The notes under the pieces are model-generated. The model had not been told where the DNA came from and did not search any database. It saw only the letters and a program-made list of their open reading frames with translations. Both the position numbers and the translations under genes were made by a program. Source: an uncultured Phascolarctobacterium sp. (lineage in GTDB: Bacteria; Bacillota; Negativicutes; Acidaminococcales; Acidaminococcaceae). Taken from it: a DNA stretch of 64,000 nt. Shown here one piece after another: positions 1 through 64,000 of the stretch. The stretch's first letter is position 1. The number at the start of each line of letters is the position of its first letter. The stretch spans positions 62,001-126,000 of the forward strand of contig CASFZG010000001.1 of assembly GCA_949299135.1 (NCBI GenBank), written 5' to 3'.

Positions 1-565
1 CCATTAAAACTGCGGGTTTAAGCTGCTCACGGTATTTTGCCAGCCAGTTTTCCTGCTTCGGCGCGCCCAGCGCGATAAAAAGCATATCGGCGCCGCTTTC
101 GTTGATTTCGGCAACGATGTCTTCGTTTTCTTCATCCTTAAAATAGCCGTTGCGGCAGCCTGCAACCTTCAAGCCCGGCGCCACAGCAAGCATCTTGTCA
201 CGTGCGGCTTCGGCAATGCCCGGCGCTGCCCCGAAGAAAAATACTTTGTAATCCTTTTTTGCAGCCAGCTTGCACAGCTCCACAAACAAATCGCAGCCTG
301 CCACGCGCTCCGGCACATTGTGCCCCAGCTTGCGCCCTGCCCAAACCGTGCCCGCGCCGTCTGCCAGCACCAAATCAGCGTCGCCGCAGACAATTTTTTT
401 ATATTCTGCGTCCTTCTGGCACATCATAATAATCTCCGCGTTGGCGGTTACAACAAAGGTTTGCTTTTTGTTTTTTACCTGTGAATTTAAAAAGTTAACG
501 GCTCCGTCCATGGTATAGGGGTATACCGGCACATCGAGCACATAAAACGGTTTAATTTTTTCCAT
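1..565 (-). CDS. WecG/TagA/CpsF family glycosyltransferase (3' part cut by window edge)
   Basis: The frame is open from an ATG at 563-565 to the left edge, so 188 residues are visible and the C-terminus is missing. Family signatures are seen in order: VVTANAE near residue 38, LADGAGTVWAGRKLG near 67, FFGAAPG near 107 and ALGAPKQENWLAKYR near the cut. The family transfers an N-acetylhexosamine such as ManNAc from a UDP sugar to undecaprenyl-PP-GlcNAc at the inner face of the membrane, for wall or surface polysaccharide. The start is supported by AAAGGA eight bases upstream. It begins 11 bases after the prfC stop, so the two are probably co-transcribed. The exact sugar cannot be told from sequence. 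Confidence 0.88.
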   Translation of the reverse strand, partial: MEKIKPFYVLDVPVYPYTMDGAVNFLNSQVKNKKQTFVVTANAEIIMMCQKDAEYKKIVCGDADLVLADGAGTVWAGRKLGHNVPERVAGCDLFVELCKLAAKKDYKVFFFGAAPGIAEAARDKMLAVAPGLKVAGCRNGYFKDEENEDIVAEINESGADMLFIALGAPKQENWLAKYREQLKPAVLM

Positions 566-576
566 GGCGTTATCCT

Positions 577-2187
577 TTAAATCTTCGCTACGTCAGAAGG
601 AACGGTTAAGAACTGCAAATTCGGGTTGCGGTCCAAAATCCAGTTCAGTGCCCATTCGTTGTTAACCAAAATAACCGGGCGGTCTTTTTTATCGTAAACC
701 AGCATGCCGTTGTCAAGGCCTTTCAGGTTTTCAATGTCTTTTTCTTTTTCGGCGTAAACCCAGCGCGCCACGCTGTAGCCAAGCTGGTTCATCAAAAGCT
801 GGGCGCTGTATTCGTTCAGCAGGCGGTATTCCAGCACCTCAAGCTGCAAAGAACCTACCACGCCGACGATAAAGCTTTCAATGCCCAGGTCCTTCTGGCG
901 GAATACCTGAATTGCACCTTCCTGCGCCAGCTGGATAATACCCTTTTCAAACTGCTTGCGTTTTAAGGAATCCTTCGGCTGCACGCGGGCAAAAATTTCC
1001 GGCGGGAATACCGGGAAATCCTCAAACTGGATTTTCAGCTTCTCGTCGCTTAACGAATCGCCGATGCCGAAGATGCCGGGGTCAAAAATACCGATAATGT
1101 CGCCCGGGTACGCTTCTTCAACAATCGTACGCTCCTGCGCAAGGAATTGCTGCGGCTGCGCCAGTTTAACCGGCTTGCCGCCCTGCATATGATAAACCTG
1201 CATGCCCTTTTTGAACACACCGCTGCAAATGCGCATAAACGCAATGCGGTCGCGGTGCGCGGGGTTCATGTTGGCCTGAATTTTAAACACAAACGCGCTG
1301 AACAGTTCGTTTTCCGGGTTCAGCAAATCGCCGTTCTGCAAAATGCGCGGCTGCGGCTGCGGCGACAGCTCCAAAAACTTCTCAAGGAAGCTGCGCACGC
1401 CAAAGTTGGTCATGGCACTGCCGAAGAACATCGGCGTCAGCTCGCCGCTGTTTACCTTGTCCATGTCAAACTCATCGCCCGCAAGGTCCAGAAGTTCAAT
1501 ATCGTCGCAAAGTTTTTTGTACAAATCTTCGCCGATAGCGTTAACAATTTCCGGGTCGTCAAGGCTGCCCGTGGTGGATTTTAAAATTTTAGAACCGTGG
1601 CTGCTGTCGTTTTCAAACAGCTCAATCTGGTTTTTAACGCGGTCGTACACGCCGATGTAGTTGCCATCGATACCGATAGGCCAGTTAATCGGGTACGCGC
1701 GGATGCCCAGCACCTGCTCAATTTCGTCCATCAAATCAAACGGGTCGCGTCCGTAGCGGTCCAGCTTGTTGACAAACGTAAACACCGGCAAACGGCGGCG
1801 GTGGCAAACCCAGAACAGCTTTTTCGTCTGCGGCTCCACGCCCTTGGCGCAGTCAATCAGCATTACAGCGCTGTCTGCCGCCATCAAAGTACGGTAAGTA
1901 TCTTCAGAGAAGTCCTGATGGCCCGGCGTATCCAGAATGTTTACGCGGTAGCCGTCGTAATCAAACTGCAAAACAGAGCTGGTAACGGAAATACCGCGCT
2001 GCTTTTCAATCTCCATCCAGTCCGAAACGGCATGGCGGTTGCTTTTACGCGCCTTAACCGTGCCTGCCAGGTGAATCGCGCCGCCGTACAGCAAAAGCTT
2101 TTCCGTCAGCGTCGTTTTACCGGCGTCAGGGTGCGAAATAATAGCAAAAGTGCGCCTTTTTTCAATCTTTTCAAGTAATTCCTGCAT
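577..2187 (-). CDS. prfC: Peptide chain release factor 3
   Basis: A translational GTPase of 536 residues, close to the usual 525-535. It recycles RF1/RF2 from the ribosome after peptide release. The GTP-binding motifs are intact: P-loop SHPDAGKTT at 18-26, G3 DTPGHQD at 86-92 and G4 NKLD at 140-143. The residues around the P-loop and the region ARKSNRHAVSDWMEIEKQRG are typical of RF3 rather than EF-G, and the protein is far shorter than EF-G. It lies between a zinc-ribbon protein upstream (11 bases) and a glycosyltransferase downstream. Confidence 0.96.
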   Translation of the reverse strand: MQELLEKIEKRRTFAIISHPDAGKTTLTEKLLLYGGAIHLAGTVKARKSNRHAVSDWMEIEKQRGISVTSSVLQFDYDGYRVNILDTPGHQDFSEDTYRTLMAADSAVMLIDCAKGVEPQTKKLFWVCHRRRLPVFTFVNKLDRYGRDPFDLMDEIEQVLGIRAYPINWPIGIDGNYIGVYDRVKNQIELFENDSSHGSKILKSTTGSLDDPEIVNAIGEDLYKKLCDDIELLDLAGDEFDMDKVNSGELTPMFFGSAMTNFGVRSFLEKFLELSPQPQPRILQNGDLLNPENELFSAFVFKIQANMNPAHRDRIAFMRICSGVFKKGMQVYHMQGGKPVKLAQPQQFLAQERTIVEEAYPGDIIGIFDPGIFGIGDSLSDEKLKIQFEDFPVFPPEIFARVQPKDSLKRKQFEKGIIQLAQEGAIQVFRQKDLGIESFIVGVVGSLQLEVLEYRLLNEYSAQLLMNQLGYSVARWVYAEKEKDIENLKGLDNGMLVYDKKDRPVILVNNEWALNWILDRNPNLQFLTVPSDVAKI

Positions 2188-2198
2188 TGTTTCCTCCG

Positions 2199-2753
2199 TT
2201 AATCCCTGTTCTGCAATTCGTAAATGCTGTAAGCATCAATAATCTGTTTCAAAATGTAATCGGGCACCGGCACAGCCGTTTCCATAATGCCCTTAATGTT
2301 CACGCGGAACGCCACGTCCTCGTACTTTTCGCCGCCGTAGGTTTCGCAGCTGAAACTGGTACGCATAAACTCATCCTTAAAGTGGCAGTATTTCAGCACA
2401 TCGCGTTTGCGCTCCATATCCCACGCATGGTAAAACTCGTACAGTTTTTTCTGCGCCTCAGGCGGGATATCCACACCGGCAACGACGTAACCATCCATCG
2501 GCGTGCAGTCCAAACCCTCGTAAACCGTACCGTCCTCCAGCTCGATGGTAACGGTCATAACGTAATCCACCTCGCTGAACTCGGCGCTTTTAATCTGCCA
2601 TTTATCGTGCCATTTTTTTATGCACGCCGGGCAGATGAATTTGGCCTCTTTTACCGTGTTGTTGATGTAATTATCCTTGTAATACAAAACGCCGTCCTGC
2701 GGCACAAAATTTTCGCCGCATTCAGCACAGACGAGTTTTACGCTGCGAATCAT
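2199..2753 (-). CDS. Zinc-ribbon hypothetical protein
   Basis: A 184-residue protein without a recognised family. The N-terminus carries two CxxC knuckles (CAEC at 9-12 and CPAC near 41-44) that look like a zinc ribbon; the remainder is mixed alpha/beta with no membrane segment or signal peptide. A good ribosome site (GAAGGAG) precedes the ATG. It sits between the tRNA-Pro terminator and prfC, 11 bases before prfC, so it may be co-transcribed with prfC. No function is proposed. Confidence 0.75.
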   Translation of the reverse strand: MIRSVKLVCAECGENFVPQDGVLYYKDNYINNTVKEAKFICPACIKKWHDKWQIKSAEFSEVDYVMTVTIELEDGTVYEGLDCTPMDGYVVAGVDIPPEAQKKLYEFYHAWDMERKRDVLKYCHFKDEFMRTSFSCETYGGEKYEDVAFRVNIKGIMETAVPVPDYILKQIIDAYSIYELQNRD

Positions 2754-2770
2754 AATAACACTCCTTCAGG

Positions 2771-2808
2771 ATATAAAAAAGCCTTCACGGGGATTTCCCG
2801 TAAAGGCT
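2771..2808 (-). terminator. Terminator after tRNA-Pro
   Basis: A hairpin at 2780-2808 with about 12 paired bases (AGCCTT, one mismatch, ACGGG, and the complement) is followed on the minus strand by TTTTTTAT. It lies 13 bases past the tRNA 3' end. Confidence 0.8.
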
Positions 2809-2821
2809 GCTGTTTCGGAAA

Positions 2822-2898
2822 TGGTCGGAGCGGCGGGATTCGAACCCACGACCTCTTCCACCCCAAGGAAGCGCTCTACCAAGCTGAGCCACGCCCCG
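2822..2898 (-). tRNA. tRNA-Pro (anticodon GGG)
   Basis: Read on the minus strand, the 77-base sequence folds as a cloverleaf. The 7-bp acceptor stem is CGGGGCG with CGCTCCG (one G-U). The D-arm is GGCTCAGCTTGGTAGAGC. The anticodon stem CTTCC/GGAAG encloses the loop TTGGGGT, giving anticodon GGG. The T-arm contains GGTTCGAATCC. The discriminator is A, and CCA is encoded at 2822-2824. It has its own promoter and terminator. Confidence 0.95.
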
Positions 2899-2911
2899 AA
2901 ACACAAGTAAT

Positions 2912-2940
2912 ATTATAAACAACTAACACGCAAATGTCAA
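2912..2940 (-). promoter_or_regulatory. Consensus sigma-70-type promoter of tRNA-Pro
   Basis: TTGACA at 2935-2940 and TATAAT at 2912-2917 are separated by exactly 17 bases. The expected start falls a few bases before the mature tRNA 5' end at 2898. The -35 box sits three bases after the thrB stop codon. Confidence 0.85.
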
Positions 2941-2943
2941 GCA

Positions 2944-3861
2944 CTAATTATCAACAACACGCGCGCCTTCGGTATCAAGTTTTAACACATGGTACACTGC
3001 CTGCTGCCCGGCTTTTTCAAACGCCAGCTTCATCGCCGCGCCGATTTTTTCGCAGTCGGCCTGCGGGCTTGCATAAGCCATTAAGGTTGAGCCTGCGCCG
3101 CTGATTATCGCGCCGTAAGCGCCGGCGTTTTTGGCTGCCTTAAACACCGCCTGCGTGCCTGTGATGAGCGGCATGCGGTACGGCTGGTGCAGCCTGTCCT
3201 CCAATGCGTCCGGCAGGTATTTGTATTCGCCCGTCAGCAATGCGCTGACCAGAAGCGCGCTGCGCCCGGCGTTAAACACTGCGTCCTTATGGCTGACGGT
3301 TTCCGGTATCGCTTCACGCGCACGCGCGGTTGAAAGCGGCTCGGAAGGCACGGCGGCGATAAAGCGCAGCTCGTGCGCCGGTATAAAGCGCAGGCTGTTG
3401 GCTTTGTTATGCGCCATGTAGCTTACGGTAAAGCCGCCCAAAAGTGCGGGCGCCACATTATCAGGGTGCCCTTCAATTTCCGTAGCATAGTTTACAAGCT
3501 GCTCTTTCGTCAGCGTGCTGCCGGTTAAATAATTTGCCGCCATCAGCCCTGCCACAATGGCGGTGCTGCTGCTGCCAAGCCCGCGTGAAAGCGGTATGCG
3601 GTTGTGCATGGTTACTTTTAAACCAGTGTAGCGGCGGTCGGTCATTTCGTTCCACAAACGGAAGAACGACGAAAACGCCAGATTTTTGCCGCTGGCATAC
3701 AAACGCTCGCTGCCCTCGCCGGTAACTTCCAGCTCAAAGCCGCGTTCGGTAAGCTCGTAGGTAAATTCGTTATATAAATTGCAGGCCGCGCCCAAAACGT
3801 CAAACCCCGGCCCGCAGTTGGCCGAGGTTGCAGGCACGATAACCTTTACACGGGTTTTCAT
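2944..3861 (-). CDS. thrB: Homoserine kinase
   Basis: A GHMP-family kinase of 305 residues, phosphorylating homoserine for threonine synthesis in the cytoplasm. The N-terminal strand PATSANCGPGFD at 10-21 and the ATP-binding loop GLGSSS at 94-99 are both present, and the C-terminal motif AIISGAGSTLMAY fits the third GHMP motif. The start lies four bases after the hom stop codon, so hom and thrB form one transcript. Length and motifs agree with bacterial ThrB. Confidence 0.95.
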   Translation of the reverse strand: MKTRVKVIVPATSANCGPGFDVLGAACNLYNEFTYELTERGFELEVTGEGSERLYASGKNLAFSSFFRLWNEMTDRRYTGLKVTMHNRIPLSRGLGSSSTAIVAGLMAANYLTGSTLTKEQLVNYATEIEGHPDNVAPALLGGFTVSYMAHNKANSLRFIPAHELRFIAAVPSEPLSTARAREAIPETVSHKDAVFNAGRSALLVSALLTGEYKYLPDALEDRLHQPYRMPLITGTQAVFKAAKNAGAYGAIISGAGSTLMAYASPQADCEKIGAAMKLAFEKAGQQAVYHVLKLDTEGARVVDN

Positions 3862-3865
3862 AGCC

Positions 3866-5167
3866 TTACTCCACGCTGTCGTCTTCTACATGGATGACGC
3901 TGCAAACATCTTTAACAACGGGCAGGCCTTTCAAAGTCTGCACCGCCAGCTGCATGGCAAGCTCCGAAACATGGTAGGTAATCAAAACAAGTTCTGCCAC
4001 CTTGTCGCCCACCGATTGTTTCTGAATCAGAGTCTTAATGCCAACATTCTGCGCGGCAAAGGCTGCGGCAATAGCTGCCAGCACGCCCGGCCTGTCTTCC
4101 GCATGCAGGCGGATATAAAACGGCGAAAGCATATCTTCCAGCCTGCACAGTTTTTTCTCGTCAAAGCAGGTGCAGTTAATGCGCCCGGTGGATTTATGCA
4201 CCATGTTGCGCGCCACGTCGATAATGTCGCCGCAGACGGCGCTTGCGGTAGGCAAACTGCCCGCGCCGCGGCCCATAAACATAGCCTGTCCCAGCGCATC
4301 GCCTTCAACAAACACGGCGTTGTAAACATCGTTTACGCCTGCCAGCGGATGGCTTGTAGGCAGCATCGTCGGCCTTACGCATACGGTAATGCCTTTTTCG
4401 TCGTCATGCTTGGCAACTGCCAAAAGTTTAATGGTATAGCCCAGTTCCTTGGCGTAATCAATATCGCACAGCTTTAAGGTTTCGATGCCGGATACCATTA
4501 CGTCGTCCAGACTGATGCGCGTATTAAACGCAATGGAAGCCAGAATAACCAGCTTGCGTGCAGCGTCCAGACCGCCAACATCCGCCGTCGGGTCAGATTC
4601 GGCATAGCCTTTTTCCTGCGCCTCACGCAGAACATCGTCATAATCCATGCTGTCATGCAGCATTTTGGTCAGCATATAGTTGGTAGTACCGTTGACAATG
4701 CCCATTACGGAAGTAATGCGGTTTGCCGCCAGGCACGATTTTAACGGCCGGATAATAGGTATGCCGCCGCCGACAGCACCTTCAAACATAAAGTCCACGT
4801 TGTGCGTTTCCGCCAGCGGGAACAGCTCCTTGCCGTATTTTGCCAGCACGTCCTTGTTGGCGGTTACCACATTTTTTCCGTGCTCCAGCGCAGAGGCGAT
4901 ATATTCCTTCGCCGGATGTTCGCGCCCGATAAGCTCAACAATAATGTCGATATCCGGGTCGTTTACGATATCCTCAAAACTATCAGTAACGGCGTATTTT
5001 TTGCCAAGCTGCGCCGCTTTTTGCTTGTTACGTACCAAAATCTTTTTTATTTCTATTTTGCAGCCCGCTTTTTTGGCAATTTCGGCTGCATTTCCCTCCA
5101 GCACGTGCAGCACGCCGCTGCCGACGGTGCCCACGCCAAGGAGTCCGATATTAACGCAATCTTTCAA
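3866..5167 (-). CDS. hom: Homoserine dehydrogenase with C-terminal ACT domain
   Basis: This 433-residue enzyme reduces aspartate semialdehyde to homoserine, the branch to threonine and methionine. The Rossmann fold begins with GLLGVGTVG (8-16). The catalytic region contains FEGAVGGGIPIIRPL and the substrate motif YAESDPTADVGGLDAARKL. The last 80 residues (HAEDRPGVLAAIAAAF onward) are an ACT domain, expected to give feedback control by threonine. It lies between the ACT regulator upstream (33 bases) and thrB downstream (4 bases). Confidence 0.96.
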   Translation of the reverse strand: MKDCVNIGLLGVGTVGSGVLHVLEGNAAEIAKKAGCKIEIKKILVRNKQKAAQLGKKYAVTDSFEDIVNDPDIDIIVELIGREHPAKEYIASALEHGKNVVTANKDVLAKYGKELFPLAETHNVDFMFEGAVGGGIPIIRPLKSCLAANRITSVMGIVNGTTNYMLTKMLHDSMDYDDVLREAQEKGYAESDPTADVGGLDAARKLVILASIAFNTRISLDDVMVSGIETLKLCDIDYAKELGYTIKLLAVAKHDDEKGITVCVRPTMLPTSHPLAGVNDVYNAVFVEGDALGQAMFMGRGAGSLPTASAVCGDIIDVARNMVHKSTGRINCTCFDEKKLCRLEDMLSPFYIRLHAEDRPGVLAAIAAAFAAQNVGIKTLIQKQSVGDKVAELVLITYHVSELAMQLAVQTLKGLPVVKDVCSVIHVEDDSVE

Positions 5168-5200
5168 AATGTTCCCCCCGAACTTAAATAAAACTTTTTA

Positions 5201-5644
5201 TTAAACCTGCCCCAGAACCTCAAGGCGTTTAACGCCGTCAATCATGCGCAGTTTATCAAGCAGCGCTTCAAGGTCAACCGTCAGGTTTTTGGTTTCGATA
5301 GAAATGGTGGTGTTGGCAACGCCCTGCAGCGGAATGCCCTGATTGATGGTCATAATGCTGCCGCTGTCGCCGGCAACGGTGTTCAGCACGCGGCTGAGCA
5401 CGCCCGGTTTATGTTCCAGAAGCAGCGAAAGGGTAATGATTTTTTCCTTGCTTGCTTCATAGAACGGGAAAACGTAATCTTTATATTTATAATAAGCGCT
5501 GCGGCTCAGGCCCATTTTTTCTACAGCTTCGTTAATGGTTCTGATTTCTCCGCGTTTCAAAATCTCTTTTACCTTAATGGTTTTTTTAATTGCTTCAGGC
5601 AGAATTTCTTCTCTTACAAGATAGAACGTAGATTTTTCTGACAT
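5201..5644 (-). CDS. UPF0735 (PheB-like) ACT domain protein
   Basis: A 147-residue protein. The first half is helical with a helix-turn-helix-like stretch (TINEAVEKMGLSRSAYYKYK). The second half is an ACT domain starting at LSLLLEHKPGVLSRVLN. This matches the UPF0735/PheB family, which in Firmicutes is often next to hom or pheA. The arrangement suggests an amino-acid-responsive regulator, but the family has no firmly established biochemical role. It is the first gene of the hom-thrB transcript, with AAGGAG before its ATG and a promoter 45 bases upstream. Confidence 0.88.
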   Translation of the reverse strand: MSEKSTFYLVREEILPEAIKKTIKVKEILKRGEIRTINEAVEKMGLSRSAYYKYKDYVFPFYEASKEKIITLSLLLEHKPGVLSRVLNTVAGDSGSIMTINQGIPLQGVANTTISIETKNLTVDLEALLDKLRMIDGVKRLEVLGQV

Positions 5645-5681
5645 GAAATCATCTCCTTAAAAAATTTTTTCGTAATACTCA

Positions 5682-5694
5682 TAGATTTATTATA
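5682..5694 (-). promoter_or_regulatory. Extended -10 promoter for the ACT-hom-thrB operon
   Basis: TATAAT at 5689-5694 is preceded by TG one base upstream (extended -10). No convincing -35 box is seen at 16-18 bases. The predicted leader is about 38 bases. Confidence 0.6.
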
Positions 5695-5754
5695 ACATTG
5701 TTTCGTGGTAAAAGCCATATGTTTTTGTCATTTTGCTTAAATTTTCTTAAAATT

Positions 5755-5794
5755 TCAAAAATAAAACACATTCCGCCGGTTAAGGCAGAATGTG
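5755..5794 (-). terminator. Terminator after plsY
   Basis: The hairpin at 5767-5794 has arms CACATTC-x-GCC and GGC-x-GAATGTG, followed on the minus strand by TTTTATTTTT. It closes the der-plsY transcript. Confidence 0.85.
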
Positions 5795-5823
5795 CCGTAT
5801 AGTTTATTGTTTAAGTCCTTCTG

Positions 5824-6444
5824 TTATTTCTTTAAGTCTTTTGCGCTGCCCTGGCGGATTTTACTTTCCGTGCCGTTCAGCAAACGCTTAATGTTATCCT
5901 TGTGGCGGATGATGACAAACGCCGCTGCCACCGCCGCAAACATAACTACCGGCAGCGGATAGCCGAAGTACACAGCAAGGCACGGCGCGCACAAAGCGCC
6001 CACACAGCTGCCCAGCGATACATAGCGCGTTGCCAGAACGATTGCCAGCCAGACCAGAAAGCAAATGCCGCTGACTTTGGGCATGAAAAAGATGAGTAAG
6101 CCCAGACCGGTTGCAACACCGCGCCCGCCCTTAAAGCCAAGGAACAGCGAATAGTTATGCCCCAAAAGCGCGCCGATAGCGGCAAACAGCATAACATACA
6201 AATCGCCGCCGCTCATCATATCGGCCAGCATTACTGCCAGAATGCCCTTAGCAGCGTCGCAAATCAGCACCAGCGCCGCCGTTTTGCCGCCAACCGTGCG
6301 GAAAACATTGGTACTGCCGATATTTTTGCTGCCGTATTCGCGGATATCAATCCCATGGATGGCCTTAACCAGCCACAGCCCCGAAGGTATGGAGCCGAAC
6401 ACGAAGCCGACCGCAAACCATAAAACAAAATTCATCATATCCAT
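5824..6444 (-). CDS. plsY: Glycerol-3-phosphate acyltransferase (acyl-phosphate dependent)
   Basis: A 206-residue integral membrane protein that transfers an acyl group from acyl-phosphate to glycerol-3-phosphate, the first step of phospholipid synthesis. The three conserved loops are visible: GSIPSGLWL (17-25) with YGSKNIGSTNVFR, then GHNYSLFLGFKGGRGVATGLG, and a C-terminal RHKDNIKRLLNGTE. About five hydrophobic helices lie between them. The ATG is 11 bases after the der stop. A second ATG two codons later is an equally possible start. Confidence 0.96.
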   Translation of the reverse strand: MDMMNFVLWFAVGFVFGSIPSGLWLVKAIHGIDIREYGSKNIGSTNVFRTVGGKTAALVLICDAAKGILAVMLADMMSGGDLYVMLFAAIGALLGHNYSLFLGFKGGRGVATGLGLLIFFMPKVSGICFLVWLAIVLATRYVSLGSCVGALCAPCLAVYFGYPLPVVMFAAVAAAFVIIRHKDNIKRLLNGTESKIRQGSAKDLKK

Positions 6445-6455
6445 CTATCCAGCCT

Positions 6456-7784
6456 CTATTCGTCCTCTTTTTTGCCGCGGATTATCATCGTCAGCGGCGT
6501 ACCTTCAAAGCCGAACGCTTCACGCAGTTTGTTTTCCAGATAACGCTGATAGGAAAAATGCATGATTTCCGGCTCATTAACAAAAATAACAAACGTCGGC
6601 GGTTTAATTTTAACCTGCGTAGCGTACAAAATTTTCAGGCGCTGGCCTTTATCCGTCGGCGGCGGATTAACCGCAACGGCGTCGGCAATAACCTGGTTCA
6701 AAACGCTGGTTGCCACGCGCATTGCGTTCTGCTCGGCAACGTAGTTGATAACCTCCGGCAGGCGGTGGATACGCTGCTTGGTAAGCGCCGATACAAACAC
6801 CACCGGTGCGTACTGCATAAAAATCAGCTCTTTGCGCAGATTTTCGGTATAGCGCAGAGTGCTGTTCTCGTCCTTTTCGTAAATATCCCATTTATTTACG
6901 ACGATAACAATGCCCTTGCCTGCTTCATGCGCGTAACCGGCAATTTTTTTGTCCTGCTCGGTAACGCCGTCCACAGCGTCGATAACCATCAGCACCACGT
7001 CGCTGCGGTCCACGGCGCGCAGACTGCGGATAATGCTGTATTTTTCAATCGGCTCGTCAATTTTGCCCTTGCGGCGCATGCCTGCGGTGTCGATGAACAG
7101 GTACTTCTGCCCGTTGCGCACAACCGGCGTGTCGATAGCGTCGCGCGTAGTACCGGCAACGTCGCTGACAATGCTGCGCTCCTGCCCTACCAGCGTGTTA
7201 AAAATGGAAGACTTGCCTACATTCGGGCGGCCGATAAGCGCAACCTTAATCTGGTCCTCGTCGTTGTCAAACATACCCGCCTTGTTTTTGGGGAATTTCG
7301 CCACAACGGCGTCCAAAAGGTCGCCGATGCCCAAATGGTTAGCTGCTGAAATCGGGAACGGTTCGCCCAAACCTAAGTTATAAAATTCGTATACGTTCAA
7401 TTCCTGCTTCGGCGAATCGGCCTTGTTTACCGCCAGCACAATCGGCTTGCCGCTTTTGCGCAGAATTTTGGCAACGTCGCTGTCCTCCTGCACAATGCCG
7501 CTGCGCGCGTCACACACAAACAAAATAACATCCGCCTCTTTAATGGCAATTTCCGCCTGCTGGCGGATAGAAACGGCAATCGCATCGCTGTTCATAATCT
7601 CAATACCGCCGGTATCAACCATCATAAACTGATTGTCCAGCCAGTCGCCCTCGGCGTAAAGGCGGTCGCGCGTAACACCCGGCGTATCCTCAACAATGGA
7701 GATGCGGCTGTTTGCAAAAATATTAAATAAGGTCGATTTGCCCACATTAGGCCTGCCAACAATGGCAACTATCGGTTTACTCAT
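6456..7784 (-). CDS. der: GTPase Der (EngA), ribosome assembly
   Basis: A 442-residue double GTPase needed for 50S subunit maturation. The first G domain has GRPNVGKST (10-18), DTPG and NKAD. The second has GRPNVGKSS, DTAGMRRKGK and NKWD. A KH-like domain follows and ends in MIIRGKKEDE. Both G domains look complete. plsY follows in the same transcript, a common arrangement in Firmicutes. Confidence 0.98.
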   Translation of the reverse strand: MSKPIVAIVGRPNVGKSTLFNIFANSRISIVEDTPGVTRDRLYAEGDWLDNQFMMVDTGGIEIMNSDAIAVSIRQQAEIAIKEADVILFVCDARSGIVQEDSDVAKILRKSGKPIVLAVNKADSPKQELNVYEFYNLGLGEPFPISAANHLGIGDLLDAVVAKFPKNKAGMFDNDEDQIKVALIGRPNVGKSSIFNTLVGQERSIVSDVAGTTRDAIDTPVVRNGQKYLFIDTAGMRRKGKIDEPIEKYSIIRSLRAVDRSDVVLMVIDAVDGVTEQDKKIAGYAHEAGKGIVIVVNKWDIYEKDENSTLRYTENLRKELIFMQYAPVVFVSALTKQRIHRLPEVINYVAEQNAMRVATSVLNQVIADAVAVNPPPTDKGQRLKILYATQVKIKPPTFVIFVNEPEIMHFSYQRYLENKLREAFGFEGTPLTMIIRGKKEDE

Positions 7785-7800
7785 ATCTTAACCTCGCTCT

Positions 7801-8334
7801 CTAAAAATCTATACCTGCTCTGGAGGCAACCCCCAAATGGAAATAGTGCTTAACTTCCCGCATATCCGTTACAAGGTCGGCTATGGCGTAAAGCTCCTGC
7901 GGTGCTCCGCGCCCGGTGCAGATAACCTCTGCCCCGCCCTTGTGCGCGGATAAGAAACCAACCACTTCATCCACCGGCAGCATGCCTGTCTGTAATACAA
8001 TATTAATTTCGTCAAGGATAATAACGTCAGCCTGCTGCTCTGCGATAGCTTCTTTAGCCTGCTCCCAGCCTGCGCGCGCCATATCCAGATCTATCTTATC
8101 GGGGTTTTTGAAGTTTACAAAAGTGTCGCGGCCGACCTGTTTCAGCGTAAAGCCCGGCAAAAGATGTGCGCCGATGGCTTCGCTGTATTCAGGGTCGTCC
8201 TTTAAAAAGGCCAGCATTAAAACCTTTGCACCGCGTGCGCATGCGCGGAAGGCAACGCCCAAAGCGGCGCTGGTTTTGCCCTTGCCGTCGCCCGTATAAA
8301 CCTGAATTTTACCATAACCCTGCATAAATTTCAC
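7801..8334 (-). CDS. cobO: Cob(I)yrinic acid a,c-diamide adenosyltransferase (BtuR/CobO family)
   Basis: A 177-residue ATP:corrinoid adenosyltransferase that adds the upper 5'-deoxyadenosyl ligand to cob(I)alamin or its precursors. The P-loop-like TGDGKGKTSAALG begins at residue 14, and the acidic LDEINIVLQTG and VICTGRGAPQEL segments are typical. It lacks the short N-terminal extension of enteric BtuR. Its ATG immediately follows the stop of the DUF512 gene, and der follows after 16 bases. A second, unrelated adenosyltransferase of the PduO type lies at 32608. Confidence 0.95.
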   Translation of the reverse strand: MKFMQGYGKIQVYTGDGKGKTSAALGVAFRACARGAKVLMLAFLKDDPEYSEAIGAHLLPGFTLKQVGRDTFVNFKNPDKIDLDMARAGWEQAKEAIAEQQADVIILDEINIVLQTGMLPVDEVVGFLSAHKGGAEVICTGRGAPQELYAIADLVTDMREVKHYFHLGVASRAGIDF

Positions 8335-9615
8335 CTATCTTTGCAGCAGTTTGTACAAATCGCCTGCCGCAGCAGCACGGTATACCGGCACACCGGCGGC
8401 TTTGCAAAACTCTGCATAGCTCATATCGTCAAGGAACAAATCGTCGCTGTTCAGCACAACCTCCGGCAGAATAATACTCTCTGCGCCCTTAACGGCATTT
8501 AAAATATCGCTGCCGCACAAAAGGCCCGTTACATTAACGGTGTTGCCGAAAAATTCGTTTTCTACGCCAATCAGCCTGTGCTGCATACCTGTTTTAGCGT
8601 TAAAATCTTCAATTAGCGGCTGCAAAACCTTAAAAGCGCTCGTCCCCACGGGGATAACGCTGTTTACTTCACCCTTAACCGGCGCAATTTTATTGGCTTC
8701 CTGCCACTCCTCCAAAAAGTTGCGGCTCAGGCCGATGCCGTTTTCCAGCTGCGGAAAACCGTCGTACCAATCTGCCTGCGGCAGCGGCATACCGGCTAAA
8801 ATGTAAAACTCGTCGCCAAGGTACACAAACGATTTACCAAGGCTTTGGCGGCATTCCTGCTGCCATTCGGTTACCGTTGTGACAATTTCGCGCGCTTCTT
8901 CCGGCGTAAACAGGCGCAGCGGCGTTAAATGCGCGCGGTTTTTGGTTAAACCGACGGGCACAATCGCCATGGTTTCCACCATAGGCGCCAACGCACGCAA
9001 ATCGGCGTAAGTGCGTTTTAAAACATCGCCGTCATTGTAACCGGGGCAGCACACAATTTGCGTGTGCACGGTAATACCGGCGTCAAACAGGCGTTTCAGC
9101 TTGTCCATCAGTTCACCGGCAAAACGGTTATTCATCATGGCGCAGCGCACTTCAGGGTCGGTAGCGTGTACGGAAACATACAGCGGTGACATGTGCGTTT
9201 GGATTATGCGCTCAAAATCCTCGTCCTTCATGTTGGTAAGTGTGATGAAGTTGCCATACAAAAACGACAGGCGGTAATCGTCGTCGCGCACGTAAAGCCC
9301 CTTGCGCATACCAGGTATCATCTGGTCCACAAAGCAGAAAACGCATTTGTTGTAGCAGGTAGTTACCTTGTCAAAAACGGCGCTTTCAAACTCCAGACCC
9401 AAATCTTCGTCTATTCTTTTATCAATCGTAATTTCGCGTTCCGTGCCGTCAGCACCGGCAAGTTTAAGCACAACCTGCTCGTCTGCCAGCAAAAAGCTTA
9501 AATCTATAATATCGCGCAAGCTGCTGCCGTTAACCGCAAGCAGGCTTTCGCCCGCTTTAATGCCTGCGGCTTCGGCAAGGCTGCCGTGCTTAACGCTGCT
9601 GATTAAACCCTGCAT
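8335..9615 (-). CDS. DUF512 family protein: PDZ plus radical SAM
   Basis: A 426-residue protein. An N-terminal PDZ-like domain (residues 1-60, LAEAAGIKAGESLLAVNG) is followed by a radical SAM-like cluster motif C87-x3-C91-x2-C94 (CYNKCVFCFVDQ) and the C-terminal DUF512 region. The family is widespread in anaerobic Firmicutes and its reaction is not known. I chose the ATG at 9613-9615 because AAAGGAG stands five bases before it; an upstream GTG at 9639 has no ribosome site. It begins the transcript leading to cobO, der and plsY. Confidence 0.92.
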   Translation of the reverse strand: MQGLISSVKHGSLAEAAGIKAGESLLAVNGSSLRDIIDLSFLLADEQVVLKLAGADGTEREITIDKRIDEDLGLEFESAVFDKVTTCYNKCVFCFVDQMIPGMRKGLYVRDDDYRLSFLYGNFITLTNMKDEDFERIIQTHMSPLYVSVHATDPEVRCAMMNNRFAGELMDKLKRLFDAGITVHTQIVCCPGYNDGDVLKRTYADLRALAPMVETMAIVPVGLTKNRAHLTPLRLFTPEEAREIVTTVTEWQQECRQSLGKSFVYLGDEFYILAGMPLPQADWYDGFPQLENGIGLSRNFLEEWQEANKIAPVKGEVNSVIPVGTSAFKVLQPLIEDFNAKTGMQHRLIGVENEFFGNTVNVTGLLCGSDILNAVKGAESIILPEVVLNSDDLFLDDMSYAEFCKAAGVPVYRAAAAGDLYKLLQR

Positions 9616-9647
9616 ATTTACTCCTTTATTTACAAACACTTTGATAG

Positions 9648-9674
9648 TTTATATTATACATTTAATTATGTCAA
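9648..9674 (-). promoter_or_regulatory. Possible promoter of the DUF512-cobO-der-plsY transcript
   Basis: TTGACA at 9669-9674 is perfect, but the nearest TATAAT (9653-9658) is only 10 bases away. The better-spaced TATAAA (9648-9653) is 15 bases away. A promoter here is likely, but the exact boxes are uncertain. Confidence 0.4.
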
Positions 9675-9727
9675 ATTGCAAAACGCATTACGCGCAACGG
9701 CTTGAAAAAAGTTTAGCGGCGTCAGAG

Positions 9728-9760
9728 AAAATTAAAAGGACTGAACATTACGTTCAGCCC
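9728..9760 (-). terminator. Terminator after efp
   Basis: A 9-bp stem at 9738-9760 (GGGCTGAAC with GTTCAGTCC, one G-U) is followed on the minus strand by TTTTAATTTT. Confidence 0.85.
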
Positions 9761-9791
9761 TTTGTGTTTTTAACTTATTATTGGCGCTCAG

Positions 9792-10349
9792 TTATGCACG
9801 GGAAATGTATTCGCCGGTGCGGGTATCGATGTTGAGTACGTCGCCTTCGTTGATGAACAGAGGCACTTTAACAACATAGCCGGTATCCATGGTTGCGGGT
9901 TTGCTGCCGCCGGTAGCCGTATCGCCGCGGATACCCGGGTCGGTTTTAACAACAGTCAGCTCAACGGTGTTCGGCAGGTCAACGCCGATTACGCGGCCGC
10001 TGTAAATCATAATTTTAGCTTCCATGTTTTCTTTCAGGAAGTTGATAGCATTGCCGAGCTGTTCTTTGGTCAGTTCGGACTGTTCATAGGTTTCGTTGTC
10101 CATGAATACATACATACCGTCGGATTCATACAGGTACTGCATTGCACGGCGGTCGATGTGTGCTTTCGGCATACGTTCGCCGGCATTGAAGGTACGCTCT
10201 ACAACAGCGCCGGTGCAAAGGTTGCGCATTTTAGCACGGACAAAAGCTGCGCCTTTACCCGGTTTTACATGCTGGAACTCTACAACCTGCCATGCGTCGC
10301 CATCGATGGTAACAGTTACGTTGGTTTTAAATTCGTTGGTTGAAATCAT
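9792..10349 (-). CDS. efp: Translation elongation factor P
   Basis: A 185-residue protein that relieves ribosome stalling at consecutive prolines. The KOW-like first domain carries the loop [14 protein letters not shown] with the tip lysine K32 that is modified in many species; two OB-fold domains follow, ending in [21 protein letters not shown] stands before the ATG. It follows the Xaa-Pro peptidase by 25 bases, a pair conserved across Firmicutes. No EpmA or other modifying enzyme is seen in this window. Confidence 0.98.
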
Positions 10350-10374
10350 AAATGCTCCTCCTGTTTATTTAAAA

Positions 10375-11439
10375 TTAAACAATTTCCATCAGTTGCTTTT
10401 TAACGCCGCACAGCACTTTCGCGCCGTCATCCGTCAATACAACCGTGTCTTCGATACGTACACCGCCCTTGCCGGGAATGTAAATACCTGGTTCTATGCT
10501 GAACGTCATGCCGCTTTCCAGCACCACGTCAGTACCGCGTTTGTTAATATTGGGCATCTCGTGAATTTCAAGCCCCACACCGTGCCCAAGACCATGCACA
10601 TAATTTTCACCGTAGCCGCGCGAGGTTATATAATCCCTCACAATCGCGTCCAGCTCCGCGCCGGTCATACCGGGTTTTGCAGCTTTCAGGCCACGCCACT
10701 GCGCTTCTTCCACAATGGTATAAATTTCTTTGTGCCACGAATTTGCCATGCCCAGAACTACCGTTCTCGTCATATCGGAATGGTAGCCGTCATACACAGC
10801 ACCAAAATCAAAAGTAATAAAATCGCCTACTTCAATCTGCTTATCGCTGGCCATGCCATGCGGCAGCGCGCTGCGTGCGCCGGAGGCGATAATGGTATCA
10901 AACGAAGGTTTTTCGCTGCCCATGCTGCTCATGTAATATTCAAGCCTTGCGGCAAGTGATTTTTCCGTCATGCCGGGCTTAATTTCAGGCAGTAGCTTCA
11001 AAAATGCCTGGTCGGCAATTTTAAAGGCTTTCCACATCAGGTTCAGCTCGCGCTCGTCCTTCACCATGCGCAGGTACTTCAAATCAATGTTCAAAAGCTC
11101 CTTGCCGGGCAAAGCTTCTTTCAGGCTCTCGTAATCGTTGTAGCTGTAAGCAGCACCGTCAAAGCCGATTTTTGTATGCGCCGACGCAAGTTCAGCCGCT
11201 GCCTGCCAAATATTATCCGTATAGGTCAGCACGCGGCAGTAATTCTGCACCTCGTCATTCGCCTGCGTGGTATAACGCCCGTCCGTTATTAAAACGGTGC
11301 TTTTCGCGTCAACGTAAAGCAAGCTGCTGTCGCCGCGGAAGCCGGACAGATAGCGGATTGTGGGAATATCCTTCACAATAACGCAGTCCATGCCGTTTTT
11401 TGCCATCAGGCTTAAAAACCTGCCTAAACACTGCATCAT
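10375..11439 (-). CDS. Xaa-Pro aminopeptidase (M24 family)
   Basis: A 354-residue cytoplasmic peptidase of the pita-bread fold that removes the residue before a proline. The N-terminal creatinase-like domain is followed by the catalytic domain with its metal ligands in order: TFDFGAVYDGYHSDMTRT (two Asp), GLGHGVGLEIHE (His), SIEPGIY (Glu) and RIEDTVV (Glu). Two adjacent ATG codons can start it; a G-rich ribosome site is upstream. It pairs with efp downstream. Confidence 0.93.
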   Translation of the reverse strand: MMQCLGRFLSLMAKNGMDCVIVKDIPTIRYLSGFRGDSSLLYVDAKSTVLITDGRYTTQANDEVQNYCRVLTYTDNIWQAAAELASAHTKIGFDGAAYSYNDYESLKEALPGKELLNIDLKYLRMVKDERELNLMWKAFKIADQAFLKLLPEIKPGMTEKSLAARLEYYMSSMGSEKPSFDTIIASGARSALPHGMASDKQIEVGDFITFDFGAVYDGYHSDMTRTVVLGMANSWHKEIYTIVEEAQWRGLKAAKPGMTGAELDAIVRDYITSRGYGENYVHGLGHGVGLEIHEMPNINKRGTDVVLESGMTFSIEPGIYIPGKGGVRIEDTVVLTDDGAKVLCGVKKQLMEIV

Positions 11440-11531
11440 TTGTATCCCACCATTCCTTCATTAAACAATAATACCATTATATTTTAACATAAACCGCGCA
11501 GGATGTCACTATTTGCACGCAAAATTACCCG

Positions 11532-14500
11532 TTAAAAATAATAATTAAGCTGCACGGCTGCGCTTAAATAGCGGCTTGCACTGCTCCAGTCATGCTCAAG
11601 GCTTCCGCCGATTTCCCATTTATCGCTCAGCTTTGTGCCGATATAGGCCGCAGCGACGATATGGTTTTTGCTGCCGTCCATATTTGATACGCCAAAGCCT
11701 GTGCCGCCTTTGGCAAAAGCAAAGTACGTATTCTGCACATCGCCGTCCAGAATGCGTTTATAGGCAAGGCTGAATCCGTATTTGCCGTTATTATCCTGCC
11801 TGTCCAGCGCAAGGCCAAGCTCGCCGGTTAAATAGTTATCACTGAAGCCGCTGCTATGCACGCCGAATACGCTGCCGCGCTCAGTAAAGCTGTCCTGCTT
11901 GTATTGCGCATAATCCAATGCGGCAAACGGGCTTAAATGCCAGCCTTCTTTGCCGTAGTGCAAATCGTAAGCGTATTTTGCGCCCACGCCGATAACGCTG
12001 CTGTCGTAATCACTTTCTGCCTTTGTGCTTAAGCCGCTGTGGCTGAAAGCGCCGCCAAGATGTCTTGTAATTTCGTTATCCTGCACGCCGTAGCTTACAT
12101 AGCCCGTTACAGTGCCGGGTTTGTTTTTAGTGCTGCCGTACAAGGCAACGGTATAGTTATCATATTCGCCTTCGGCATTGTTGCCGTATACGCTGTTATC
12201 ACTATAAGCAAACAGCACGCCTGCGTAAGCGTCGTCATCGTTGTAAAAATCGCGCCCCAGCGTAAGATTAAAACTGTGACGGTTTACGCCGTAATCAGTA
12301 TCGCCCCAGCTTTTGCCGCTAATTGCCCAAAACGCTTCGTCGCGCTCCAAATGCTGCTGGCACGTTACCGCCTGCCGCACGTCGCGGTTCTGCATGGCGT
12401 CGCGCGCAAGTTCAAGGTGCATGCCTTCGCTAGCGCTGATGTTTTGCATTGCCCCGCGCAGTTCGTTATCATCCAAAGCATACAGGCGGTACATTTCCTG
12501 CTGTTCGTCTGCGCTTAAATTATCATACAAACTATTGATGGCGTTAAAACGGTCACCAGTTATACCGGCATTGTTGTTTACAGATGTTGTGAGTGTTAAA
12601 CCTTTGCCATTATTTTCAACTTTACTGTTCAGCAAACCACTGAAATCAGTATTAAAATTACCAACAGTTATAACATTATTAGAAGTTAAAAATGTCCCTG
12701 TTACTTCCGGCGCAGCAAATTCAGCAGCTTTAAGGCTCATTTTGCTTACATCGGCAGATTCGCCAACATTAATAACGGCATAATACTTGCCATCCGTATT
12801 AACGGCAATAACGCCATCACCTTCAAACTTACCGTTCACTTTTAAATTAAGTACACTGCCTTCTTCATCAGTCACTACACCCCAGCTGCCCGCCTGCACT
12901 GCGCCGCAGTTATATAAACTGCCGTTTATTGTGCCGCTACCTGCGATTGTACCTATGCCTTCACTGTAAGCATCGCCTGCCACGCTGCCGTCAATCTGCA
13001 AAATGCCGCCCGCCGCAATGCTTGCGCCTTTGTAGGTGTTATTGCCTGTTAAAGACAAAACACCTTCGCCGGTTTTATACAAGCCTGCATGCAAACCGGC
13101 AAGTCCAGATTGTGCAACCTGTTTGTTATACTGTTCCATATAATATTCCGTCATCCAGTTTTCGCCGGATTCATCGAATTTGTTGGTTTTATAAAATACC
13201 CAACGGTCGTGCAAATCTTTTATGTCGCTGTCTGCGCCGTCAAAAGCTGTATGAGTATCACCAAGCGGATTTTCGGCAATGTACCCGGCACGGATTTCGG
13301 ATATATCGTTGCTCCAAACGGAGTTATACCCCTGCGTATCGACTTTATATAATGCCTGCCCAGTTTTGCCTTCACCTGTAACGGTATATTTATCGCTTAT
13401 ATCACTGCTATCCAAACGGCGTACGTTAATTGCTCCCAAGCCTTTTACAACCTTGCCCGCATCGACAATGCCCTGACCGAATATGACATCTAACGGGACG
13501 TTGTTGTAAATGTTTATATTAGGCTTTGCACCAATAACATCTTTATATTGATTTTCAAAATCTTCCGCTGATTTTATACTTCCATTTTCACCAAAATATT
13601 TTTCCCAATCTTCTTCAACGCCATACAATATGCGTTCTACCACAGTTTCTTTATTATTTTTAAAATAATCATACAACTCACTCCAGCCTTCTATATAGCC
13701 TTCTTTATTTAAATTACTATTTTTACCCGTAATTAAAATATTGTAATAATCATTTAAAATTCCATTTCTATCATATTCACAACGATTATTTACAAAATAG
13801 CCATTAGTATTAGTAATATCATTATTAGCCGTACTTAAAAGCACATCGCCAATCTGTTTGCCGCCCAAATACGGAAATGCCTGCTGCACTAACGCCCCCA
13901 CGCCACTAACGATTGGCGCTGCCTGCGATGTTCTGGAGCCTGTAAAGTAATCACCATAGTAATCTTCCCGGTTTTCAAAATCCGCATAAGCGGAAGTTAT
14001 ATCCCACCCAGGCGCGCTTAAAGATGTATCTTCGTTATACATGGCAAGGTTAGAGAAGATAGCTATTGCATCACTTTTGACATCAAAGCCGCCATTTTCG
14101 TTTTTAGTAAAGCTGTTTGCTTTTGCTGCGGTAACCGTAATAATATTATCGTTAAATGCTTTATCACCTGTTAAAATATCCAAATCCGATTGGCCTGTTG
14201 CGGTCAAATTACCTTCATTCATTGCACAAAATACCAATAACTTATCATTGTGCACTGCCTTTCCCATTGCTTTCAAACCATCATCATTTGCTGCTCCACT
14301 TTGCGAATCATAAAAATCATTTTCATTTTGAATAGTAGAAATATGAACCCCGGGACTACCCCACGAATTATTAATAATTTTTATATCCGGATTTGTTAAA
14401 TAATAATCATACATTGATATTGCCGTTGAAAACCCAGGAGCTTCATACGGGCTGTTCACCTGGTCATACAACGCTGCTGCAGAACTGCTGGCAATACCGG

Positions 14501-14888
14501 CATTAAAAGCAACGCCGTGCATACCTGCTCCGTCTTTATTAGCGGCAACAATACCTGCTACATGTGTAGCATGATTAAGATTGCTCCATGTTAAATTACC
14601 ATAATTGCCGTTTAAAACATCATGCACTACTGTATTGTTATCCTTACCGGCAAATTCCGGATGTGCAAAATTAACAACACTTACATCAGTCACGCCAACC
14701 GTTACGCCTTTACCTGTGTAACCCTGCGCATAAGCATCGGCGGCGTTTATTAAATCAAGCACATTTTCGCCTATGTTTTTATATTCATCTGTCCTGAAGC
14801 TATCCGCGTTAGCGGCAAAAGCATTGTAAGGCTGCATTGCAAAAAGGCTTAATGTTACCGCCAGCATCAGCGTTTTGTTGGTTTTCAT
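11532..14888 (-). CDS. S8 serine protease autotransporter
   Basis: A 1118-residue exported protein. A signal peptide (MKTNKTLMLAVTLSLFAMQ, cut near NAFA-AN) is followed by a subtilisin-like domain, with catalytic D68 (GVTDVS), H106 (HATHVAG), the oxyanion stretch FCAMNEGN near 220 and S321 (RTSQAAPIVSG). A passenger repeat region around 625-700 has the autotransporter motif LSLTGNNTYKGASIAAGG. The last 270 residues form a beta-barrel ending in LNYYF, the terminal Phe expected for BAM-dependent insertion. This needs an outer membrane. The passenger is richer in AT than neighbouring genes. It has its own promoter and stands alone. Confidence 0.95.
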   Translation of the reverse strand: MKTNKTLMLAVTLSLFAMQPYNAFAANADSFRTDEYKNIGENVLDLINAADAYAQGYTGKGVTVGVTDVSVVNFAHPEFAGKDNNTVVHDVLNGNYGNLTWSNLNHATHVAGIVAANKDGAGMHGVAFNAGIASSSAAALYDQVNSPYEAPGFSTAISMYDYYLTNPDIKIINNSWGSPGVHISTIQNENDFYDSQSGAANDDGLKAMGKAVHNDKLLVFCAMNEGNLTATGQSDLDILTGDKAFNDNIITVTAAKANSFTKNENGGFDVKSDAIAIFSNLAMYNEDTSLSAPGWDITSAYADFENREDYYGDYFTGSRTSQAAPIVSGVGALVQQAFPYLGGKQIGDVLLSTANNDITNTNGYFVNNRCEYDRNGILNDYYNILITGKNSNLNKEGYIEGWSELYDYFKNNKETVVERILYGVEEDWEKYFGENGSIKSAEDFENQYKDVIGAKPNINIYNNVPLDVIFGQGIVDAGKVVKGLGAINVRRLDSSDISDKYTVTGEGKTGQALYKVDTQGYNSVWSNDISEIRAGYIAENPLGDTHTAFDGADSDIKDLHDRWVFYKTNKFDESGENWMTEYYMEQYNKQVAQSGLAGLHAGLYKTGEGVLSLTGNNTYKGASIAAGGILQIDGSVAGDAYSEGIGTIAGSGTINGSLYNCGAVQAGSWGVVTDEEGSVLNLKVNGKFEGDGVIAVNTDGKYYAVINVGESADVSKMSLKAAEFAAPEVTGTFLTSNNVITVGNFNTDFSGLLNSKVENNGKGLTLTTSVNNNAGITGDRFNAINSLYDNLSADEQQEMYRLYALDDNELRGAMQNISASEGMHLELARDAMQNRDVRQAVTCQQHLERDEAFWAISGKSWGDTDYGVNRHSFNLTLGRDFYNDDDAYAGVLFAYSDNSVYGNNAEGEYDNYTVALYGSTKNKPGTVTGYVSYGVQDNEITRHLGGAFSHSGLSTKAESDYDSSVIGVGAKYAYDLHYGKEGWHLSPFAALDYAQYKQDSFTERGSVFGVHSSGFSDNYLTGELGLALDRQDNNGKYGFSLAYKRILDGDVQNTYFAFAKGGTGFGVSNMDGSKNHIVAAAYIGTKLSDKWEIGGSLEHDWSSASRYLSAAVQLNYYF

Positions 14889-14928
14889 AATCTTTACCTC
14901 TACCGGTTAAAAAAATTAAAATTTATAT

Positions 14929-14940
14929 ATTTTTATTATA
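14929..14940 (-). promoter_or_regulatory. Extended -10 promoter of the autotransporter gene
   Basis: TATAAT at 14935-14940 with TG one base upstream. The leader to the ATG at 14888 is about 40 bases and contains AGAGGT as a ribosome site. No clear -35 box. Confidence 0.55.
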
Positions 14941-14975
14941 ACACAACGCCGCTAAGACTGTATATCCACGCAAGC

Positions 14976-15004
14976 AAAAACCCCGCGCCAAGGCACGGGG
15001 TTTT
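14976..15004 (-). terminator. Terminator after the DUF4911 gene
   Basis: The hairpin AAAACCCCGTGCC / GGCGCGGGGTTTT with a short TT loop is followed by T residues. It is nearly symmetric and could work in both directions. Confidence 0.88.
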
Positions 15005-15006
15005 GT

Positions 15007-15231
15007 TTATGCCGGTTCTGCTTCCAAAACTTCTGTCTGGAAGGGCATGTTTTCAATTATTTCCATTACGTCGTTGTAGGTATCGGGCGTGCCCAGAAGC
15101 TTAACCACGCCATCAGCCGGGTCTACGGTGGTTACAAGCGCCAGATGCTCGTAGCCTTCCATAATCCAGTTCACGTCGGCAATGCGCTCCGGCGCGACGC
15201 GCACATATATTATACTTCGGTCATCGCTCAT
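15007..15231 (-). CDS. DUF4911 domain protein
   Basis: A 74-residue protein beginning DDRSIIYVRVAPERIADVNWI, with YEHLALVTTVDP in the middle. It belongs to DUF4911, a short family found next to U32 peptidase-like genes in Negativicutes and relatives. Its ATG overlaps the U32 stop by four bases (ATGA), so translation is coupled. The function is unknown; an accessory role for the U32 protein is an inference from linkage. Confidence 0.82.
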   Translation of the reverse strand: MSDDRSIIYVRVAPERIADVNWIMEGYEHLALVTTVDPADGVVKLLGTPDTYNDVMEIIENMPFQTEVLEAEPA

Positions 15232-16460
15232 AAAATTTTCCTCCGCAGCAGCGAATCGGGCAAAAGCTCCGTGCCGCAGCTGATATAAAAATGCTGGCGT
15301 GCGTGCGGTGCGCAGTCTATCGGCGAGCCTTCTTCGTCCGCCATATCCGCCAGTGCCAGCGGCATTAAAGTGCCGTCCGGCATCAGCAGTTCCAGTTCTT
15401 CGCCGTTTTTTACGTTGTTGCGCTGCTCAATAAGTGCCTGTTTCTTTTCTTTATCGTAGCTTAAAACAATGCCGACAAAGTCGTGCGTCTGCTCGTAGCT
15501 GCTGGTGGTGTAAACCTGCGCATCCGCGCCGGGCGTGCCAAAAGCAAAGCCTTCGGTATACGGGCGGTGCGATACTTTGTTCAGTTCCTCCAGCCACTCG
15601 GGCTGCACCTTGTAGCCTTCGGGGTCTGCCATAAAGGCGTCGATGGCCTTGCGGTACACGCTGACCACGGTTGCCACGTAATGCACGCTTTTCATGCGGC
15701 CTTCAATTTTTAAACTGCAAACACCTGCCTTAACAAGCTGCGGTATGCGCGCCAGCAGGCACAAATCCTTGCTGTTCATCACATAGGTGCCGTGCTCGTC
15801 TTCTTCAAGGTCGTAGCTTTCGCCGGGGCGGTTCTTTTCGTGCAGGGTATATTCCCAGCGGCAGGCCTGCGCACACGCGCCGCGGTTGCCGTCACGCCCG
15901 GTTAAATAGCTGCTCAACAAACAGCGCCCGCTGTACGATATGCACATTGCGCCATGCACAAAGGCTTCCAGCTCAACTTCGGCTTTAGCACCGATTTCTT
16001 CAATCTCTTTCAGCGAAAGCTCGCGCGCCAGTACAACGCGCTCCGCACCTAAAGCCTGCCACGCCTGCACGGATGCCCAGTTGGTTGTGTTAGCCTGCGT
16101 GCTGACATGCAGCGGCATATCGGGCACTACGCGGCGGGCAACGCTCCATACGCCCAAATCGCTGATTAAAAGCGCGTCCGCACCGGCTTTTTGCAAACCA
16201 AGCAAATATTCCGGCAGCTTTTCGATATCGCTGTTATGCGCAAAAATATTTACGGTTACATAAACCTTTTTGCCGAGGCTGTGCGCAAAATCGCACGCCT
16301 CTTTAATTTCGTCAAGTTCAAAATTGTTGGCAAAGGCGCGCAGGCCAAACATTTTGCCGCCCAGGTAGACGGCATCCGCACCGTAACGCAGTGCCATTTT
16401 GCACTTTTCCATATTGCCTGCCGGTGCCAAAAGCTCCGGCTTAATTAGTTTTTCCGTCAT
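15228..16460 (-). CDS. U32 family protein, probable tRNA U34 hydroxylation factor
   Basis: A 410-residue protein of the YegQ/TrhP type. The signature EAFVHGAMCISYSGRCLLS lies near 165-183, followed by a cysteine cluster (GACAQACRW) and a later SLKIEGRMKS. These cysteines suit a metal or iron-sulfur site. TrhP homologues make 5-hydroxyuridine at tRNA position 34, and older annotation as a peptidase or collagenase is probably misleading. It sits nine bases after mltG, as in the Bacillus yrr cluster, which contains two related genes. Confidence 0.88.
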   Translation of the reverse strand: MTEKLIKPELLAPAGNMEKCKMALRYGADAVYLGGKMFGLRAFANNFELDEIKEACDFAHSLGKKVYVTVNIFAHNSDIEKLPEYLLGLQKAGADALLISDLGVWSVARRVVPDMPLHVSTQANTTNWASVQAWQALGAERVVLARELSLKEIEEIGAKAEVELEAFVHGAMCISYSGRCLLSSYLTGRDGNRGACAQACRWEYTLHEKNRPGESYDLEEDEHGTYVMNSKDLCLLARIPQLVKAGVCSLKIEGRMKSVHYVATVVSVYRKAIDAFMADPEGYKVQPEWLEELNKVSHRPYTEGFAFGTPGADAQVYTTSSYEQTHDFVGIVLSYDKEKKQALIEQRNNVKNGEELELLMPDGTLMPLALADMADEEGSPIDCAPHARQHFYISCGTELLPDSLLRRKIL

Positions 16461-16469
16461 GTTCCTTCC

Positions 16470-17480
16470 TTACTGCGGGCCGTGGATGTTTTCAATTTCC
16501 TGCAAGTGTTCCTCGTAGGTGCGCGTAAAGCGGTGATGCCCGTCCTTATCGGCCACAAAATACAAATAATCCGTCTGTTCCGGATTCAGCACAGCCTTAA
16601 TGGCATCCAGACTCGGGCTGCCAATAGGTCCCGGCGGCAAACCGGCGTTGACGTAGGTGTTGTACGGGTTTTGGATTTCCGTATCGGCGAAGGTAATATC
16701 TTCCTTCTGCGCGCCCAAAATGTACTGAATGGTGGTGTCGGACTGTATCGGCATATAAATTTGCAGGCGGCGCAAAAATACGCCGGCAATGCGCGGCTGT
16801 TCCTCTTTAAAAACAGCTTCCAGCTCTACCATCGAAGCAATGGTAACAATATCGCGCAGCTGCATATCGGCTTTTTCAGCCGCGTCGCCGATTTTTTCAT
16901 GGTTAATCTGTGTGTTGAACTCCTTAACCATCGTTGCCAGCATGTCTTTTTCCGTCATGCCGTCGGTAAAAAGGTACGTTGAAGGGTAAATAAAGCCCTC
17001 TGCCTTGTAAATAACGTCCTGATTGTTGGTTTCCATATATTTGTAAGGCGTGTAGTTGCGCGCCGCTTCCTTAAATTTTTCGGCGTCGCCAAGGCCTTCT
17101 GCCGCCAGCTTGGCAGCAATTTTATTTACGGTGTAGCCTTCCGGCACGGTAAAGCTTACGGTTTTAACCTGCCCGCGCGCAAGGATATCAATAATTTCGC
17201 TGTTGGATTTACCGGCTTCAATTTCGTACTTACCGGCCTGAAGCTTACCCTCCAGCCCCATAAAACGCGCCTCAAGGCGGAAGCTTTCAGGGCGTTTAAT
17301 CAGTTTTTCCTTATGCAGCATGTTGGCGATATCCGCCGCCGTCATGCCGTTTTCGACCGTTATCACGCAGGTTCTGCCGTCGGCTAAATCGGCGTTGTTG
17401 CCGGTATAGTTCAGCACCCAGTACGCCGCCACAAAAACCACCAGCACCGCGCTCAAAATAAACGGCAATAGTTTTCTCAT
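16470..17480 (-). CDS. mltG: Endolytic murein transglycosylase MltG
   Basis: A 336-residue membrane-anchored enzyme that cuts nascent glycan strands. One membrane segment (residues 4-24) is followed by a LysM-like region and the YceG catalytic domain. The catalytic Glu is E219 in IASMVELEA, and the later QSDTTIQY and PYNTYVNAGLPPGPIGSP are family landmarks. It is preceded by the DUF1292 gene and followed by the U32 gene, the standard Firmicute order. Confidence 0.95.
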   Translation of the reverse strand: MRKLLPFILSAVLVVFVAAYWVLNYTGNNADLADGRTCVITVENGMTAADIANMLHKEKLIKRPESFRLEARFMGLEGKLQAGKYEIEAGKSNSEIIDILARGQVKTVSFTVPEGYTVNKIAAKLAAEGLGDAEKFKEAARNYTPYKYMETNNQDVIYKAEGFIYPSTYLFTDGMTEKDMLATMVKEFNTQINHEKIGDAAEKADMQLRDIVTIASMVELEAVFKEEQPRIAGVFLRRLQIYMPIQSDTTIQYILGAQKEDITFADTEIQNPYNTYVNAGLPPGPIGSPSLDAIKAVLNPEQTDYLYFVADKDGHHRFTRTYEEHLQEIENIHGPQ

Positions 17481-17505
17481 ATATTACTGCCCCTAAACTG
17501 TTGTA

Positions 17506-17535
17506 CTTAAAAAATGCCGGACACAAGGCCCGGCA
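17506..17535 (-). terminator. Hairpin terminator between DUF1292 gene and mltG
   Basis: The stem TGCCGG/CCGGCA at 17515-17535 with a nine-base loop is followed by TTTTTT. No promoter is visible before mltG, so some read-through is likely. Confidence 0.65.
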
Positions 17536-17544
17536 GGTTGGTTA

Positions 17545-17895
17545 TTATTCTTCGTCCCATTCTTCAACGAGTTTTTCGTAAGCTGCTTTAACTTCTTCAA
17601 ATTCCTCGTCGGTCGGGGCAAGATAAGTTTCGTTGCCGTCTTCGTCAAAGTCGATGCGGGCAATAACCACGTTATCGTCGTCATCGTCCTCCTCATCGTG
17701 GCAATGGCATTCTTCATCGCCGCATTCGCAGTCGTCAACGTCAAGCGCGCAAAGCACGGCAAAGCTTTTTTCGCCCACGGGGATTACCATTTCCTCGCGG
17801 AAATACATTTCGTTGCCGTCTTCGTCGGTAAATACTACGATTTCTTCTTCGTCGATATGGTCATGCTCAAGCTCAAAATCTTTGTTGTCTTCCAT
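17545..17895 (-). CDS. DUF1292 protein (YrzB family) with a Cys/His-rich acidic insert
   Basis: A very acidic protein of 116 residues. Two copies of the pattern 'D-E-D-G-N-E-x-Y' (near 24-31 and 84-91) mark DUF1292. Between them is a segment DCECGDEECHCHDEED followed by five more Asp, with four Cys and two His, which looks metal-binding. The family is found in the alaS-ireB-ruvX cluster of Firmicutes and its role is unknown. A promoter with an 18-base spacer is upstream. Confidence 0.88.
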   Translation of the reverse strand: MEDNKDFELEHDHIDEEEIVVFTDEDGNEMYFREEMVIPVGEKSFAVLCALDVDDCECGDEECHCHDEEDDDDDNVVIARIDFDEDGNETYLAPTDEEFEEVKAAYEKLVEEWDEE

Positions 17896-17935
17896 TAGTG
17901 CACCTCTTTCCTAATATTCAAGGTTAATCAGCTTT

Positions 17936-17965
17936 ATTTTATCTTATCATATAGCAAGCTGTCAA
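17936..17965 (-). promoter_or_regulatory. Promoter of the DUF1292-mltG-U32-DUF4911 transcript
   Basis: TTGACA at 17960-17965 and TAAAAT at 17936-17941, 18 bases apart. AGAGGTG precedes the ATG at 17895. Confidence 0.75.
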
Positions 17966-17992
17966 CCAAACAAGCTGTTAATTTTGGCGTTA

Positions 17993-18027
17993 ATATTAAA
18001 ACAGCGCCCGGCACAAACGCCGGACGC
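17993..18027 (-). terminator. Terminator after the AsmA-like gene
   Basis: A nine-base stem GCGTCCGGC/GCCGGGCGC (one G-U) at 18004-18027 is followed by TGTTTTAATATT. Confidence 0.8.
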
Positions 18028-18041
18028 CGCTATTTTTTGTT

Positions 18042-19676
18042 TTATCTGCCAAACAGTTTGCCAAGCCCCTGTTTAACAGCACCGCCTACCTGCCGGCGTA
18101 CGTTTTCGCGCACTTCTTCCTTCGTCGGAAGGTTCAGGCTGACTTCGCTCATCTTATCAAAAGTAATTTTGCCGTTACTGTTCATCACAGCGTTGCTGGT
18201 AAAGCTGCCCAGCGGTGTGCCGATGCTGATGTTGGAGAACGTCATCACGCCGTTTGCGCGGCTGAAATTGCCTGCCAGCGAATTAAACGGAACGCCTGCA
18301 AAATTGCCGGGCGCGATGGTAAACGTGCCGCTTGCCACAGCGCTGTCCGCACTGCCGGTGCCGTTTGCGTCGGCTTCAAAAGATAACGGGCCGCTGATTT
18401 GCGTTTCCGTTACGGCAGTGCTGTCCATGCCGCTGCCGGAAAGGTGCAGCGCAAAGTTTTTGGTTGCCGCTTCCACCGTGCCGCTTACGCCAAGCGTGCC
18501 GCTGTAAACATTGGCATAGGTGTTGGTTAAGGTTACAAGGCCGTCAGTATAGTTGTAATTGCCGTTAATGCCTGTTGCAACCAGCGGCGCAACCTCCAGT
18601 TTATCCATGGTAAAGCTGCCGTTAATTACAGGCTCGTCAATCGGGCCTGTTACCTTGCCGCTAATGTTTACGCTGTCCGTAATGCCAAGGCCGGGGCTTA
18701 CCGCATCCACACGGAAGGCAGGCGCTGCTACGTTCAAATCATAGGTAGGCATGCCCAAATCCTGAAAGATTATTTTGCCGTCCATGTTTACGTCCTGCCC
18801 TTCCACCTTGCCGCTTACACCGGTAAAGGTAGCTGCGTCGTTGTCAATGGCAAAGCTGCCGCCGCCGTCGCTGATGTTATAGCCAAGCACCTGCGCCGCT
18901 ACGCCTGCAAGGCTGCCGTCAAGGTTCAGCTTCCATTTGGCGTCGTGCAGGCTGCTCGTCAGTTTAGCGCCGTTAATAACGCCGCCGGTAATCTTCAAAT
19001 CGCCGAAGGACGGCAGAACCTTCATCAGCTCGGTTATCTGCAAATTTTTAACTTCCGCGCCGATATTCACATCGTCATACTTTTTATCAATGCTGCCAAT
19101 TAAATCAGCGTCGCCGTTTTTGCCCTGCAAGGTAAAATTAATGGACGGAAATTCCTTTAAATTAGCCTGCATCTGCACGCTGTCAAAATCAAGCTTCTGC
19201 CCGTTCATATCCAGCGCCAGCGCGCCTTCTTCAATCTCTACCATGCCGCGGAACTCAGTCGGCTTGTCGTCTTCTTCCCTGGAAAAATTGATGTAGTTAA
19301 TAATATCAAGTCCGTCTTTATCGGTGTAAGCCACCGCAAATTTAGGCTTTTCAATGGTAATGCTGTTGATGGAATTGATACCGAACGACCCTTTGACAAT
19401 ATCAAACAGGTTAGCCGATATATTCATCTCAGGCACTTCGGCCAGCGTTTTGCCGTCAGGCGCAGTCCACACCACGTTTTGAAAAACCACGTTGCCTGAT
19501 ACGCTGGCGTTAAAATGCCCGATTTGCAGTTTGCCCTGCAAAACGGTCTGGCGGTCAGCCATTTCGTTTACAAAGCCTGCTGCCTTGTTGCCTGCCACAT
19601 GCACGGCCAGCGTACCCAAAATTACCAGCACGGCAACGACGCCGCCGGCTATTTTATGTTTTCTCTGCAACATCAT
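18042..19676 (-). CDS. AsmA/TamB-like membrane-anchored protein
   Basis: A 544-residue protein with one N-terminal membrane segment (residues 9-29, KIAGGVVAVLVILGTLAVHV). A long beta-rich region follows, built of short strands with glycine and asparagine turns, and the end is basic (REVRENVRRQVGGAVKQGLGKLFGR). This is the architecture of AsmA, TamB and YhdP proteins, which move phospholipid or assemble outer-membrane proteins across the periplasm. The specific partner cannot be told. It lies between ruvX (17 bases upstream) and the DUF1292 gene, inside a cluster that has no such gene in monoderm Firmicutes. That fits an envelope with two membranes. Confidence 0.78.
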   Translation of the reverse strand: MMLQRKHKIAGGVVAVLVILGTLAVHVAGNKAAGFVNEMADRQTVLQGKLQIGHFNASVSGNVVFQNVVWTAPDGKTLAEVPEMNISANLFDIVKGSFGINSINSITIEKPKFAVAYTDKDGLDIINYINFSREEDDKPTEFRGMVEIEEGALALDMNGQKLDFDSVQMQANLKEFPSINFTLQGKNGDADLIGSIDKKYDDVNIGAEVKNLQITELMKVLPSFGDLKITGGVINGAKLTSSLHDAKWKLNLDGSLAGVAAQVLGYNISDGGGSFAIDNDAATFTGVSGKVEGQDVNMDGKIIFQDLGMPTYDLNVAAPAFRVDAVSPGLGITDSVNISGKVTGPIDEPVINGSFTMDKLEVAPLVATGINGNYNYTDGLVTLTNTYANVYSGTLGVSGTVEAATKNFALHLSGSGMDSTAVTETQISGPLSFEADANGTGSADSAVASGTFTIAPGNFAGVPFNSLAGNFSRANGVMTFSNISIGTPLGSFTSNAVMNSNGKITFDKMSEVSLNLPTKEEVRENVRRQVGGAVKQGLGKLFGR

Positions 19677-19693
19677 ATCACCCCGCTGCCGTC

Positions 19694-20107
19694 TTAACGG
19701 CGGCTGTCCAGATAGTTCTGCAAAATTACCACAGCCGCCATCATGTCAATAATTTTTTTGCGTTTTTTGCGGCTCATATCGGCGTCAATCAACACATTCT
19801 GCGCCGCCACGGTAGAAAGTCGCTCGTCCCACAACACTACCTTAATGTCATCAAAACGGTGGCGCAGCTCATTGGCAAAAGCCTCGCTAATCTGCGCGCG
19901 CTCGCCGATAGTGCCGTTCATGTTTTTGGGGTAGCCCACTACGATAGTATCTACCTCGTGCTCCTCAATCAGCTCACCGATGCGGGCAAAATCCTTTTCC
20001 TCGCTGGTGCGGTGGATTGTTTCCACACCGCCGGCAATCATGCCCAGCAAATCGCTCGTCGCCACGCCAATCGTGCGCGTACCGACGTCAAGTGCCATTG
20101 TCCTCAT
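19694..20107 (-). CDS. ruvX: Holliday junction resolvase-like nuclease RuvX (YqgF)
   Basis: A 137-residue RNase H-like protein with MALDVGTRTIGVATSD at 4-19 (catalytic Asp) and the acidic motifs VVGYPKNMNG and VVLWDERLSTV. It is implicated in 16S rRNA 5' processing and in DNA recombination in different bacteria. It follows ireB by nine bases. Confidence 0.95.
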   Translation of the reverse strand: MRTMALDVGTRTIGVATSDLLGMIAGGVETIHRTSEEKDFARIGELIEEHEVDTIVVGYPKNMNGTIGERAQISEAFANELRHRFDDIKVVLWDERLSTVAAQNVLIDADMSRKKRKKIIDMMAAVVILQNYLDSRR

Positions 20108-20116
20108 GCGTTCACC

Positions 20117-20377
20117 TTATTTTTTCGCCGCCGAGGCAAGATAGCTTTTTACCAGTTCTTCCAAAAGTTCATAGCGTTCAAAACGGCGCAGCTTGGTGCG
20201 CGAATCCTTATGGCTGGTAATATAAGTCGGGTCGCCGCTTAACAGATAGCCAACCAGCTGGTCAACCGGGTTATAGCCCTTTTCTTCCAGCGCAGCGTAT
20301 ACCTCGCGGATAGTCTGCGCCGCATTCTTTTTATCTTCACTACGTTTAAACATCATGGTTTCGCTTGAGATTCCCAT
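20117..20377 (-). CDS. ireB: IreB family regulatory phosphoprotein (UPF0297)
   Basis: An 86-residue cytoplasmic protein with the family core [20 protein letters not shown] and [17 protein letters not shown]. In Enterococcus, IreB is phosphorylated by the IreK kinase and influences cephalosporin resistance. GAGGAGG precedes the ATG. A short spacer with an extended -10-like TGTTAAAAT (around 20405-20415) and a terminator separate it from alaS. Confidence 0.93.
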
Positions 20378-20427
20378 AATCTTTCCTCCTCAAACATCTT
20401 TTATCTTATTTTAACACACCTTAACGC

Positions 20428-20470
20428 AAAATAATAGAAAGAAACGGCCGGGCTTTGCCACCCAGCCGTT
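20428..20470 (-). terminator. Terminator after alaS
   Basis: A 10-bp stem AACGGCTGGG/CCCGGCCGTT (one G-U) at 20443-20470, followed by TCTTTCTATTATTTT. Confidence 0.82.
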
Positions 20471-20483
20471 ACTAATTTGTGAA

Positions 20484-23108
20484 TTATTTAATCTGTGCTT
20501 CGATAACCTTCAGCGCAACCTGCAAAGCTTCGTCAAGTTTTGCTGCGTCCTTGCCGCCGGCCTGAGCCATATCCGGGCGTCCGCCACCACCGCCGCCGCA
20601 GATTTTGGCAACTTCCTTAACAATCTGCCCGGCGTGGATGCCTTTGGCAACAGCGTCTTTGGTTGCCATAGCCAGAATGTTGATTTTGTTGTCGCCGACA
20701 ACGTCAGCCAGCACTACTACGCCACCAACTTTGTCGCGCATCTGGTCGCCCAGGTTACGCAGTGCTTCAACGTCGCCTGCGCTGACCTTCTGTACCAGTG
20801 CGGATACGCCTTTAATATCGCAAACGCAGTCTGCCGCGCCGCTGACCTGTGCTTTAGCAATCTGGCCTTCCAGCTCGCCGATTTTCTGCTCGGCAGCTTT
20901 GTAGTCGGACTGCAATGCGCAAATGCGTGCGCAAAGGTCGTTGCTGCGGCATTTAAGGCCTGCCGCTGCAGTTTTAACCATGTCCTCCATCTCACGCACA
21001 TAAGCCAGCGCGCCGTGGCCGGTTACAGCCTCAATGCGGCGTACGCCTGCGCCGGTGCTGGATTCGGACAGAATTTTAAACATACCGATTTGTGCGGTGT
21101 TTTTAACATGCACGCCGCCGCAGAATTCCATGGAATAACCCGGCACAGTTACAACACGTACAATGCTGCCATATTTTTCGCCGAACAGGGCAACAGCGCC
21201 GCGTTTTTTAGCTTCGTCAATCGGCAGTTCTTCAATGGTTACGTCTTTCGCAGTCAGAATCTGCTCGTTAACGATTTCTTCAACTTTGCGCAGTTCTTCT
21301 TCCGTTACCGGGGAGAAATGCGAGAAGTCGAAACGCAGACGGTCCGGTCCGACATAGCTGCCTGCCTGGTTTACATGGTCGCCCAGAACAAGTTTCAGCG
21401 CTGCATGCAGCAGGTGGGTTGCAGTATGGTTGCGGGCAATATCGTTTTTGCGCGCGCGTTCAATTTCAAATTTAACTTCGTCGCCAACGGCAACAGTGCC
21501 TTCCAGCACGGTACCAATCATAATGGTAGCGCCGTCCGGCAGTTTTTTGGTAATTTCAACCTGCATTACGCCGGCAGGGGCAATAATGCGGCCGGTATCG
21601 CCAAGCTGTCCGCCGCCTTCAGCGTGGAACGCGGTAACATCGCAGATAACTGCTGCTTTTTTGCCGTCCTCCATGCTATCAACAGGCTGTGCGTCGTACG
21701 CCGGGTACATGGCAACAATTTTGCCGCCCTCTGCGCCTTCGTCAACCTTCAGGGAAGCAAGGTCAATGCTTCGGGTGTTGTAAATAACCGGGCGTCCGGT
21801 CTTATCGTCGCGGGCGTCGCGCGCCATTTTGCGCTGTACTTCCAGTGCTTCGTTAAAGCCTTTTTCGTCCAGCGTCATGCCTTCTTCTTCAAGGATTTCG
21901 GCAGTCAGTTCACGCGGGAAGCCGAAGGTATCGCTTAAGCGGAAAGCGGTCGCGCCGTCCAGCACGGTTTTATTTTCTGCCTTTAATTTGGCAATTTCTT
22001 CATTCAGCAGGTCAGTACCCTGACGCAGAGTACGCAGGAAGCTGGTTTCTTCCATATCGACAACCTTGTGCAGGAAATTGGTTTTTTCAACAAGGTACGG
22101 ATACGGCTCTTTGAACATATCAATAACAACGTCAACCGCATCGCACAGGAACTTGTCTTCAATGCCAATCAAACGCGCATGGCGGATAGCACGGCGCAGC
22201 ACGCGGCGCAGTACGTAACCGCGGCCTTCGTTGGAAGGCAGCACGCCGTCGGCAATCATAAAGGTAATGCTGCGTACATGGTCAGCAATAACCTTTAAGG
22301 ATACATCGGTCTTTTTATCCTTGCCGTATTCAACACCGGCAACTTTGGCCGCATGTTCAATAATCGGGAAAATCAAATCGGTTTCAAAGTTGGAAGGTTT
22401 GCCCTGCAAAACGGAAGCAAGACGTTCAAGACCTGCGCCGGTATCAATGTTTTTATTTGCCAGCGGGGTGTAAGTGCCGTCGTCATGCTGGTCATACTGG
22501 GTAAATACCAGGTTCCAGATTTCGAGGAATCTGTCGCAGTCACAGCCCGGTTTGCAATCCGGTTTGCCGCAGCCGCGTTCTTCGCCCATGTCGATGTGGA
22601 TTTCGCTGTCCGGTCCGCACGGACCGCTGCCGGTTTCCCAGAAGTTTTCTTCAAGGCGCACAATGCGTTCATCGGGCACGCCCACAACATTATGCCAGAT
22701 TTCATAAGCTTCATCGTCGTCCGGGTAAATGGTTACCCAAAGTTTATCAGCAGGCAGTTCCAGCTCTTTGGTCAAAAACTCCCAGCTCCATGGGATAATT
22801 TCCTTTTTAAAATAATCGCCGAAGGAAAAATCGCCCAACATTTCAAAATAAGTATGGTGGCGCGCAGTACGGCCTACGTTTTCAATATCGCCGGTGCGCA
22901 CACATTTTTGGCAGGTGGTGATACGCGGAGAAGGCGGTTTCATCTTGCCGGTAAAAAACGGTTTAAAAGGCGCCATGCCTGCGCCGATTAAGAGCAGGGT
23001 CGGGTCATCCTGCGGAATGAGCGAAGCGCTCGGCAGAATGAGATGGCCTCTGTCTTCAAAAAACTTTAAAAATTTTGCACGGATTTCGTTGCCAGTCATA
23101 TACTTCAT
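20484..23108 (-). CDS. alaS: Alanyl-tRNA synthetase
   Basis: This class II synthetase has 874 residues from the ATG chosen at 23106-23108, matching the usual 870-880. Its start MKYMTGNEIRAKFLKFF aligns with other AlaRS starts; an upstream extension to 23180 runs through the promoter. AAAGGAG lies 12 bases before this ATG. The aminoacylation domain ends near 450. The editing domain has HTATHLLHA and CGGVHVKNTAQIG as its zinc and catalytic residues. The DHHA1 C-terminus carries six glycines in GGGGGGRPDMAQAGG. It charges tRNA-Ala and clears mischarged Ser and Gly. Confidence 0.97.
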   Translation of the reverse strand: MKYMTGNEIRAKFLKFFEDRGHLILPSASLIPQDDPTLLLIGAGMAPFKPFFTGKMKPPSPRITTCQKCVRTGDIENVGRTARHHTYFEMLGDFSFGDYFKKEIIPWSWEFLTKELELPADKLWVTIYPDDDEAYEIWHNVVGVPDERIVRLEENFWETGSGPCGPDSEIHIDMGEERGCGKPDCKPGCDCDRFLEIWNLVFTQYDQHDDGTYTPLANKNIDTGAGLERLASVLQGKPSNFETDLIFPIIEHAAKVAGVEYGKDKKTDVSLKVIADHVRSITFMIADGVLPSNEGRGYVLRRVLRRAIRHARLIGIEDKFLCDAVDVVIDMFKEPYPYLVEKTNFLHKVVDMEETSFLRTLRQGTDLLNEEIAKLKAENKTVLDGATAFRLSDTFGFPRELTAEILEEEGMTLDEKGFNEALEVQRKMARDARDDKTGRPVIYNTRSIDLASLKVDEGAEGGKIVAMYPAYDAQPVDSMEDGKKAAVICDVTAFHAEGGGQLGDTGRIIAPAGVMQVEITKKLPDGATIMIGTVLEGTVAVGDEVKFEIERARKNDIARNHTATHLLHAALKLVLGDHVNQAGSYVGPDRLRFDFSHFSPVTEEELRKVEEIVNEQILTAKDVTIEELPIDEAKKRGAVALFGEKYGSIVRVVTVPGYSMEFCGGVHVKNTAQIGMFKILSESSTGAGVRRIEAVTGHGALAYVREMEDMVKTAAAGLKCRSNDLCARICALQSDYKAAEQKIGELEGQIAKAQVSGAADCVCDIKGVSALVQKVSAGDVEALRNLGDQMRDKVGGVVVLADVVGDNKINILAMATKDAVAKGIHAGQIVKEVAKICGGGGGGRPDMAQAGGKDAAKLDEALQVALKVIEAQIK

Positions 23109-23151
23109 CTTAAACAATCGCTCCTTTAAAATAGGTACAACGCATAACAAA

Positions 23152-23180
23152 ATTATATAAAAATTAGCGTGCAAAGTCAA
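23152..23180 (-). promoter_or_regulatory. alaS promoter
   Basis: TTGACT at 23175-23180 and TATAAT at 23152-23157, exactly 17 bases apart. The predicted leader is about 37 bases, too short for a T-box. The -35 box is enclosed by a perfect 9-bp inverted repeat (see the separate entry). Confidence 0.85.
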
Positions 23181-23190
23181 CGCACGCTAA
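23164..23190. repeat. Perfect 9-bp inverted repeat around the alaS -35 box
   Basis: Arms TTAGCGTGC (23164-23172) and GCACGCTAA (23182-23190) enclose a nine-base loop that contains the -35 hexamer. On the minus strand it is followed by TTTTTATATAATTTT, so it could be an operator, a back-up terminator for read-through from ppsA, or both. Confidence 0.85.
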
Positions 23191-23237
23191 AAGTATACAA
23201 GGGGTTATTTTAACGTTTACGGCAAATTTTTATATTA

Positions 23238-23275
23238 TTTATAAAAACCGGAACCGCTTAAAGCAGTTCCGGTTT
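23238..23275 (-). terminator. Terminator after ppsA
   Basis: Arms AAACCGGAAC-x-GC and GC-x-GTTCCGGTTT at 23245-23275, followed by TTTTTATAAATAAT. Confidence 0.88.
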
Positions 23276-23310
23276 ATTGCAGGTTATAACCTATTCACTT
23301 CTACCATATC

Positions 23311-25692
23311 TTACCAGTCAAGGTTTTCGCTTTCGGCGCGGCCTCTGCCGGTAAGTGCGTCCAGCATAATGCGCTGTTCAATCTGCGCTGCCAGTTTTTT
23401 GGTAAATTTAACGGTATCCGGGTTAACGGACATGCTGTCGATGCCGCTCTTGATGAGGAATTCGCAGAATTCCGGATATACGCTCGGTGCCTGGCCGCAG
23501 ATGGAAACGGTTTTGCCGTCTTTGTGCGCAACTTCGATGAGGTGGCGGATTGCACGGCGTACTGCCAGATTGCGTTCGTCATAAATATGGGATACGGTAT
23601 CGTTGTCGCGGTCGCAGCCCAGAATCAGCATCGTCAGGTCGTTGGAGCCGATGGAATAGCCGTCAACAAATTTGTTAAACTGGTCTGCCAAAATAATGTT
23701 GGACGGAATTTCAGCCATCAGCCATACTTTAAAGTCTTTGCCGCGTACAAGACCTTCGCCTGCCATAATGGCGGTTACTTTTTCAGCTTCTTCCACGTTG
23801 CGGCAGAACGGAATCATTACGTTAAGGTTTTTCAAACCGAATTCTTCGCGCACTTTGCGTACAGCCTGGCATTCCAGCTTGAATGCTTCTACATATTTCG
23901 GGTCGTAGTAGCGGGAAGCGCCGCGCCAGCCGAGCAGTGCTGAAGGTTCATACGGCTCGAATTCGTCGCCGCCTTTAAGGTCGCGGTATTCGCTGGATTT
24001 AAAGTCGCTGAAGCGCAGGGTTACCGGACGCGGTGCCATTGCCTGGCATACCTGACGGATACCTTCTGCAAGCTGGTCAACAACTTTTTCCGGATGGCCG
24101 GTTTTGATGAGATACAGCGGATGTTCGTGGATATAAGTGGTCCAGATGAATTCTTCACGCATCAGGCCGATGCCGTCGCACGGAAGTGCGGAATATTTTT
24201 CGGCAAGGTCCGGGTCACCAAGGTTCATGTAAATCTTGGTACCGGTCGGCGGGAAGTATTCGGCAACCGGCGCAACTGCCTGAGCCTGTGCTTCCGGTTT
24301 CTTTTCTTCAAGGATGCCTTCGTATACAACGCCGTGGGTTGCGTCAACAGTTACGTCGATGCCGTCAGGCACGGTAGTGGTGGCAGCTTCGCCGCGGCTC
24401 TTGGTGCCTACGATACACGGAATGCCGAGTTCGCGGCTTACGATGGAAGCGTGGCAGGTCATGCCGCCGCTGTCGGTAACAATGGCTTTTGCTTTCTTCA
24501 TGGCCGGTACCCAGTCAGGTGCGGTCATTTCGGTTACAAGGATTTCGCCTTCCTTGAACTCGTCGATGTGGGACGGGTCAAGAATAACGTGCGTGCGGCC
24601 GGATACAAGGCCCGGGCTTGCAGGCAAGCCTTTAACGATAACCTTGCGGTCGGCAGCGGCAGCTTTAACTTCTGCCTGTGCAGGTTTTTTATCTTTGTTG
24701 CGGCGGCTCCATACGGTTTCCGGGCGCGCCTGCAAAATCCAGATTTTGTTGTTGCGTGCGTCGATGCCCCATTCCATATCCATGTAGCAGCCATAGTGTG
24801 CTTCAATTTTTTTGGCGTAACCGGCAAGTTCAAGAATCTGCTCGTCGGTAAGGGTCTGTACGTTGCGCAATTCTTCCGGCACCGGCTGTTCTTCGCAGTC
24901 GCCGCCTTCTTTGCGGACAAGCATAACGTCCTGTTCGTTTACGCAGCGGTCAATAATTTTATTTTCGGCTTTGGATACCGTGTAGTTATCCGGCGTAACG
25001 GTGCCCTGTACAACATATTCGCCAAGGCCGAATGCGCCTTCTATGAGGATGTTGCTGTCGTCGCCGGTAGCAACGTTAACGGTAAACATAACGCCTGCGG
25101 CTTTACTGAATACCATCATCTGGATAACAGCGCTGAGCGCTACTTCGATATGGTCAAAGCCCTGTTTTTCACGGTAGTAAACGGCACGGTCGGTAAAGCA
25201 GGAAGCATAGCATTCCTTAACTTTGGCGATAATGTTTTCAGCGCCTTTTACGTTCAGGTAAGTATCCTGCTGGCCTGCAAAGCTGGCGTCCGGCAGGTCT
25301 TCTGCGGTAGCACTGCTGCGTACTGCAACATAAGGTTCTGCTTCGCCCACTTTTTTGCCCAGTTCTTCATAAGCTGCAGCAATGGATGCGCTTAAATCAG
25401 CAGGCATTTCTTCTGCCATAATGGCTTCGCGCAGGCGTGCGCTTACGTCGCGCAGCTGGGCGCTGTTTTCAACGTCGGTAAGGTCTGCCAGGATAGCCTG
25501 CATTTTTTCTTTCAGGCCGCTTTTTTCAATAAAGTATCTATAAGCATAGGCAGTAGTTGCAAAGCCATACGGTACAGGTACATCAGTTTTGGATGTCATT
25601 TCACCAAGAGATGAGGATTTGCCGCCAACGATGGCAACGTCGCCTCTTTCCATTTGCTCGAACCAGAGAAGAAATTCTTTTTCCTTATTCAT
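23311..25692 (-). CDS. ppsA: Phosphoenolpyruvate synthase
   Basis: A 793-residue enzyme, the usual PpsA length, converting pyruvate and ATP to PEP, AMP and phosphate for gluconeogenesis. The N-terminal ATP-binding domain starts GGKSSSLGEM and contains VRSSATAEDLPDASFAGQQ. The swivelling domain has the phosphohistidine in GGMTCHASIVSRELG. The C-terminal PEP barrel has SIGSNDLTMLILGCDRD and the catalytic Cys in VSICGQAPS. Pyruvate phosphate dikinase is longer and has an insert absent here. It stands alone, with its own promoter and terminator. Confidence 0.93.
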   Translation of the reverse strand: MNKEKEFLLWFEQMERGDVAIVGGKSSSLGEMTSKTDVPVPYGFATTAYAYRYFIEKSGLKEKMQAILADLTDVENSAQLRDVSARLREAIMAEEMPADLSASIAAAYEELGKKVGEAEPYVAVRSSATAEDLPDASFAGQQDTYLNVKGAENIIAKVKECYASCFTDRAVYYREKQGFDHIEVALSAVIQMMVFSKAAGVMFTVNVATGDDSNILIEGAFGLGEYVVQGTVTPDNYTVSKAENKIIDRCVNEQDVMLVRKEGGDCEEQPVPEELRNVQTLTDEQILELAGYAKKIEAHYGCYMDMEWGIDARNNKIWILQARPETVWSRRNKDKKPAQAEVKAAAADRKVIVKGLPASPGLVSGRTHVILDPSHIDEFKEGEILVTEMTAPDWVPAMKKAKAIVTDSGGMTCHASIVSRELGIPCIVGTKSRGEAATTTVPDGIDVTVDATHGVVYEGILEEKKPEAQAQAVAPVAEYFPPTGTKIYMNLGDPDLAEKYSALPCDGIGLMREEFIWTTYIHEHPLYLIKTGHPEKVVDQLAEGIRQVCQAMAPRPVTLRFSDFKSSEYRDLKGGDEFEPYEPSALLGWRGASRYYDPKYVEAFKLECQAVRKVREEFGLKNLNVMIPFCRNVEEAEKVTAIMAGEGLVRGKDFKVWLMAEIPSNIILADQFNKFVDGYSIGSNDLTMLILGCDRDNDTVSHIYDERNLAVRRAIRHLIEVAHKDGKTVSICGQAPSVYPEFCEFLIKSGIDSMSVNPDTVKFTKKLAAQIEQRIMLDALTGRGRAESENLDW

Positions 25693-25737
25693 GTCCGTTA
25701 CTCCTTTTGTGTTATACTCTAAAGGTTTTATACCTTC

Positions 25738-25774
25738 AATATAGTGTATACTATATCACATTTATATGTGATAT
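25738..25774. repeat. Two adjoining inverted repeats at the ppsA promoter
   Basis: The first has arms ATATAGT and ACTATAT around GTAT (25739-25756) and covers the -10 box and start. The second has 9-bp arms around TTAT (25753-25774) and covers the spacer. Both have a four-base centre and they overlap by four bases. Confidence 0.75.
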
Positions 25775-25778
25775 TCAA
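25750..25778 (-). promoter_or_regulatory. ppsA promoter with operator-like inverted repeat in the spacer
   Basis: TTGAAT at 25773-25778 and TATAGT at 25750-25755 are 17 bases apart. A perfect 9-bp inverted repeat (ATATCACAT at 25753-25761, ATGTGATAT at 25766-25774, four-base centre) fills the spacer. The leader is about 50 bases, with AAAGGAG before the ATG. Confidence 0.7.
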
Positions 25779-25799
25779 GTAGTTTTAATAAATGCGTAA

Positions 25800-25842
25800 A
25801 ATATTTTACAAAAGCCCGCCAAAGTTAATTTGACGGGCTTTA
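25800..25842 (-). terminator. Terminator after the TRAP permease
   Basis: Arms AAAGCCCG-x-CAAA and TTTG-x-CGGGCTTT at 25811-25841, followed by TTTTGTAAAATATTTT. Confidence 0.88.
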
Positions 25843-25864
25843 ATTTTGTTAATGAACTATGAAA

Positions 25865-27802
25865 TTATTTGGGGTTTCTGCGGCTCCAGATGTAGCCAAC
25901 AGCCATCATTACAACGCCGATGATATCGGTCGTCAGGCCCGGGTCGATAAGGCCGAGGCCGCCGAAGAAGAACAGCAGGCGCTGCAAACCGTTCAAATGG
26001 CGGGTAAAGAAGCCTGCCATTGCGGAAGCTACGCCAACCATGCCGAGGATAGCGGTGCAGCAGGAGAAGATTACGCCAAACGGAGTTGCGTCAATCATCA
26101 GAATTTCAGGCGAAAGTACAAAGATGTACGGAATGATGAACGCCGCAATCGCCAGTTTGGAAGCGTTGATACCGGTACGCAGCGGGTCGCCGCCGGAAAT
26201 ACCGGAACCGGCATAAGCTGCCAGTGCAACCGGAGGAGTGATATCGGCTACGATGCCGAAGTAGAATACGAACATATGCGCTGCCAGAACAGGCACGTCC
26301 ATTTGTACCAGTGCCGGTGCAGCAATGGTAGAGGTAATTACGTAGTTAGCAGTGGTCGGTACGCCCATGCCGAGGATAAGCGAGGTGAACATGGTGAATA
26401 CCATCGCCGGGATTAAGTGGCCGCCTGCCATGTCGAGCAGTGCTGTTGCCATTTTCAGGCCGACGCCGGTTTTGGTAACAACGCCGATGATGATACCTGC
26501 AGTCGCGCAGGCAATCAATACGCCGAGGATACCTTTGGAACCGTTAATCATGCCGTTTACAAAATCCTTAAAGCTAATGCGGGTGGATTTACGCAGGCAG
26601 GAGCTGACAATCGCAAGGCCGATACCAACAAGTGCCGCACGCATCGGGGTATAGCCGCTGCTGAGGAAGTGGATAATCGCGATAAGCGGAATTACCAGAT
26701 GGCCTCTTTCGAGGAAAATGGATTTGTAGCTCGGCATTTCGTCGCGGCTCATGCCTTTAAGGCCAAGCTTTTTAGCTTCAAAATGTACGCCCAGCCAAAT
26801 GCCGGTGAAGTACAACAGCGCCGGGATAACGCCGGCTTTAACAACTTCCATGTAAGGAACGCCTACAAATTCAGCCATCAGGAATGCTGCCGCGCCCATT
26901 ACAGGAGGCATTAACTGGCCGCCGGTAGAAGCCGCAGCTTCAACAGCACCGGCAAAGTCCTTGCCGTAGCCTAATTTTTTCATCATCGGAATGGTGAAGG
27001 AGCCGCTGCCTACGGTGTTGGCAACGGAGCTGCCGGATACGGTGCCTTCCAGCGCACTGGAGATAACGGCAACTTTTGCCGGGCCGCCGGATGCCCAACC
27101 GGCAATCGCATTGGAAATATCAATAAAGAATTTGCCAAGGCCGGTCGCTTCCAGATAAGCGCCGAACAGAATGAACAGGTAAATAAAGGTTGAAGATACG
27201 CCCATCGGGGTACCGAAAATACCTTCAGTGGTGTAGAACAGATAGTTGATGATTTCGTGGAAGCCAAGTCCGCGGTGCGCCAGAATACCGGGCACATAGT
27301 TGCCGAACAGCGCATACACAAGGAACAGCATCGCAATCGTAATCATCGGCCAGCCTACAACGCGGCGTGCGCCTTCAATAACAAGCGCAGTGCCTATAAG
27401 GCCGATTATAAAGTCCGTTTCGCTGTTCATGCCCGCACGCAGTACCAGGTCATGGTAGAACACAACAATATACATCGCCGTGCCGACACCAACAATGGCA
27501 AAAAGAACGTCGATAATGTTCATTTCATTACGCGACCAGGAAGCGCGCATCGGGTACAGCAAAAATACAAGCGCAAAACCAAAGGCCAGATGCACTGCCC
27601 TTTGCAGCTGGGCGTCAAGCACGCCGAAAGCCGCTGTATAAACCTGGAAAATACAGAACACAATACAAATCGCGTTGATAATCGTGTTCCATACACCGGT
27701 TAACTCCCTTTTGTCGGATTCCTTATCGTACTTTCTAAGTATTTCTTCCGCCGACATCTGGGCTTTTTCAACTTCTTCCATAAGTTCGTGTTTTAAATCC
27801 AT
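25865..27802 (-). CDS. TRAP transporter fused 4TM/12TM permease (TAXI type)
   Basis: A 645-residue membrane protein with about 17 hydrophobic segments, fusing the small (DctQ-like) and large (DctM-like) TRAP subunits. Landmarks include GTVSGSSVANTVGSGSFTIPMMKKLGY in the large-subunit part (quoted in pieces: SGSSVANTV and SFTIPMMKK) and a second related GMGVPTTANYVI. The start at 27802 has GAGGTG six bases upstream; a GTG nine bases earlier has none. It imports an organic acid, driven by ion gradients, using the TAXI binding protein encoded two genes upstream. Confidence 0.93.
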   Translation of the reverse strand: MDLKHELMEEVEKAQMSAEEILRKYDKESDKRELTGVWNTIINAICIVFCIFQVYTAAFGVLDAQLQRAVHLAFGFALVFLLYPMRASWSRNEMNIIDVLFAIVGVGTAMYIVVFYHDLVLRAGMNSETDFIIGLIGTALVIEGARRVVGWPMITIAMLFLVYALFGNYVPGILAHRGLGFHEIINYLFYTTEGIFGTPMGVSSTFIYLFILFGAYLEATGLGKFFIDISNAIAGWASGGPAKVAVISSALEGTVSGSSVANTVGSGSFTIPMMKKLGYGKDFAGAVEAAASTGGQLMPPVMGAAAFLMAEFVGVPYMEVVKAGVIPALLYFTGIWLGVHFEAKKLGLKGMSRDEMPSYKSIFLERGHLVIPLIAIIHFLSSGYTPMRAALVGIGLAIVSSCLRKSTRISFKDFVNGMINGSKGILGVLIACATAGIIIGVVTKTGVGLKMATALLDMAGGHLIPAMVFTMFTSLILGMGVPTTANYVITSTIAAPALVQMDVPVLAAHMFVFYFGIVADITPPVALAAYAGSGISGGDPLRTGINASKLAIAAFIIPYIFVLSPEILMIDATPFGVIFSCCTAILGMVGVASAMAGFFTRHLNGLQRLLFFFGGLGLIDPGLTTDIIGVVMMAVGYIWSRRNPK

Positions 27803-27831
27803 ACGTTCCACCTCGCAAAATAAAAATTAAA

Positions 27832-28365
27832 TTATTCCAGCCAATACTTCCAGCGCGGTTCCGCCTTAATGGTTAAAAGCGTTCCGTGCCCGAACAGCTT
27901 GCACAAATCATATACAGTTTCTTCGTACAGTATTTTGGGGCTTGCCTGCTCTGCGGGCCGCATATTTATAATTTTATAAGGCCGGTTCAAGGTTAATTTA
28001 AAATGCCCGTCAGGCAGTGCTTCAAACTTGCCCTCACCCGCAGAAAACGGAAACCCGCAGCCCTGCGACTGGTAAATTGTATGCGTTAAAACCATATCGT
28101 CCGCGCCGTTAACCGTAAAATAATCACGCCACAGCGTAAGCTCGTAGGAATGTTTAAACTCCATCTGCCAGACGCTGCCCTGCGTTACAGCAAAGCATTG
28201 TTTTGCGCCGCGTTCCGGCAAAAGCGCCACCACAAGCTGCGTGGCATACCAGTAAAACGCGCCAAACGCGATAACGAGAATACCGCCCGCAAAAACCGTA
28301 TATAATTTAGATACACCCCGGTTACCGAGCACAGACGGTGACCGGGGCGTCTCTTTAAACCACAT
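27832..28365 (-). CDS. DUF1850 protein, TRAP-TAXI accessory
   Basis: A 177-residue protein with one membrane segment near 20-44 and an outer domain containing FKHSYELTLWRDYF, the signature of DUF1850. It overlaps the binding-protein stop by one base (TAATG) and is followed by the permease after 29 bases. The family occurs almost only in TAXI-type TRAP operons; a structural or regulatory role in the transporter is inferred. Confidence 0.85.
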   Translation of the reverse strand: MWFKETPRSPSVLGNRGVSKLYTVFAGGILVIAFGAFYWYATQLVVALLPERGAKQCFAVTQGSVWQMEFKHSYELTLWRDYFTVNGADDMVLTHTIYQSQGCGFPFSAGEGKFEALPDGHFKLTLNRPYKIINMRPAEQASPKILYEETVYDLCKLFGHGTLLTIKAEPRWKYWLE

Positions 28366-29336
28366 TATTTTTCGTTAAAGAATTTTTCAGCGCCTGCGTT
28401 AACAGGAATGGACATACCGTCCATAGCGCTTTCTTTGGTAATTACGTTAGCTGCGGAATGAGCTGCTTTCAGACGGTCGAGATTGCTGTAAATAGCTTTG
28501 GTTACAGCATAACCGGTGTCGGCATCCATTTTGTCGGTTACAGCCAGCATGCAGCGTACTGCAACTGCCGGGCAGTCAGCAGCCTGATTGTTATAAGTAT
28601 TGGCGGTAATATTTACTTTGGTGTAGAACGGATATTCTTTAATCAAAGCGTCTGCTTTATCCGGAGCGACCGGCAGCAGAACTACGTTGTTCTGAGTAGC
28701 GATATCCTGAATAGCTGCGGTCGGATGGCCTGCGGTTACGAAAGCAACGTCAACATTGCCGTCTTTCAGTGCGCTGGAAGCTTCAGCGAAGGAAAGATAC
28801 TGAACGTCGATATCGTCATAGGTAACACCATAAACAGCCAGAATCTGACGGGCGTTGGCTTCGGTACCGGAACCCGGTGCGCCTACCGCAACGCGTTTGC
28901 CTTTAACGCCGGAAAGGTCGGTAATGCCGCTTTCGGCAAGGGTTACAATCTGAACGGTTTCAGGATAGAGAGTTGCAAGGCCGTAAAGGTTGGTAACTTT
29001 TTTATCTTTAAACATTTCGGTACCGTTTACGGCATAATAAGCGTTATCGTTCTGAATAAATGCGATGTCAACCTGTCCCTGCTGCAGCATGTTGATGTTG
29101 GCAATGGAAGCGCCGGTTGCCTGTGCGGAAGCATTGCAGCCCGGGATATTTTTGTTAAGGATATCCGCAATAGCGCCGCCAAGCGGATAATAAGTGCCGG
29201 CAGTACCGCCGGTAGCGATGTTGATGAACTTCTGCGCGGGCGCTTTGCCGCCTGCTTTGTCGTCACCGCCGCCGCAGCCTGCCACAAGCACAGCGAACAT
29301 CATCATCGACATCAAAAAAGCAAGTAGTTTTTTCAT
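28365..29336 (-). CDS. TAXI family TRAP transporter substrate-binding lipoprotein
   Basis: A 323-residue protein with a lipoprotein signal (FAVLVAGC, lipidated Cys at residue 21) followed by GGGDDKAGG. The mature part starts FINIATGGTAGTYYPLGGAIADILN, the TAXI family hallmark (quoted in pieces: ATGGTAGTYYPLGG). It captures the substrate outside the inner membrane for the permease. Members of this family bind glutamate or other organic acids; the ligand here is unknown. A G-rich ribosome site (GGGGGG) precedes the ATG. Confidence 0.92.
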   Translation of the reverse strand: MKKLLAFLMSMMMFAVLVAGCGGGDDKAGGKAPAQKFINIATGGTAGTYYPLGGAIADILNKNIPGCNASAQATGASIANINMLQQGQVDIAFIQNDNAYYAVNGTEMFKDKKVTNLYGLATLYPETVQIVTLAESGITDLSGVKGKRVAVGAPGSGTEANARQILAVYGVTYDDIDVQYLSFAEASSALKDGNVDVAFVTAGHPTAAIQDIATQNNVVLLPVAPDKADALIKEYPFYTKVNITANTYNNQAADCPAVAVRCMLAVTDKMDADTGYAVTKAIYSNLDRLKAAHSAANVITKESAMDGMSIPVNAGAEKFFNEK

Positions 29337-29475
29337 ATTATTCCCCCCTGTAATTTAGTGAACGAATATCCTCCTCAAAAGTAAACAGGTATTACGCCAC
29401 ATGATTATGCTGTATAATTCGCTTTTTTTTCACAATTTCCTGCAAACTTGTTTTTATTTTGAGCATTTTATTTTT

Positions 29476-29489
29476 GTATACACGTATAC
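29476..29489. repeat. Inverted repeat in the divergent TAXI / orphan-gene spacer
   Basis: Two copies of the self-complementary GTATAC, separated by two bases. It lies 139 bases upstream of the TAXI gene and 40 bases upstream of the plus-strand promoter. A regulatory role is possible but unsupported. Confidence 0.35.
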
Positions 29490-29530
29490 TTTTAAAACAC
29501 ATTTAAATTTTGCCGTTATTGTGTAAAGTT

Positions 29531-29559
29531 TTGCAAAAAAACTGTAACTATGTTATCAT
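29531..29559 (+). promoter_or_regulatory. Promoter of the plus-strand orphan gene
   Basis: TTGCAA at 29531-29536 and TATCAT at 29554-29559, 17 bases apart, with TG one base before the -10. In the leader, TTTGTAA (29574-29580) and TTACAAA (29584-29590) form a perfect inverted repeat with a three-base centre, placed as an operator would be. Confidence 0.65.
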
Positions 29560-29617
29560 ATTTATTGTAAAAATTTGTAAGCATTACAAACTTATTAAAT
29601 CAAAGGATGTGTTATAA

Positions 29618-29995
29618 ATGGTAAAAAACAATGCTTATGACCTTCGCCTTGCCAAAACCCTGTTTGAAAACACTTATGCGGCACATGTTTTAAACGATAA
29701 CAAAGACGTTATCGGCAAACTGCGCATTGTGCCCTCCATCCCGCTGGACAGAAGCGTACTGCCCGAAAACGCGCCGGTAGTAAGCCCGTTTTTGCTGGTT
29801 ATCGTCGATGACGCCGATATCAACAAGGACAACCTCATCGACTTTGAAGAACGTGTTTCCTATGCGCTCTTAAAACGCTTCTCCACCGAAACCGTTGCTT
29901 TCCAGCATTGCCAGTTCTACTATCCTTCCCCGGCGTTCATTTTTGAACAGCCCGGCGCAACCGACACCCCGCTGGACCCCACACCGGTTATGTAA
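29618..29995 (+). CDS. Hypothetical protein with an EF-hand-like loop
   Basis: A 125-residue protein without recognised family or signal peptide. Residues 67-78 (DINKDNLIDFEE) fit the calcium loop pattern D-x-N-x-D-x-x-I-D-x-x-E, with Asn instead of Gly at position six. A beta strand (SPFLLVIVDD) precedes the loop instead of the usual helix, so calcium binding is uncertain. The C-terminus is proline-rich. AAAGGATG precedes the ATG, and a strong terminator follows. It is one of two plus-strand genes in the window. Confidence 0.8.
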   Translation: MVKNNAYDLRLAKTLFENTYAAHVLNDNKDVIGKLRIVPSIPLDRSVLPENAPVVSPFLLVIVDDADINKDNLIDFEERVSYALLKRFSTETVAFQHCQFYYPSPAFIFEQPGATDTPLDPTPVM

Positions 29996-30011
29996 TTAAG
30001 CACTAAAACAC

Positions 30012-30056
30012 AAAAGCATCTGCCCAGGTCATTACGCCCAAGCAGATGCTTTTTTA
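30012..30056 (+). terminator. Bidirectional terminator between orphan gene and alr
   Basis: A perfect 10-bp stem AAGCATCTGC/GCAGATGCTT followed by TTTTTTATTTT on the plus strand. On the minus strand it is followed by TTTTGTGTTTT, so it also serves alr. Confidence 0.88.
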
Positions 30057-30065
30057 TTTTGCGTT

Positions 30066-31196
30066 TTAATATTTGTTGCAGTAAATGCGCGGTATGCGCT
30101 GCGTTAACTGGCAGGAAATTTCGTCCGGATGCGTATCCGCAAGCCTTGCAATATCGCTGACGGTAATTTCATCGCCGCCCTGCCTGCCGATAAGCACTAC
30201 CTCGTCGCCAACTTTAACATCGGTTTCGTGCCCCAGCTCAATCATAACCTGGTCCATGCACACGCGCCCGGCAACTTTATAGCGCTTTCCGCCGATTAAA
30301 ACCTCGCCGCAGTTGGAAAGGCAGCGCGGATAGCCGTCCGCATAGCCGATAGGCACAGTGCCAATCCATGTATCCTCGTCGCATTTATAGGTTGCGCCAT
30401 AGCCGACGGTGTCGCCCGCTTTTACTTTGTGAATATGCACTATACGGCTAAAAAGCCCAAGGCAGCTTTCAAATTCCGGCAGCATATCTTCACGTTCCTG
30501 CGTGTCGGCGTGCCCGTCCGGCATGTAGCCGTAAATAATCTGCCCCGGGCGCACTGCGTCGTAGTAGGATTCCGGGAAGTACAGCGTCGTAGAGCTGTTG
30601 GCTGCTGTAAAAATATATCTTTCCGGATTCGGAATACGCCTTACCATGCTTTCAAAGCGGTACATCTGGTGCTTAACATGCTCGTGGCTTTCGCCGTCTG
30701 CGCAGGCATAATGCGTAAAAAAGCCATGCACGGTAATGTTGGTGTATTTTTTGATAGCTTCCAGAAATTCAGGCACGTCCTCCGCCTGCACGCCGATGCG
30801 GTTCATGCCGCTGTCCACTGCTACCATTACGCTTGCAGTTTTGCCAAAATGCGCCGCCGTTTCGTCCAGCAGCTTTAAATTGGTCGATTCGCAAATCGGA
30901 ATAATGGCGTCCGTTTCAAAAGCGTCCTCATATTCGTCCGGCATCAGCAGCCCCAAAAGGTAAATCGGGCATTTAAAGCCTGCCTCGCGCAGCTGGCGCG
31001 CCTCGCCCGTTACGGCAACTGCAAGCGCCTCGTAGCCTTCTTCCATGGCCATGCCTGCCACCAGCACCGCGCCGTATCCGTAAGCGTTAGCCTTAACAAC
31101 GGCGACGGTTTCCGTTTCTTTCGGCACCAAAGCGCGTATGGCACGCAGGTTATGCCTTAAAGCATCCTGATATATTTTTAAATAAGTCGTTCTCAT
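30066..31196 (-). CDS. alr: Alanine racemase
   Basis: A 376-residue PLP enzyme that makes D-alanine for peptidoglycan. The PLP lysine is K35 in VVKANAYGYGAV. The barrel has GMNRIGV, and the second domain has the catalytic Tyr in VGYGATYKC and the closing MDQVMIELG. Length is normal. It stands alone, flanked by terminators on both sides. The D-Ala-D-Ala ligase acting next in the pathway is at the right end of this window. Confidence 0.97.
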   Translation of the reverse strand: MRTTYLKIYQDALRHNLRAIRALVPKETETVAVVKANAYGYGAVLVAGMAMEEGYEALAVAVTGEARQLREAGFKCPIYLLGLLMPDEYEDAFETDAIIPICESTNLKLLDETAAHFGKTASVMVAVDSGMNRIGVQAEDVPEFLEAIKKYTNITVHGFFTHYACADGESHEHVKHQMYRFESMVRRIPNPERYIFTAANSSTTLYFPESYYDAVRPGQIIYGYMPDGHADTQEREDMLPEFESCLGLFSRIVHIHKVKAGDTVGYGATYKCDEDTWIGTVPIGYADGYPRCLSNCGEVLIGGKRYKVAGRVCMDQVMIELGHETDVKVGDEVVLIGRQGGDEITVSDIARLADTHPDEISCQLTQRIPRIYCNKY

Positions 31197-31307
31197 TGGC
31201 GGTAAAACCTTCCTGGCTTCCGGTTAAAAACCGTTTTTGTTATATCTCTATAATTATAATACATTTTTTACAAAATTGCTGTATTTAATTTAAAAATTTT
31301 CGTTTTT

Positions 31308-31357
31308 TACACAAAATAAAAGCTGCACCGGCAAGATTAACCATTACGGTACAGCTT
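31308..31357 (-). terminator. Terminator after the MFS gene
   Basis: Arms AAGCTG-x-ACCG and CGGT-x-CAGCTT at 31320-31357 with a 16-base loop, followed by TTTATTTTGTGT. Confidence 0.75.
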
Positions 31358-31361
31358 ATTT

Positions 31362-32552
31362 TTACATTACAGGCGCTTCGCCGCGGTGGCGTTTGTAGAT
31401 AAATGCGGCAATGGCAAGCAGCACACAGCCGCCCAGCACAAACAGAACGTGCAGCGGCAAAAAGGTTGCAATTACGCCGCCCACCAGAGGCCCGACCATC
31501 GAGCCAAACTGCTGCGCCGAAAACAGCATGCCAAACACGCGCCCGCGCTGAGTGCGTTCCGTTTTATTAGCCAGAATAGCGCTGATTGACGGGTGGATGC
31601 CTGCAAAGAACAGCCCCACCGTAAAATTAAGCACGGCAAACAGCGTCAGTGAATCCGGCACGGACTGCAAAATCATCACAATGCCCGCACCGACTGACGA
31701 AAGCGACAGCGACAGGTAAAAGCCCCTGTTCTGCCCAAAGCGCCCCCAATACGGTGCGGTAATGGCACTGGCAATGCCCACCAGTGAGAACACCAGCCCC
31801 GCGATAAAAATAATGTTATCCGTACCGTCGTAAAGCTGCTCCACATACAGGCTGATAATCGGCTGAATCAAAAGGATTACCATCTGCACAATGCCGCTGC
31901 AAATAAGCGCCTCGCGGATGAGCGGATTTTTTAACAGCGCCGTTGCGGATTCGCCTTCCAGTTCTTCTTTGGAGGCTTTGCTGCCGGGCGGTTCCGGAAT
32001 GTAGAACCAAAACACCAGCGTGATGATGAACAGCACTGCGCCGCCCAGATAAAAAGATGTGCGCATGCCGAACGCCGACGCCAGCGCGCCGCCGATAAGC
32101 GGCCCAATGACGTTGCCGGCAGTCAGGCCGGACTGCAATATACCCAAACTCATACCCAGCTTACCAACCGGCACCGACGACGTGGCAATGGCAAGGCACA
32201 CCGACCAGAGCCCGGCGGCAAAGCCCTGCAAAACACGCACGCCCACCATCTGCTCCGGGCTGGTTACCAGACCGCCCAAAAGGTACGACAGCGCCAGCCC
32301 TAACCCGCTGCGGATAGCCATCGGCTTTTTGCCGTGTTTATCGGCCATTTTGCCCCAGATAGGCGCCATAATGCCGCCGATTAAAAACGTAACCGAAAAC
32401 ACAACGCCCGACCACATTTTTACATCGCTCTGCGGCACGCCCAGCTCGCGGATAAGGTACATCGGCAAAAAAGGTATCAGCATAGTATAGCTTGCCGACA
32501 TAAAAACAACATTGGCCGTTAAAATGGCCAGAATAACTTTCCAGTTCTTCAT
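31362..32552 (-). CDS. MFS transporter, probable drug exporter
   Basis: A 396-residue inner-membrane protein with 12 predicted helices. MFS motif A is GKMADKHGKKP after helix 2, and the antiporter motif C is visible in helix 5 as SGLTAGNVIGPLIGG, which points to export. A second motif-A-like loop (GRFGQNRG) occurs in the second half. It resembles NorA/Bmr/tetracycline-type exporters; the substrate is not predictable. Confidence 0.88.
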   Translation of the reverse strand: MKNWKVILAILTANVVFMSASYTMLIPFLPMYLIRELGVPQSDVKMWSGVVFSVTFLIGGIMAPIWGKMADKHGKKPMAIRSGLGLALSYLLGGLVTSPEQMVGVRVLQGFAAGLWSVCLAIATSSVPVGKLGMSLGILQSGLTAGNVIGPLIGGALASAFGMRTSFYLGGAVLFIITLVFWFYIPEPPGSKASKEELEGESATALLKNPLIREALICSGIVQMVILLIQPIISLYVEQLYDGTDNIIFIAGLVFSLVGIASAITAPYWGRFGQNRGFYLSLSLSSVGAGIVMILQSVPDSLTLFAVLNFTVGLFFAGIHPSISAILANKTERTQRGRVFGMLFSAQQFGSMVGPLVGGVIATFLPLHVLFVLGGCVLLAIAAFIYKRHRGEAPVM

Positions 32553-32563
32553 GTTCTTTCCCC

Positions 32564-32592
32564 AAAAAGCAAAGCCGCCGTATTACGGCGGC
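32564..32592 (-). terminator. Terminator after the PduO-type gene
   Basis: Perfect stem GCCGCCG/CGGCGGC at 32574-32592 with a five-base loop; the T-run after it (TTTGCTTTTT) is imperfect. Confidence 0.7.
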
Positions 32593-32607
32593 CTGCGTAA
32601 AACTTAA

Positions 32608-33126
32608 TTATTTGTTGCCGACTTCGGCTTCTACCCTTGCCAGGATAAAGCACAAATCAGATAAACGGTTCAGCGCAATCAAAGCCTGCTGGTTAACAGG
32701 TTCTTCTTCTGCCAGGCGCAGTGCGCAGCGTTCCGCCCTGCGGGTAGTGGTGCGGGCAATATCAAGCGCCGCCGCGCCCAGTGTGTCGCCAGGGATAATG
32801 AAATGCCCAAGCGGCTCCAGCATCGCGTCAAACTTATCAATCGTGCTTTCCAGCATTTTTACATGTTCCTCTTTAATATACGGTTCAGGCAGGTTCACGC
32901 TTGCAATATCGGCCATCAGCGACATCAAAAGCTGCTGGACTTTTAAAATAGTCCCCTTAACATCCTGCCTTGCTACTGTTGCGCGTGCCAGCCCCAGTGC
33001 CGAAGTAATTTCGTCCACCGTGCCGTACGCTTCCACGCGCAGGCTGTGCTTGGAAACACGCTCGCCGGTATAAAGGCCGGTGGTGCCTTTATCGCCTGTT
33101 CTTGTATAAACCGCTGCTTTCGTCAT
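32608..33126 (-). CDS. Cob(I)alamin adenosyltransferase, PduO type
   Basis: A 172-residue enzyme from the ATG at 33124-33126, which has AAAGGAGG upstream. An earlier in-frame start at 33150 would read through this ribosome site. The N-terminal ATP-binding motif is VYTRTGDKGTTGLYTG, and the C-terminal RRAERCALRLAE and NRLSDLCFILAR helices are diagnostic. It adds the adenosyl group to cob(I)alamin and is unrelated in fold to CobO at 7801. It follows ndk by 39 bases. Confidence 0.94.
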   Translation of the reverse strand: MTKAAVYTRTGDKGTTGLYTGERVSKHSLRVEAYGTVDEITSALGLARATVARQDVKGTILKVQQLLMSLMADIASVNLPEPYIKEEHVKMLESTIDKFDAMLEPLGHFIIPGDTLGAAALDIARTTTRRAERCALRLAEEEPVNQQALIALNRLSDLCFILARVEAEVGNK

Positions 33127-33165
33127 GCTGCCGCCCTCCTTTGGGAACAATCTGTAAGTTTAATC

Positions 33166-33579
33166 TTAGTAAATTTCTTCGGGTTTGAAGAAGTTGTTGA
33201 TTTCGCGTTTAGCGGATTCTTCGCTGTCGCTGCCGTGAACGATGTTTTCACCGATGGACAGTGCAAAGTCGCCGCGGATGGAGCCCGGTACGGATTCCAG
33301 CGGGTTAGTTGCGCCCATCAGGCCGCGTACTGCTTTGATTGCGTTTTCGCCGGAGATTACCATAGCGGCAACCGGGCCGGAAGTAATGAAATCAACCAGT
33401 TCGCCGAAGAAGGGTTTGCCTTCATGTTCAGCATAATGGAATTTAGCCTGCGCGTCGGTCATTTTAACAAGTTTCAGTGCGGAAACTTTCAGGCCGCGGC
33501 GTTCAAAACGGGAAATAATTTCACCGATAAGATTTTTTCTTACTCCGTCAGGTTTTACAAGTACGAGTGTCTGCTGCAT
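33166..33579 (-). CDS. ndk: Nucleoside diphosphate kinase
   Basis: A 137-residue kinase exchanging the gamma phosphate between nucleotides. The phosphorylated histidine is H115 in [13 protein letters not shown], and the N-terminal [10 protein letters not shown] is typical. Between it and the upstream M42 gene, the palindrome AAATCGTT-A-AACGATTT (33620-33636) ends at the M42 stop codon, just ahead of a -10-like TATAAA. Confidence 0.97.
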
Positions 33580-33619
33580 TTAAAATCGCTCCTATTCTTC
33601 TTGGTTTTAATTTTATACT

Positions 33620-33636
33620 AAATCGTTAAACGATTT
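33620..33636. repeat. Perfect palindrome before ndk
   Basis: Eight-base arms AAATCGTT and AACGATTT with a single central base. It lies three bases upstream, in the minus direction, of a -10-like TATAAA (33612-33617). It may be an operator or a short mRNA hairpin. Confidence 0.6.
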
Positions 33637-34718
33637 TAGCCTTTTAAAAGCTGCTGGTACTTTTTGGCGTCCAGCTTTTCAATCATGGCGGTAATAAGTT
33701 TTACCGCGCCTTCATAATCATCCATATGGATGATGGACTGATGGCTGTGGATATAGCGTGTCGGGATGCTGAAAGTTAAGGTTAAAACGCCGTCGCCGTG
33801 CAGATGGATGCGTCCGCCGTCGGTAGCGCCGCCTTCGGAAATGCTGATTTGCGTCGGGATTTTCAAATCTTTGGCAATCTTCGCCGCAAAATCGCGCAGC
33901 GCGGTGTTGGGAATCATGCCCGCATCGTAAATGGTAATGGCAATGCCGCCGCCAATTTTTGCCGGTGCAACATCGTCCGCCACGCCGGGCGTGCCGCCTG
34001 CCACACAGGTATCAATTACAAAAGCAACATCCGGTTTCAGCAGGTTAACGCTGGTCTGTGCGCCGCGCAGTCCAACTTCCTCCTGTACCGTTGCCACGCC
34101 GTAAACGGTGTTGAGGTGCTTTTTGACAGAAATATTATCCATAACATCCGCCATAACAGCGCAGCCAATACGGTTATCCCAAGCTTTGCCAAGTAAGGTT
34201 TTACCGTCGGCCATTACTGCCATTTCGGCATAAGGCGTAACCGGGCAGCCTTCAAAAACGCCCAGCTTGCGCGCTTCTTTTTCGTCCTCAACGCCGATGT
34301 CGATATACATATCGCGCTTCTGCACAACTTTGGTGCGTTCTTCCGGCGTTAAAATATGGGGCGGCTTGCTGCCGATAACGCCAACCAGATCGCCCTTGCT
34401 GCCGTGGACGGTAACGCGCTGGCCCAGCATAACCTGCTCCCACCAGCCGCCAAGGCAGACAAATCTCAAAAAGCCTTCTTTGGTAATATGCTTAACCATA
34501 AAGCCGATTTCGTCCATATGGCTTGCCAGCATAATTTTGGGTGCGTTTTCATCAGCTGCGGCACTGGTAAACACCACGCTGCCCAGCTTGTCGTAGCTTA
34601 CTTCGGCCTTGCCTGCAAGGCGTTCCTGCATAAGCTCTTTCATCGGGGCTTCAAAGCCCGATACGGCGTTGGTTTCGGAATATCTTTTCAGCCACGCCAG
34701 TTTGGTTTTCTTATCCAT
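33636..34718 (-). CDS. M42 family metallopeptidase (glutamyl aminopeptidase / endoglucanase-like)
   Basis: A 360-residue cytoplasmic aminopeptidase of the tetrahedral TET type. The metal and catalytic residues appear in order: ASHMDEIGFM (His, Asp), KAWDNRIGC (Asp), ATVQEEVGLRGA (two Glu), VIDTC (Asp) and TRYIHSHQS (His). An inserted PDZ-like lid occupies the second quarter. It starts two bases after the htpX stop. Old annotation as endo-1,4-beta-glucanase in this family is an error. Confidence 0.92.
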   Translation of the reverse strand: MDKKTKLAWLKRYSETNAVSGFEAPMKELMQERLAGKAEVSYDKLGSVVFTSAAADENAPKIMLASHMDEIGFMVKHITKEGFLRFVCLGGWWEQVMLGQRVTVHGSKGDLVGVIGSKPPHILTPEERTKVVQKRDMYIDIGVEDEKEARKLGVFEGCPVTPYAEMAVMADGKTLLGKAWDNRIGCAVMADVMDNISVKKHLNTVYGVATVQEEVGLRGAQTSVNLLKPDVAFVIDTCVAGGTPGVADDVAPAKIGGGIAITIYDAGMIPNTALRDFAAKIAKDLKIPTQISISEGGATDGGRIHLHGDGVLTLTFSIPTRYIHSHQSIIHMDDYEGAVKLITAMIEKLDAKKYQQLLKG

Positions 34719-34720
34719 TA

Positions 34721-35578
34721 TTAACGGCCTCCGTGTTTTCTCATTTCGGCAGCCTGTTCACGCAGGCGCGCCACACGTTCTTCCGTGCTGGGGTGAGTGC
34801 TGAACATCTGCTGCATGTTGCGCGCGCTGAACGGGCAGATGATGAACATATGCGCCGTTGCGGTGGTTGCGCCCGGCATGGTGCGGCGCTGTGCGTAAGC
34901 GTCAATTTTCAAAAGCGCGTCCGCCAGTGCGTCCGGGTCGCCGCTCAGTTCGCCGCCGCCTTCGTCGGCAAGGTATTCGCGCGAGCGGGATACCGCCATT
35001 TGAATCAGTGCTGCGGCAATCGGCGCCAGAATCATAATCAGCAGCGTAACGATAAAGTTGCCGCCGTTGTTGCCTTCTTCATCCTGATGGCCGCCGCCAA
35101 GAAACATGCCCCATTGCGCAATGGTGGTAATAATACCCGCCATGGTTGCGGCAACGGTGCTGATTAAAATATCGTTGTGTTTAACGTGGCTCAGCTCGTG
35201 GCCCAAAACGCCTGCAATTTCGCGTTTGTCAAGCACGTCATAAAGCGCCGTGGTTACGGCAACGGCAGCGTGTTCGGGGTTACGGCCGGTTGCAAAAGCG
35301 TTCGGCACCGGGCTGTCAATAATATAAACTTTGGGCATCGGCAAATTGCCGCGGCGCGCCAAATCCTGCACCATTTTATATAACGCCGGTGCGGACTGTG
35401 CGTCAACCTCGCGGGCATTGTAGTGCCTCAGCACCATTTTATCGCTGTTCCAGTAAGCAATAAAGTTCATGATTACCGAAAAGCTCAGCATCACAATCAT
35501 GCCCTGCAAACCGCCGAAATAATCGCCGATAAGCACTAAAAGCACGGTCAGAGCCGTCATTAAAAAAGCTGTTTTCAT
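34721..35578 (-). CDS. htpX: Membrane zinc protease HtpX
   Basis: A 285-residue M48 protease for quality control of membrane proteins. Two N-terminal membrane helices (5-22 and 26-42) precede the zinc site HELSH at 127-131. Two further hydrophobic segments and the third ligand region SREYLADEGG follow. It has a good promoter and is co-transcribed with the M42 peptidase. Confidence 0.95.
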   Translation of the reverse strand: MKTAFLMTALTVLLVLIGDYFGGLQGMIVMLSFSVIMNFIAYWNSDKMVLRHYNAREVDAQSAPALYKMVQDLARRGNLPMPKVYIIDSPVPNAFATGRNPEHAAVAVTTALYDVLDKREIAGVLGHELSHVKHNDILISTVAATMAGIITTIAQWGMFLGGGHQDEEGNNGGNFIVTLLIMILAPIAAALIQMAVSRSREYLADEGGGELSGDPDALADALLKIDAYAQRRTMPGATTATAHMFIICPFSARNMQQMFSTHPSTEERVARLREQAAEMRKHGGR

Positions 35579-35648
35579 AGTAGGTTGTGTCCTCCTTCAT
35601 AAATAAAACAAAACATTAAAAAGCATTTAAGGCAAAGCCCTATTAAAT

Positions 35649-35677
35649 ATTATATCAATTTAAAGATTGTTTTTCAA
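35649..35677 (-). promoter_or_regulatory. htpX promoter
   Basis: TTGAAA at 35672-35677 and TATAAT at 35649-35654, 17 bases apart. The leader is about 65 bases and ends in GGAGG before the ATG. Confidence 0.78.
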
Positions 35678-35692
35678 ATACCGCAAGTGTTT

Positions 35693-36937
35693 TTAGTGTA
35701 AAACTTCTGTGACAGGCACCAGCTTCAGCCCGGAAGCCTTAACTTCATCAATAACCTGCTCCCATGCGTTGACGGTATGGGGGCGCGCGTGGCAGATGGC
35801 AATGGCGCTGCCGTATTCATCGGCAATAGCGGCCGCCTGCCAAATTTTACCGATGATTTCGTCCTCATTGGTGCTGTTGTCAAGGAAGATGTTGTTGCGT
35901 CCGGTCGGCACGCCCATCTGCGCTGCCAGCTTATCGCCCAGCGATTTGGCGTAGGTGTTGCTGTCCACAAAGAACAGGCCGTCGCGTTTTAATTCTTTCA
36001 GTACGGCGCGCATTGTACGCTCGTCGCTGGTGGCTTTGCTGCCCTGATGGTTGTTCACGCCGCTGATGCCGGGCAGGCTGTTTACCATTTCGCGCGTCAG
36101 CTGCATAATGCGCTTGTCATCCATGCTGGTCAGCACGGTGCTTTTGCCCTCGCTCATGGCGGAAGCATTCATCGGTTCCATCGGCAGGTGCAGCATGGCA
36201 ACCTGACCGCCGCCGTTAATTACGTGCAGCGAATCGCTGCTGAAATCGCGGTACGGAATAATGGCAAAGCTGAACGGCGCGTGCAGGTTAACAAGACGCT
36301 GCACAAGGTCAACGTCGTAGCCGCAGTCGTCAATAATTACCGCCAATCTGCCGTGATGGCTGCGTTTGGGTTTTGCCGGTTCTTCTTTTTTGATATCCTT
36401 ATCAGGCTTATCAAGGTTCAGGTTATGGTAAAAATAAACCACGTCCGTCACAAATTCTTTTGTGCCTTCGCCAGCTTTGGTGCTGATGGCAATATCCAGC
36501 CTTACGGAATCCCAATCGTTATAGGTAGTTTCTTCAAGGCGCACGCTTTGCAGTCCGCTGCCTTCAATTTTGTCGCGCAGCCATCCCGCAGCGTCGCGCA
36601 GCTCCGTTCCTGCCGGAATGCCGATTGCCAGTTCGCGTTTGTTCCAGATTACTTCCGTGCCTGAAGACTGTTTTTCGCTCTGTTCGGCGCGTCCGTTATC
36701 GGTAAGCTGCCAGTTGTCGCGCGTCAGCAAAATGTCGTCCACTGCTTTCTGTGCCGCCTTGGATTCCTCCAGCAGCTCAATCTGCTCCGGCGCGCCGGTA
36801 ATGCCGCCCTCAACGTCCTTTTCGGCACGCGAAGATGCGTAATATATGCCTGCTGCCACAGCGGCGATAAGGACCACTGCCAGCATAATCACTGTCAACC
36901 AGTTGGAAGATTTTTTGCTTCTTCCTCTTTTAGCCAT
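35693..36937 (-). CDS. Divergent polysaccharide deacetylase (YibQ/DUF610)
   Basis: A 414-residue exported or anchored protein. A membrane segment (residues 13-31) is followed by a poorly conserved region of 170 residues and then the divergent deacetylase domain starting LAVIIDDCGYD. Motifs HLPMEPMN, SGVNNHQGSKAT and FFVDSNT correspond to the NodB motifs, with the metal-binding His and Asp kept. It probably acts on an envelope polysaccharide, but the substrate is unknown. It follows the recombinase gene by 12 bases. Confidence 0.87.
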   Translation of the reverse strand: MAKRGRSKKSSNWLTVIMLAVVLIAAVAAGIYYASSRAEKDVEGGITGAPEQIELLEESKAAQKAVDDILLTRDNWQLTDNGRAEQSEKQSSGTEVIWNKRELAIGIPAGTELRDAAGWLRDKIEGSGLQSVRLEETTYNDWDSVRLDIAISTKAGEGTKEFVTDVVYFYHNLNLDKPDKDIKKEEPAKPKRSHHGRLAVIIDDCGYDVDLVQRLVNLHAPFSFAIIPYRDFSSDSLHVINGGGQVAMLHLPMEPMNASAMSEGKSTVLTSMDDKRIMQLTREMVNSLPGISGVNNHQGSKATSDERTMRAVLKELKRDGLFFVDSNTYAKSLGDKLAAQMGVPTGRNNIFLDNSTNEDEIIGKIWQAAAIADEYGSAIAICHARPHTVNAWEQVIDEVKASGLKLVPVTEVLH

Positions 36938-36949
36938 GTTGTTCCTCCT

Positions 36950-37840
36950 TTATGCCCGCGGGTGCGCTTTGGCGTAAATATCGCGCAGGCGTTTGTTGGT
37001 TAAATGCGTATAAATCTGCGTCGTGGAAATATCCGAATGCCCCAAAAGTTCCTGCACACTGCGCAGGTCGGCGCCATTGTCCAGAAGGTGCGTCGCAAAA
37101 GAATGGCGCAGGATATGCGGCGTTAAAGTCTTTTTTATGCGCGCTTCCTTGCCGTATACACGGATAATCTGCCAAAAACGCTGGCGGGTCAGCGCGTGCC
37201 CGCCCTGAGCCAGAAAGACTATATCGCTCGTGCGGTCCTCATGCACAAGTTTGGGGCGCACTTCGTCAAGATACTTCTGCAAAAAGCCAGCAGCGACAGA
37301 ACCGAGCGGAATAATGCGTTCCTTGGACCCCTTGCCGAAAGCGATAATATACTTCATGTTCAGGTTCACGCGGTCCAGTGTCAGGTTGATCAGCTCCGAG
37401 ACGCGCATGCCGGTAGCGTACAAAACCTCCAGCATCGTGCGGTCGCGTAAACCTTCCGCCGTTGTTATATTCGGCTGGTTCAAAAGGCGCAGCACTTCGT
37501 CCTCACTTAATACGCGCGGCAGCCTGATGCCTTTTGTACCAGCTTCCACAACTTCTGCGGGGTTTACATCCATATAGCCTTCTGCCGTCATAAAACGGTA
37601 AAAAGATTTTACCGCCGCCAGTTTACGGGCAATAGTCGCGGCAGCAAGGCCTTTTTCTTTCAGCCATGTCAGGTAATCCGTTACCTGCTGGCGCTCCACG
37701 TTTATCAGGCTGTCGGCGCTTTTAAAGCCCAGCCAGTCCACAAACAGACTCAAATCGCGGTTGTAGGCCTGCCTCGTGTTTGTCGCAAGGCCAAGCTCAA
37801 CCGTTAAATATTCCATAAAAAGCTGCATTTTTGTTGCCAT
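36950..37840 (-). CDS. xerD: Tyrosine recombinase, XerD/XerC type
   Basis: A 296-residue recombinase with the N-terminal SAM-like core-binding domain (1-90) and the catalytic domain. The catalytic set is complete: Arg in TGMRVSELINL, Lys in GKGSKERIIPL, HILRHSFATHLL, GHSDIS and the Tyr in TTQIYTHL. It matches XerD, which resolves chromosome dimers at dif. There is no mobile element around it. Which Xer paralogue it is cannot be settled without the rest of the genome. Confidence 0.88.
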   Translation of the reverse strand: MATKMQLFMEYLTVELGLATNTRQAYNRDLSLFVDWLGFKSADSLINVERQQVTDYLTWLKEKGLAAATIARKLAAVKSFYRFMTAEGYMDVNPAEVVEAGTKGIRLPRVLSEDEVLRLLNQPNITTAEGLRDRTMLEVLYATGMRVSELINLTLDRVNLNMKYIIAFGKGSKERIIPLGSVAAGFLQKYLDEVRPKLVHEDRTSDIVFLAQGGHALTRQRFWQIIRVYGKEARIKKTLTPHILRHSFATHLLDNGADLRSVQELLGHSDISTTQIYTHLTNKRLRDIYAKAHPRA

Positions 37841-37899
37841 AAAAATACCCTATATAAAGAAAAACAACGCCGCAGCGCCGTTTTTCTCTGCTTTATAAA

Positions 37900-38151
37900 T
37901 TATTGCTCACGTTTTTCCGGCTGCATAATGGTGATGTTGGCCGCCGGGGAAATTGTGGAAATGGCATGTTTGTAAACAAGCTGCTGCTTGCCTTCGTTTT
38001 CTATAATAACGGTAAAATTATCAAAACCACGTACCAGGCCTCTGATCTGGAAGCCGTTAACGAGATAGATAATTACGCCAAGGTTTTCCTTTCTTACATG
38101 GTTCAAAAAGCTGTCCTGCAAATTCATAGCGGGTTTTGCATTGGTGTTCAT
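37900..38151 (-). CDS. hfq: RNA chaperone Hfq
   Basis: An 83-residue Sm-like protein from the ATG at 38149-38151, which has GGAGG upstream. Sm1 is [23 protein letters not shown] (in pieces: [17 protein letters not shown]) and Sm2 is [10 protein letters not shown]. The proximal-face motif [13 protein letters not shown] is present. It forms a hexameric ring that pairs small RNAs with mRNAs. A longer frame to 38283 is not credible. An AT-rich upstream region has TATACT (38179-38184). An imperfect hairpin at 37858-37888 may be its terminator. Confidence 0.96.
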
Positions 38152-38284
38152 TTTTATAGCCTCCAATAAAAAAACAAAGTATACTACTTTATCAATTTTA
38201 CAATAAAAGTATGGTTTGGGCAAGCGGGAGTTTTTGTATTTATTATTTATATTACCGAAACAGTAAATTTTTCTTATAAACAAG

Positions 38285-38324
38285 TTATATAAAAACAGGC
38301 CGAACCAAAAGTTCAGCCTGTTTT
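38285..38324 (-). terminator. Terminator of the heat-shock operon after dnaJ
   Basis: Arms AACAGGC-x-GAAC and GTTC-x-GCCTGTT at 38293-38322, followed by TTTATATAA. Confidence 0.85.
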
Positions 38325-38327
38325 TGT

Positions 38328-39479
38328 TTATTTAAACAAATCTTTAATTTTGTTCAAAAAGCTTTTTTCTTCGGGGTTGATGTTGTCCTTGCTGATATCG
38401 GCAAACTTGCGCAAAGCGTCTTTTTGTTTGTCGTTAAGCTTTTTAGGCACAACAACTTTGATGCGTACCAGCTGGTCGCCGCGGCTGCCTCCGCGCAGGC
38501 TGGGTATGCCTTTGCCTTTTAAGCGCAGCACCTGACCCGGCTGGGTGCCTTCGGGTATCTTCATGGTTACCTGCCCATCCAGCGTCGGTACTTTTATCTC
38601 ATAGCCCAAAGTTGCCTGTACAATGTTAATAGGCACTTCGCATAAAACAGTGTTGCCATCACGTTCAAAGAACTTATGCGGCTTCACATACAGGTATACG
38701 TAAAGGTCGCCGCTGGAGCCTCCGCGCATGCCTGCTTCGCCTTCGCCGCTTACGCGCAGGCGCGAACCGTCGTTAACACCTGCCGGTATTTTAACTTTAA
38801 GCTTTTTGGTCTGGCGCACAGTGCCCTTGCCTTTACATTCGTGGCAGGGGTCGTTAATGATTTTGCCTTCGCCGTGGCACCTGCTGCACGGGCGTACATT
38901 GCGCATCTGCCCGAACATGGTGTTCTGCGTAAAGCTTACCTGGCCTGTGCCGTGGCATTCGGGGCAGGTTTCTACCTTGCTGCCCGGTTCTGCGCCGCTG
39001 CCCTTACATTTGGGGCATTGTTCGTCGCGCGTTAAGTTAATTTCGCGTTCTACGCCAAAGGCTGCTTCTTCAAAGGTAATTTCCAAATCGAAGCGCAAAT
39101 CACTGCCGCGCTGCGGGCCTGCCTGACGGCCGCCACGGCTGCGTCCGCTGCCGCCGAAGAACATGTCAAAAATGTCCTCCATGCCGCCACCGCCGCCGAA
39201 GCCGCTGAAATCAAACCCGCCAAAACCGCCTGCACCGCCGCCACCGGCAGCGCCCTGAAAGGCAGCATGGCCGAACTGGTCATACTGGGCGCGTTTTTGT
39301 TCGTCGCTTAAAACACTGTATGCTTCAGAGCATTCTTTAAACTTTTCCGCAGCATCAGGATTATCCTTGTTGACATCAGGATGATACTGACGTGCCAGTT
39401 TACGATATGCTTTTTTTATCTCGTCTGCCGTTGCGTTTTTGGAAACGCCCAGCACGTCATAGTAATCTCTTTTTTCCAA
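38328..39479 (-). CDS. dnaJ: Chaperone DnaJ
   Basis: A 383-residue co-chaperone. The J domain has HPD at 33-35, followed by a Gly/Phe-rich linker (75-120). Four CxxCxGxG zinc repeats follow ([32 protein letters not shown]), then the substrate-binding C-terminal domains. It stimulates the DnaK ATPase. It lies 19 bases after dnaK in the CIRCE operon. Confidence 0.98.
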
Positions 39480-39498
39480 GGTTTACACCACCTGATGA

Positions 39499-41340
39499 TT
39501 ATTTTTTATCGTCGTCAACAACTTCGGCGTCAACTACGTCGTCGTCAGCTTTTTTAGCTTCGCCGCCTGCTGCGCCTGCGTTACCGGCTTCCGCGCCTTT
39601 GGCTGCTTCGGTCTGTTTGTAAAGTTCAGCGCTCAGCTCATACAAAGGTTTGGTAAGTTCTTCGGTAGCTTTTTTAATAGCGTCAACGTCGTCGCCCTTC
39701 ATGGTTTCTTTCAGGGCGTCCATAGCGGTTTTAACTTTGGCAATCAAATCGTCGTGACCTTTGCCTTCCATGTCTTTAATGGTCTTTTCGGCCTGGTAGC
39801 ACAGGCTGTCGGCCTGATTGCGCACTTCAACGGTTTCTTTGCGTTTTTTATCCGCTTCGGCGTTGGCTTCGGCTTCTTTAACAAGACGGTCAACTTCGTC
39901 TTTATCAAGCGTGCCGGAAGAAGTAATGGTGATTTTCTGTTCTTTGCCGGTGCCGAGGTCTTTTGCTTTTACGTTTACGATGCCGTTAGCGTCGATATCA
40001 AAAGTAACTTCGATTTTAGGTACTCCGCGCGGTGCAAGAGGAATACCGGACAGTTCAAAGCGGCCGAGAGTTTTGTTGTCGGCAGCCATGTCGCGTTCGC
40101 CCTGCAGTACGTGGATATCAACGGAAGGCTGGTTATCGGAATAGGTAGAGAAAATCTGGGATTTGGAAGTAGGAATCGTGGTGTTGCGGTCAATCATTCT
40201 GGTGAAGATGCCGCCTGCGGTTTCAATGCCGAGGGACAGCGGAGTTACGTCCAGAAGCAGTACGTCTTTAACTTCGCCTGCCAGTACGCCTGCCTGAATG
40301 GCAGCACCTACTGCAACGCATTCATCCGGGTTAACGCCGCGGTGCGGTTCCTTGCCCATGAATTTTTTAATAGCTTCCTGTACGGCAGGGATACGGGTAG
40401 AGCCGCCGACAAGGATTACTTTGTTAATATCGCTTGCGCTAAGGCCTGCGTCTGCCATAGCCTGACGGGTCGGTCCCATGGTGCGTTCAACAAGGTCTGC
40501 GGTCATTTCTTCAAATTTAGCACGGGACAGGTCCATATCCAGATGTTTCGGGCCATCCGCACCTGCGGTAATAAACGGCAGGTTGATGTTGGTGGTCATA
40601 ACGCCGGAAAGTTCGATTTTAGCTTTTTCTGCTGCTTCGCGCAGACGCTGCATAGCCATGCGGTCAGCACTGAGGTCGATGCCTTCTGCTTTTTTGAATT
40701 CGTCAACCATCCAGTCGATAATGCGCTGGTCGAAGTCGTCGCCGCCGAGGTGGGTATCGCCGTTGGTAGCTTTAACTTCAAATACGCCGTCGCCTACGTC
40801 AAGGATGGATACGTCGAAGGTGCCGCCGCCAAGGTCGTAAACCATAACGGTGTGGTCTTCGCTCTTATCAATGCCGTATGCAAGTGCTGCGGCGGTAGGT
40901 TCGTTGATGATACGCAGAACTTCAAGGCCTGCGATTTTGCCTGCGTCCTTGGTTGCCTGGCGCTGGCTGTCGGAGAAGTAAGCCGGTACGGTAATTACTG
41001 CCTGGCTTACGGTTTCACCGAGGTATTTTTCAGCGTCAGCTTTTAATTTTTGCAGAATCATTGCGGAAATTTCTTCCGGGGAATATTTTTTGTCGTCGAT
41101 GGTTACACGGTAGTCAGTGCCCATGTGGCGTTTAATGGAGCTGATGGTTCTGTCCGGGTTGGAAACAGCCTGGCGTTTTGCCAGCTGGCCTACAAGGCGT
41201 TCGCCGTTTTTGGAAAAACCAACAACGGACGGGGTCAGCCTGCTGCCTTCCTGATTTGTGATGACGGTCGGTTCGCCGCCTTCCATAACAGCTACTACGG
41301 AGTTCGTAGTACCTAAGTCAATACCAATTACTTTAGACAT
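39499..41340 (-). CDS. dnaK: Chaperone DnaK (Hsp70)
   Basis: A 613-residue Hsp70 with the ATPase signatures [12 protein letters not shown] (5-16), [14 protein letters not shown] and [13 protein letters not shown]. The substrate domain follows the linker [15 protein letters not shown], and a helical lid ends in the acidic [15 protein letters not shown]. The Gram-positive-type deletion in the first quarter agrees with Firmicutes. Preceded by grpE after 43 bases. Confidence 0.99.
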
Positions 41341-41383
41341 TTTATTTTCCTCCTCAATTTTAACACTTTATAAGGTCTGCAGC

Positions 41384-41971
41384 TTAATCGTTGCTTATTA
41401 CTTTAACCTTGCTGTGGCGGATGATTTTGTTGCGCAGCTTGTAGCCTTTTTCAAAGACCTGCTCAATGCTTTCATCCTCCATATCCGGGTTCTGCCCGCG
41501 CATTACCGCTTCGTGCAGTTCCGGGTTAAATTTTTGCCCCTCTGCGGGGATTTCTTCAACCTCCAGCTCTTTAAAGGCCTGCTCGAACTGGCGGCGGATT
41601 TTTTCCATGCCGGTTACAATAGCGGCCATATCGCCGGTAGTTTTAACGCTTTGCTCGGCTCTTTCAAAGTTATCAAGCACTTTTAAAAACTTGCCGACAA
41701 CTTCTGCCGTAACAAAGGTTGAAAGCTGTTCACGCTCGGCGGCGTTGCGCCTGCGGAAATTTTCAAAATCGGCCTGCAAACGCAAAAGCTGTTTTTGCAG
41801 TTCTTCGATTTTTACATCTTTTTCATCTTTCTGCGGTTCTTCGGCTTTCGCTTCTTCCGCCTGTGCGTTCTGGGCTTCGGCTTCTGCTGCGCCTTCCGCC
41901 GCTTTTGCCGCTTCGGTCTGTTCAGCTTCGGTATCGGGGTTTTGGGTAGCTTTAATGTCTTCTGCCTGCAT
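41384..41971 (-). CDS. grpE: Nucleotide exchange factor GrpE
   Basis: A 195-residue protein. The first 60 residues are low-complexity Ala/Glu (AEAEAQNAQAEEAKAEEPQK). A long coiled coil follows (IEELQKQLLRLQADFENFRRR), then a beta domain ending in GYKLRNKIIRHSKVKV. It releases ADP from DnaK. hrcA precedes it by 11 bases. Confidence 0.97.
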   Translation of the reverse strand: MQAEDIKATQNPDTEAEQTEAAKAAEGAAEAEAQNAQAEEAKAEEPQKDEKDVKIEELQKQLLRLQADFENFRRRNAAEREQLSTFVTAEVVGKFLKVLDNFERAEQSVKTTGDMAAIVTGMEKIRRQFEQAFKELEVEEIPAEGQKFNPELHEAVMRGQNPDMEDESIEQVFEKGYKLRNKIIRHSKVKVISND

Positions 41972-41982
41972 CTTTACCCTCC

Positions 41983-43002
41983 TTAATTATTTAAAATCGT
42001 TTTCAGATATTTATGAAGATAATCCATAACGGCAATTACCTTGCCGTACTGCATGCGCGTCGGCCCCAGCACCGCCATTGTACCGACTATTTTGCCGTTT
42101 AAGCGGTAGGTTGCCTGCACCATGCTGCAATCCTGAATGCCTTCAAATTTGTTTTCGCTGCCAATCGTTATGCGCAGCCCGTCGCCTTCTTCGCCGGATT
42201 TTAAAATGTTGCGCACAACCTTTTCTTCTTCCAGCACGCCCAACAGGTTTTTAACCTTTTCCATATCGCGGAACTCCGGCTGGCTTAAAAGCTGCCTTGT
42301 GCCGCCCATAAAGAAGGTTTCCTTTTCGGGTCGCGTCATGCGGCGCAAAACGTGCAGAAGCGAAGAATGCAGCAGGCGGTCATCCTTAACCGCTGACTGC
42401 ACTGCCTCCAGCAGGTCCTTATCAATATCGGTAACGGCCTTGCCTTCCAGCATCCGCGTAATGCGGCCTGCCATGTATTCCAGCTCTTTAACGCTCATGC
42501 CCGCCGGTATTTCCACCACGCAGTTGTTTACGTTGCCGTCGTCGGTGACAATGCACAAAATAGCGTGGTTGCTGTCCAGCGGCAAAAACTTCAAGTAGCA
42601 GAAACGGCTGACCGAATGTTGGTTGGCCAGCACCATCGACACGTTATGCGTCATCTGTGAGAGGATTTTGGCAGTGGAAAGGAAGATATCGTCGATACTG
42701 CGCTGCTGCTCATGGTACAGCGTGTTGATTAAGGTGCGGTCGTTGTCGTCCAGCGTATCAGGCTCAATCATCGAATCTACGTAAAACCTGTACGCCTGCG
42801 CCGAAGGCACGCGGCCTGCCGAAGTGTGAGGCTGTTCGAGATATCCCAAAAGCTCCAGGTCGCTCATTTCGTTGCGGATTGTTGCCGGGCTTAAACCCAA
42901 ATCATGTTTGCGCGCAATGGTGCGCGAGCCTACCGGCTCCGCCGTCGAAATGTAATCTTCTATAATGATTTGCAGAATTTTCTTCTTTCTTTCGTTTAAC
43001 AT
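41983..43002 (-). CDS. hrcA: Heat-inducible transcription repressor HrcA
   Basis: A 339-residue repressor starting MLNERKKKILQIIIEDYI. A winged helix (GSRTIARKHDLGLSPATIRNEMSDLE, in pieces: SPATIRNEMSDLE) is followed by the GAF-like and inserted dimerisation domains. It binds CIRCE until misfolded protein titrates GroE. I start at the ATG at 43000-43002, with GGAGG eight bases upstream. A start at 43035 would lie within the CIRCE element and has no ribosome site. Confidence 0.96.
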   Translation of the reverse strand: MLNERKKKILQIIIEDYISTAEPVGSRTIARKHDLGLSPATIRNEMSDLELLGYLEQPHTSAGRVPSAQAYRFYVDSMIEPDTLDDNDRTLINTLYHEQQRSIDDIFLSTAKILSQMTHNVSMVLANQHSVSRFCYLKFLPLDSNHAILCIVTDDGNVNNCVVEIPAGMSVKELEYMAGRITRMLEGKAVTDIDKDLLEAVQSAVKDDRLLHSSLLHVLRRMTRPEKETFFMGGTRQLLSQPEFRDMEKVKNLLGVLEEEKVVRNILKSGEEGDGLRITIGSENKFEGIQDCSMVQATYRLNGKIVGTMAVLGPTRMQYGKVIAVMDYLHKYLKTILNN

Positions 43003-43024
43003 ATCCCCACCTCCGAAGGGATTG

Positions 43025-43051
43025 TTAGCACTCATTATTGTAGAGTGCTAA
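43025..43051. promoter_or_regulatory. CIRCE operator
   Basis: A perfect match to TTAGCACTC-N9-GAGTGCTAA (arms 43025-43033 and 43043-43051). It lies between the hrcA promoter and the hrcA ribosome site, the classic position for HrcA autorepression. Confidence 0.98.
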
Positions 43052-43063
43052 CATCTTGATATT

Positions 43064-43092
43064 AGAATAGCACTGCCTATGGAGATTGTCAA
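43064..43092 (-). promoter_or_regulatory. Promoter of the hrcA-grpE-dnaK-dnaJ operon
   Basis: TTGACA at 43087-43092 and TATTCT at 43064-43069, 17 bases apart, just upstream of CIRCE. Confidence 0.85.
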
Positions 43093-43121
43093 CAAGTTTT
43101 TATATATTTTTTAAATAAAAT

Positions 43122-44294
43122 TTAATCCGTCACAAAGATTTCAAAAATTTGGTTGCCCACTTCCATCCCTGCTTCCGTCAGGCTGATGTTATGCCCGTCC
43201 TCATCAATTTTTATCAGCCCACGGGCGATAAAAGGCGCAAGCTCCGCGCCGTATTTTTGCCGTACATCCACGCCGAAGCGTTCTTTTGCTTCCAATAAAT
43301 TAACGCCGCTTTTTTTGCGCAGCCCCATGAACATAAATTCTTCAAACTGCACGGCAGGCGTAAGCTGTTCAATATCGTAAACCGGTTTGCCGTTTGTAAT
43401 TCCTTCTATATAATTGCGCACAGCGGGCGTACCTGTAAAACGCGCGCTGCCGTTAAAGCCGCACGCGCCTGCGCCGAACGCCGCATAAGGGTAGTAATGC
43501 CAGTATACTAAATTATGTTTGCTGTATGTGCCACCACGGGCGTAGTTGGATATTTCGTACCGCTCAAAGCCCTGCGCCTTTAAAAATGCCTGCACAAACT
43601 CGTACATATCGGCAGCTTCGTCCTCATCCGGTAAAATTATTTTGCCTGCCTCCAGCAGCTTTTGCAGCGGCGTACCGTCCTCCACAATCAGGCCGTACAC
43701 GGAAAGGTGTTCAATGCCGGTCGCTGCAAGCTGCTGCAAGGTATTTTTAAGGCTTGCCATGCTCTGCCCGGGCAGGCCGTAAATAACATCGGCGTTAATG
43801 CACGCAAAACTTGCCTGTTTGGCAAAGTCTATGGCTTCCAACGCTTCTGCCGCATTATGCACACGGCCAATCGCGCGCAGCTCGTCATCGTTTAAGCTCT
43901 GCACGCCAAAGCTGATACGGTCAAAGCCCATCTGCCGCAGCGCTTTTAATTTTGCCAAATCAACAGTGCCGGGGTTAGCTTCGATGCTTGCCTCGCGCGG
44001 CTGCTGCCAGTAACCATACCGCTTTAACGCACTTACAATCTGCTCAATGCAATCCACCGGCAAAAGGCTGGGCGTGCCGCCGCCAAAATAAACGCTGGCG
44101 TTGGCGGTTACCGGCAAATCTTTACTGCGCCCGGCAATCTCTCGGCATACGGCATCGGCATACACCGACATTACGTCCGCGCCAAAACCGGCGTAAGAAT
44201 TAAAATCGCAGTACAGGCACTTTTGCCTGCAAAACGGTATATGCACATAAATGCCCTGTATTTGTTTGTATGGTTGTAAAATTTTTTCTTTCAT
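43122..44294 (-). CDS. hemW: HemW, radical SAM heme chaperone
   Basis: A 390-residue radical SAM protein with C22-x3-C26-x2-C29 (PFCRQKCLYCDF) and the HemW pattern HNLVYWHYYPYAAFGAGA. The fourth cysteine that marks true HemN (CxxxCxxCxC) is absent (residue 31 is Phe), so heme trafficking is more likely than coproporphyrinogen oxidation. I chose the ATG at 44292-44294, with AAAGG nine bases upstream. A longer frame to 44339 runs into the inverted-repeat element. It lies 30 bases upstream of the hrcA promoter. Confidence 0.93.
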   Translation of the reverse strand: MKEKILQPYKQIQGIYVHIPFCRQKCLYCDFNSYAGFGADVMSVYADAVCREIAGRSKDLPVTANASVYFGGGTPSLLPVDCIEQIVSALKRYGYWQQPREASIEANPGTVDLAKLKALRQMGFDRISFGVQSLNDDELRAIGRVHNAAEALEAIDFAKQASFACINADVIYGLPGQSMASLKNTLQQLAATGIEHLSVYGLIVEDGTPLQKLLEAGKIILPDEDEAADMYEFVQAFLKAQGFERYEISNYARGGTYSKHNLVYWHYYPYAAFGAGACGFNGSARFTGTPAVRNYIEGITNGKPVYDIEQLTPAVQFEEFMFMGLRKKSGVNLLEAKERFGVDVRQKYGAELAPFIARGLIKIDEDGHNISLTEAGMEVGNQIFEIFVTD

Positions 44295-44330
44295 AACATT
44301 ACCTTTATGTAAATTTAAGTATAAACGCAA

Positions 44331-44484
44331 AAAATCCAAAGGCTTGTGCTATAAGGCAACTAACAAAAACTGCGGCGGCAAAATTTAAGGCTGTAATCCC
44401 CGTGAGTCCGGCGCGCAGCCCGGACGGAATCGGAGGAGCCGCAGCATTTTTGAGTTGCCGCAATAGTATAAACCTTTGGATTTT
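44331..44484. repeat. MITE-like or structured element with long inverted repeats
   Basis: The 154-base segment begins AAAATCCAAAGG (44331-44342) and ends with its exact complement (44473-44484). Inside, GGCAACT (44355-44361) pairs with AGTTGCC. CTGCGGC (44370-44376) pairs with GCCGCAG, and GTCCGG pairs with CCGGAC in the centre. Together the arms pair over about 50 bases with few breaks. It fills the hemW-purL spacer. It shares ATTTTTGAGTTG (44446-44457) with the second element near 56807. No clear target duplication is seen. Confidence 0.75.
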
Positions 44485-44519
44485 AGTCATTTTTACTTAT
44501 TTATTTTAACAATCTTTAT

Positions 44520-44562
44520 TACAAAAAACAATACCGCCCCTGCATAGTGCAGAGACGGTATT
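44520..44562 (-). terminator. Terminator after purL
   Basis: Outer arms AATACCG/CGGTATT and inner CTGCA/TGCAG at 44530-44562, followed by GTTTTTTG. Confidence 0.85.
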
Positions 44563-44578
44563 AAAAGTTACTCAAGCA

Positions 44579-47500
44579 TTATTTAAAATAATTTACGCCG
44601 CTGATGAAGATTTTCTGGTCTTTGCTGCCACTGATATTTTTGAACAGACCGGGCACAAAGCGTTCGGTATGGCCCATTTTGCCAAGAATTCTGCCATCGG
44701 GGCTGGTAATGCCTTCGATAGCATACAGCGAACCATTCGGGTTATGCGGCATTGCCATGGTCGGGTTGCCGTTTTCATCAACGTACTGCGTTGCCACCTG
44801 TCCGTTGGCAAACAGCTCTTTAATAGTTGCTTCCGGCGCATAGAATCGTCCTTCGCCGTGAGATACGGCAACGGAATGAATTTCGCCCGGTTCAACGGCA
44901 CTGAACCACGGGGATTTGTTGGAAACAATGCGCGTGCTAACAATCTGCGATACATGGCGGCCAATGTTGTTGAAGGTCAGCGTCGGGCTTTCCGCCGTCA
45001 TGTCGCGGATTTCGCCGTAAGGCACAAGGCCGAGTTTAACCAGAGCCTGGAAGCCGTTGCAGATACCGAGCATCAAACCGTCTCGGTCGTTAAGCAAACG
45101 CTCAATAGCTTCTTTAATACGCGGGTTGCGCAGCATGGTGGCAATAAATTTGCCGCTGCCGTCCGGCTCGTCACCGGCGCTGAAACCGCCCGGAAGCATT
45201 ACAATCTGCGCGTTGTCAATCATTTTTACCATCGTTGCTACGGATTCTTCTACCGCCTGCGGGGTAAGGTTGCGCACAATAAAAGTTTCGGCAACTGCTC
45301 CTGCGTCCTCAAACGCGCGGGCGCTGTCGTATTCGCAATTGATGCCCGGGAATACCGGAATGAATACGCGCGGTTTGGCAATGGTTACCGGTGCGGTCAA
45401 AGGCAGTTCTGCCTTATAAAGCGGCAGGTCGATGTCTTTGTCATCTTTATCCGCGGTTTTGGACGGGAAGATGCCTTCCAGCGGAGCGCTGTATGCTTTA
45501 AGCGCAGCCGCGATTTCAATAACGTCGTCGTTGATGGCGATAACCGGTTTTTCTGCGGTGTGGCCAAGCAGCATGTAGTCCAAACCGTCGAACAGTTCTT
45601 CCGGTTCAACGCCTGCCGCAAGTTCCAGCACCAGTCCGCCCGGCTGCAAAGTAAACAGTCCGTCGGTGTCGTTGTAAGGTTTAATAAATTCAAAGCCAAG
45701 GTTGTTGCCAAGGCACATAGTTGTAATAAGCGCTGCAATACCGCCTTCTTTTACGGCAGCGGCGGCGCTGATTTTGCCTGCCAGCATTGCATTATGCACT
45801 GCGGTAAGGTTCTGTTTCAGCACGCCGAAGTCAGGCACTTCGCTATTATCGCGTGGGCAGGAAAGGAACACTACCTTGCTGCCTGCCTGTTTGAATTCTG
45901 CCGATACGGCTTTGTCGCCGTCGATAACGTCAACCGCAAAGGATACCAGCGTCGGCGGAACGGTTTTATCCATAAAGGTACCACTCATGCTGTCCTTGCC
46001 GCCGATTGCAGGCAGTTCCAAAGCGTCCAGCGCGGTAAATGCGCCAAGCAGTGCGGCAAACGGCTGCCCCCAAAGTTCGGTATTGTGCAGTTTAGGGAAG
46101 TATTCTTGGCAGGTCAGGCGCAGTTTGGAGGGGTCAGCACCCAAAGCAACGGCGCGGGTTACAGATTCCACAACTGCGTACATTGCGCCGTGGAACGGAC
46201 TCCAGCAAGCAACATCCGGATTATAGCCGCAAGCCATTACGGAAGCTGCCGTTGTTTTGCCGTGCAGTACGGGCAGTCGTCCAACCATGCCTTCAGCCGG
46301 GGTAAGCTGGTTTTTGCCGCCAAACGGCATCAGCACGGTACCACGGCCGATGGTGCTGTCAAAGCGTTCACTCAAACCTTTCTGGCTGCAAACATTCAAA
46401 CGTCCAAGGTTTGCCAGCCATGCGTCTTTCAGTTCTTTGCCTGCAACCTCTGCCGGGATTTTATCAAATATGCATTCGCCGGTGGTTTCCAGAACTTTAA
46501 CATCGGCATGCTGTGCCACGCCGTTGGTGTTCAAAAAGTCGCGGGAAAGGTCAACAATCTTATCGCCGCGCCAGAACATTACAAGGCGCCTGCTGTCGGT
46601 AACTTCACCGATAACGGTTGCTTCAAGGTTTTCCTCATCGGCGAAAGCCACAAATTTTTTAATATCCGCCGGGGCGATGACAAGCGCCATACGTTCCTGC
46701 GATTCGGAAATTGCAAGCTCGGTGCCGTCAAGGCCTTCGTATTTTTTCGGTACTTTATCAAGGTCGATAACCATGCCGTCGGCCAGTTCGCCGTTAGCAA
46801 CGGATACGCCGCCTGCGCCGTAGTCGTTGCAGCGTTTAATCATCGGCGTTACTTCCGGATTGCGGAACAGGCGCTGGATTTTGCGTTCGGTCGGCGGGTT
46901 GCCTTTCTGTACTTCCGCGCCGCAGCTTGCCAGCGAATCAACGGTATGTTCCTTGGAAGAACCGGTTGCGCCGCCGCAGCCGTCACGGCCGGTTCTGCCG
47001 CCGAGCAGTACCAGAAGGTCGCCCGGTTCAGGAGTTTCGCGTTTAACAAGGTTACGCGGCACAGCGCCTACAACAGCGCCGACTTCCATACGTTTTGCTA
47101 CAAATTTATCGTGGTAGTATTCCTGTACATGGCCGGTTGCAAGGCCGATCTGGTTGCCGTAAGAGCTGTAGCCTGCTGCCGCGCCGATAGTAATTTTGCG
47201 CTGCGGCAGTTTGCCGGGCAGAGTGTCTTCAACAGGTACGCGCGGGTCGGCAGCGCCGGTTACGCGCATAGCCTGATATACATAGGCACGGCCGGAAAGC
47301 GGGTCGCGGATTGCGCCGCCAAGGCAGGTAGCAGCGCCGCCGAACGGCTCGATTTCCGTCGGGTGGTTATGGGTTTCGTTTTTGAACAGCAGCAGCCATT
47401 CTTCGGTTTTGCCGTCAACTTCAATCGGCACAACAATGGTGCATGCGTTAATTTCTTCCGATTCGTCCAAATCGTTCAGTTTGCCTTCAGCACGCAGTTT

Positions 47501-48346
47501 TTTCATACCGATAACGGCGATGTCCATCAAAGTTACAGGGCGTTTGGTATCCGCGCCATAAACTTCGTCGCGCGCCGCCATGTATTTATCCAGCGCAGCC
47601 TGTACCGGCTGGTTGTAAAGGCCGGGCTCAATTTCCACGTCCTCAATCTGCGTCATAAAAGTGGTATGGCGGCAGTGGTCGGACCAGTAAGTATCCAGAA
47701 CCTTAATTTCGGTAATGGTCGGTTCGCGGTGTTCTTCGTTAAAATATTTCTGGCACCACAGCAGGTCGTCCAGACTCATGGCCAGTCCGTTTTCCACGCG
47801 GTAGGCTTCCATTTCGTCTTTGGTAAAGGTCAAAAAGCCCTCTACGGATTTAATTTTCTGAGGCTCCTCGCAGGTCTGCACAAGGGTTGCCGGTTTTTCC
47901 CACGCAGCTTCGCGCGCTTCAATCGGGTTGATGCAGTAAGCCTTGATTTTGGCAAACTCCTCGTCGCTGATTGTGCCGGACAAAATATAAACCTTGGCGG
48001 AAGATACCAGCGGACGCTCCTTCTGGGTAATCAGCTGAATGCACTGTGCGGCAAAGTCTTCCCTCTGGTTGTACTGGCCGGGCAAAAATTCAACGGCAAA
48101 AGCGCGGCAGCCTGCCGGCACTTCCAGTTCTTCGGTAACGGTGTCAACCGGGGGTTCGCTTAAAACCAAACCTTTGGCAGCGGCAAACTCCTCATCGGTT
48201 ACGCCCATCACATCGTAACGGTTCAGCACGCGGATACCGGTTAAGCCTTTCATGCCGAGGTTAGTCTGCAAATCGGCGAGCATACCCCTTGCTTCAACGG
48301 CAAAAGCTTCTTTTTTCTCTACAAAAATGCGTCTGATTTTGTCCAT
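44579..48346 (-). CDS. purL: Phosphoribosylformylglycinamidine synthase, single-chain PurL-PurQ
   Basis: A 1255-residue enzyme of purine synthesis, converting FGAR, glutamine and ATP to FGAM. The N-terminal PurS-like region, two AIR-synthase-like halves (with LLFKNETHNHPTEIEPFGG and AIGGKDSMSGTF) and a C-terminal class I glutaminase are fused. The glutaminase carries the nucleophile Cys in LGICNGFQALV and begins VFIPVFPGINCEYDSARAF. This is the clostridial single-chain form; most monoderm bacilli have separate PurS, PurL and PurQ. It follows the GNAT gene by 24 bases. No purine riboswitch is seen. Confidence 0.96.
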   Translation of the reverse strand: MDKIRRIFVEKKEAFAVEARGMLADLQTNLGMKGLTGIRVLNRYDVMGVTDEEFAAAKGLVLSEPPVDTVTEELEVPAGCRAFAVEFLPGQYNQREDFAAQCIQLITQKERPLVSSAKVYILSGTISDEEFAKIKAYCINPIEAREAAWEKPATLVQTCEEPQKIKSVEGFLTFTKDEMEAYRVENGLAMSLDDLLWCQKYFNEEHREPTITEIKVLDTYWSDHCRHTTFMTQIEDVEIEPGLYNQPVQAALDKYMAARDEVYGADTKRPVTLMDIAVIGMKKLRAEGKLNDLDESEEINACTIVVPIEVDGKTEEWLLLFKNETHNHPTEIEPFGGAATCLGGAIRDPLSGRAYVYQAMRVTGAADPRVPVEDTLPGKLPQRKITIGAAAGYSSYGNQIGLATGHVQEYYHDKFVAKRMEVGAVVGAVPRNLVKRETPEPGDLLVLLGGRTGRDGCGGATGSSKEHTVDSLASCGAEVQKGNPPTERKIQRLFRNPEVTPMIKRCNDYGAGGVSVANGELADGMVIDLDKVPKKYEGLDGTELAISESQERMALVIAPADIKKFVAFADEENLEATVIGEVTDSRRLVMFWRGDKIVDLSRDFLNTNGVAQHADVKVLETTGECIFDKIPAEVAGKELKDAWLANLGRLNVCSQKGLSERFDSTIGRGTVLMPFGGKNQLTPAEGMVGRLPVLHGKTTAASVMACGYNPDVACWSPFHGAMYAVVESVTRAVALGADPSKLRLTCQEYFPKLHNTELWGQPFAALLGAFTALDALELPAIGGKDSMSGTFMDKTVPPTLVSFAVDVIDGDKAVSAEFKQAGSKVVFLSCPRDNSEVPDFGVLKQNLTAVHNAMLAGKISAAAAVKEGGIAALITTMCLGNNLGFEFIKPYNDTDGLFTLQPGGLVLELAAGVEPEELFDGLDYMLLGHTAEKPVIAINDDVIEIAAALKAYSAPLEGIFPSKTADKDDKDIDLPLYKAELPLTAPVTIAKPRVFIPVFPGINCEYDSARAFEDAGAVAETFIVRNLTPQAVEESVATMVKMIDNAQIVMLPGGFSAGDEPDGSGKFIATMLRNPRIKEAIERLLNDRDGLMLGICNGFQALVKLGLVPYGEIRDMTAESPTLTFNNIGRHVSQIVSTRIVSNKSPWFSAVEPGEIHSVAVSHGEGRFYAPEATIKELFANGQVATQYVDENGNPTMAMPHNPNGSLYAIEGITSPDGRILGKMGHTERFVPGLFKNISGSKDQKIFISGVNYFK

Positions 48347-48370
48347 TAAATCAGCCTCCCTGCTTTATTT

Positions 48371-49549
48371 TCAATAATACTCGTTGATGTAGTTACGGCA
48401 TTTGGCAAACAATGCCTGCATAAAACCGCTTTTGTGCGGATTAAGAACTTTTATTTTACCGGCGCGCATCAGCTCGTCAAAGCTGAACGTGCCGAAACAT
48501 AACTGCGTAAAGGCCGCCGCGTCCATGACGATTTCTTCATCATCGACGGTACTGGCGTGTGTTAAAATACCGCCCGATGCTTTAATTTTCAAAAGCCCGT
48601 TGTTCAGCGGCAAAAATTTATCGGTAATTAAAAGCGTGGCTTCACCTTCCAAAGCCTGTGGCACAGGCAAAAGCTCCAGCGCCTTGCGGATATTAATGCA
48701 GCGCGCCATCATAAAAGGCTTAACGCTGCCGCAGTAATCGGCGCCAGCAAAATCAAGATGCGCCAGATTATCTGCTTCGGCCAGCCATTCAAAGGTCTGC
48801 GCGTCGCTTAAATGCCCTGCAGCGTAATGCAAAAGCGCGTGCTGCGCCTCACAGTTCAGCGTCAGCATTTCCTGCACTTTAAATGTACCACCGCTGATAG
48901 CATACAGCATATAACCAACAGGCTCATCATTCTGCATAGCAACTGCCAGCATAACCTTTTCGGCTTTGTAGCCGTTTAAAAGTTCCTGCCATTTTGCTTT
49001 GCTGCGCACCGCCATACCGTTAAGGCTCTGCCCGCAGGCAGTGTAAATTTTGTCTGCTGCATCCAATCCTTCAGTTATATCAGCGTAACGCACAAGTTTT
49101 ACATTCTGCACTGGCGGCAGGCTTTTCAGCTCCGTCAGCGGCAGTTTATAAAAATGGCGGTAATAGCAGTAGCTGAAACCGTACGGCGTGTAAATTGCCG
49201 GGTTGATAGGCATAAGCAGCGCAAACGCCGCGCCCTGCGCCCGTAAAACCGTAAAGGCAGTTTCCAGCATCGGCCTTGTCAAATGCTGCCCACGGTATTC
49301 CGGCGCCGTTGCCACGCCCACAATGTACGGCAGGCGCACCTGTTTCCCGCGCAGCGTTATGGCATACGGGTTTAAGTGCAGCATGCACGCCAGTTTATCG
49401 CCGTCAAACCCGCCGATAATGCTGTTTTGCTTTAAACAATATTCCTTAAAATACCACTCAAAAAAAGGGTCGCCCTTTTTTTCAAAGCAGTAGTCCCACA
49501 AATCTGCCGCCTGCGGCAGCATCTGGGCGTTTAAAAGCCTGAAATCCAT
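48371..49549 (-). CDS. Eis-like GNAT family acetyltransferase
   Basis: A 392-residue protein. The N-terminal GNAT domain has the acetyl-CoA loop VGVATAPEYRGQHLTRPML near 78-96. A second GNAT-like repeat and a C-terminal SCP2-like domain follow, which is the three-part Eis arrangement. Eis proteins acetylate amines, including aminoglycosides in mycobacteria; the substrate here is unknown. It lies 11 bases after the DUF2156 gene and 24 bases before purL. Confidence 0.85.
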   Translation of the reverse strand: MDFRLLNAQMLPQAADLWDYCFEKKGDPFFEWYFKEYCLKQNSIIGGFDGDKLACMLHLNPYAITLRGKQVRLPYIVGVATAPEYRGQHLTRPMLETAFTVLRAQGAAFALLMPINPAIYTPYGFSYCYYRHFYKLPLTELKSLPPVQNVKLVRYADITEGLDAADKIYTACGQSLNGMAVRSKAKWQELLNGYKAEKVMLAVAMQNDEPVGYMLYAISGGTFKVQEMLTLNCEAQHALLHYAAGHLSDAQTFEWLAEADNLAHLDFAGADYCGSVKPFMMARCINIRKALELLPVPQALEGEATLLITDKFLPLNNGLLKIKASGGILTHASTVDDEEIVMDAAAFTQLCFGTFSFDELMRAGKIKVLNPHKSGFMQALFAKCRNYINEYY

Positions 49550-49560
49550 AAAGCCCTCTT

Positions 49561-50445
49561 TTATTTAAAAATGGTAGAATATTTTTTAACCATAAATTCC
49601 GGTTTGTACGATTCTTTGGCTTTGCGCAGGCCCTCGTGCCCCATATCCTCCTCGCGGTTCAGGTAGGTAACGTCGCCCCACGCATTTTTGGCAAAATCGC
49701 GGTTGATAACCGAATACAGCCCGCGGATTTCAGGATTGGCCTTTTCCACATGCAGCACTGCGGTATCGTCGTTAATTTTTTCGCCAAAGCTAAAGGCTTC
49801 AACCTTGCCGCCTATGCGGATAACGCCGCCGCGCAGTTTCAGCGCTTCAAAATTGTTCAGCGCTTCGTGTATGGCGCATTTTTCGCATACCAGCGAAGGG
49901 TCGTCGCCCATGCGGCGCTCGCACCACATATCGCCGAAGGCTATGCACTCGTCGATGTTGCTTCTGTTCATTTCCTCGTAAACATAATCCGGGTACTCTT
50001 TTACAAAAGCATTGCAGTGGTTCTTTTTGCCGTGGTACTTACGCCCCGCCAAAGTCGCCAGGTTCTGCTGCAAATAAACATAATCCCAGTTGTCGCGGTC
50101 GTCGGTAATTTCCAAATCGGGAAAGGCTTTTAACAAGCGTTCCTTACCGTCTTCGTAAATACCGTGAATTTCAAACGGCTTGCCGCCGTTGTATTCCTTA
50201 ATTTCCTGCATCAGTTTGGGCAGGTCTTCGTTCTTGCCGCCAAAAGGCTGCAAAAAAAAGTCAACATCGTTGCGCTTAACCTTGATAACAAGAAAATCAT
50301 GCGCAACGGTCCAGAAAATATCGTAACAGGTCTGCCACATAAACAAATTGCCGAAAGCACATTCCGAGCCGTGATAATCAGGGCGCGACATGTAGCTTTC
50401 AAACAACGCCTTGTCGGTGACAGCAATTTCTTTGAGTTCTAAAAT
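49561..50445 (-). CDS. DUF2156 protein, apparent ATT start
   Basis: A 294-residue protein of the DUF2156 / lysyltransferase C-terminal-like superfamily (GNAT fold), with SECAFGNLFMWQ early and DMWCERR in the middle. The only conventional in-frame start is TTG at 50404-50406, which has no ribosome site. The frame continues upstream with LELKEIAVTDKALFESYM, which resembles the start of this family. The segment GGGGG (50453-50457) lies seven bases before an ATT at 50443-50445. I therefore take ATT as the start. It heads a DUF2156-GNAT-purL transcript. Confidence 0.8.
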   Translation of the reverse strand: MLELKEIAVTDKALFESYMSRPDYHGSECAFGNLFMWQTCYDIFWTVAHDFLVIKVKRNDVDFFLQPFGGKNEDLPKLMQEIKEYNGGKPFEIHGIYEDGKERLLKAFPDLEITDDRDNWDYVYLQQNLATLAGRKYHGKKNHCNAFVKEYPDYVYEEMNRSNIDECIAFGDMWCERRMGDDPSLVCEKCAIHEALNNFEALKLRGGVIRIGGKVEAFSFGEKINDDTAVLHVEKANPEIRGLYSVINRDFAKNAWGDVTYLNREEDMGHEGLRKAKESYKPEFMVKKYSTIFK

Positions 50446-50477
50446 AAAATGACCCCCAATTTTGTTCTTATTAAAAT

Positions 50478-50488
50478 ATTATACCATA
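50478..50488 (-). promoter_or_regulatory. Extended -10 promoter of the DUF2156-GNAT-purL transcript
   Basis: TATAAT at 50478-50483 with TG one base upstream. A weak TTGGGA is 18 bases further. The leader is about 30 bases. Confidence 0.55.
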
Positions 50489-50537
50489 CTGCGGGTAACT
50501 TTCCCAAAGTTTCTGTCACATTATTTATAAAATTTGC

Positions 50538-50571
50538 ATAAAAAACAAAAACCTGCCGCAAAAACGGCAGG
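50538..50571 (-). terminator. Terminator after the zinc-ribbon gene
   Basis: Stem CCTGCCG/CGGCAGG at 50552-50571, followed by TTTTTGTTTTTT. Confidence 0.9.
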
Positions 50572-50584
50572 CGTTGTTATTCAA

Positions 50585-50875
50585 TTAAGCGCGGTGATGC
50601 GCGTTGAAGCAGTCGCGGCAGTAAACCGGACGGTCTTCGGACGGTTTGAACGGAACTTCGGTTTCTTTACCGCATTCAGCGCAAACTGCCGGATACATCT
50701 GGCGGGCCGGACGGTCGCTTACAATGCCAAGACGCTGTTTGCGTGCCTGACGGCAGGCAGGGCAGCGGCCCGGTTCGTTGGTGAAGCCTTTGGATTCATA
50801 AAATTCCTGTTCGGAAGCGGAAAAAACAAATTCCTTGCCGCATTCCTTGCATACTAAAGTTTTGTCTTCTTTCAT
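50585..50875 (-). CDS. Zinc-ribbon protein with two treble CxxC pairs
   Basis: A 96-residue protein with four CxxC knuckles: CKEC (9-12), CPAC (38-41), CAEC and CRDC near the end. It matches the probable zinc-ribbon family often annotated as zf-trcl/CXXC, with YESKGFTNEPGRCPACR as the diagnostic segment. Its role is unknown. It is a single-gene transcript with a strong promoter, a leader of about 120 bases and a strong terminator, which suggests regulated expression. Confidence 0.85.
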   Translation of the reverse strand: MKEDKTLVCKECGKEFVFSASEQEFYESKGFTNEPGRCPACRQARKQRLGIVSDRPARQMYPAVCAECGKETEVPFKPSEDRPVYCRDCFNAHHRA

Positions 50876-50879
50876 TGTT

Positions 50880-51000
50880 ATCAGCTCCTTACATTAATCA
50901 TACCCCATGAGGACTTCATAGATTTGCCACGGCTTCGATATAAATGCAAGAAGCATCAAAGAAGATATGAACCCTTTATGAACCAACAGAGATATACTGA
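50880..51000 (-). other. Long leader of the zinc-ribbon gene
   Basis: About 120 bases between the predicted start and the ATG at 50875. It contains a direct repeat GGTTCATA-AAG-GGTTCATA near its 5' end. A possible 12-codon frame starts ATG at 50917-50919 and ends TGA at 50881-50883 (MKSSWGMINVRS). That stop lies on the ribosome site of the main gene. Confidence 0.4.
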
Positions 51001-51004
51001 TTTA

Positions 51005-51033
51005 AGTATATCTTTTTAAAGTACAAATGTCAA
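51005..51033 (-). promoter_or_regulatory. Strong promoter of the zinc-ribbon gene
   Basis: TTGACA at 51028-51033 and TATACT at 51005-51010, 17 bases apart. The -10 box lies inside an inverted repeat: GATATACT (50991-50998) and AGTATATC (51005-51012), six bases apart. Confidence 0.85.
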
Positions 51034-51070
51034 TATATCATGGCTGTTTTTAACATTTGTCAGCCAAAAT

Positions 51071-51679
51071 TTAACGTAAATAATAGGTTGCGTTGGTGTT
51101 TTCCAGCACTGTTGTGAACCCGCGCCATTTTGCAAGCGTTGACGTGCTGCAGTTACCAACGCTGAAATTCCAGATATTATTCAAATCCACGCCCAAAAAC
51201 AGGCACAGCAAAACGCGGATAATGCCGCCGTGCGACACAATGGCAATATCTTTGTCATCCATCTCCGCAAGGCAGCGTTTAAAAAACGGCTCAACGCGCG
51301 CGGCGACGGCGGTAAAATTTTCGCCGCCGGGCACATGGCACAGCGCCGGATTTTTAAAGAAAGCGTCAATTTCGCCCGGCCATTTGGCGTTGATTTCGTC
51401 AAAGGTCATGCCCTCCCATTCACCGAAGGCAATTTCCTTGATATCGTCAACCGTTTCAATTGCAAGCCCGTGCGTCTGCGCCACCGGTTCAGCCGTCTGG
51501 CGTGCACGCAAAAGGCTGCTGCAATAAATTTTATCCAGCTTGATGTTCTTAAAATGCTCTGCCAGAAGCTGCGCCTGCGCCTTGCCTTTGGCATTCAGTT
51601 CAATATCTGTCTGCCCCTGAAAGCGGTAGCTTTTGTTGGAATCCGTTTCGCCGTGGCGGATTAAATACAGCCTGCCCAT
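51071..51679 (-). CDS. cobC: Alpha-ribazole phosphatase-like histidine phosphatase
   Basis: A 202-residue phosphoglycerate-mutase-type phosphatase with the phosphohistidine loop RHGET at 8-12, the second catalytic His in VSHGGIIR, and EGMTFDEI. As the last gene of the B12 operon, it should remove phosphate from alpha-ribazole phosphate or adenosylcobamide phosphate. Its ATG overlaps the preceding stop by one base (TAATG). The function is assigned mainly by context, because the family is broad. Confidence 0.85.
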   Translation of the reverse strand: MGRLYLIRHGETDSNKSYRFQGQTDIELNAKGKAQAQLLAEHFKNIKLDKIYCSSLLRARQTAEPVAQTHGLAIETVDDIKEIAFGEWEGMTFDEINAKWPGEIDAFFKNPALCHVPGGENFTAVAARVEPFFKRCLAEMDDKDIAIVSHGGIIRVLLCLFLGVDLNNIWNFSVGNCSTSTLAKWRGFTTVLENTNATYYLR

Positions 51680-52530
51680 TATTTCGCCCCCTGTTTGCCC
51701 TTCAATTCTTCGGCATGCGAAAATTCTTTTACCTCAACATGTACGCCTGCTTCGGCGAAGGTTTCCATTTCCTTATAGGCTTTAAGCCCTGCGTCAAGCA
51801 GGCTCAATGCCAGCACAGCGCCCTCGCCGCGGCAGATTTTTATATCCAGCCTCAGTGGCGCGGTTAGCCCGATGGCTTTTAACAAATCTTCCATGCCCGG
51901 CTCTGCCGATACATGTCCGGCGAACAGATAATCCTTAGCCGCCGCGTTATACTTAACAGCAGCCATTGCCGCAAGTACCGTAGCAGCACCGTCCAGCATT
52001 ACCGGCACTTTAAGCGCCGCTGCCTGCAAAATGCCGCCTGCCATAGCGGCAATAGCCACGCTGCCAAGCTGCTGTAAAAATTCGTAGCCATCAATATCAG
52101 CATTAAGCTGATATTCCGGCACAGCATCTGCCCAGCCGAAAGCCAGCACCTGCTGACCGCTTTGCAAACTTGCCGCTTCCTTAACCAAAAGTGCGCCCTC
52201 CAGCAATGCTTCTTCAATGCTTTCTGCCGTTACCAGAAAGGTCTGCGCGTTTATTCCGGCGTTAGCCGCCAGTACACTTGCCTGTTTGCCGCCCTGCATG
52301 TAAGCTGCCGCCTGCGCCGGGTCGGCAGTCCACACCAGCAGCGTTTTCTGCGGGTAGTTTACATCGTTTTTATCGGCGCTGCCGTAAATTGCCGCATAAC
52401 GCGTCGCCATTTCTTCCAGCTTCGCCAGCGAGCCGACCGGCTTGATTAAATTGTCAAAACGCTCCTGCGCTTTGGCAATTAAATTTCTATCGGCAGGCAG
52501 CACATTAGCCGCCAAAACATCTATCTCCAT
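51679..52530 (-). CDS. Short CobT paralogue, possible ArsB-like subunit
   Basis: A 283-residue protein homologous to CobT but about 60 residues shorter. Retained: the N-terminal FDNLIKPVGSLAKLEEMATRYA (in pieces: KPVGSLAKLEEMA), MAGGILQAA, VMLDGAATVLAA, HVSAEPGMEDLL and a glutamate in CRGEGAVLAL that aligns with the CobT catalytic Glu. Missing: the GDHG and EMGIGNTT segments. In their place is TLLVWTADPAQAAAYMQGG. It lies between cobS and cobC. Negativicutes such as Sporomusa use two CobT homologues (ArsA plus ArsB) to activate phenolic bases, and this may be the second subunit. Confidence 0.75.
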   Translation of the reverse strand: MEIDVLAANVLPADRNLIAKAQERFDNLIKPVGSLAKLEEMATRYAAIYGSADKNDVNYPQKTLLVWTADPAQAAAYMQGGKQASVLAANAGINAQTFLVTAESIEEALLEGALLVKEAASLQSGQQVLAFGWADAVPEYQLNADIDGYEFLQQLGSVAIAAMAGGILQAAALKVPVMLDGAATVLAAMAAVKYNAAAKDYLFAGHVSAEPGMEDLLKAIGLTAPLRLDIKICRGEGAVLALSLLDAGLKAYKEMETFAEAGVHVEVKEFSHAEELKGKQGAK

Positions 52531-52542
52531 TCTGCACCATCC

Positions 52543-53328
52543 TTAAAACAAACTAAATATGCTGTGGTAAGTATAAAAACCAAGCACCAAAAAGCGTCCG
52601 CCAATTATTACCATAATTAAGTACATCACGTTGCCGCATTCCGTCAGCGCGCCGTAAGTGTCGCCCGTCAGCCCGCCAAGCTGCCCCTGCAAAAATTTGC
52701 CAAAGCCGAACACCAGCACAAAGGTTACCGCCATCACCGCAAGGTACTGCAAACCGCACAGCGCCGTTATGCCAATGCCCAGTGCCAACGCGATAACAGT
52801 ATAAACAGGTTTGGCGTACATTTTAAACATGTGCCCGATGCCGGTTTTGCGCGCGTAGGGAAAGTTGACGATGAAAATTACCATAAAAGTGCGCGTCGCC
52901 ACGCTCATGGCAATCAGCGCCGCCGTCAGCTCCTGCGGCATGATGGAAACATACGCCGCCACCTTCAGCAAAATTAAGGTAACAACTGCCAGCACGGCGT
53001 TGGAACCAACGTGGCTGTCCTTCATAATCTCCAGCATGCGCTCGCGGTTGCGCGCCGAAAAAACACCGTCGGCGGTATCCATAAAACCGTCGTACATCAG
53101 CCCGCCGGTGATGATGATTTCCGCAAGTATTAAAAGCGCCGCCCGCATAAAATCAGGCACGGCAAGCCATACTAAACCATAATTTACTGCACCCAGAAAC
53201 GCGCCGATAACCAGCCCGACCAGCGGAAAATACGGCACGCTGCGCGAAAAATCCTCGTCACGCCAGTCCGTGCGGTGGCTGAAACGGATGCGCGTTAAAA
53301 ATTCCAGGCAGGTAATAAAATCACGCAT
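52543..53328 (-). CDS. cobS: Adenosylcobinamide-GDP ribazoletransferase (cobalamin synthase)
   Basis: A 261-residue inner-membrane enzyme joining adenosylcobinamide-GDP to the activated lower-ligand nucleoside. The conserved acidic motif is DGFMDTADGVFS, and six or so hydrophobic helices follow. The ATG at 53326-53328 overlaps the cobT stop by eight bases and has GGTGG upstream. A GTG nine bases earlier is less likely. Confidence 0.94.
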   Translation of the reverse strand: MRDFITCLEFLTRIRFSHRTDWRDEDFSRSVPYFPLVGLVIGAFLGAVNYGLVWLAVPDFMRAALLILAEIIITGGLMYDGFMDTADGVFSARNRERMLEIMKDSHVGSNAVLAVVTLILLKVAAYVSIMPQELTAALIAMSVATRTFMVIFIVNFPYARKTGIGHMFKMYAKPVYTVIALALGIGITALCGLQYLAVMAVTFVLVFGFGKFLQGQLGGLTGDTYGALTECGNVMYLIMVIIGGRFLVLGFYTYHSIFSLF

Positions 53329-54352
53329 TTGCGCCACCCGCCGTCATTTTTTTGTATAAATCAAGCGCCTGCTGCAAAATTACAATCGCAAGGGAAGCGC
53401 CCGTGCCTTCGCCAAGGCGCATGCCCGCATCGACAATCGGTTTTAAATTCAAAATTTCCAGCATTTTGGCGTGCGAAATCTCCGCCGATAAATGCGAACA
53501 GAACATATAATCGGCGCAGGCAGGCTCAATGCCGTAAGCGAGCAGTGCCGCTGCCGTTGCGTTTACACCGTCAACCATTGTCGGCACACGGCGGCGCGCA
53601 CCAGCGATAATCATACCGGCAAGCCCGGCGTGGTCATAACCGCCAACCTTGCACAAAATGTCCATAGCGTCGCCCAATTTAGGCTTGTTAAACGCCAATC
53701 CGTCGGCTACAACCTGGCGTTTTACCTTCATGCGCTCATCGTTAATGCCTGTGCCGCGCCCAACAGTCAGCTCCGGCGGCAGGCCGGTAAACGCCGATAC
53801 GATAGCTGCCGTACTTGTGGTGTTGCCAATGCCCATTTCCGCCGTTACCAGCATGTTATAGCCGTTGTCAATGCACTCATCGGCAACTTTCATGCCGCGC
53901 TGCAAGGCTTCTTCCGCCTGCTCGCGTGTCATGGCAGCGCCTTTGGTAAAATCTTCCGTGCCCCAGGCAACTTTTTCGTTGCGCACCTTGGGCAGGTGGC
54001 TTAAATCAAAAGTCGTGCCCATATCAACAACAAAAACATCCGCACCGGCGTGGCGCGCCATTACGTTTGCACCCGCCGTACCGCGCATGTAGCCGTTAAT
54101 CATCTGCATGGTTACTTCCTGCGGGTAAGCGCTGACGCCGTATTTGGCAATGCCGTGGTCGCCGCACATCAAAAGCATGGCGGGTTTCAGTTTGCCGTCA
54201 AAATCCGGCGTGCCGCAAATTGCCGCATAACGCTCAACCATTCTTTCAACTTTGCCAAGCTGTCCCGGCACTTCGTCCAGTGCCAGCCAGTTTTTATGTA
54301 CAATCTCTGCCGCCTCCGTGTTCAGCGGCGGAACGGTAATCTCCTGCATCAA
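53321..54352 (-). CDS. cobT: Nicotinate-nucleotide:base phosphoribosyltransferase CobT (possible ArsA-like)
   Basis: A 343-residue enzyme of normal CobT length that moves phosphoribose from nicotinate mononucleotide to the lower-ligand base. It has CGDHGIAKYGVSAYPQEVT, TAEMGIGNTTSTAA, DGVNATAAALLAYG and the catalytic glutamate in RLGEGTGASLA. Its N-terminal motif reads DEVPGQLGKVE instead of the common KPPGSLGRLE. With the short paralogue two genes downstream it could form a two-subunit enzyme. It overlaps cobU by four bases. Confidence 0.9.
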   Translation of the reverse strand: MMQEITVPPLNTEAAEIVHKNWLALDEVPGQLGKVERMVERYAAICGTPDFDGKLKPAMLLMCGDHGIAKYGVSAYPQEVTMQMINGYMRGTAGANVMARHAGADVFVVDMGTTFDLSHLPKVRNEKVAWGTEDFTKGAAMTREQAEEALQRGMKVADECIDNGYNMLVTAEMGIGNTTSTAAIVSAFTGLPPELTVGRGTGINDERMKVKRQVVADGLAFNKPKLGDAMDILCKVGGYDHAGLAGMIIAGARRRVPTMVDGVNATAAALLAYGIEPACADYMFCSHLSAEISHAKMLEILNLKPIVDAGMRLGEGTGASLAIVILQQALDLYKKMTAGGANA

Positions 54353-54927
54353 TTTTCCTCCTCAAATTTAAAAGCAAGCTTCTTCACATCGACGGCCTGC
54401 CCGGCAACGCAGTAAAACACGCTGTCTGCAGCTTCCGCCACCTGCTGGTTCACCCAGCCCGCAATATCGCGGTATTCGCGTGCCATAGCGTTCTCCGGCA
54501 CAATGCCTGCGCCAACTTCATTGCTTACAAACACCACCGGCACATCACCTGCGCGTGCTGCGTCCAAAAGTTTGGCAATCTCTGCCTTCACGGCCTGCGC
54601 CTTTTCTTCCGTTGTGCCCTGCGGTGCGTTCTTGCCGTACAGCAAATTGCTCATGTACAGCGTCAGGCAGTCAAACAAAACTGCGTCTGCCCGCTGCACA
54701 GCCTCGCCCATCACCTCATGCGCGTTGTAGGGGGCTTCAAAATTTATCCAGCGCGTTTGGGGGCGGCGCGCCTGATGCAAGCGTACACGTTCAGCCATTT
54801 CGTCGTCCAAAATCTCGGCGGTAGCAATATAAGCGCATTTAGCGCCGTAATGCAGCACATATTTTTCGGCAAATTCGCTTTTACCGCTGCGTGCCCCGCC
54901 CGTAACCAAAACAAGTTTACCCGGCAT
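54349..54927 (-). CDS. cobU: Adenosylcobinamide kinase / guanylyltransferase
   Basis: A 192-residue bifunctional enzyme that phosphorylates and then guanylylates adenosylcobinamide. The P-loop GGARSGKS is at 10-17, the guanylylation-region His is in RVRLHQARRP, and FVSNEVGAGIVPEN is typical. The ATG at 54925-54927 has AAAGGAG upstream. An earlier start would lie in the riboswitch terminator. It is the first gene of the riboswitch operon. Confidence 0.95.
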   Translation of the reverse strand: MPGKLVLVTGGARSGKSEFAEKYVLHYGAKCAYIATAEILDDEMAERVRLHQARRPQTRWINFEAPYNAHEVMGEAVQRADAVLFDCLTLYMSNLLYGKNAPQGTTEEKAQAVKAEIAKLLDAARAGDVPVVFVSNEVGAGIVPENAMAREYRDIAGWVNQQVAEAADSVFYCVAGQAVDVKKLAFKFEEEN

Positions 54928-54946
54928 CTCAAAACTCCTTTCTATA

Positions 54947-54977
54947 AACAAAAAATCCCCTTTAAACAAAGAGGATT
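54947..54977 (-). terminator. Riboswitch-controlled terminator before cobU
   Basis: A 10-bp stem AATCC-T-CTTT / AAAG-G-GGATT (one U-G) at 54954-54977, followed by TTTTTTG. It stands between the B12 aptamer and cobU, so it is the likely expression platform: B12 bound favours termination. Confidence 0.75.
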
Positions 54978-55021
54978 ACACTTTTACCAATATGCAAGCG
55001 CCCACCTATCCCCCGTAGGCA

Positions 55022-55196
55022 ATAGCACTCGTAACAGGCAGGTCTCCTGGCTCAGGTTCATCGCCGCGCTGCGCCTTCCCAAAGCATCGCTTCAGTGACA
55101 TCTTGCAGACGGCTCGCCATTACAGTAGCGGGACTGCGCCGGATTCGCACCGGCTTCCCTATTAAGCTCGCGGGGTTAACCGCATCACCTGTTGAT
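55022..55196 (-). ncRNA. Cobalamin riboswitch
   Basis: Read on the minus strand, the 175-base region has the class signatures in order: GGTGATGCGG near the 5' end, GGGAAGCCGGTGCGAATCC, GCGCAGTCCCGCTACTGTAA, TGTCACTG followed by GGGAAGGC, and GAGCCAGGAGACCTGCC at the 3' side. These are the canonical B12-aptamer blocks (quoted parts only). It lies upstream of cobU with a terminator between. It fills most of the 358-base gap between the fsa and cobU genes. Confidence 0.95.
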
Positions 55197-55247
55197 TTTT
55201 CCAAAATTATATATTCTCTGCGTTTGGCAAAAATCCTGCTTACGCAG

Positions 55248-55279
55248 ATAAAAATTTAGCGGCAGCACTACGCCGCCGC
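55248..55279 (-). terminator. Terminator after the transaldolase gene
   Basis: Stem GCGGCGGC/GCTGCCGC (one G-U) at 55259-55279 with a five-base loop, followed by TAAATTTTTATC. Confidence 0.78.
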
Positions 55280-55285
55280 GTGATG

Positions 55286-55930
55286 TTATTTTAAGCTGTT
55301 TTTGTAGTCTTCAAGGAACTGCGCAAGTCCTTTATCGGTCAAAGGATGCAGCAGCATTTCTTTTAAAACTTTGGTCGGGATAGTTGCAATATCCGCACCG
55401 GCGAGCATTACCTTTTCCACATGTTCCATGTTGCGGATGCTGGCCGCGATAATCTGCGTATCCAGATTGTACTGACGGAAAACCTTAACCATTTTTTCAA
55501 CCAGCTCTGCGCCGTTCTCACCGATGCCGTCCAAACGGCCGATAAACGGGCTGACGTAAGTTGCACCGGCACGTGCAGCCATAAGAGCCTGCGGCAGGCT
55601 GAACACCAGCGTTACATTGGTTTTAATGCCTTCTTTGCTCAAAATTTTAACGGCTTTCAAGCCTTCGGCAATGCACGGAATTTTAACGACAACCTTGTCG
55701 GAAATTTTCATCAGCTTGCGCGCTTCGGCAACCATGCCCTCGCAGTCCGTGCTGATAACTTCTGCACTGACAGGTCCGTCAACCAAACCGCAAATTTCGG
55801 GGATAACCTCCGCCTGTGTCCTGCCGGTTTTGGCAATCAGGCTCGGGTTAGTGGTAACGCCGTATACAACTCCCAGCGCCGCCATTTCTGCAATTTCCGC
55901 TACGTTAGCGGTATCCATAAAAATTTTCAC
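55286..55930 (-). CDS. Transaldolase / fructose-6-phosphate aldolase (TalC/FSA type)
   Basis: A 214-residue class I aldolase of the short transaldolase family. The N-terminal [22 protein letters not shown], the Schiff-base lysine K83 in VVKIPC and [11 protein letters not shown] are all present. In the pentose-phosphate pathway it would exchange a dihydroxyacetone unit between sugars. Whether it acts as transaldolase or as fructose-6-phosphate aldolase cannot be decided from these motifs alone. It is flanked by a terminator and the B12 riboswitch. Confidence 0.93.
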
Positions 55931-56004
55931 AACTCATACCTCTTTCATATTTTAAATTTTGTTAATAAATTCAGTAACACAAGCTGTCAATAGTTGGCGC
56001 TCAC

Positions 56005-56202
56005 TTAAAATAGTACCGTCTGGTCGCTGTCCGGAGGCAGAAAAACATCCTGCCCGCGTCCTTTGCGGTTTTTGCTTGTTACCCACGTGCCGCACTTGGG
56101 GCACTGCATCTCCGCCGCAGGCAAAGCCCACGCCAGCTGCCTGCCGCATTTAGGGCAAACAAAAAGCACCTGCATATTTTCGCCGGGCTGGTATTTTTTC
56201 AT
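56005..56202 (-). CDS. Small zinc-ribbon protein
   Basis: A 65-residue protein with CPKC at 16-19 and CPKC at 34-37, a simple zinc ribbon, and a charged tail. AAAGGAG and CGGAGA precede the ATG, and TATAAT (56234-56239) is 32 bases upstream. Family unknown. It may be transcribed with the transaldolase, 74 bases downstream. Confidence 0.65.
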   Translation of the reverse strand: MKKYQPGENMQVLFVCPKCGRQLAWALPAAEMQCPKCGTWVTSKNRKGRGQDVFLPPDSDQTVLF

Positions 56203-56344
56203 TCTCCGTCAACTCCTTTGCGGCCTTTCCAATCTATTATACACTATCGCGGCGCTTTTTTGCAGATTTTGTTGCAAGTTTTATGGACAAACCGCGTAAA
56301 ATTTTATATGCTATTATTAAATAAAGTTTAAGTGAGGTTACATT

Positions 56345-56644
56345 ATGGCACTGCAAAAAGAATTTGAAGCGCTCGGCTGCTGGAGCGCACCGACCGAAGA
56401 AGAACACATCAGCGTTTACGGGCTTGATTTTGATAACTGCTACATTATTTTTACCGACCTTGACGGCAAAACACCAGTGGATGCCAAAGCACCCATCGTC
56501 GCTGCCTGCTACGACAATCGCGACGCCTTTTTATGGGGCAAAGAACTGCAAAACTTCGCCGCTTTGCAATCCCTCCGCACCGCCAACGCAGACGACAACG
56601 ATTTTATAACGGCAGTTGAAAACTACACATTGCCGAAGGAATGA
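56345..56644 (+). CDS. Hypothetical acidic protein (plus strand)
   Basis: A 99-residue acidic protein, no signal peptide, no recognised family. Predicted beta strands (ISVYGLDFDNCYIIFTD) and a helix (GKELQNFAALQSL) suggest a small alpha/beta domain. GTGAGGTT precedes the ATG by five bases. An extended -10 (TGC-TATTAT, 56309-56317) lies upstream. Followed by the long inverted-repeat element, which may end its transcript. Confidence 0.7.
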   Translation: MALQKEFEALGCWSAPTEEEHISVYGLDFDNCYIIFTDLDGKTPVDAKAPIVAACYDNRDAFLWGKELQNFAALQSLRTANADDNDFITAVENYTLPKE

Positions 56645-56673
56645 ATGGTTAAGAACGGCATAACAAAATAATT

Positions 56674-56843
56674 AAAAACAAGAATAACCTGCTGACAGGA
56701 AACATTCAAAAATTGTAATATTCAATAAAAAATAACAGTCAAAAACACGCCCTGAACGAAGTGAATAAGTGTTTTGACTGTTATTATACTAAATTTATTG
56801 CTTTAAATTTTTGAGTTGACGGTTAGCAGGTTATTTTGTTTTT
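56674..56843. repeat. Long hairpin element with three nested inverted repeats
   Basis: Outer arms at 56674-56696 and 56822-56843 match at 21 of 23 positions (one bulge, one G-T). Middle arms TTCAAAAATT and AAATTTTTGAG flank inner arms AATAACAGTCAAAA-CAC (56731-56748) and GTGTTTTGACTGTTATT (56770-56786). The centre is about 20 bases. The whole could fold into one imperfect 75-base hairpin. It fills the gap between the plus-strand orphan and a minus-strand gene, so it may be a MITE-like remnant and may also stop transcription from both sides. Confidence 0.75.
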
Positions 56844-56879
56844 AGCCATTACTTAAAAATTACTTTACAGCAGCTGCAA

Positions 56880-57293
56880 TTAGCAGCCCAATCCTTCTCT
56901 TGCAACAATTTTATCCAGAATTGCTGCGCCGATGTGGATTACTTTGTCGCACTGGGTTTCCGGCTCAAAGTATTTAGGTTTTACGCCGCTGCAGTCGTAG
57001 CTGCCTGTTTCCGCAGCAAAAGCATCTATAAATTCTTTGCACAGCGCGCGGATTTTAGTGCCTTCTTCCTTGCCGTTGCGTTTTACATACAGCGTGCTCA
57101 ATACCATGCATGCGCCGGTAACAACGCCGCAGGCCGCACCTGCACCCATACCGCCGCCAAAACCGCTTGCAATTTTAAGTGCCTGCGGCGGCAGCTGCAA
57201 ATTATAAGCCCAGTTTGCCCCATAAAGCATTTTTTCGGCACAGTTCAGCCCCATGGCTTTGCCGTAACCTTTTTGCAATAATTCCAGCAGCAT
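56880..57293 (-). CDS. C_GCAxxG_C_C family protein
   Basis: A 137-residue protein with the defining cysteine pattern: NCAEKML near 17, GGGMGAGAACGVVTGACMVL near 46-65, and later single Cys in RALCKEF, YDCSG and TQCDK. The family is thought to be redox-active or metal-binding and occurs mostly in anaerobes; no reaction is proven. It starts 12 bases after nrdG, so it is probably the last gene of the nrd transcript. Confidence 0.88.
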   Translation of the reverse strand: MLLELLQKGYGKAMGLNCAEKMLYGANWAYNLQLPPQALKIASGFGGGMGAGAACGVVTGACMVLSTLYVKRNGKEEGTKIRALCKEFIDAFAAETGSYDCSGVKPKYFEPETQCDKVIHIGAAILDKIVAREGLGC

Positions 57294-57305
57294 AAGCTGT
57301 CCCTC

Positions 57306-57794
57306 CTATAACTTAAAATCCACTGCTTCGCCTGATTTCAGCGACGCCGGTACATCAATCAAACGCTGGTTGCGCGAACCGCGGTACGGAAAATCCAAAT
57401 CGCGCTGCGCGATGATAAACGGCCCGTCCACCAGCACGTCAATCTCGTTCAGCACCGGCAAATCTTTAACATCATTATACACATAACCGGTGTAGCACCA
57501 CACGCTTAAGCCCGGTTTCAGCTTTTTAATTTCGTGCAGGAACTCCAGCACGCCGTCCGCCTGTGCCAGCGGGTCGCCGCCGCTTAAGGTTATCCCCCTG
57601 TGCAGCGGGGTCAGGCGTGCGGCAACGTCCTGCGCCAAAGCAGCCGCCGTGTATTCCGTGCCGCCTTCAAACGGCAGCGTGGACGGGTTATGGCAGCCTT
57701 CGCAGTGGCGCGGGCACCCCTGAAAAAACACAACTGTGCGGATACCCGGGCCATCAACGATAGATTCGTTTAAAATGCCTGCAACCATCAGCAT
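57306..57794 (-). CDS. nrdG: Anaerobic ribonucleotide reductase activating protein
   Basis: A 162-residue radical SAM activase that makes the glycyl radical on NrdD. The cluster cysteines are C27, C31 and C34 (GCPRHCEGCHNPS), and the SAM motif ITLSGGDPL is present. The ATG at 57792-57794 has GGAGG six bases upstream, immediately after the nrdD stop. An in-frame extension to 57827 overlaps nrdD without a ribosome site. It is intact, although its presumed target loop is missing from NrdD. Confidence 0.94.
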   Translation of the reverse strand: MLMVAGILNESIVDGPGIRTVVFFQGCPRHCEGCHNPSTLPFEGGTEYTAAALAQDVAARLTPLHRGITLSGGDPLAQADGVLEFLHEIKKLKPGLSVWCYTGYVYNDVKDLPVLNEIDVLVDGPFIIAQRDLDFPYRGSRNQRLIDVPASLKSGEAVDFKL

Positions 57795-57804
57795 GGCGCA
57801 CCTC

Positions 57805-59748
57805 CTATTCTGCGCAGCAGTTTGCACGCTGGCGGATCTGCGTCAGCTTCTTCTCGCAAACCGGGCAGTAATCGGTATCGATAATACCGGTGTAGCCGCA
57901 GTCCTCGCAGTAATCAATCGGGAAGTTAATGCCGCAGTAGCCGCATTCACAAGCCAGCATGTGGCGCAAAACATCTTCAACAGCCTGCAAATTATGCACC
58001 GGCGAAGATTCAAACTCTACATAGCTGATATGCCCGCCGTTGGTATATTTGTGGTACGGCCCTTCAAGGCGCATCTTGTCAAACGCGCTGATGGGATAGC
58101 CAACCGGCACATGGAAGGAGTTTGTATAGTACGCTTTATCGGTCACGCCGGGTATAATACCGTATTCCCTGCGGTCGATACGGATAAAACGTCCGGAAAG
58201 CCCTTCTGCCGGGGTGGCAATCAGGCTGAAATTCAAATCATATTTATCTGCGTATTCATCAACACGCTTGCGCATATGGGCAATAATTTCTTCGCCCAGC
58301 TTCTGCGATTCTTCGCTTTCGCCGTGATGTTTGCCAACCAGCGCGGTCAGGGTTTCGGCAAGGCCGATAAAGCCAACTGTCAGCGTGCCGTTTTTAATTG
58401 CCGGTTCAATGCGGTCGTCCTTTTTCAGCTTATCGCTGCCCATGTACAGCCCCTGCCCCATCAAAAACGGCAGGTCGCGCACGCGCAGATTAGCCTGAAC
58501 ATGGTAGCGGTGCATCAGCTGTTCCGCAACCAAATCCATCATATCATCCAGCATCTGATAGAACTTGTCAATATTGCGTTCCGCCTTAATCGCCAAACGC
58601 GGCAGGTTGATGGTGGTAAATGACAGGTTGCCGCGGCCGGTGGTAATTTCTTCGCCGTGGCGGTTGCTGATAACGCGCGTACGGCAGCCCATATAAGCTA
58701 CCTGACCGTCATAATCGCGGTTAAAAGTAGTGTCCATAAAGCTGAAGGTCGGGTTCAGGCGTTTTGCCGCAACGCCGATAGCCTGTTGGAACAAATCATA
58801 GTTCGGGTCGCCGGGGTCAAGGTTAACGCCGCGTTTAACACGGAAAATAACATTCGGGAAAATCGGGTTTTCGCCGCGCCCCAGCCCGTTGCCGTAAGCC
58901 TTTAACAAATTGCGCGTAACCTTGCGGCCGTTTTCGCTGGTGTCAAGGCCAAGGTTCAGGCTGCTGAACGGCACCTGCGCACCGGCGCGGGAATGCATGC
59001 TGTTCAGGTTGTAAACCAGCGCCTCCATTGCCTGGAACACTTCGTTTTCATCTGCGCCCTCTACAAAATCGGCCATATCGGTATCAAAAAATCCGAAGGA
59101 CTGACCGCCGAACATATCGTTCTGGTTGCTTTGCAGCACAATCGCCGCCAAAGCAGCCGCACTGCCCGGGCGTTTCGGCGGGCGGATAAAGCCGTGGCCG
59201 TTGTTGAAGCCCTCATGCAGCAGCCTGCCCAGCGGAATATTAAGGCAGTTTAAGGTTTTGCCGTAAAAATCAAGGTCGTGAATGTGAATATCGCCACGTT
59301 TATGCGCCGCCGCCATTTCTTCGGGGATAACGCGGTTCAGGTAGTATTCGCGGCTGGCAGCCGATGCGATTTGCAGCATCTTAGCAGAAGGCGAGTTGGA
59401 AATATTTGCGTTGTCTCGGTCGGTTTCCTTCAAAATTTCCGCTACGGTGTCCATCAGCTCGCTGCGCGCGTTGCGGATATCCGTACGTTTTGCCCTGTAC
59501 AAAATATAGGACTTGGCTGTTTTGGCGTGCCCTTTTTCAATCAGCACCTTTTCAACAATGTCCTGCACGTGTTCAACGTCTACAACGTCCACATTTTCAG
59601 CCTTCAGGCTTTTTAAAACGTCCAGCGTAATTTCAACAGCCATCTCGCGGTCTGCGCCGCCGACGGATTTTGCAGCTTCAAAAATGGCATCCGTTATTTT
59701 ACTGTCATCAAAGGCAACAACGCGCCCGTCGCGCTTACGGATTTTCAT
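57805..59748 (-). CDS. nrdD: Class III ribonucleotide reductase large subunit, glycyl-radical end missing
   Basis: A 647-residue NrdD. The N-terminal ATP cone (1-95, IRKRDGRVVAFDDSKI) is followed by the NRDD barrel with NCLNIPLG, SSLNLGLDT and the thiyl-radical Cys in YMGCRTRVISNRHG. The zinc site is present (CGYCG, CEDCGYTG, CPVC). After CPVC the sequence reads KKLTQIRQRANCCAE and stops, where the family has an RxTGY-like glycyl-radical motif and about 30 more residues. Neighbouring frames do not supply it. The start is an ATG overlapping nrdR by 14 bases; a GTG four codons earlier is possible. Confidence 0.9.
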   Translation of the reverse strand: MKIRKRDGRVVAFDDSKITDAIFEAAKSVGGADREMAVEITLDVLKSLKAENVDVVDVEHVQDIVEKVLIEKGHAKTAKSYILYRAKRTDIRNARSELMDTVAEILKETDRDNANISNSPSAKMLQIASAASREYYLNRVIPEEMAAAHKRGDIHIHDLDFYGKTLNCLNIPLGRLLHEGFNNGHGFIRPPKRPGSAAALAAIVLQSNQNDMFGGQSFGFFDTDMADFVEGADENEVFQAMEALVYNLNSMHSRAGAQVPFSSLNLGLDTSENGRKVTRNLLKAYGNGLGRGENPIFPNVIFRVKRGVNLDPGDPNYDLFQQAIGVAAKRLNPTFSFMDTTFNRDYDGQVAYMGCRTRVISNRHGEEITTGRGNLSFTTINLPRLAIKAERNIDKFYQMLDDMMDLVAEQLMHRYHVQANLRVRDLPFLMGQGLYMGSDKLKKDDRIEPAIKNGTLTVGFIGLAETLTALVGKHHGESEESQKLGEEIIAHMRKRVDEYADKYDLNFSLIATPAEGLSGRFIRIDRREYGIIPGVTDKAYYTNSFHVPVGYPISAFDKMRLEGPYHKYTNGGHISYVEFESSPVHNLQAVEDVLRHMLACECGYCGINFPIDYCEDCGYTGIIDTDYCPVCEKKLTQIRQRANCCAE

Positions 59749-60229
59749 GGTTAGCGTCACTTCTTTCTTTATTTTCGTTGTTATTGATTATTCTTTGCAG
59801 TTCCTGCATAAAGTTGTTGACGTCGGCAAACTGCCTGTACACCGAAGCAAAACGCACATAGGCAATCTGGTCGGTCTTTTCCAGATGCTTCATTACCAGC
59901 TCGCCAATCACTTCGCTGCGCACTTCCGATTCGCCCCGCATACGCAGCTCGCGTTCGATATGGTCAGCCATCTCTTTAATTTTTTCGTAAGAAATCGGGC
60001 GTTTTTCAAAGGCCTTAATCAAACCGTTCAGCAGCTTTTTGCTGTCAAACAGTTCGCGGCGCCCGTCCTTTTTATTTACAACCAGCGGTGTTTCCTCGTA
60101 TTTTTCGTAGGTGGTAAACCTGCGACCGCAGTCAGGGCATTCACGCCTGCGGCGGATAGAAGCGCCGTCATCGACGGAACGCGAGTCCACAACCCTGCTG
60201 TCGTGATAATTACAAAATGGGCATCTCAT
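59735..60229 (-). CDS. nrdR: Transcriptional repressor NrdR
   Basis: A 164-residue repressor of ribonucleotide reductase genes. The zinc ribbon uses C3, C6, C31 and C34 (MRCPFC, ECPDCG), and an ATP-cone domain follows (VVNKKDGRRELFDSKKL) that senses ATP/dATP. The tail is about 10 residues longer than usual because it runs into nrdD. It is the first gene of the nrdR-nrdD-nrdG transcript, so it would repress its own operon through the box at 60294. Confidence 0.95.
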   Translation of the reverse strand: MRCPFCNYHDSRVVDSRSVDDGASIRRRRECPDCGRRFTTYEKYEETPLVVNKKDGRRELFDSKKLLNGLIKAFEKRPISYEKIKEMADHIERELRMRGESEVRSEVIGELVMKHLEKTDQIAYVRFASVYRQFADVNNFMQELQRIINNNENKERSDANHENP

Positions 60230-60267
60230 ACATTCACTTCCCTGTTTTCGATTTAATGGATAGCTTT

Positions 60268-60278
60268 ATTATACCATA
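60268..60278 (-). promoter_or_regulatory. Extended -10 promoter of nrdR-nrdD-nrdG
   Basis: TATAAT at 60268-60273 with TG one base upstream and no good -35 box. The leader is about 32 bases. Confidence 0.6.
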
Positions 60279-60293
60279 CCCGCAAATTAAAAG

Positions 60294-60309
60294 AAACAAC
60301 ATCTTGTGT
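60294..60309. promoter_or_regulatory. Candidate NrdR box
   Basis: On the minus strand ACACAAGATGTTGTTT matches 13 of 16 positions of the palindromic NrdR box (acaCwAtATaTwGtgt). It lies 20 bases upstream of the -10, where it would cover the -35 region. A second box at the usual spacing is not clear. Confidence 0.45.
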
Positions 60310-60337
60310 TTATTTTGCTTATCAATAAATATCAGCC

Positions 60338-60378
60338 CCAAAATATAGAAAAGCCCCTGTCCATACAGACAGAGGCTT
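60338..60378 (-). terminator. Terminator after ftsZ
   Basis: An 11-bp stem AAGCC-T-CTGTC / GACAG-G-GGCTT at 60351-60378, followed by TTCTATATTTT. Confidence 0.85.
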
Positions 60379-60400
60379 TAATTGCGTTATTTGGTTTTAA

Positions 60401-61510
60401 TCAGCCACGAATCCAGGGCGGAATCTCCGTATCGGAAGAATGTTTGTGAATAATTCCGCTGCCGCCTACATGCGGTTTGGTGTCGATGTCGTGCGGCTGC
60501 TGATAAGTGCTGGGGCTTTTACCCATCGGCCTGCCGCCATGCGTCGGCAGTTCTTTGTTAAAGCCGGTAGCAATAACGGTTACGCGGATTTCATCCTTGA
60601 GGTTTTCATCAATAACCGCGCCGAAGATGATGTTGGCATCCGGGTCAACGGCTTCGGTAATAATGTTGGAAGCTTCGGTAACATCAAACAGCGACAGTTC
60701 GGAACCGCCGGTGATGTTGAACAGTACGCCGCGCGCACCTTCGATGGATGCTTCAAGCAGCGGGCTCTTAATGGCAGCTTCGGCAGCAGCGCGTGCGCCG
60801 TCGTCGCCTTTCGCCATGCCAATGCCCATCAGTGCAGAGCCTGCGTTGAACATAACGGTTTTAATATCCGCAAAGTCCAGGTTTACAAGGCCCGGTACGG
60901 CAATCAAGTCGGAAATGCCCTGCACGCCCTGACGCAGAACGTCATCGGCAATGCGGAAAGCTTCCAGCATGGACGTTCTTCTGTCGATAACCTGCAGCAA
61001 ACGGTCGTTAGGGATGGTAATTAAGGTATCAACCTTTTCTTTAATATTTACAATGCCGCTTTCAGCCTGGTTCATGCGGCGTTTGCCTTCAAAAGAGAAC
61101 GGTTTGGTTACAACGCCGACGGTCAGCGCGCCAACCTCGCGGGCACATTCAGCAACAATCGGTGCTGCACCGGTGCCGGTGCCGCCGCCCATGCCTGCTG
61201 TAACAAATACCATATCTGCGCCTTTCAGCGCTTCTAAAATAGCGTCTCGGCTTTCTTCCGCGGCTTTTTCGCCGATTTCAGGGTTTGCACCTGCGCCAAG
61301 GCCTTTGGTAAGTTTTTCGCCAATCTGGATACGGGTTGCGGCTTTAGAAAGCAGCAAAGCCTGCGCATCGCAGTTAACGGCGATAAATTCCACGCCTTTT
61401 ACGCCGGCGGTAATCATTCTGTTTACGGCGTTGTTGCCGCCGCCGCCAACACCAATTACCTTGATATTGGCAAGATTGTCCATGCCTTTTTCTTCAAATT
61501 CTTCAAACAT
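60401..61510 (-). CDS. ftsZ: Cell division protein FtsZ
   Basis: A 369-residue tubulin homologue that forms the division ring. The GTP loop GGGTGTGA is at 108-115, and the T7 loop [11 protein letters not shown] is present. A short linker leads to the conserved C-terminal peptide DTEIPPWIR that binds FtsA, SepF or ZipA. It is the last gene of the ddl-ftsQ-DUF881-sbp-ftsZ cluster; no ftsA lies between ftsQ and ftsZ. Confidence 0.99.
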
Positions 61511-61554
61511 TATTTATATTCCCCCTTAATAAGTTGGGTAAAATCCATAACATA

Positions 61555-61571
61555 AATATCAAAATGATATT
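61555..61571. repeat. Short inverted repeat in the sbp-ftsZ spacer
   Basis: Arms AATATCA and TGATATT with a three-base centre, 45 bases before the ftsZ ATG. The 104-base spacer otherwise holds only AT-rich sequence and the GGGGG ribosome site. Function unknown. Confidence 0.45.
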
Positions 61572-61614
61572 CTACATGGACAGTAAAATCTCCTGCCTGA
61601 TTGTAAAAAATTTT

Positions 61615-61944
61615 TTATTTTTTGAGAAACAGGTGGCGGATTGCGGCAAGATTGTTAAAAATGCGCATGCCGAAAATCAAAATGCCGACCATGTACAAAT
61701 CTATGCCCATCAAAAGGCCGGAATAGCATACAAATGCGGCCATAACGGCGTTGGTAAAAAAGCCGGTGATAAACACAAAGTTATCGTATTTGCCTTCCAT
61801 GCTGGAGCGGATGCCGCCAAAAACAGTATCCAGCGCCGCCATCAGCGATACGGAAAGAAGCCTGCCGTATTCAAGCGGTAAATACAGGGGGAAATACCAT
61901 CCGGCGATAAAGCCGATAACAACACCGGCAAGTGCGTACAGCAT
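61615..61944 (-). CDS. sbp: Small basic protein family (Sbp, DUF1290)
   Basis: A 109-residue membrane protein with three helices. The family segment GGIRSSMEGKYDNFVFITGF (20 residues) lies near the centre. Sbp genes accompany ftsZ or divIVA clusters in many Firmicutes and actinobacteria; the role is unknown. Its ATG overlaps the DUF881 stop by one base. Confidence 0.88.
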   Translation of the reverse strand: MLYALAGVVIGFIAGWYFPLYLPLEYGRLLSVSLMAALDTVFGGIRSSMEGKYDNFVFITGFFTNAVMAAFVCYSGLLMGIDLYMVGILIFGMRIFNNLAAIRHLFLKK

Positions 61945-62657
61945 TATTTACCACCCTCCTTTGCCGCCTTGTCTTCATCGGGCGCGGCCTGAGCGTATTC
62001 AAAAATCCTGCGGCCCTTAAAGGCAGGCACCTTTACAACCTCCGGCTGCGTTAAATCGGCCTGAATGCCCCAGAATTTAAACGTATCCAGCACGCCGCCC
62101 CTTAATTTAAGGGCGCTGGCCAGATTGGACGGGTTGCCGATAGCAAGAATTACATACGGCGGGGCACTGCGGTTGTTGTTTACCGAAAGCGTCGGGCCTG
62201 CACAGCGGATTTCACTGGTAGAAACAAGGCGCTCGCCGTTGATGGAAATTGCTTCCGCGCCGGCGGCACGCAGTTCGTTGATAACGCGCAGCAAATCGTC
62301 ATCGTGGATGATATAAAGATTGGGGTTTTCGCCCACCTGCGCCGTTACCTTGCTGTCGTCCAGTATCAGCTGGATGCCCTTGCCTTCCAGCGGTACTTCG
62401 CCAGCAAATTCTTTCAGGCGCTCTACTTCGCTTTCCAGCGCTTCGTCGCTGCCACTTGCTGCCTGCAAACGCTCAACTTCTTTGGCAAGTTCGTCGCGCT
62501 GCTGCTCAACATCGCGCAGGCGTTCTGTTAATTCTTCGGCACGCTGGACGTTGATGGTTTTTTGCCTTTCGGTGGTTTTAATCTGCGTTGCAATCATAAA
62601 ACCCAAAATGGCAAAAACTATCAGCAACATTATTTTTGCATGTTTATTTGCTAACAT
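61944..62657 (-). CDS. DUF881 family envelope protein
   Basis: A 237-residue protein with one membrane segment (residues 9-24), a coiled coil (40-85, EELTERLRDVEQQRDELAKE) and the DUF881 domain with GIQLILDD, ELRAAGAEAISINGERL and RGGVLDTFKFWGI. It is typical of ftsQ-ftsZ clusters in Firmicutes and is presumed to work in division or envelope assembly, without a proven function. Confidence 0.9.
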   Translation of the reverse strand: MLANKHAKIMLLIVFAILGFMIATQIKTTERQKTINVQRAEELTERLRDVEQQRDELAKEVERLQAASGSDEALESEVERLKEFAGEVPLEGKGIQLILDDSKVTAQVGENPNLYIIHDDDLLRVINELRAAGAEAISINGERLVSTSEIRCAGPTLSVNNNRSAPPYVILAIGNPSNLASALKLRGGVLDTFKFWGIQADLTQPEVVKVPAFKGRRIFEYAQAAPDEDKAAKEGGK

Positions 62658-62681
62658 ACTTCATTAGTCCTTTCAAAAATA

Positions 62682-63449
62682 TCAGGCTTTCTGCCTTAAC
62701 TTAATATAAGGCTTTGCGAAGGTTAAGTCAATATATTCCGCCCTGATATTTTTTGTTTTTATATCATTAAAGACCGTTACAAATACGTCTTGCTTCTCGG
62801 CTATGTTGTCGGCGTTGCCCAAAAGTATCGGGTAGCCGTAGCTGAGGTTGAATTTTACGTTGTTGCCGCTGTCCACGGCAATTTCCGAAATCGAATTGAT
62901 AACTTCTTTATCAAGCTTGCTTAAAAAACTTAAAATTGCCAGCACGTTCTTTTCCTTAACGGTATCGCCAAAGAAAATGTTGCCGGTCACCACGCCGGAC
63001 AGCACCGGTACGTCCGCACCTTTAATGCCGTTGCTGACGCTCATCACCACGCCATTGTAATCCACCTGCGCATAGCTTTTGTACGAGCAGGCAATGTAAA
63101 CGGCGGGCACACGCTCCTTAACGCGGATTGCCAAAACGCCCGGCCAGAAATATTCCGTTTCCGCTTTTTCAAAGCGCACATCGTTTTCTATCGCCGTTTT
63201 GACGGCAGACGGTGAAATTATAAACAGATTAACGGGCTGCTGCGTGCCGCACATTTTTAAAATGTCGTCCTGCTTCAGCTTGGTTGTGCCTTCAATAACG
63301 ATGCTGCCAAAGGCTGTTGTCGGCGCAGTCGCCCATTTGTAAACGCCAAAAATGCCGCCCAAAATAACAGCGGCAATAAAAAACAGGCGCAAAAGGCGCA
63401 AGCGCCGCTTTTTACGGTTTTCTCTTAAACGTTCGCGTGTCGATTGCAC
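62682..63449 (-). CDS. ftsQ: Cell division protein FtsQ/DivIB
   Basis: A 255-residue protein with a basic cytoplasmic tail (RERLRENRKKRRLRLLR), one membrane helix (near 22-42), a POTRA domain starting FGSIVIEGTTKL, and the FtsQ beta domain. It links FtsL and FtsB to the septal synthase. I take the GTG at 63447-63449, with GAGGTG ten bases upstream, as start; a TTG six codons earlier has no ribosome site. Between ddl and DUF881. Confidence 0.88.
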   Translation of the reverse strand: MQSTRERLRENRKKRRLRLLRLFFIAAVILGGIFGVYKWATAPTTAFGSIVIEGTTKLKQDDILKMCGTQQPVNLFIISPSAVKTAIENDVRFEKAETEYFWPGVLAIRVKERVPAVYIACSYKSYAQVDYNGVVMSVSNGIKGADVPVLSGVVTGNIFFGDTVKEKNVLAILSFLSKLDKEVINSISEIAVDSGNNVKFNLSYGYPILLGNADNIAEKQDVFVTVFNDIKTKNIRAEYIDLTFAKPYIKLRQKA

Positions 63450-63480
63450 CTTTTTACACCTCGTCAAAATTCTTCATTAA

Positions 63481-64000
63481 TTATTTATTGTCCAGCGATG
63501 CGGACTGCAAAATGATATCGCACAGTTCGGGGAAGCTGATGCCTGCCGCTGCCGCAGCTTTCGGCACAAGGCTGGTTGCCGTCATGCCCGGCACGGTGTT
63601 GATTTCCAGCACATAGCCGTTGCCTTCGCCGTCCAACATTACGTCGGCGCGGGCAACACCGCTGCAGCCCAAAACTTCATAAGCATGTTTGGCAATTTCC
63701 TGAACCTTTTTGGTGGTTGCTTCGTCCAAATCCGCCGGGCAGATATATTCCGTTGCGCCTCTGGTGTATTTGGAATAATAATCATAGTTGCCGGAATGCG
63801 GAGCGATATGGATTACCGGCAAGGCTACAACCTCGCCGTCCTTCTGCATCATGGCAACGGTCAGTTCCCAGCCGCCGATAAATTCTTCCACTAAAATATC
63901 GCGGCAGTATTTAAACGCGTTAGCCAAAGCTTCATCAAGCTGAGCTTCGTCCTTAACGATTTCCACGCCGATGCTGCTGCCCTGGCTGGCAGGTTTAACA
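63481..64000 (-). CDS. ddl: D-alanine--D-alanine ligase (5' part cut by window edge)
   Basis: 172 residues and the stop are visible; the frame is open to the right edge and the N-terminal part is outside. The ATP-grasp landmarks are VKPASQGSSIGVE at the edge, EEFIGGWELTV, YDYYSKYTRG, RADVMLDGEG and the Mg-binding EINTVPGMTATSLVPK. It makes D-Ala-D-Ala for peptidoglycan, using D-alanine from Alr (30066). Placed directly before ftsQ, as in many bacteria. Confidence 0.96.
   Translation of the reverse strand, partial: VKPASQGSSIGVEIVKDEAQLDEALANAFKYCRDILVEEFIGGWELTVAMMQKDGEVVALPVIHIAPHSGNYDYYSKYTRGATEYICPADLDEATTKKVQEIAKHAYEVLGCSGVARADVMLDGEGNGYVLEINTVPGMTATSLVPKAAAAAGISFPELCDIILQSASLDNK

Follow-up and report, generated by a model that had tools for sequence, protein, structure and literature searches.

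The intergenic region between hemW and purL in an uncultured Phascolarctobacterium sp. carries one member of a repeat family that is probably best understood as a genus-restricted group of non-coding, intergenic long hairpins of about 155 bp, that is, small non-autonomous mobile repeats of the ERIC/YPAL kind in which the ability of the + strand to fold is maintained. The family appears to be undescribed, its kind being already known, and a literature search returned no paper joining Phascolarctobacterium with inverted repeats in intergenic regions. What is unusual is that paired arms peculiar to each site occur together with inversion in place at several sites. As in repeats of the ERIC/YPAL kind, the element is shorter than 200 bp, non-coding, dispersed and intergenic, folds into a long stem-loop, and has orthologous sites that are filled in some genomes and empty in others, with gain or loss mostly ambiguous.

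The window, the whole 64,000-nt stretch of DNA analysed, had earlier been read from its letters alone as holding a MITE-like element or a repeated structured RNA with matching 12-bp ends. These ends are present, AAAATCCAAAGG at 44331-44342 and its exact complement at 44473-44484, enclosing 154 nt with the ends included, and the segment lies where that sequence-only reading placed it, between purL (- strand, 44579-48346) and hemW (- strand, likely 43122-44294, with its start at about 44294). The claimed inward continuation of the arm pairing also holds, a repeat search extending the arms to 37 nt at 78% identity (44316-44352 and 44463-44499). The + strand of the 154 nt folds at -71.9 kcal/mol, against -41.9 +/- 3.9 kcal/mol for dinucleotide shuffles (z -7.6), and the - strand at -64.8 kcal/mol (z -6.5). 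Chance is excluded as the origin of this hairpin, because about 60 other copies repeat its arms, inner stems and GC-rich core. All copies share one common long hairpin with stems P1 to P4, laid out in the window as follows, together with the neighbouring terminator:

44331-44484, + strand: repeat element, given on the strand with conserved pairing; 12 copies in the genome; G-U favoured over A-C
44332-44352, + strand: P1 5' arm, outer half site-specific, inner half TTGTGCTAT conserved (alignment columns 5-25)
44463-44483, + strand: P1 3' arm, pairing with 44332-44352 (alignment columns 141-161); double changes in 18 of 21 pairs
44355-44358, + strand: P2 5' side, partner 44456-44459; double changes in all 4 of 4 pairs
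44456-44459, + strand: P2 3' side, partner 44355-44358; covarying
44365-44376, + strand: P3 5' side, AAAAACTGCGGC, conserved, with compensatory changes in GCGGC/GCCGC
44438-44451, + strand: P3 3' side, GCCGCAGCATTTTT, from the alignment of copies and the analysis of pair changes
44398-44435, + strand: P4 hairpin, the conserved core, with an internal loop of GA opposite GGAA and near-invariant CGGAATCGGAGG
44529-44563, - strand: purL intrinsic terminator from a terminator scan, separate from and outside the element

P1 is about 21 bp long; its inner half (TTGTGCTRT / AYAGTRYAA) is conserved, while its outer half differs in sequence from site to site and mostly still pairs. At its base, P1 is rich in A on the 5' side and in T on the 3' side. 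The short P2 stem covaries, the GC-rich stem P4 contains near-invariant CGGAATCGGAGGAGCCGCAG, and the unpaired core positions are near-invariant in the alignment of copies. The recurring features are the fold and the inner core; the 12-bp ends, on whose match the MITE label had rested, are private to hemW-purL and different at every other site. A MITE in the classical sense, which a cut-and-paste transposase moves and whose terminal inverted repeats are conserved, would account for the size, the intergenic position, the dispersed copies and the empty sites, but it is hardly credible here. The ends vary between sites, the conserved part lying in the interior; among the sites compared neither a conserved terminal inverted repeat nor a consistent target duplication was found (the S3 junction is compatible with a repeat of AAAATAAAA..GCCAAAG, 16 bp or so, the S4 and hemW-purL junctions are not); and membership fails because the defining conserved terminal repeats are absent. 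Of the two earlier alternatives the repeated structured RNA fits better and the MITE more poorly, the data showing features of both. A 61-codon frame on the - strand (44305-44490) overlaps the hairpin; it had been read as only reflecting the repeat, nothing favours coding, and a coding role is not supported, the conserved signal being base pairing. Separately, a 1164-codon frame runs antisense to purL (window 44669-48163, + strand) and is most likely an effect of composition, not a gene.

The sequence-only reading had proposed looking for further copies, empty sites and covariation, and all three were found. By blastn the element lies at 12 places in the window's own genome (G000) at 73-100% identity, weaker rows being echoes or chance, and at 2-13 places in each of five congeneric genomes, and it is in none of 55 non-congeneric relatives. 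A covariance model built from 35 copies recovers it in six of six genomes of the genus (some rows being weak opposite-strand echoes of the same palindromic copy), the hemW-purL copy scoring 159.8 bits at G000:C1:106328-106486, and in none of 53 genomes from the rest of the family. Across GTDB representatives, a core 22-mer matches genomes of the Phascolarctobacterium clade, e.g., Phascolarctobacterium sp. ET69; three matches in unrelated genomes (Lachnospiraceae, Chitinophaga, Clostridia) are considered chance, and four core matches in viral contigs are dismissed, none of them having support from the covariance model. Plasmid and phage collections gave no match to the element, and Rfam models at a permissive E-value gave only chance-level hits, none above the gathering score. 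Judged from these searches, the repeat family is restricted to the genus Phascolarctobacterium.

With gap classes assigned by simple ORF prediction, 33 copies lie in tandem, 16 in convergent and five in divergent gaps; those in tandem gaps occur in both orientations (21 anti, 12 co), and many copies have a stop codon within 30 bp. About 16 sites are common to congeners. The hemW-purL site itself is empty in G002, S3 is filled in G002 and G004 and empty in G000 and G003, S4 is empty in G003 with one arm (AAACAGGTAC) remaining, and S14 is filled in G002 and G003, reduced to a one-arm relic in G004 and empty in G000. Deletion is the probable origin of some of these empty sites, given that hemW-purL, S3 and S4 are each filled in a more distant congener. 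S3 offers the strongest case for gain, being a recent nearby copy whose core is 96-97% identical to the S2 core 2.8 kb away and at most 89% identical to that of any other site; S2 would be its likely source, with gene conversion as an alternative. The best reading of the site comparisons is that copies are now mostly inherited vertically and sit mainly near gene 3' ends. The purL-hemW junction of G001 holds two opposite copies about 70 bp apart (L058:6750-6896, - strand, and 6966-7124, + strand), one of them degenerate (76 bits), and the S11 site, which holds the element in G000 and G001, is occupied in G004 by about 5.3 kb of other DNA (L102:10105-15440).

The position of the copies bears on a further reading, in which the element serves the adjacent genes as an intrinsic terminator module working in both directions. 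The A-rich and T-rich base of P1 with a GC step inside it speaks for such a module, as do the prevalence of tandem and convergent gaps and the stop codons that often lie no more than 30 bp away; the reading is nonetheless quite improbable, as purL already has its own terminator, separate terminator-like hairpins adjoin the element at S2, S3, S4, S10 and S14, five copies lie in divergent gaps, and the conserved core would be superfluous for termination alone. The hemW-purL copy as the purL terminator is rejected, given the intrinsic terminator of that gene at 44563-44529. Two proposals for the origin of the arms fared no better: the outer arms as a terminator stem with the element inserted into its loop is unsupported as a rule, since the empty S4 site keeps one arm and at S14 a terminator coexists with the element relic in G004, and a shared GCCAAAG..CTTTGGC terminator hairpin as their source is rejected at only 0-3 such hairpins per genome. 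The solitary hairpin AAAGCCAAAGGCTGTACTTTTTACGGTATATGCCTTTGGCTTT (L183/L184, upstream of the element; G002:C14:10255-10297) looks like P1 lacking the core and may have arisen from a copy by internal deletion, with a present role as a terminator.

Conservation of the fold is most apparent from compensatory change. Pairing covers 90.9% of cells over 35 distinct copies, and 34 of 53 pairs have changed on both sides; the covariation score is 0.382 against 0.180 when shuffled, and pairing falls to 38-48% when the partner is slid by 1-3 columns. A single copy lacking compensatory changes, the outcome that would have spoken against the earlier reading, is excluded by these changes and by the copies themselves. 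The pairing is furthermore strand-biased: on the + strand of the aligned copies, G-U and A-C mismatches stand at 155:25, and in the hypervariable outer half of P1 G-U exceeds A-C at 16 of 18 informative sites. Set against column-wise expectation, A-C and G-U number 16 v 34 and 40 v 51 in outer P1, 1 v 19 and 57 v 72 in inner P1, and 4 v 20 and 57 v 74 in P4, so that the depletion below expectation is stronger for A-C than for G-U, in an informal comparison of cells that are not independent. The bias is seen in either orientation of the element relative to neighbouring genes. The excess of G-U over A-C means that it is the + strand whose pairing is favoured, whether in RNA or in single-stranded DNA; selection on a + strand RNA would be the simplest reading, and a folded + single-stranded DNA intermediate is a possible alternative. 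Compensation beyond controls and strand-specific tolerance of G-U, the marks of a structured RNA, are thus both present, and template switching, by which compensatory change can arise at the DNA level, can contribute to them (PMC8794818).

These observations allow two rival accounts of the family to be weighed. In the first, which is unlikely but the more serious of the two, the copies form a paralogous family of structured RNAs, small or cis-acting, that serve the host, were spread by gene duplication or conversion and are immobile. Strong conservation of the fold and the + strand bias suit this account, as do the many sites common to congeners, which indicate vertical inheritance, and the several copies behind paralogous genes for outer-membrane-protein-like products, with which they could have spread; yet flanks are unrelated at most sites, presence varies between close congeners, the copies have neither an orientation preference relative to neighbouring genes nor a conserved upstream sequence, and S3 holds a recent nearby copy. 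The copies directly behind paralogous genes are those at L063, L067, L077, L085, L088, L094 and L095, the C-termini of the gene products look like those of outer-membrane beta-barrel proteins, and some spread of copies may have accompanied gene duplication. In the second account, the element is a palindrome at the DNA level only, its covariation and paired arms arising wholly from template switching with the folded molecule unselected. Published arm homogenisation and spacer inversion provide a precedent, and the in-place inversions described below are direct signs of exchange between arms, but strand symmetry would then be expected, in conflict with the 155:25 ratio and the stronger depletion of A-C, and the unpaired core positions are near-invariant; this account is held improbable.

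At five sites (S4, S5, S7, S8 and S13) the element stands in opposite orientations in different genomes between collinear flanks. The flipped orthologues are mutual best core matches (92, 93, 94, 96 and 99%) and are therefore inversions, not independent insertions. Those at S4, S7, S8 and S13 are read directly in the sequence; in G000 the element at S5 has about 650 bp of additional DNA next to it. Most of the genomes are MAGs, and assembly error as the source is unlikely given an imperfect repeat of 20 bp; the S13 inversion, moreover, includes an isolate genome (Phascolarctobacterium sp. ET69, G001). At S4 and S7 the outermost arm bases are unmoved by the inversion, which places the switch inside the P1 arms. 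Template switching between inverted repeats is reported to homogenise arms and invert spacers (PMC8604942, PMC8794818), and such switching between the arms would explain both the inversions and the self-complementary outer arms peculiar to each site.

Under the favoured reading of a mobile repeat of the ERIC/YPAL kind, past insertion, mostly near gene 3' ends, would have been carried out by machinery whose recognition does not depend on conserved terminal repeats. Once a copy is in place, template switching from one inverted arm to the other as the DNA replicates would re-match them, which is the proposed reason for the site-specific outer arms, and would sometimes invert the core. The folded + strand of the core, as RNA or single-stranded DNA, would be needed by the element for its persistence or movement, and for the host the element would amount to no more than a hairpin close to 3' ends, with a possible effect on termination or the stability of transcripts. 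A bolder extension, in which the unit of selection is the folded + strand RNA or single-stranded DNA, the arms are rebuilt at each site by template switching and core flips are frequent enough to act as a multi-site orientation switch near 3' ends, is regarded as rather unlikely. The analysis adds a seemingly undescribed genus-specific repeat family in a human-gut genus that is of use in annotation and perhaps in typing strains. It also offers a natural test case of how template switching between inverted arms gives rise to spacer inversion and RNA-like covariation in bacteria, a suitable one because congeners, with flanks that are mostly 93-98% identical, allow inversions and arm changes to be compared.

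Among known systems, invertible promoters and other site-specific DNA inversions resemble the element in being short segments between inverted repeats found in both orientations (for example PMC10939037). Unlike those promoters, the Phascolarctobacterium element has no recognised inner promoter and no identified recombinase, its sites are mainly near gene 3' ends, and its inversion is seen between species, with inversion within a population only putative. REP/RAYT repeats, like the present element, are extragenic palindromes; for them, movement via folded single-stranded DNA and a part in termination or mRNA stabilisation have been proposed, but REPs measure only 20-40 bp (PMC3733652). The Y1_Tnp domain (PF01797) is matched in only two of the six genomes of the genus and has no match in congener G001, a 100%-complete genome with about 15 copies; Y1/RAYT-type transposases are therefore not an obvious partner, and RAYT/IS200 is rejected as the present mobiliser. 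The window's genome has two strong matches to Y1 transposases (IS200-like), one of them interrupted by a stop (L171, L173; G000:C14, G000:C12).

The stem-loop repeat families, including Bcr1, likewise comprise intergenic repeats of about 150 bp in tens of copies with a common predicted RNA structure, whereas the description of Bcr1, the basis of this comparison, includes no comparable in-place inversion (PMC2267715). ERIC/IRU is a dispersed intergenic repeat of about 127 bp whose transcript folds into a long stem-loop, with a proposed effect on mRNA stability (PMC2229807). The Phascolarctobacterium element shares its dispersal, intergenic location and long stem-loop fold, but ERIC has conserved ends, a short TIR, TA termini and a target duplication, and the ends of the present element are not conserved (PMC2229807). 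YPAL/RU-2 of Yersinia is a 168-bp intergenic long palindrome with internal inverted repeats and both filled and empty sites (PMC2229807). Its target duplications are variable (3-26 bp), whereas none is established for the Phascolarctobacterium element, and its description, from a different genus and the sole basis of comparison, is without in-place core inversion or site-specific paired outer arms (PMC2229807). Like YPAL/RU-2, the Phascolarctobacterium element is an intergenic long palindrome that is not especially A+T-rich, whose terminal repeats are not conserved, whose sites are found both filled and empty, and whose targets span or adjoin dyad symmetry (PMC2229807).
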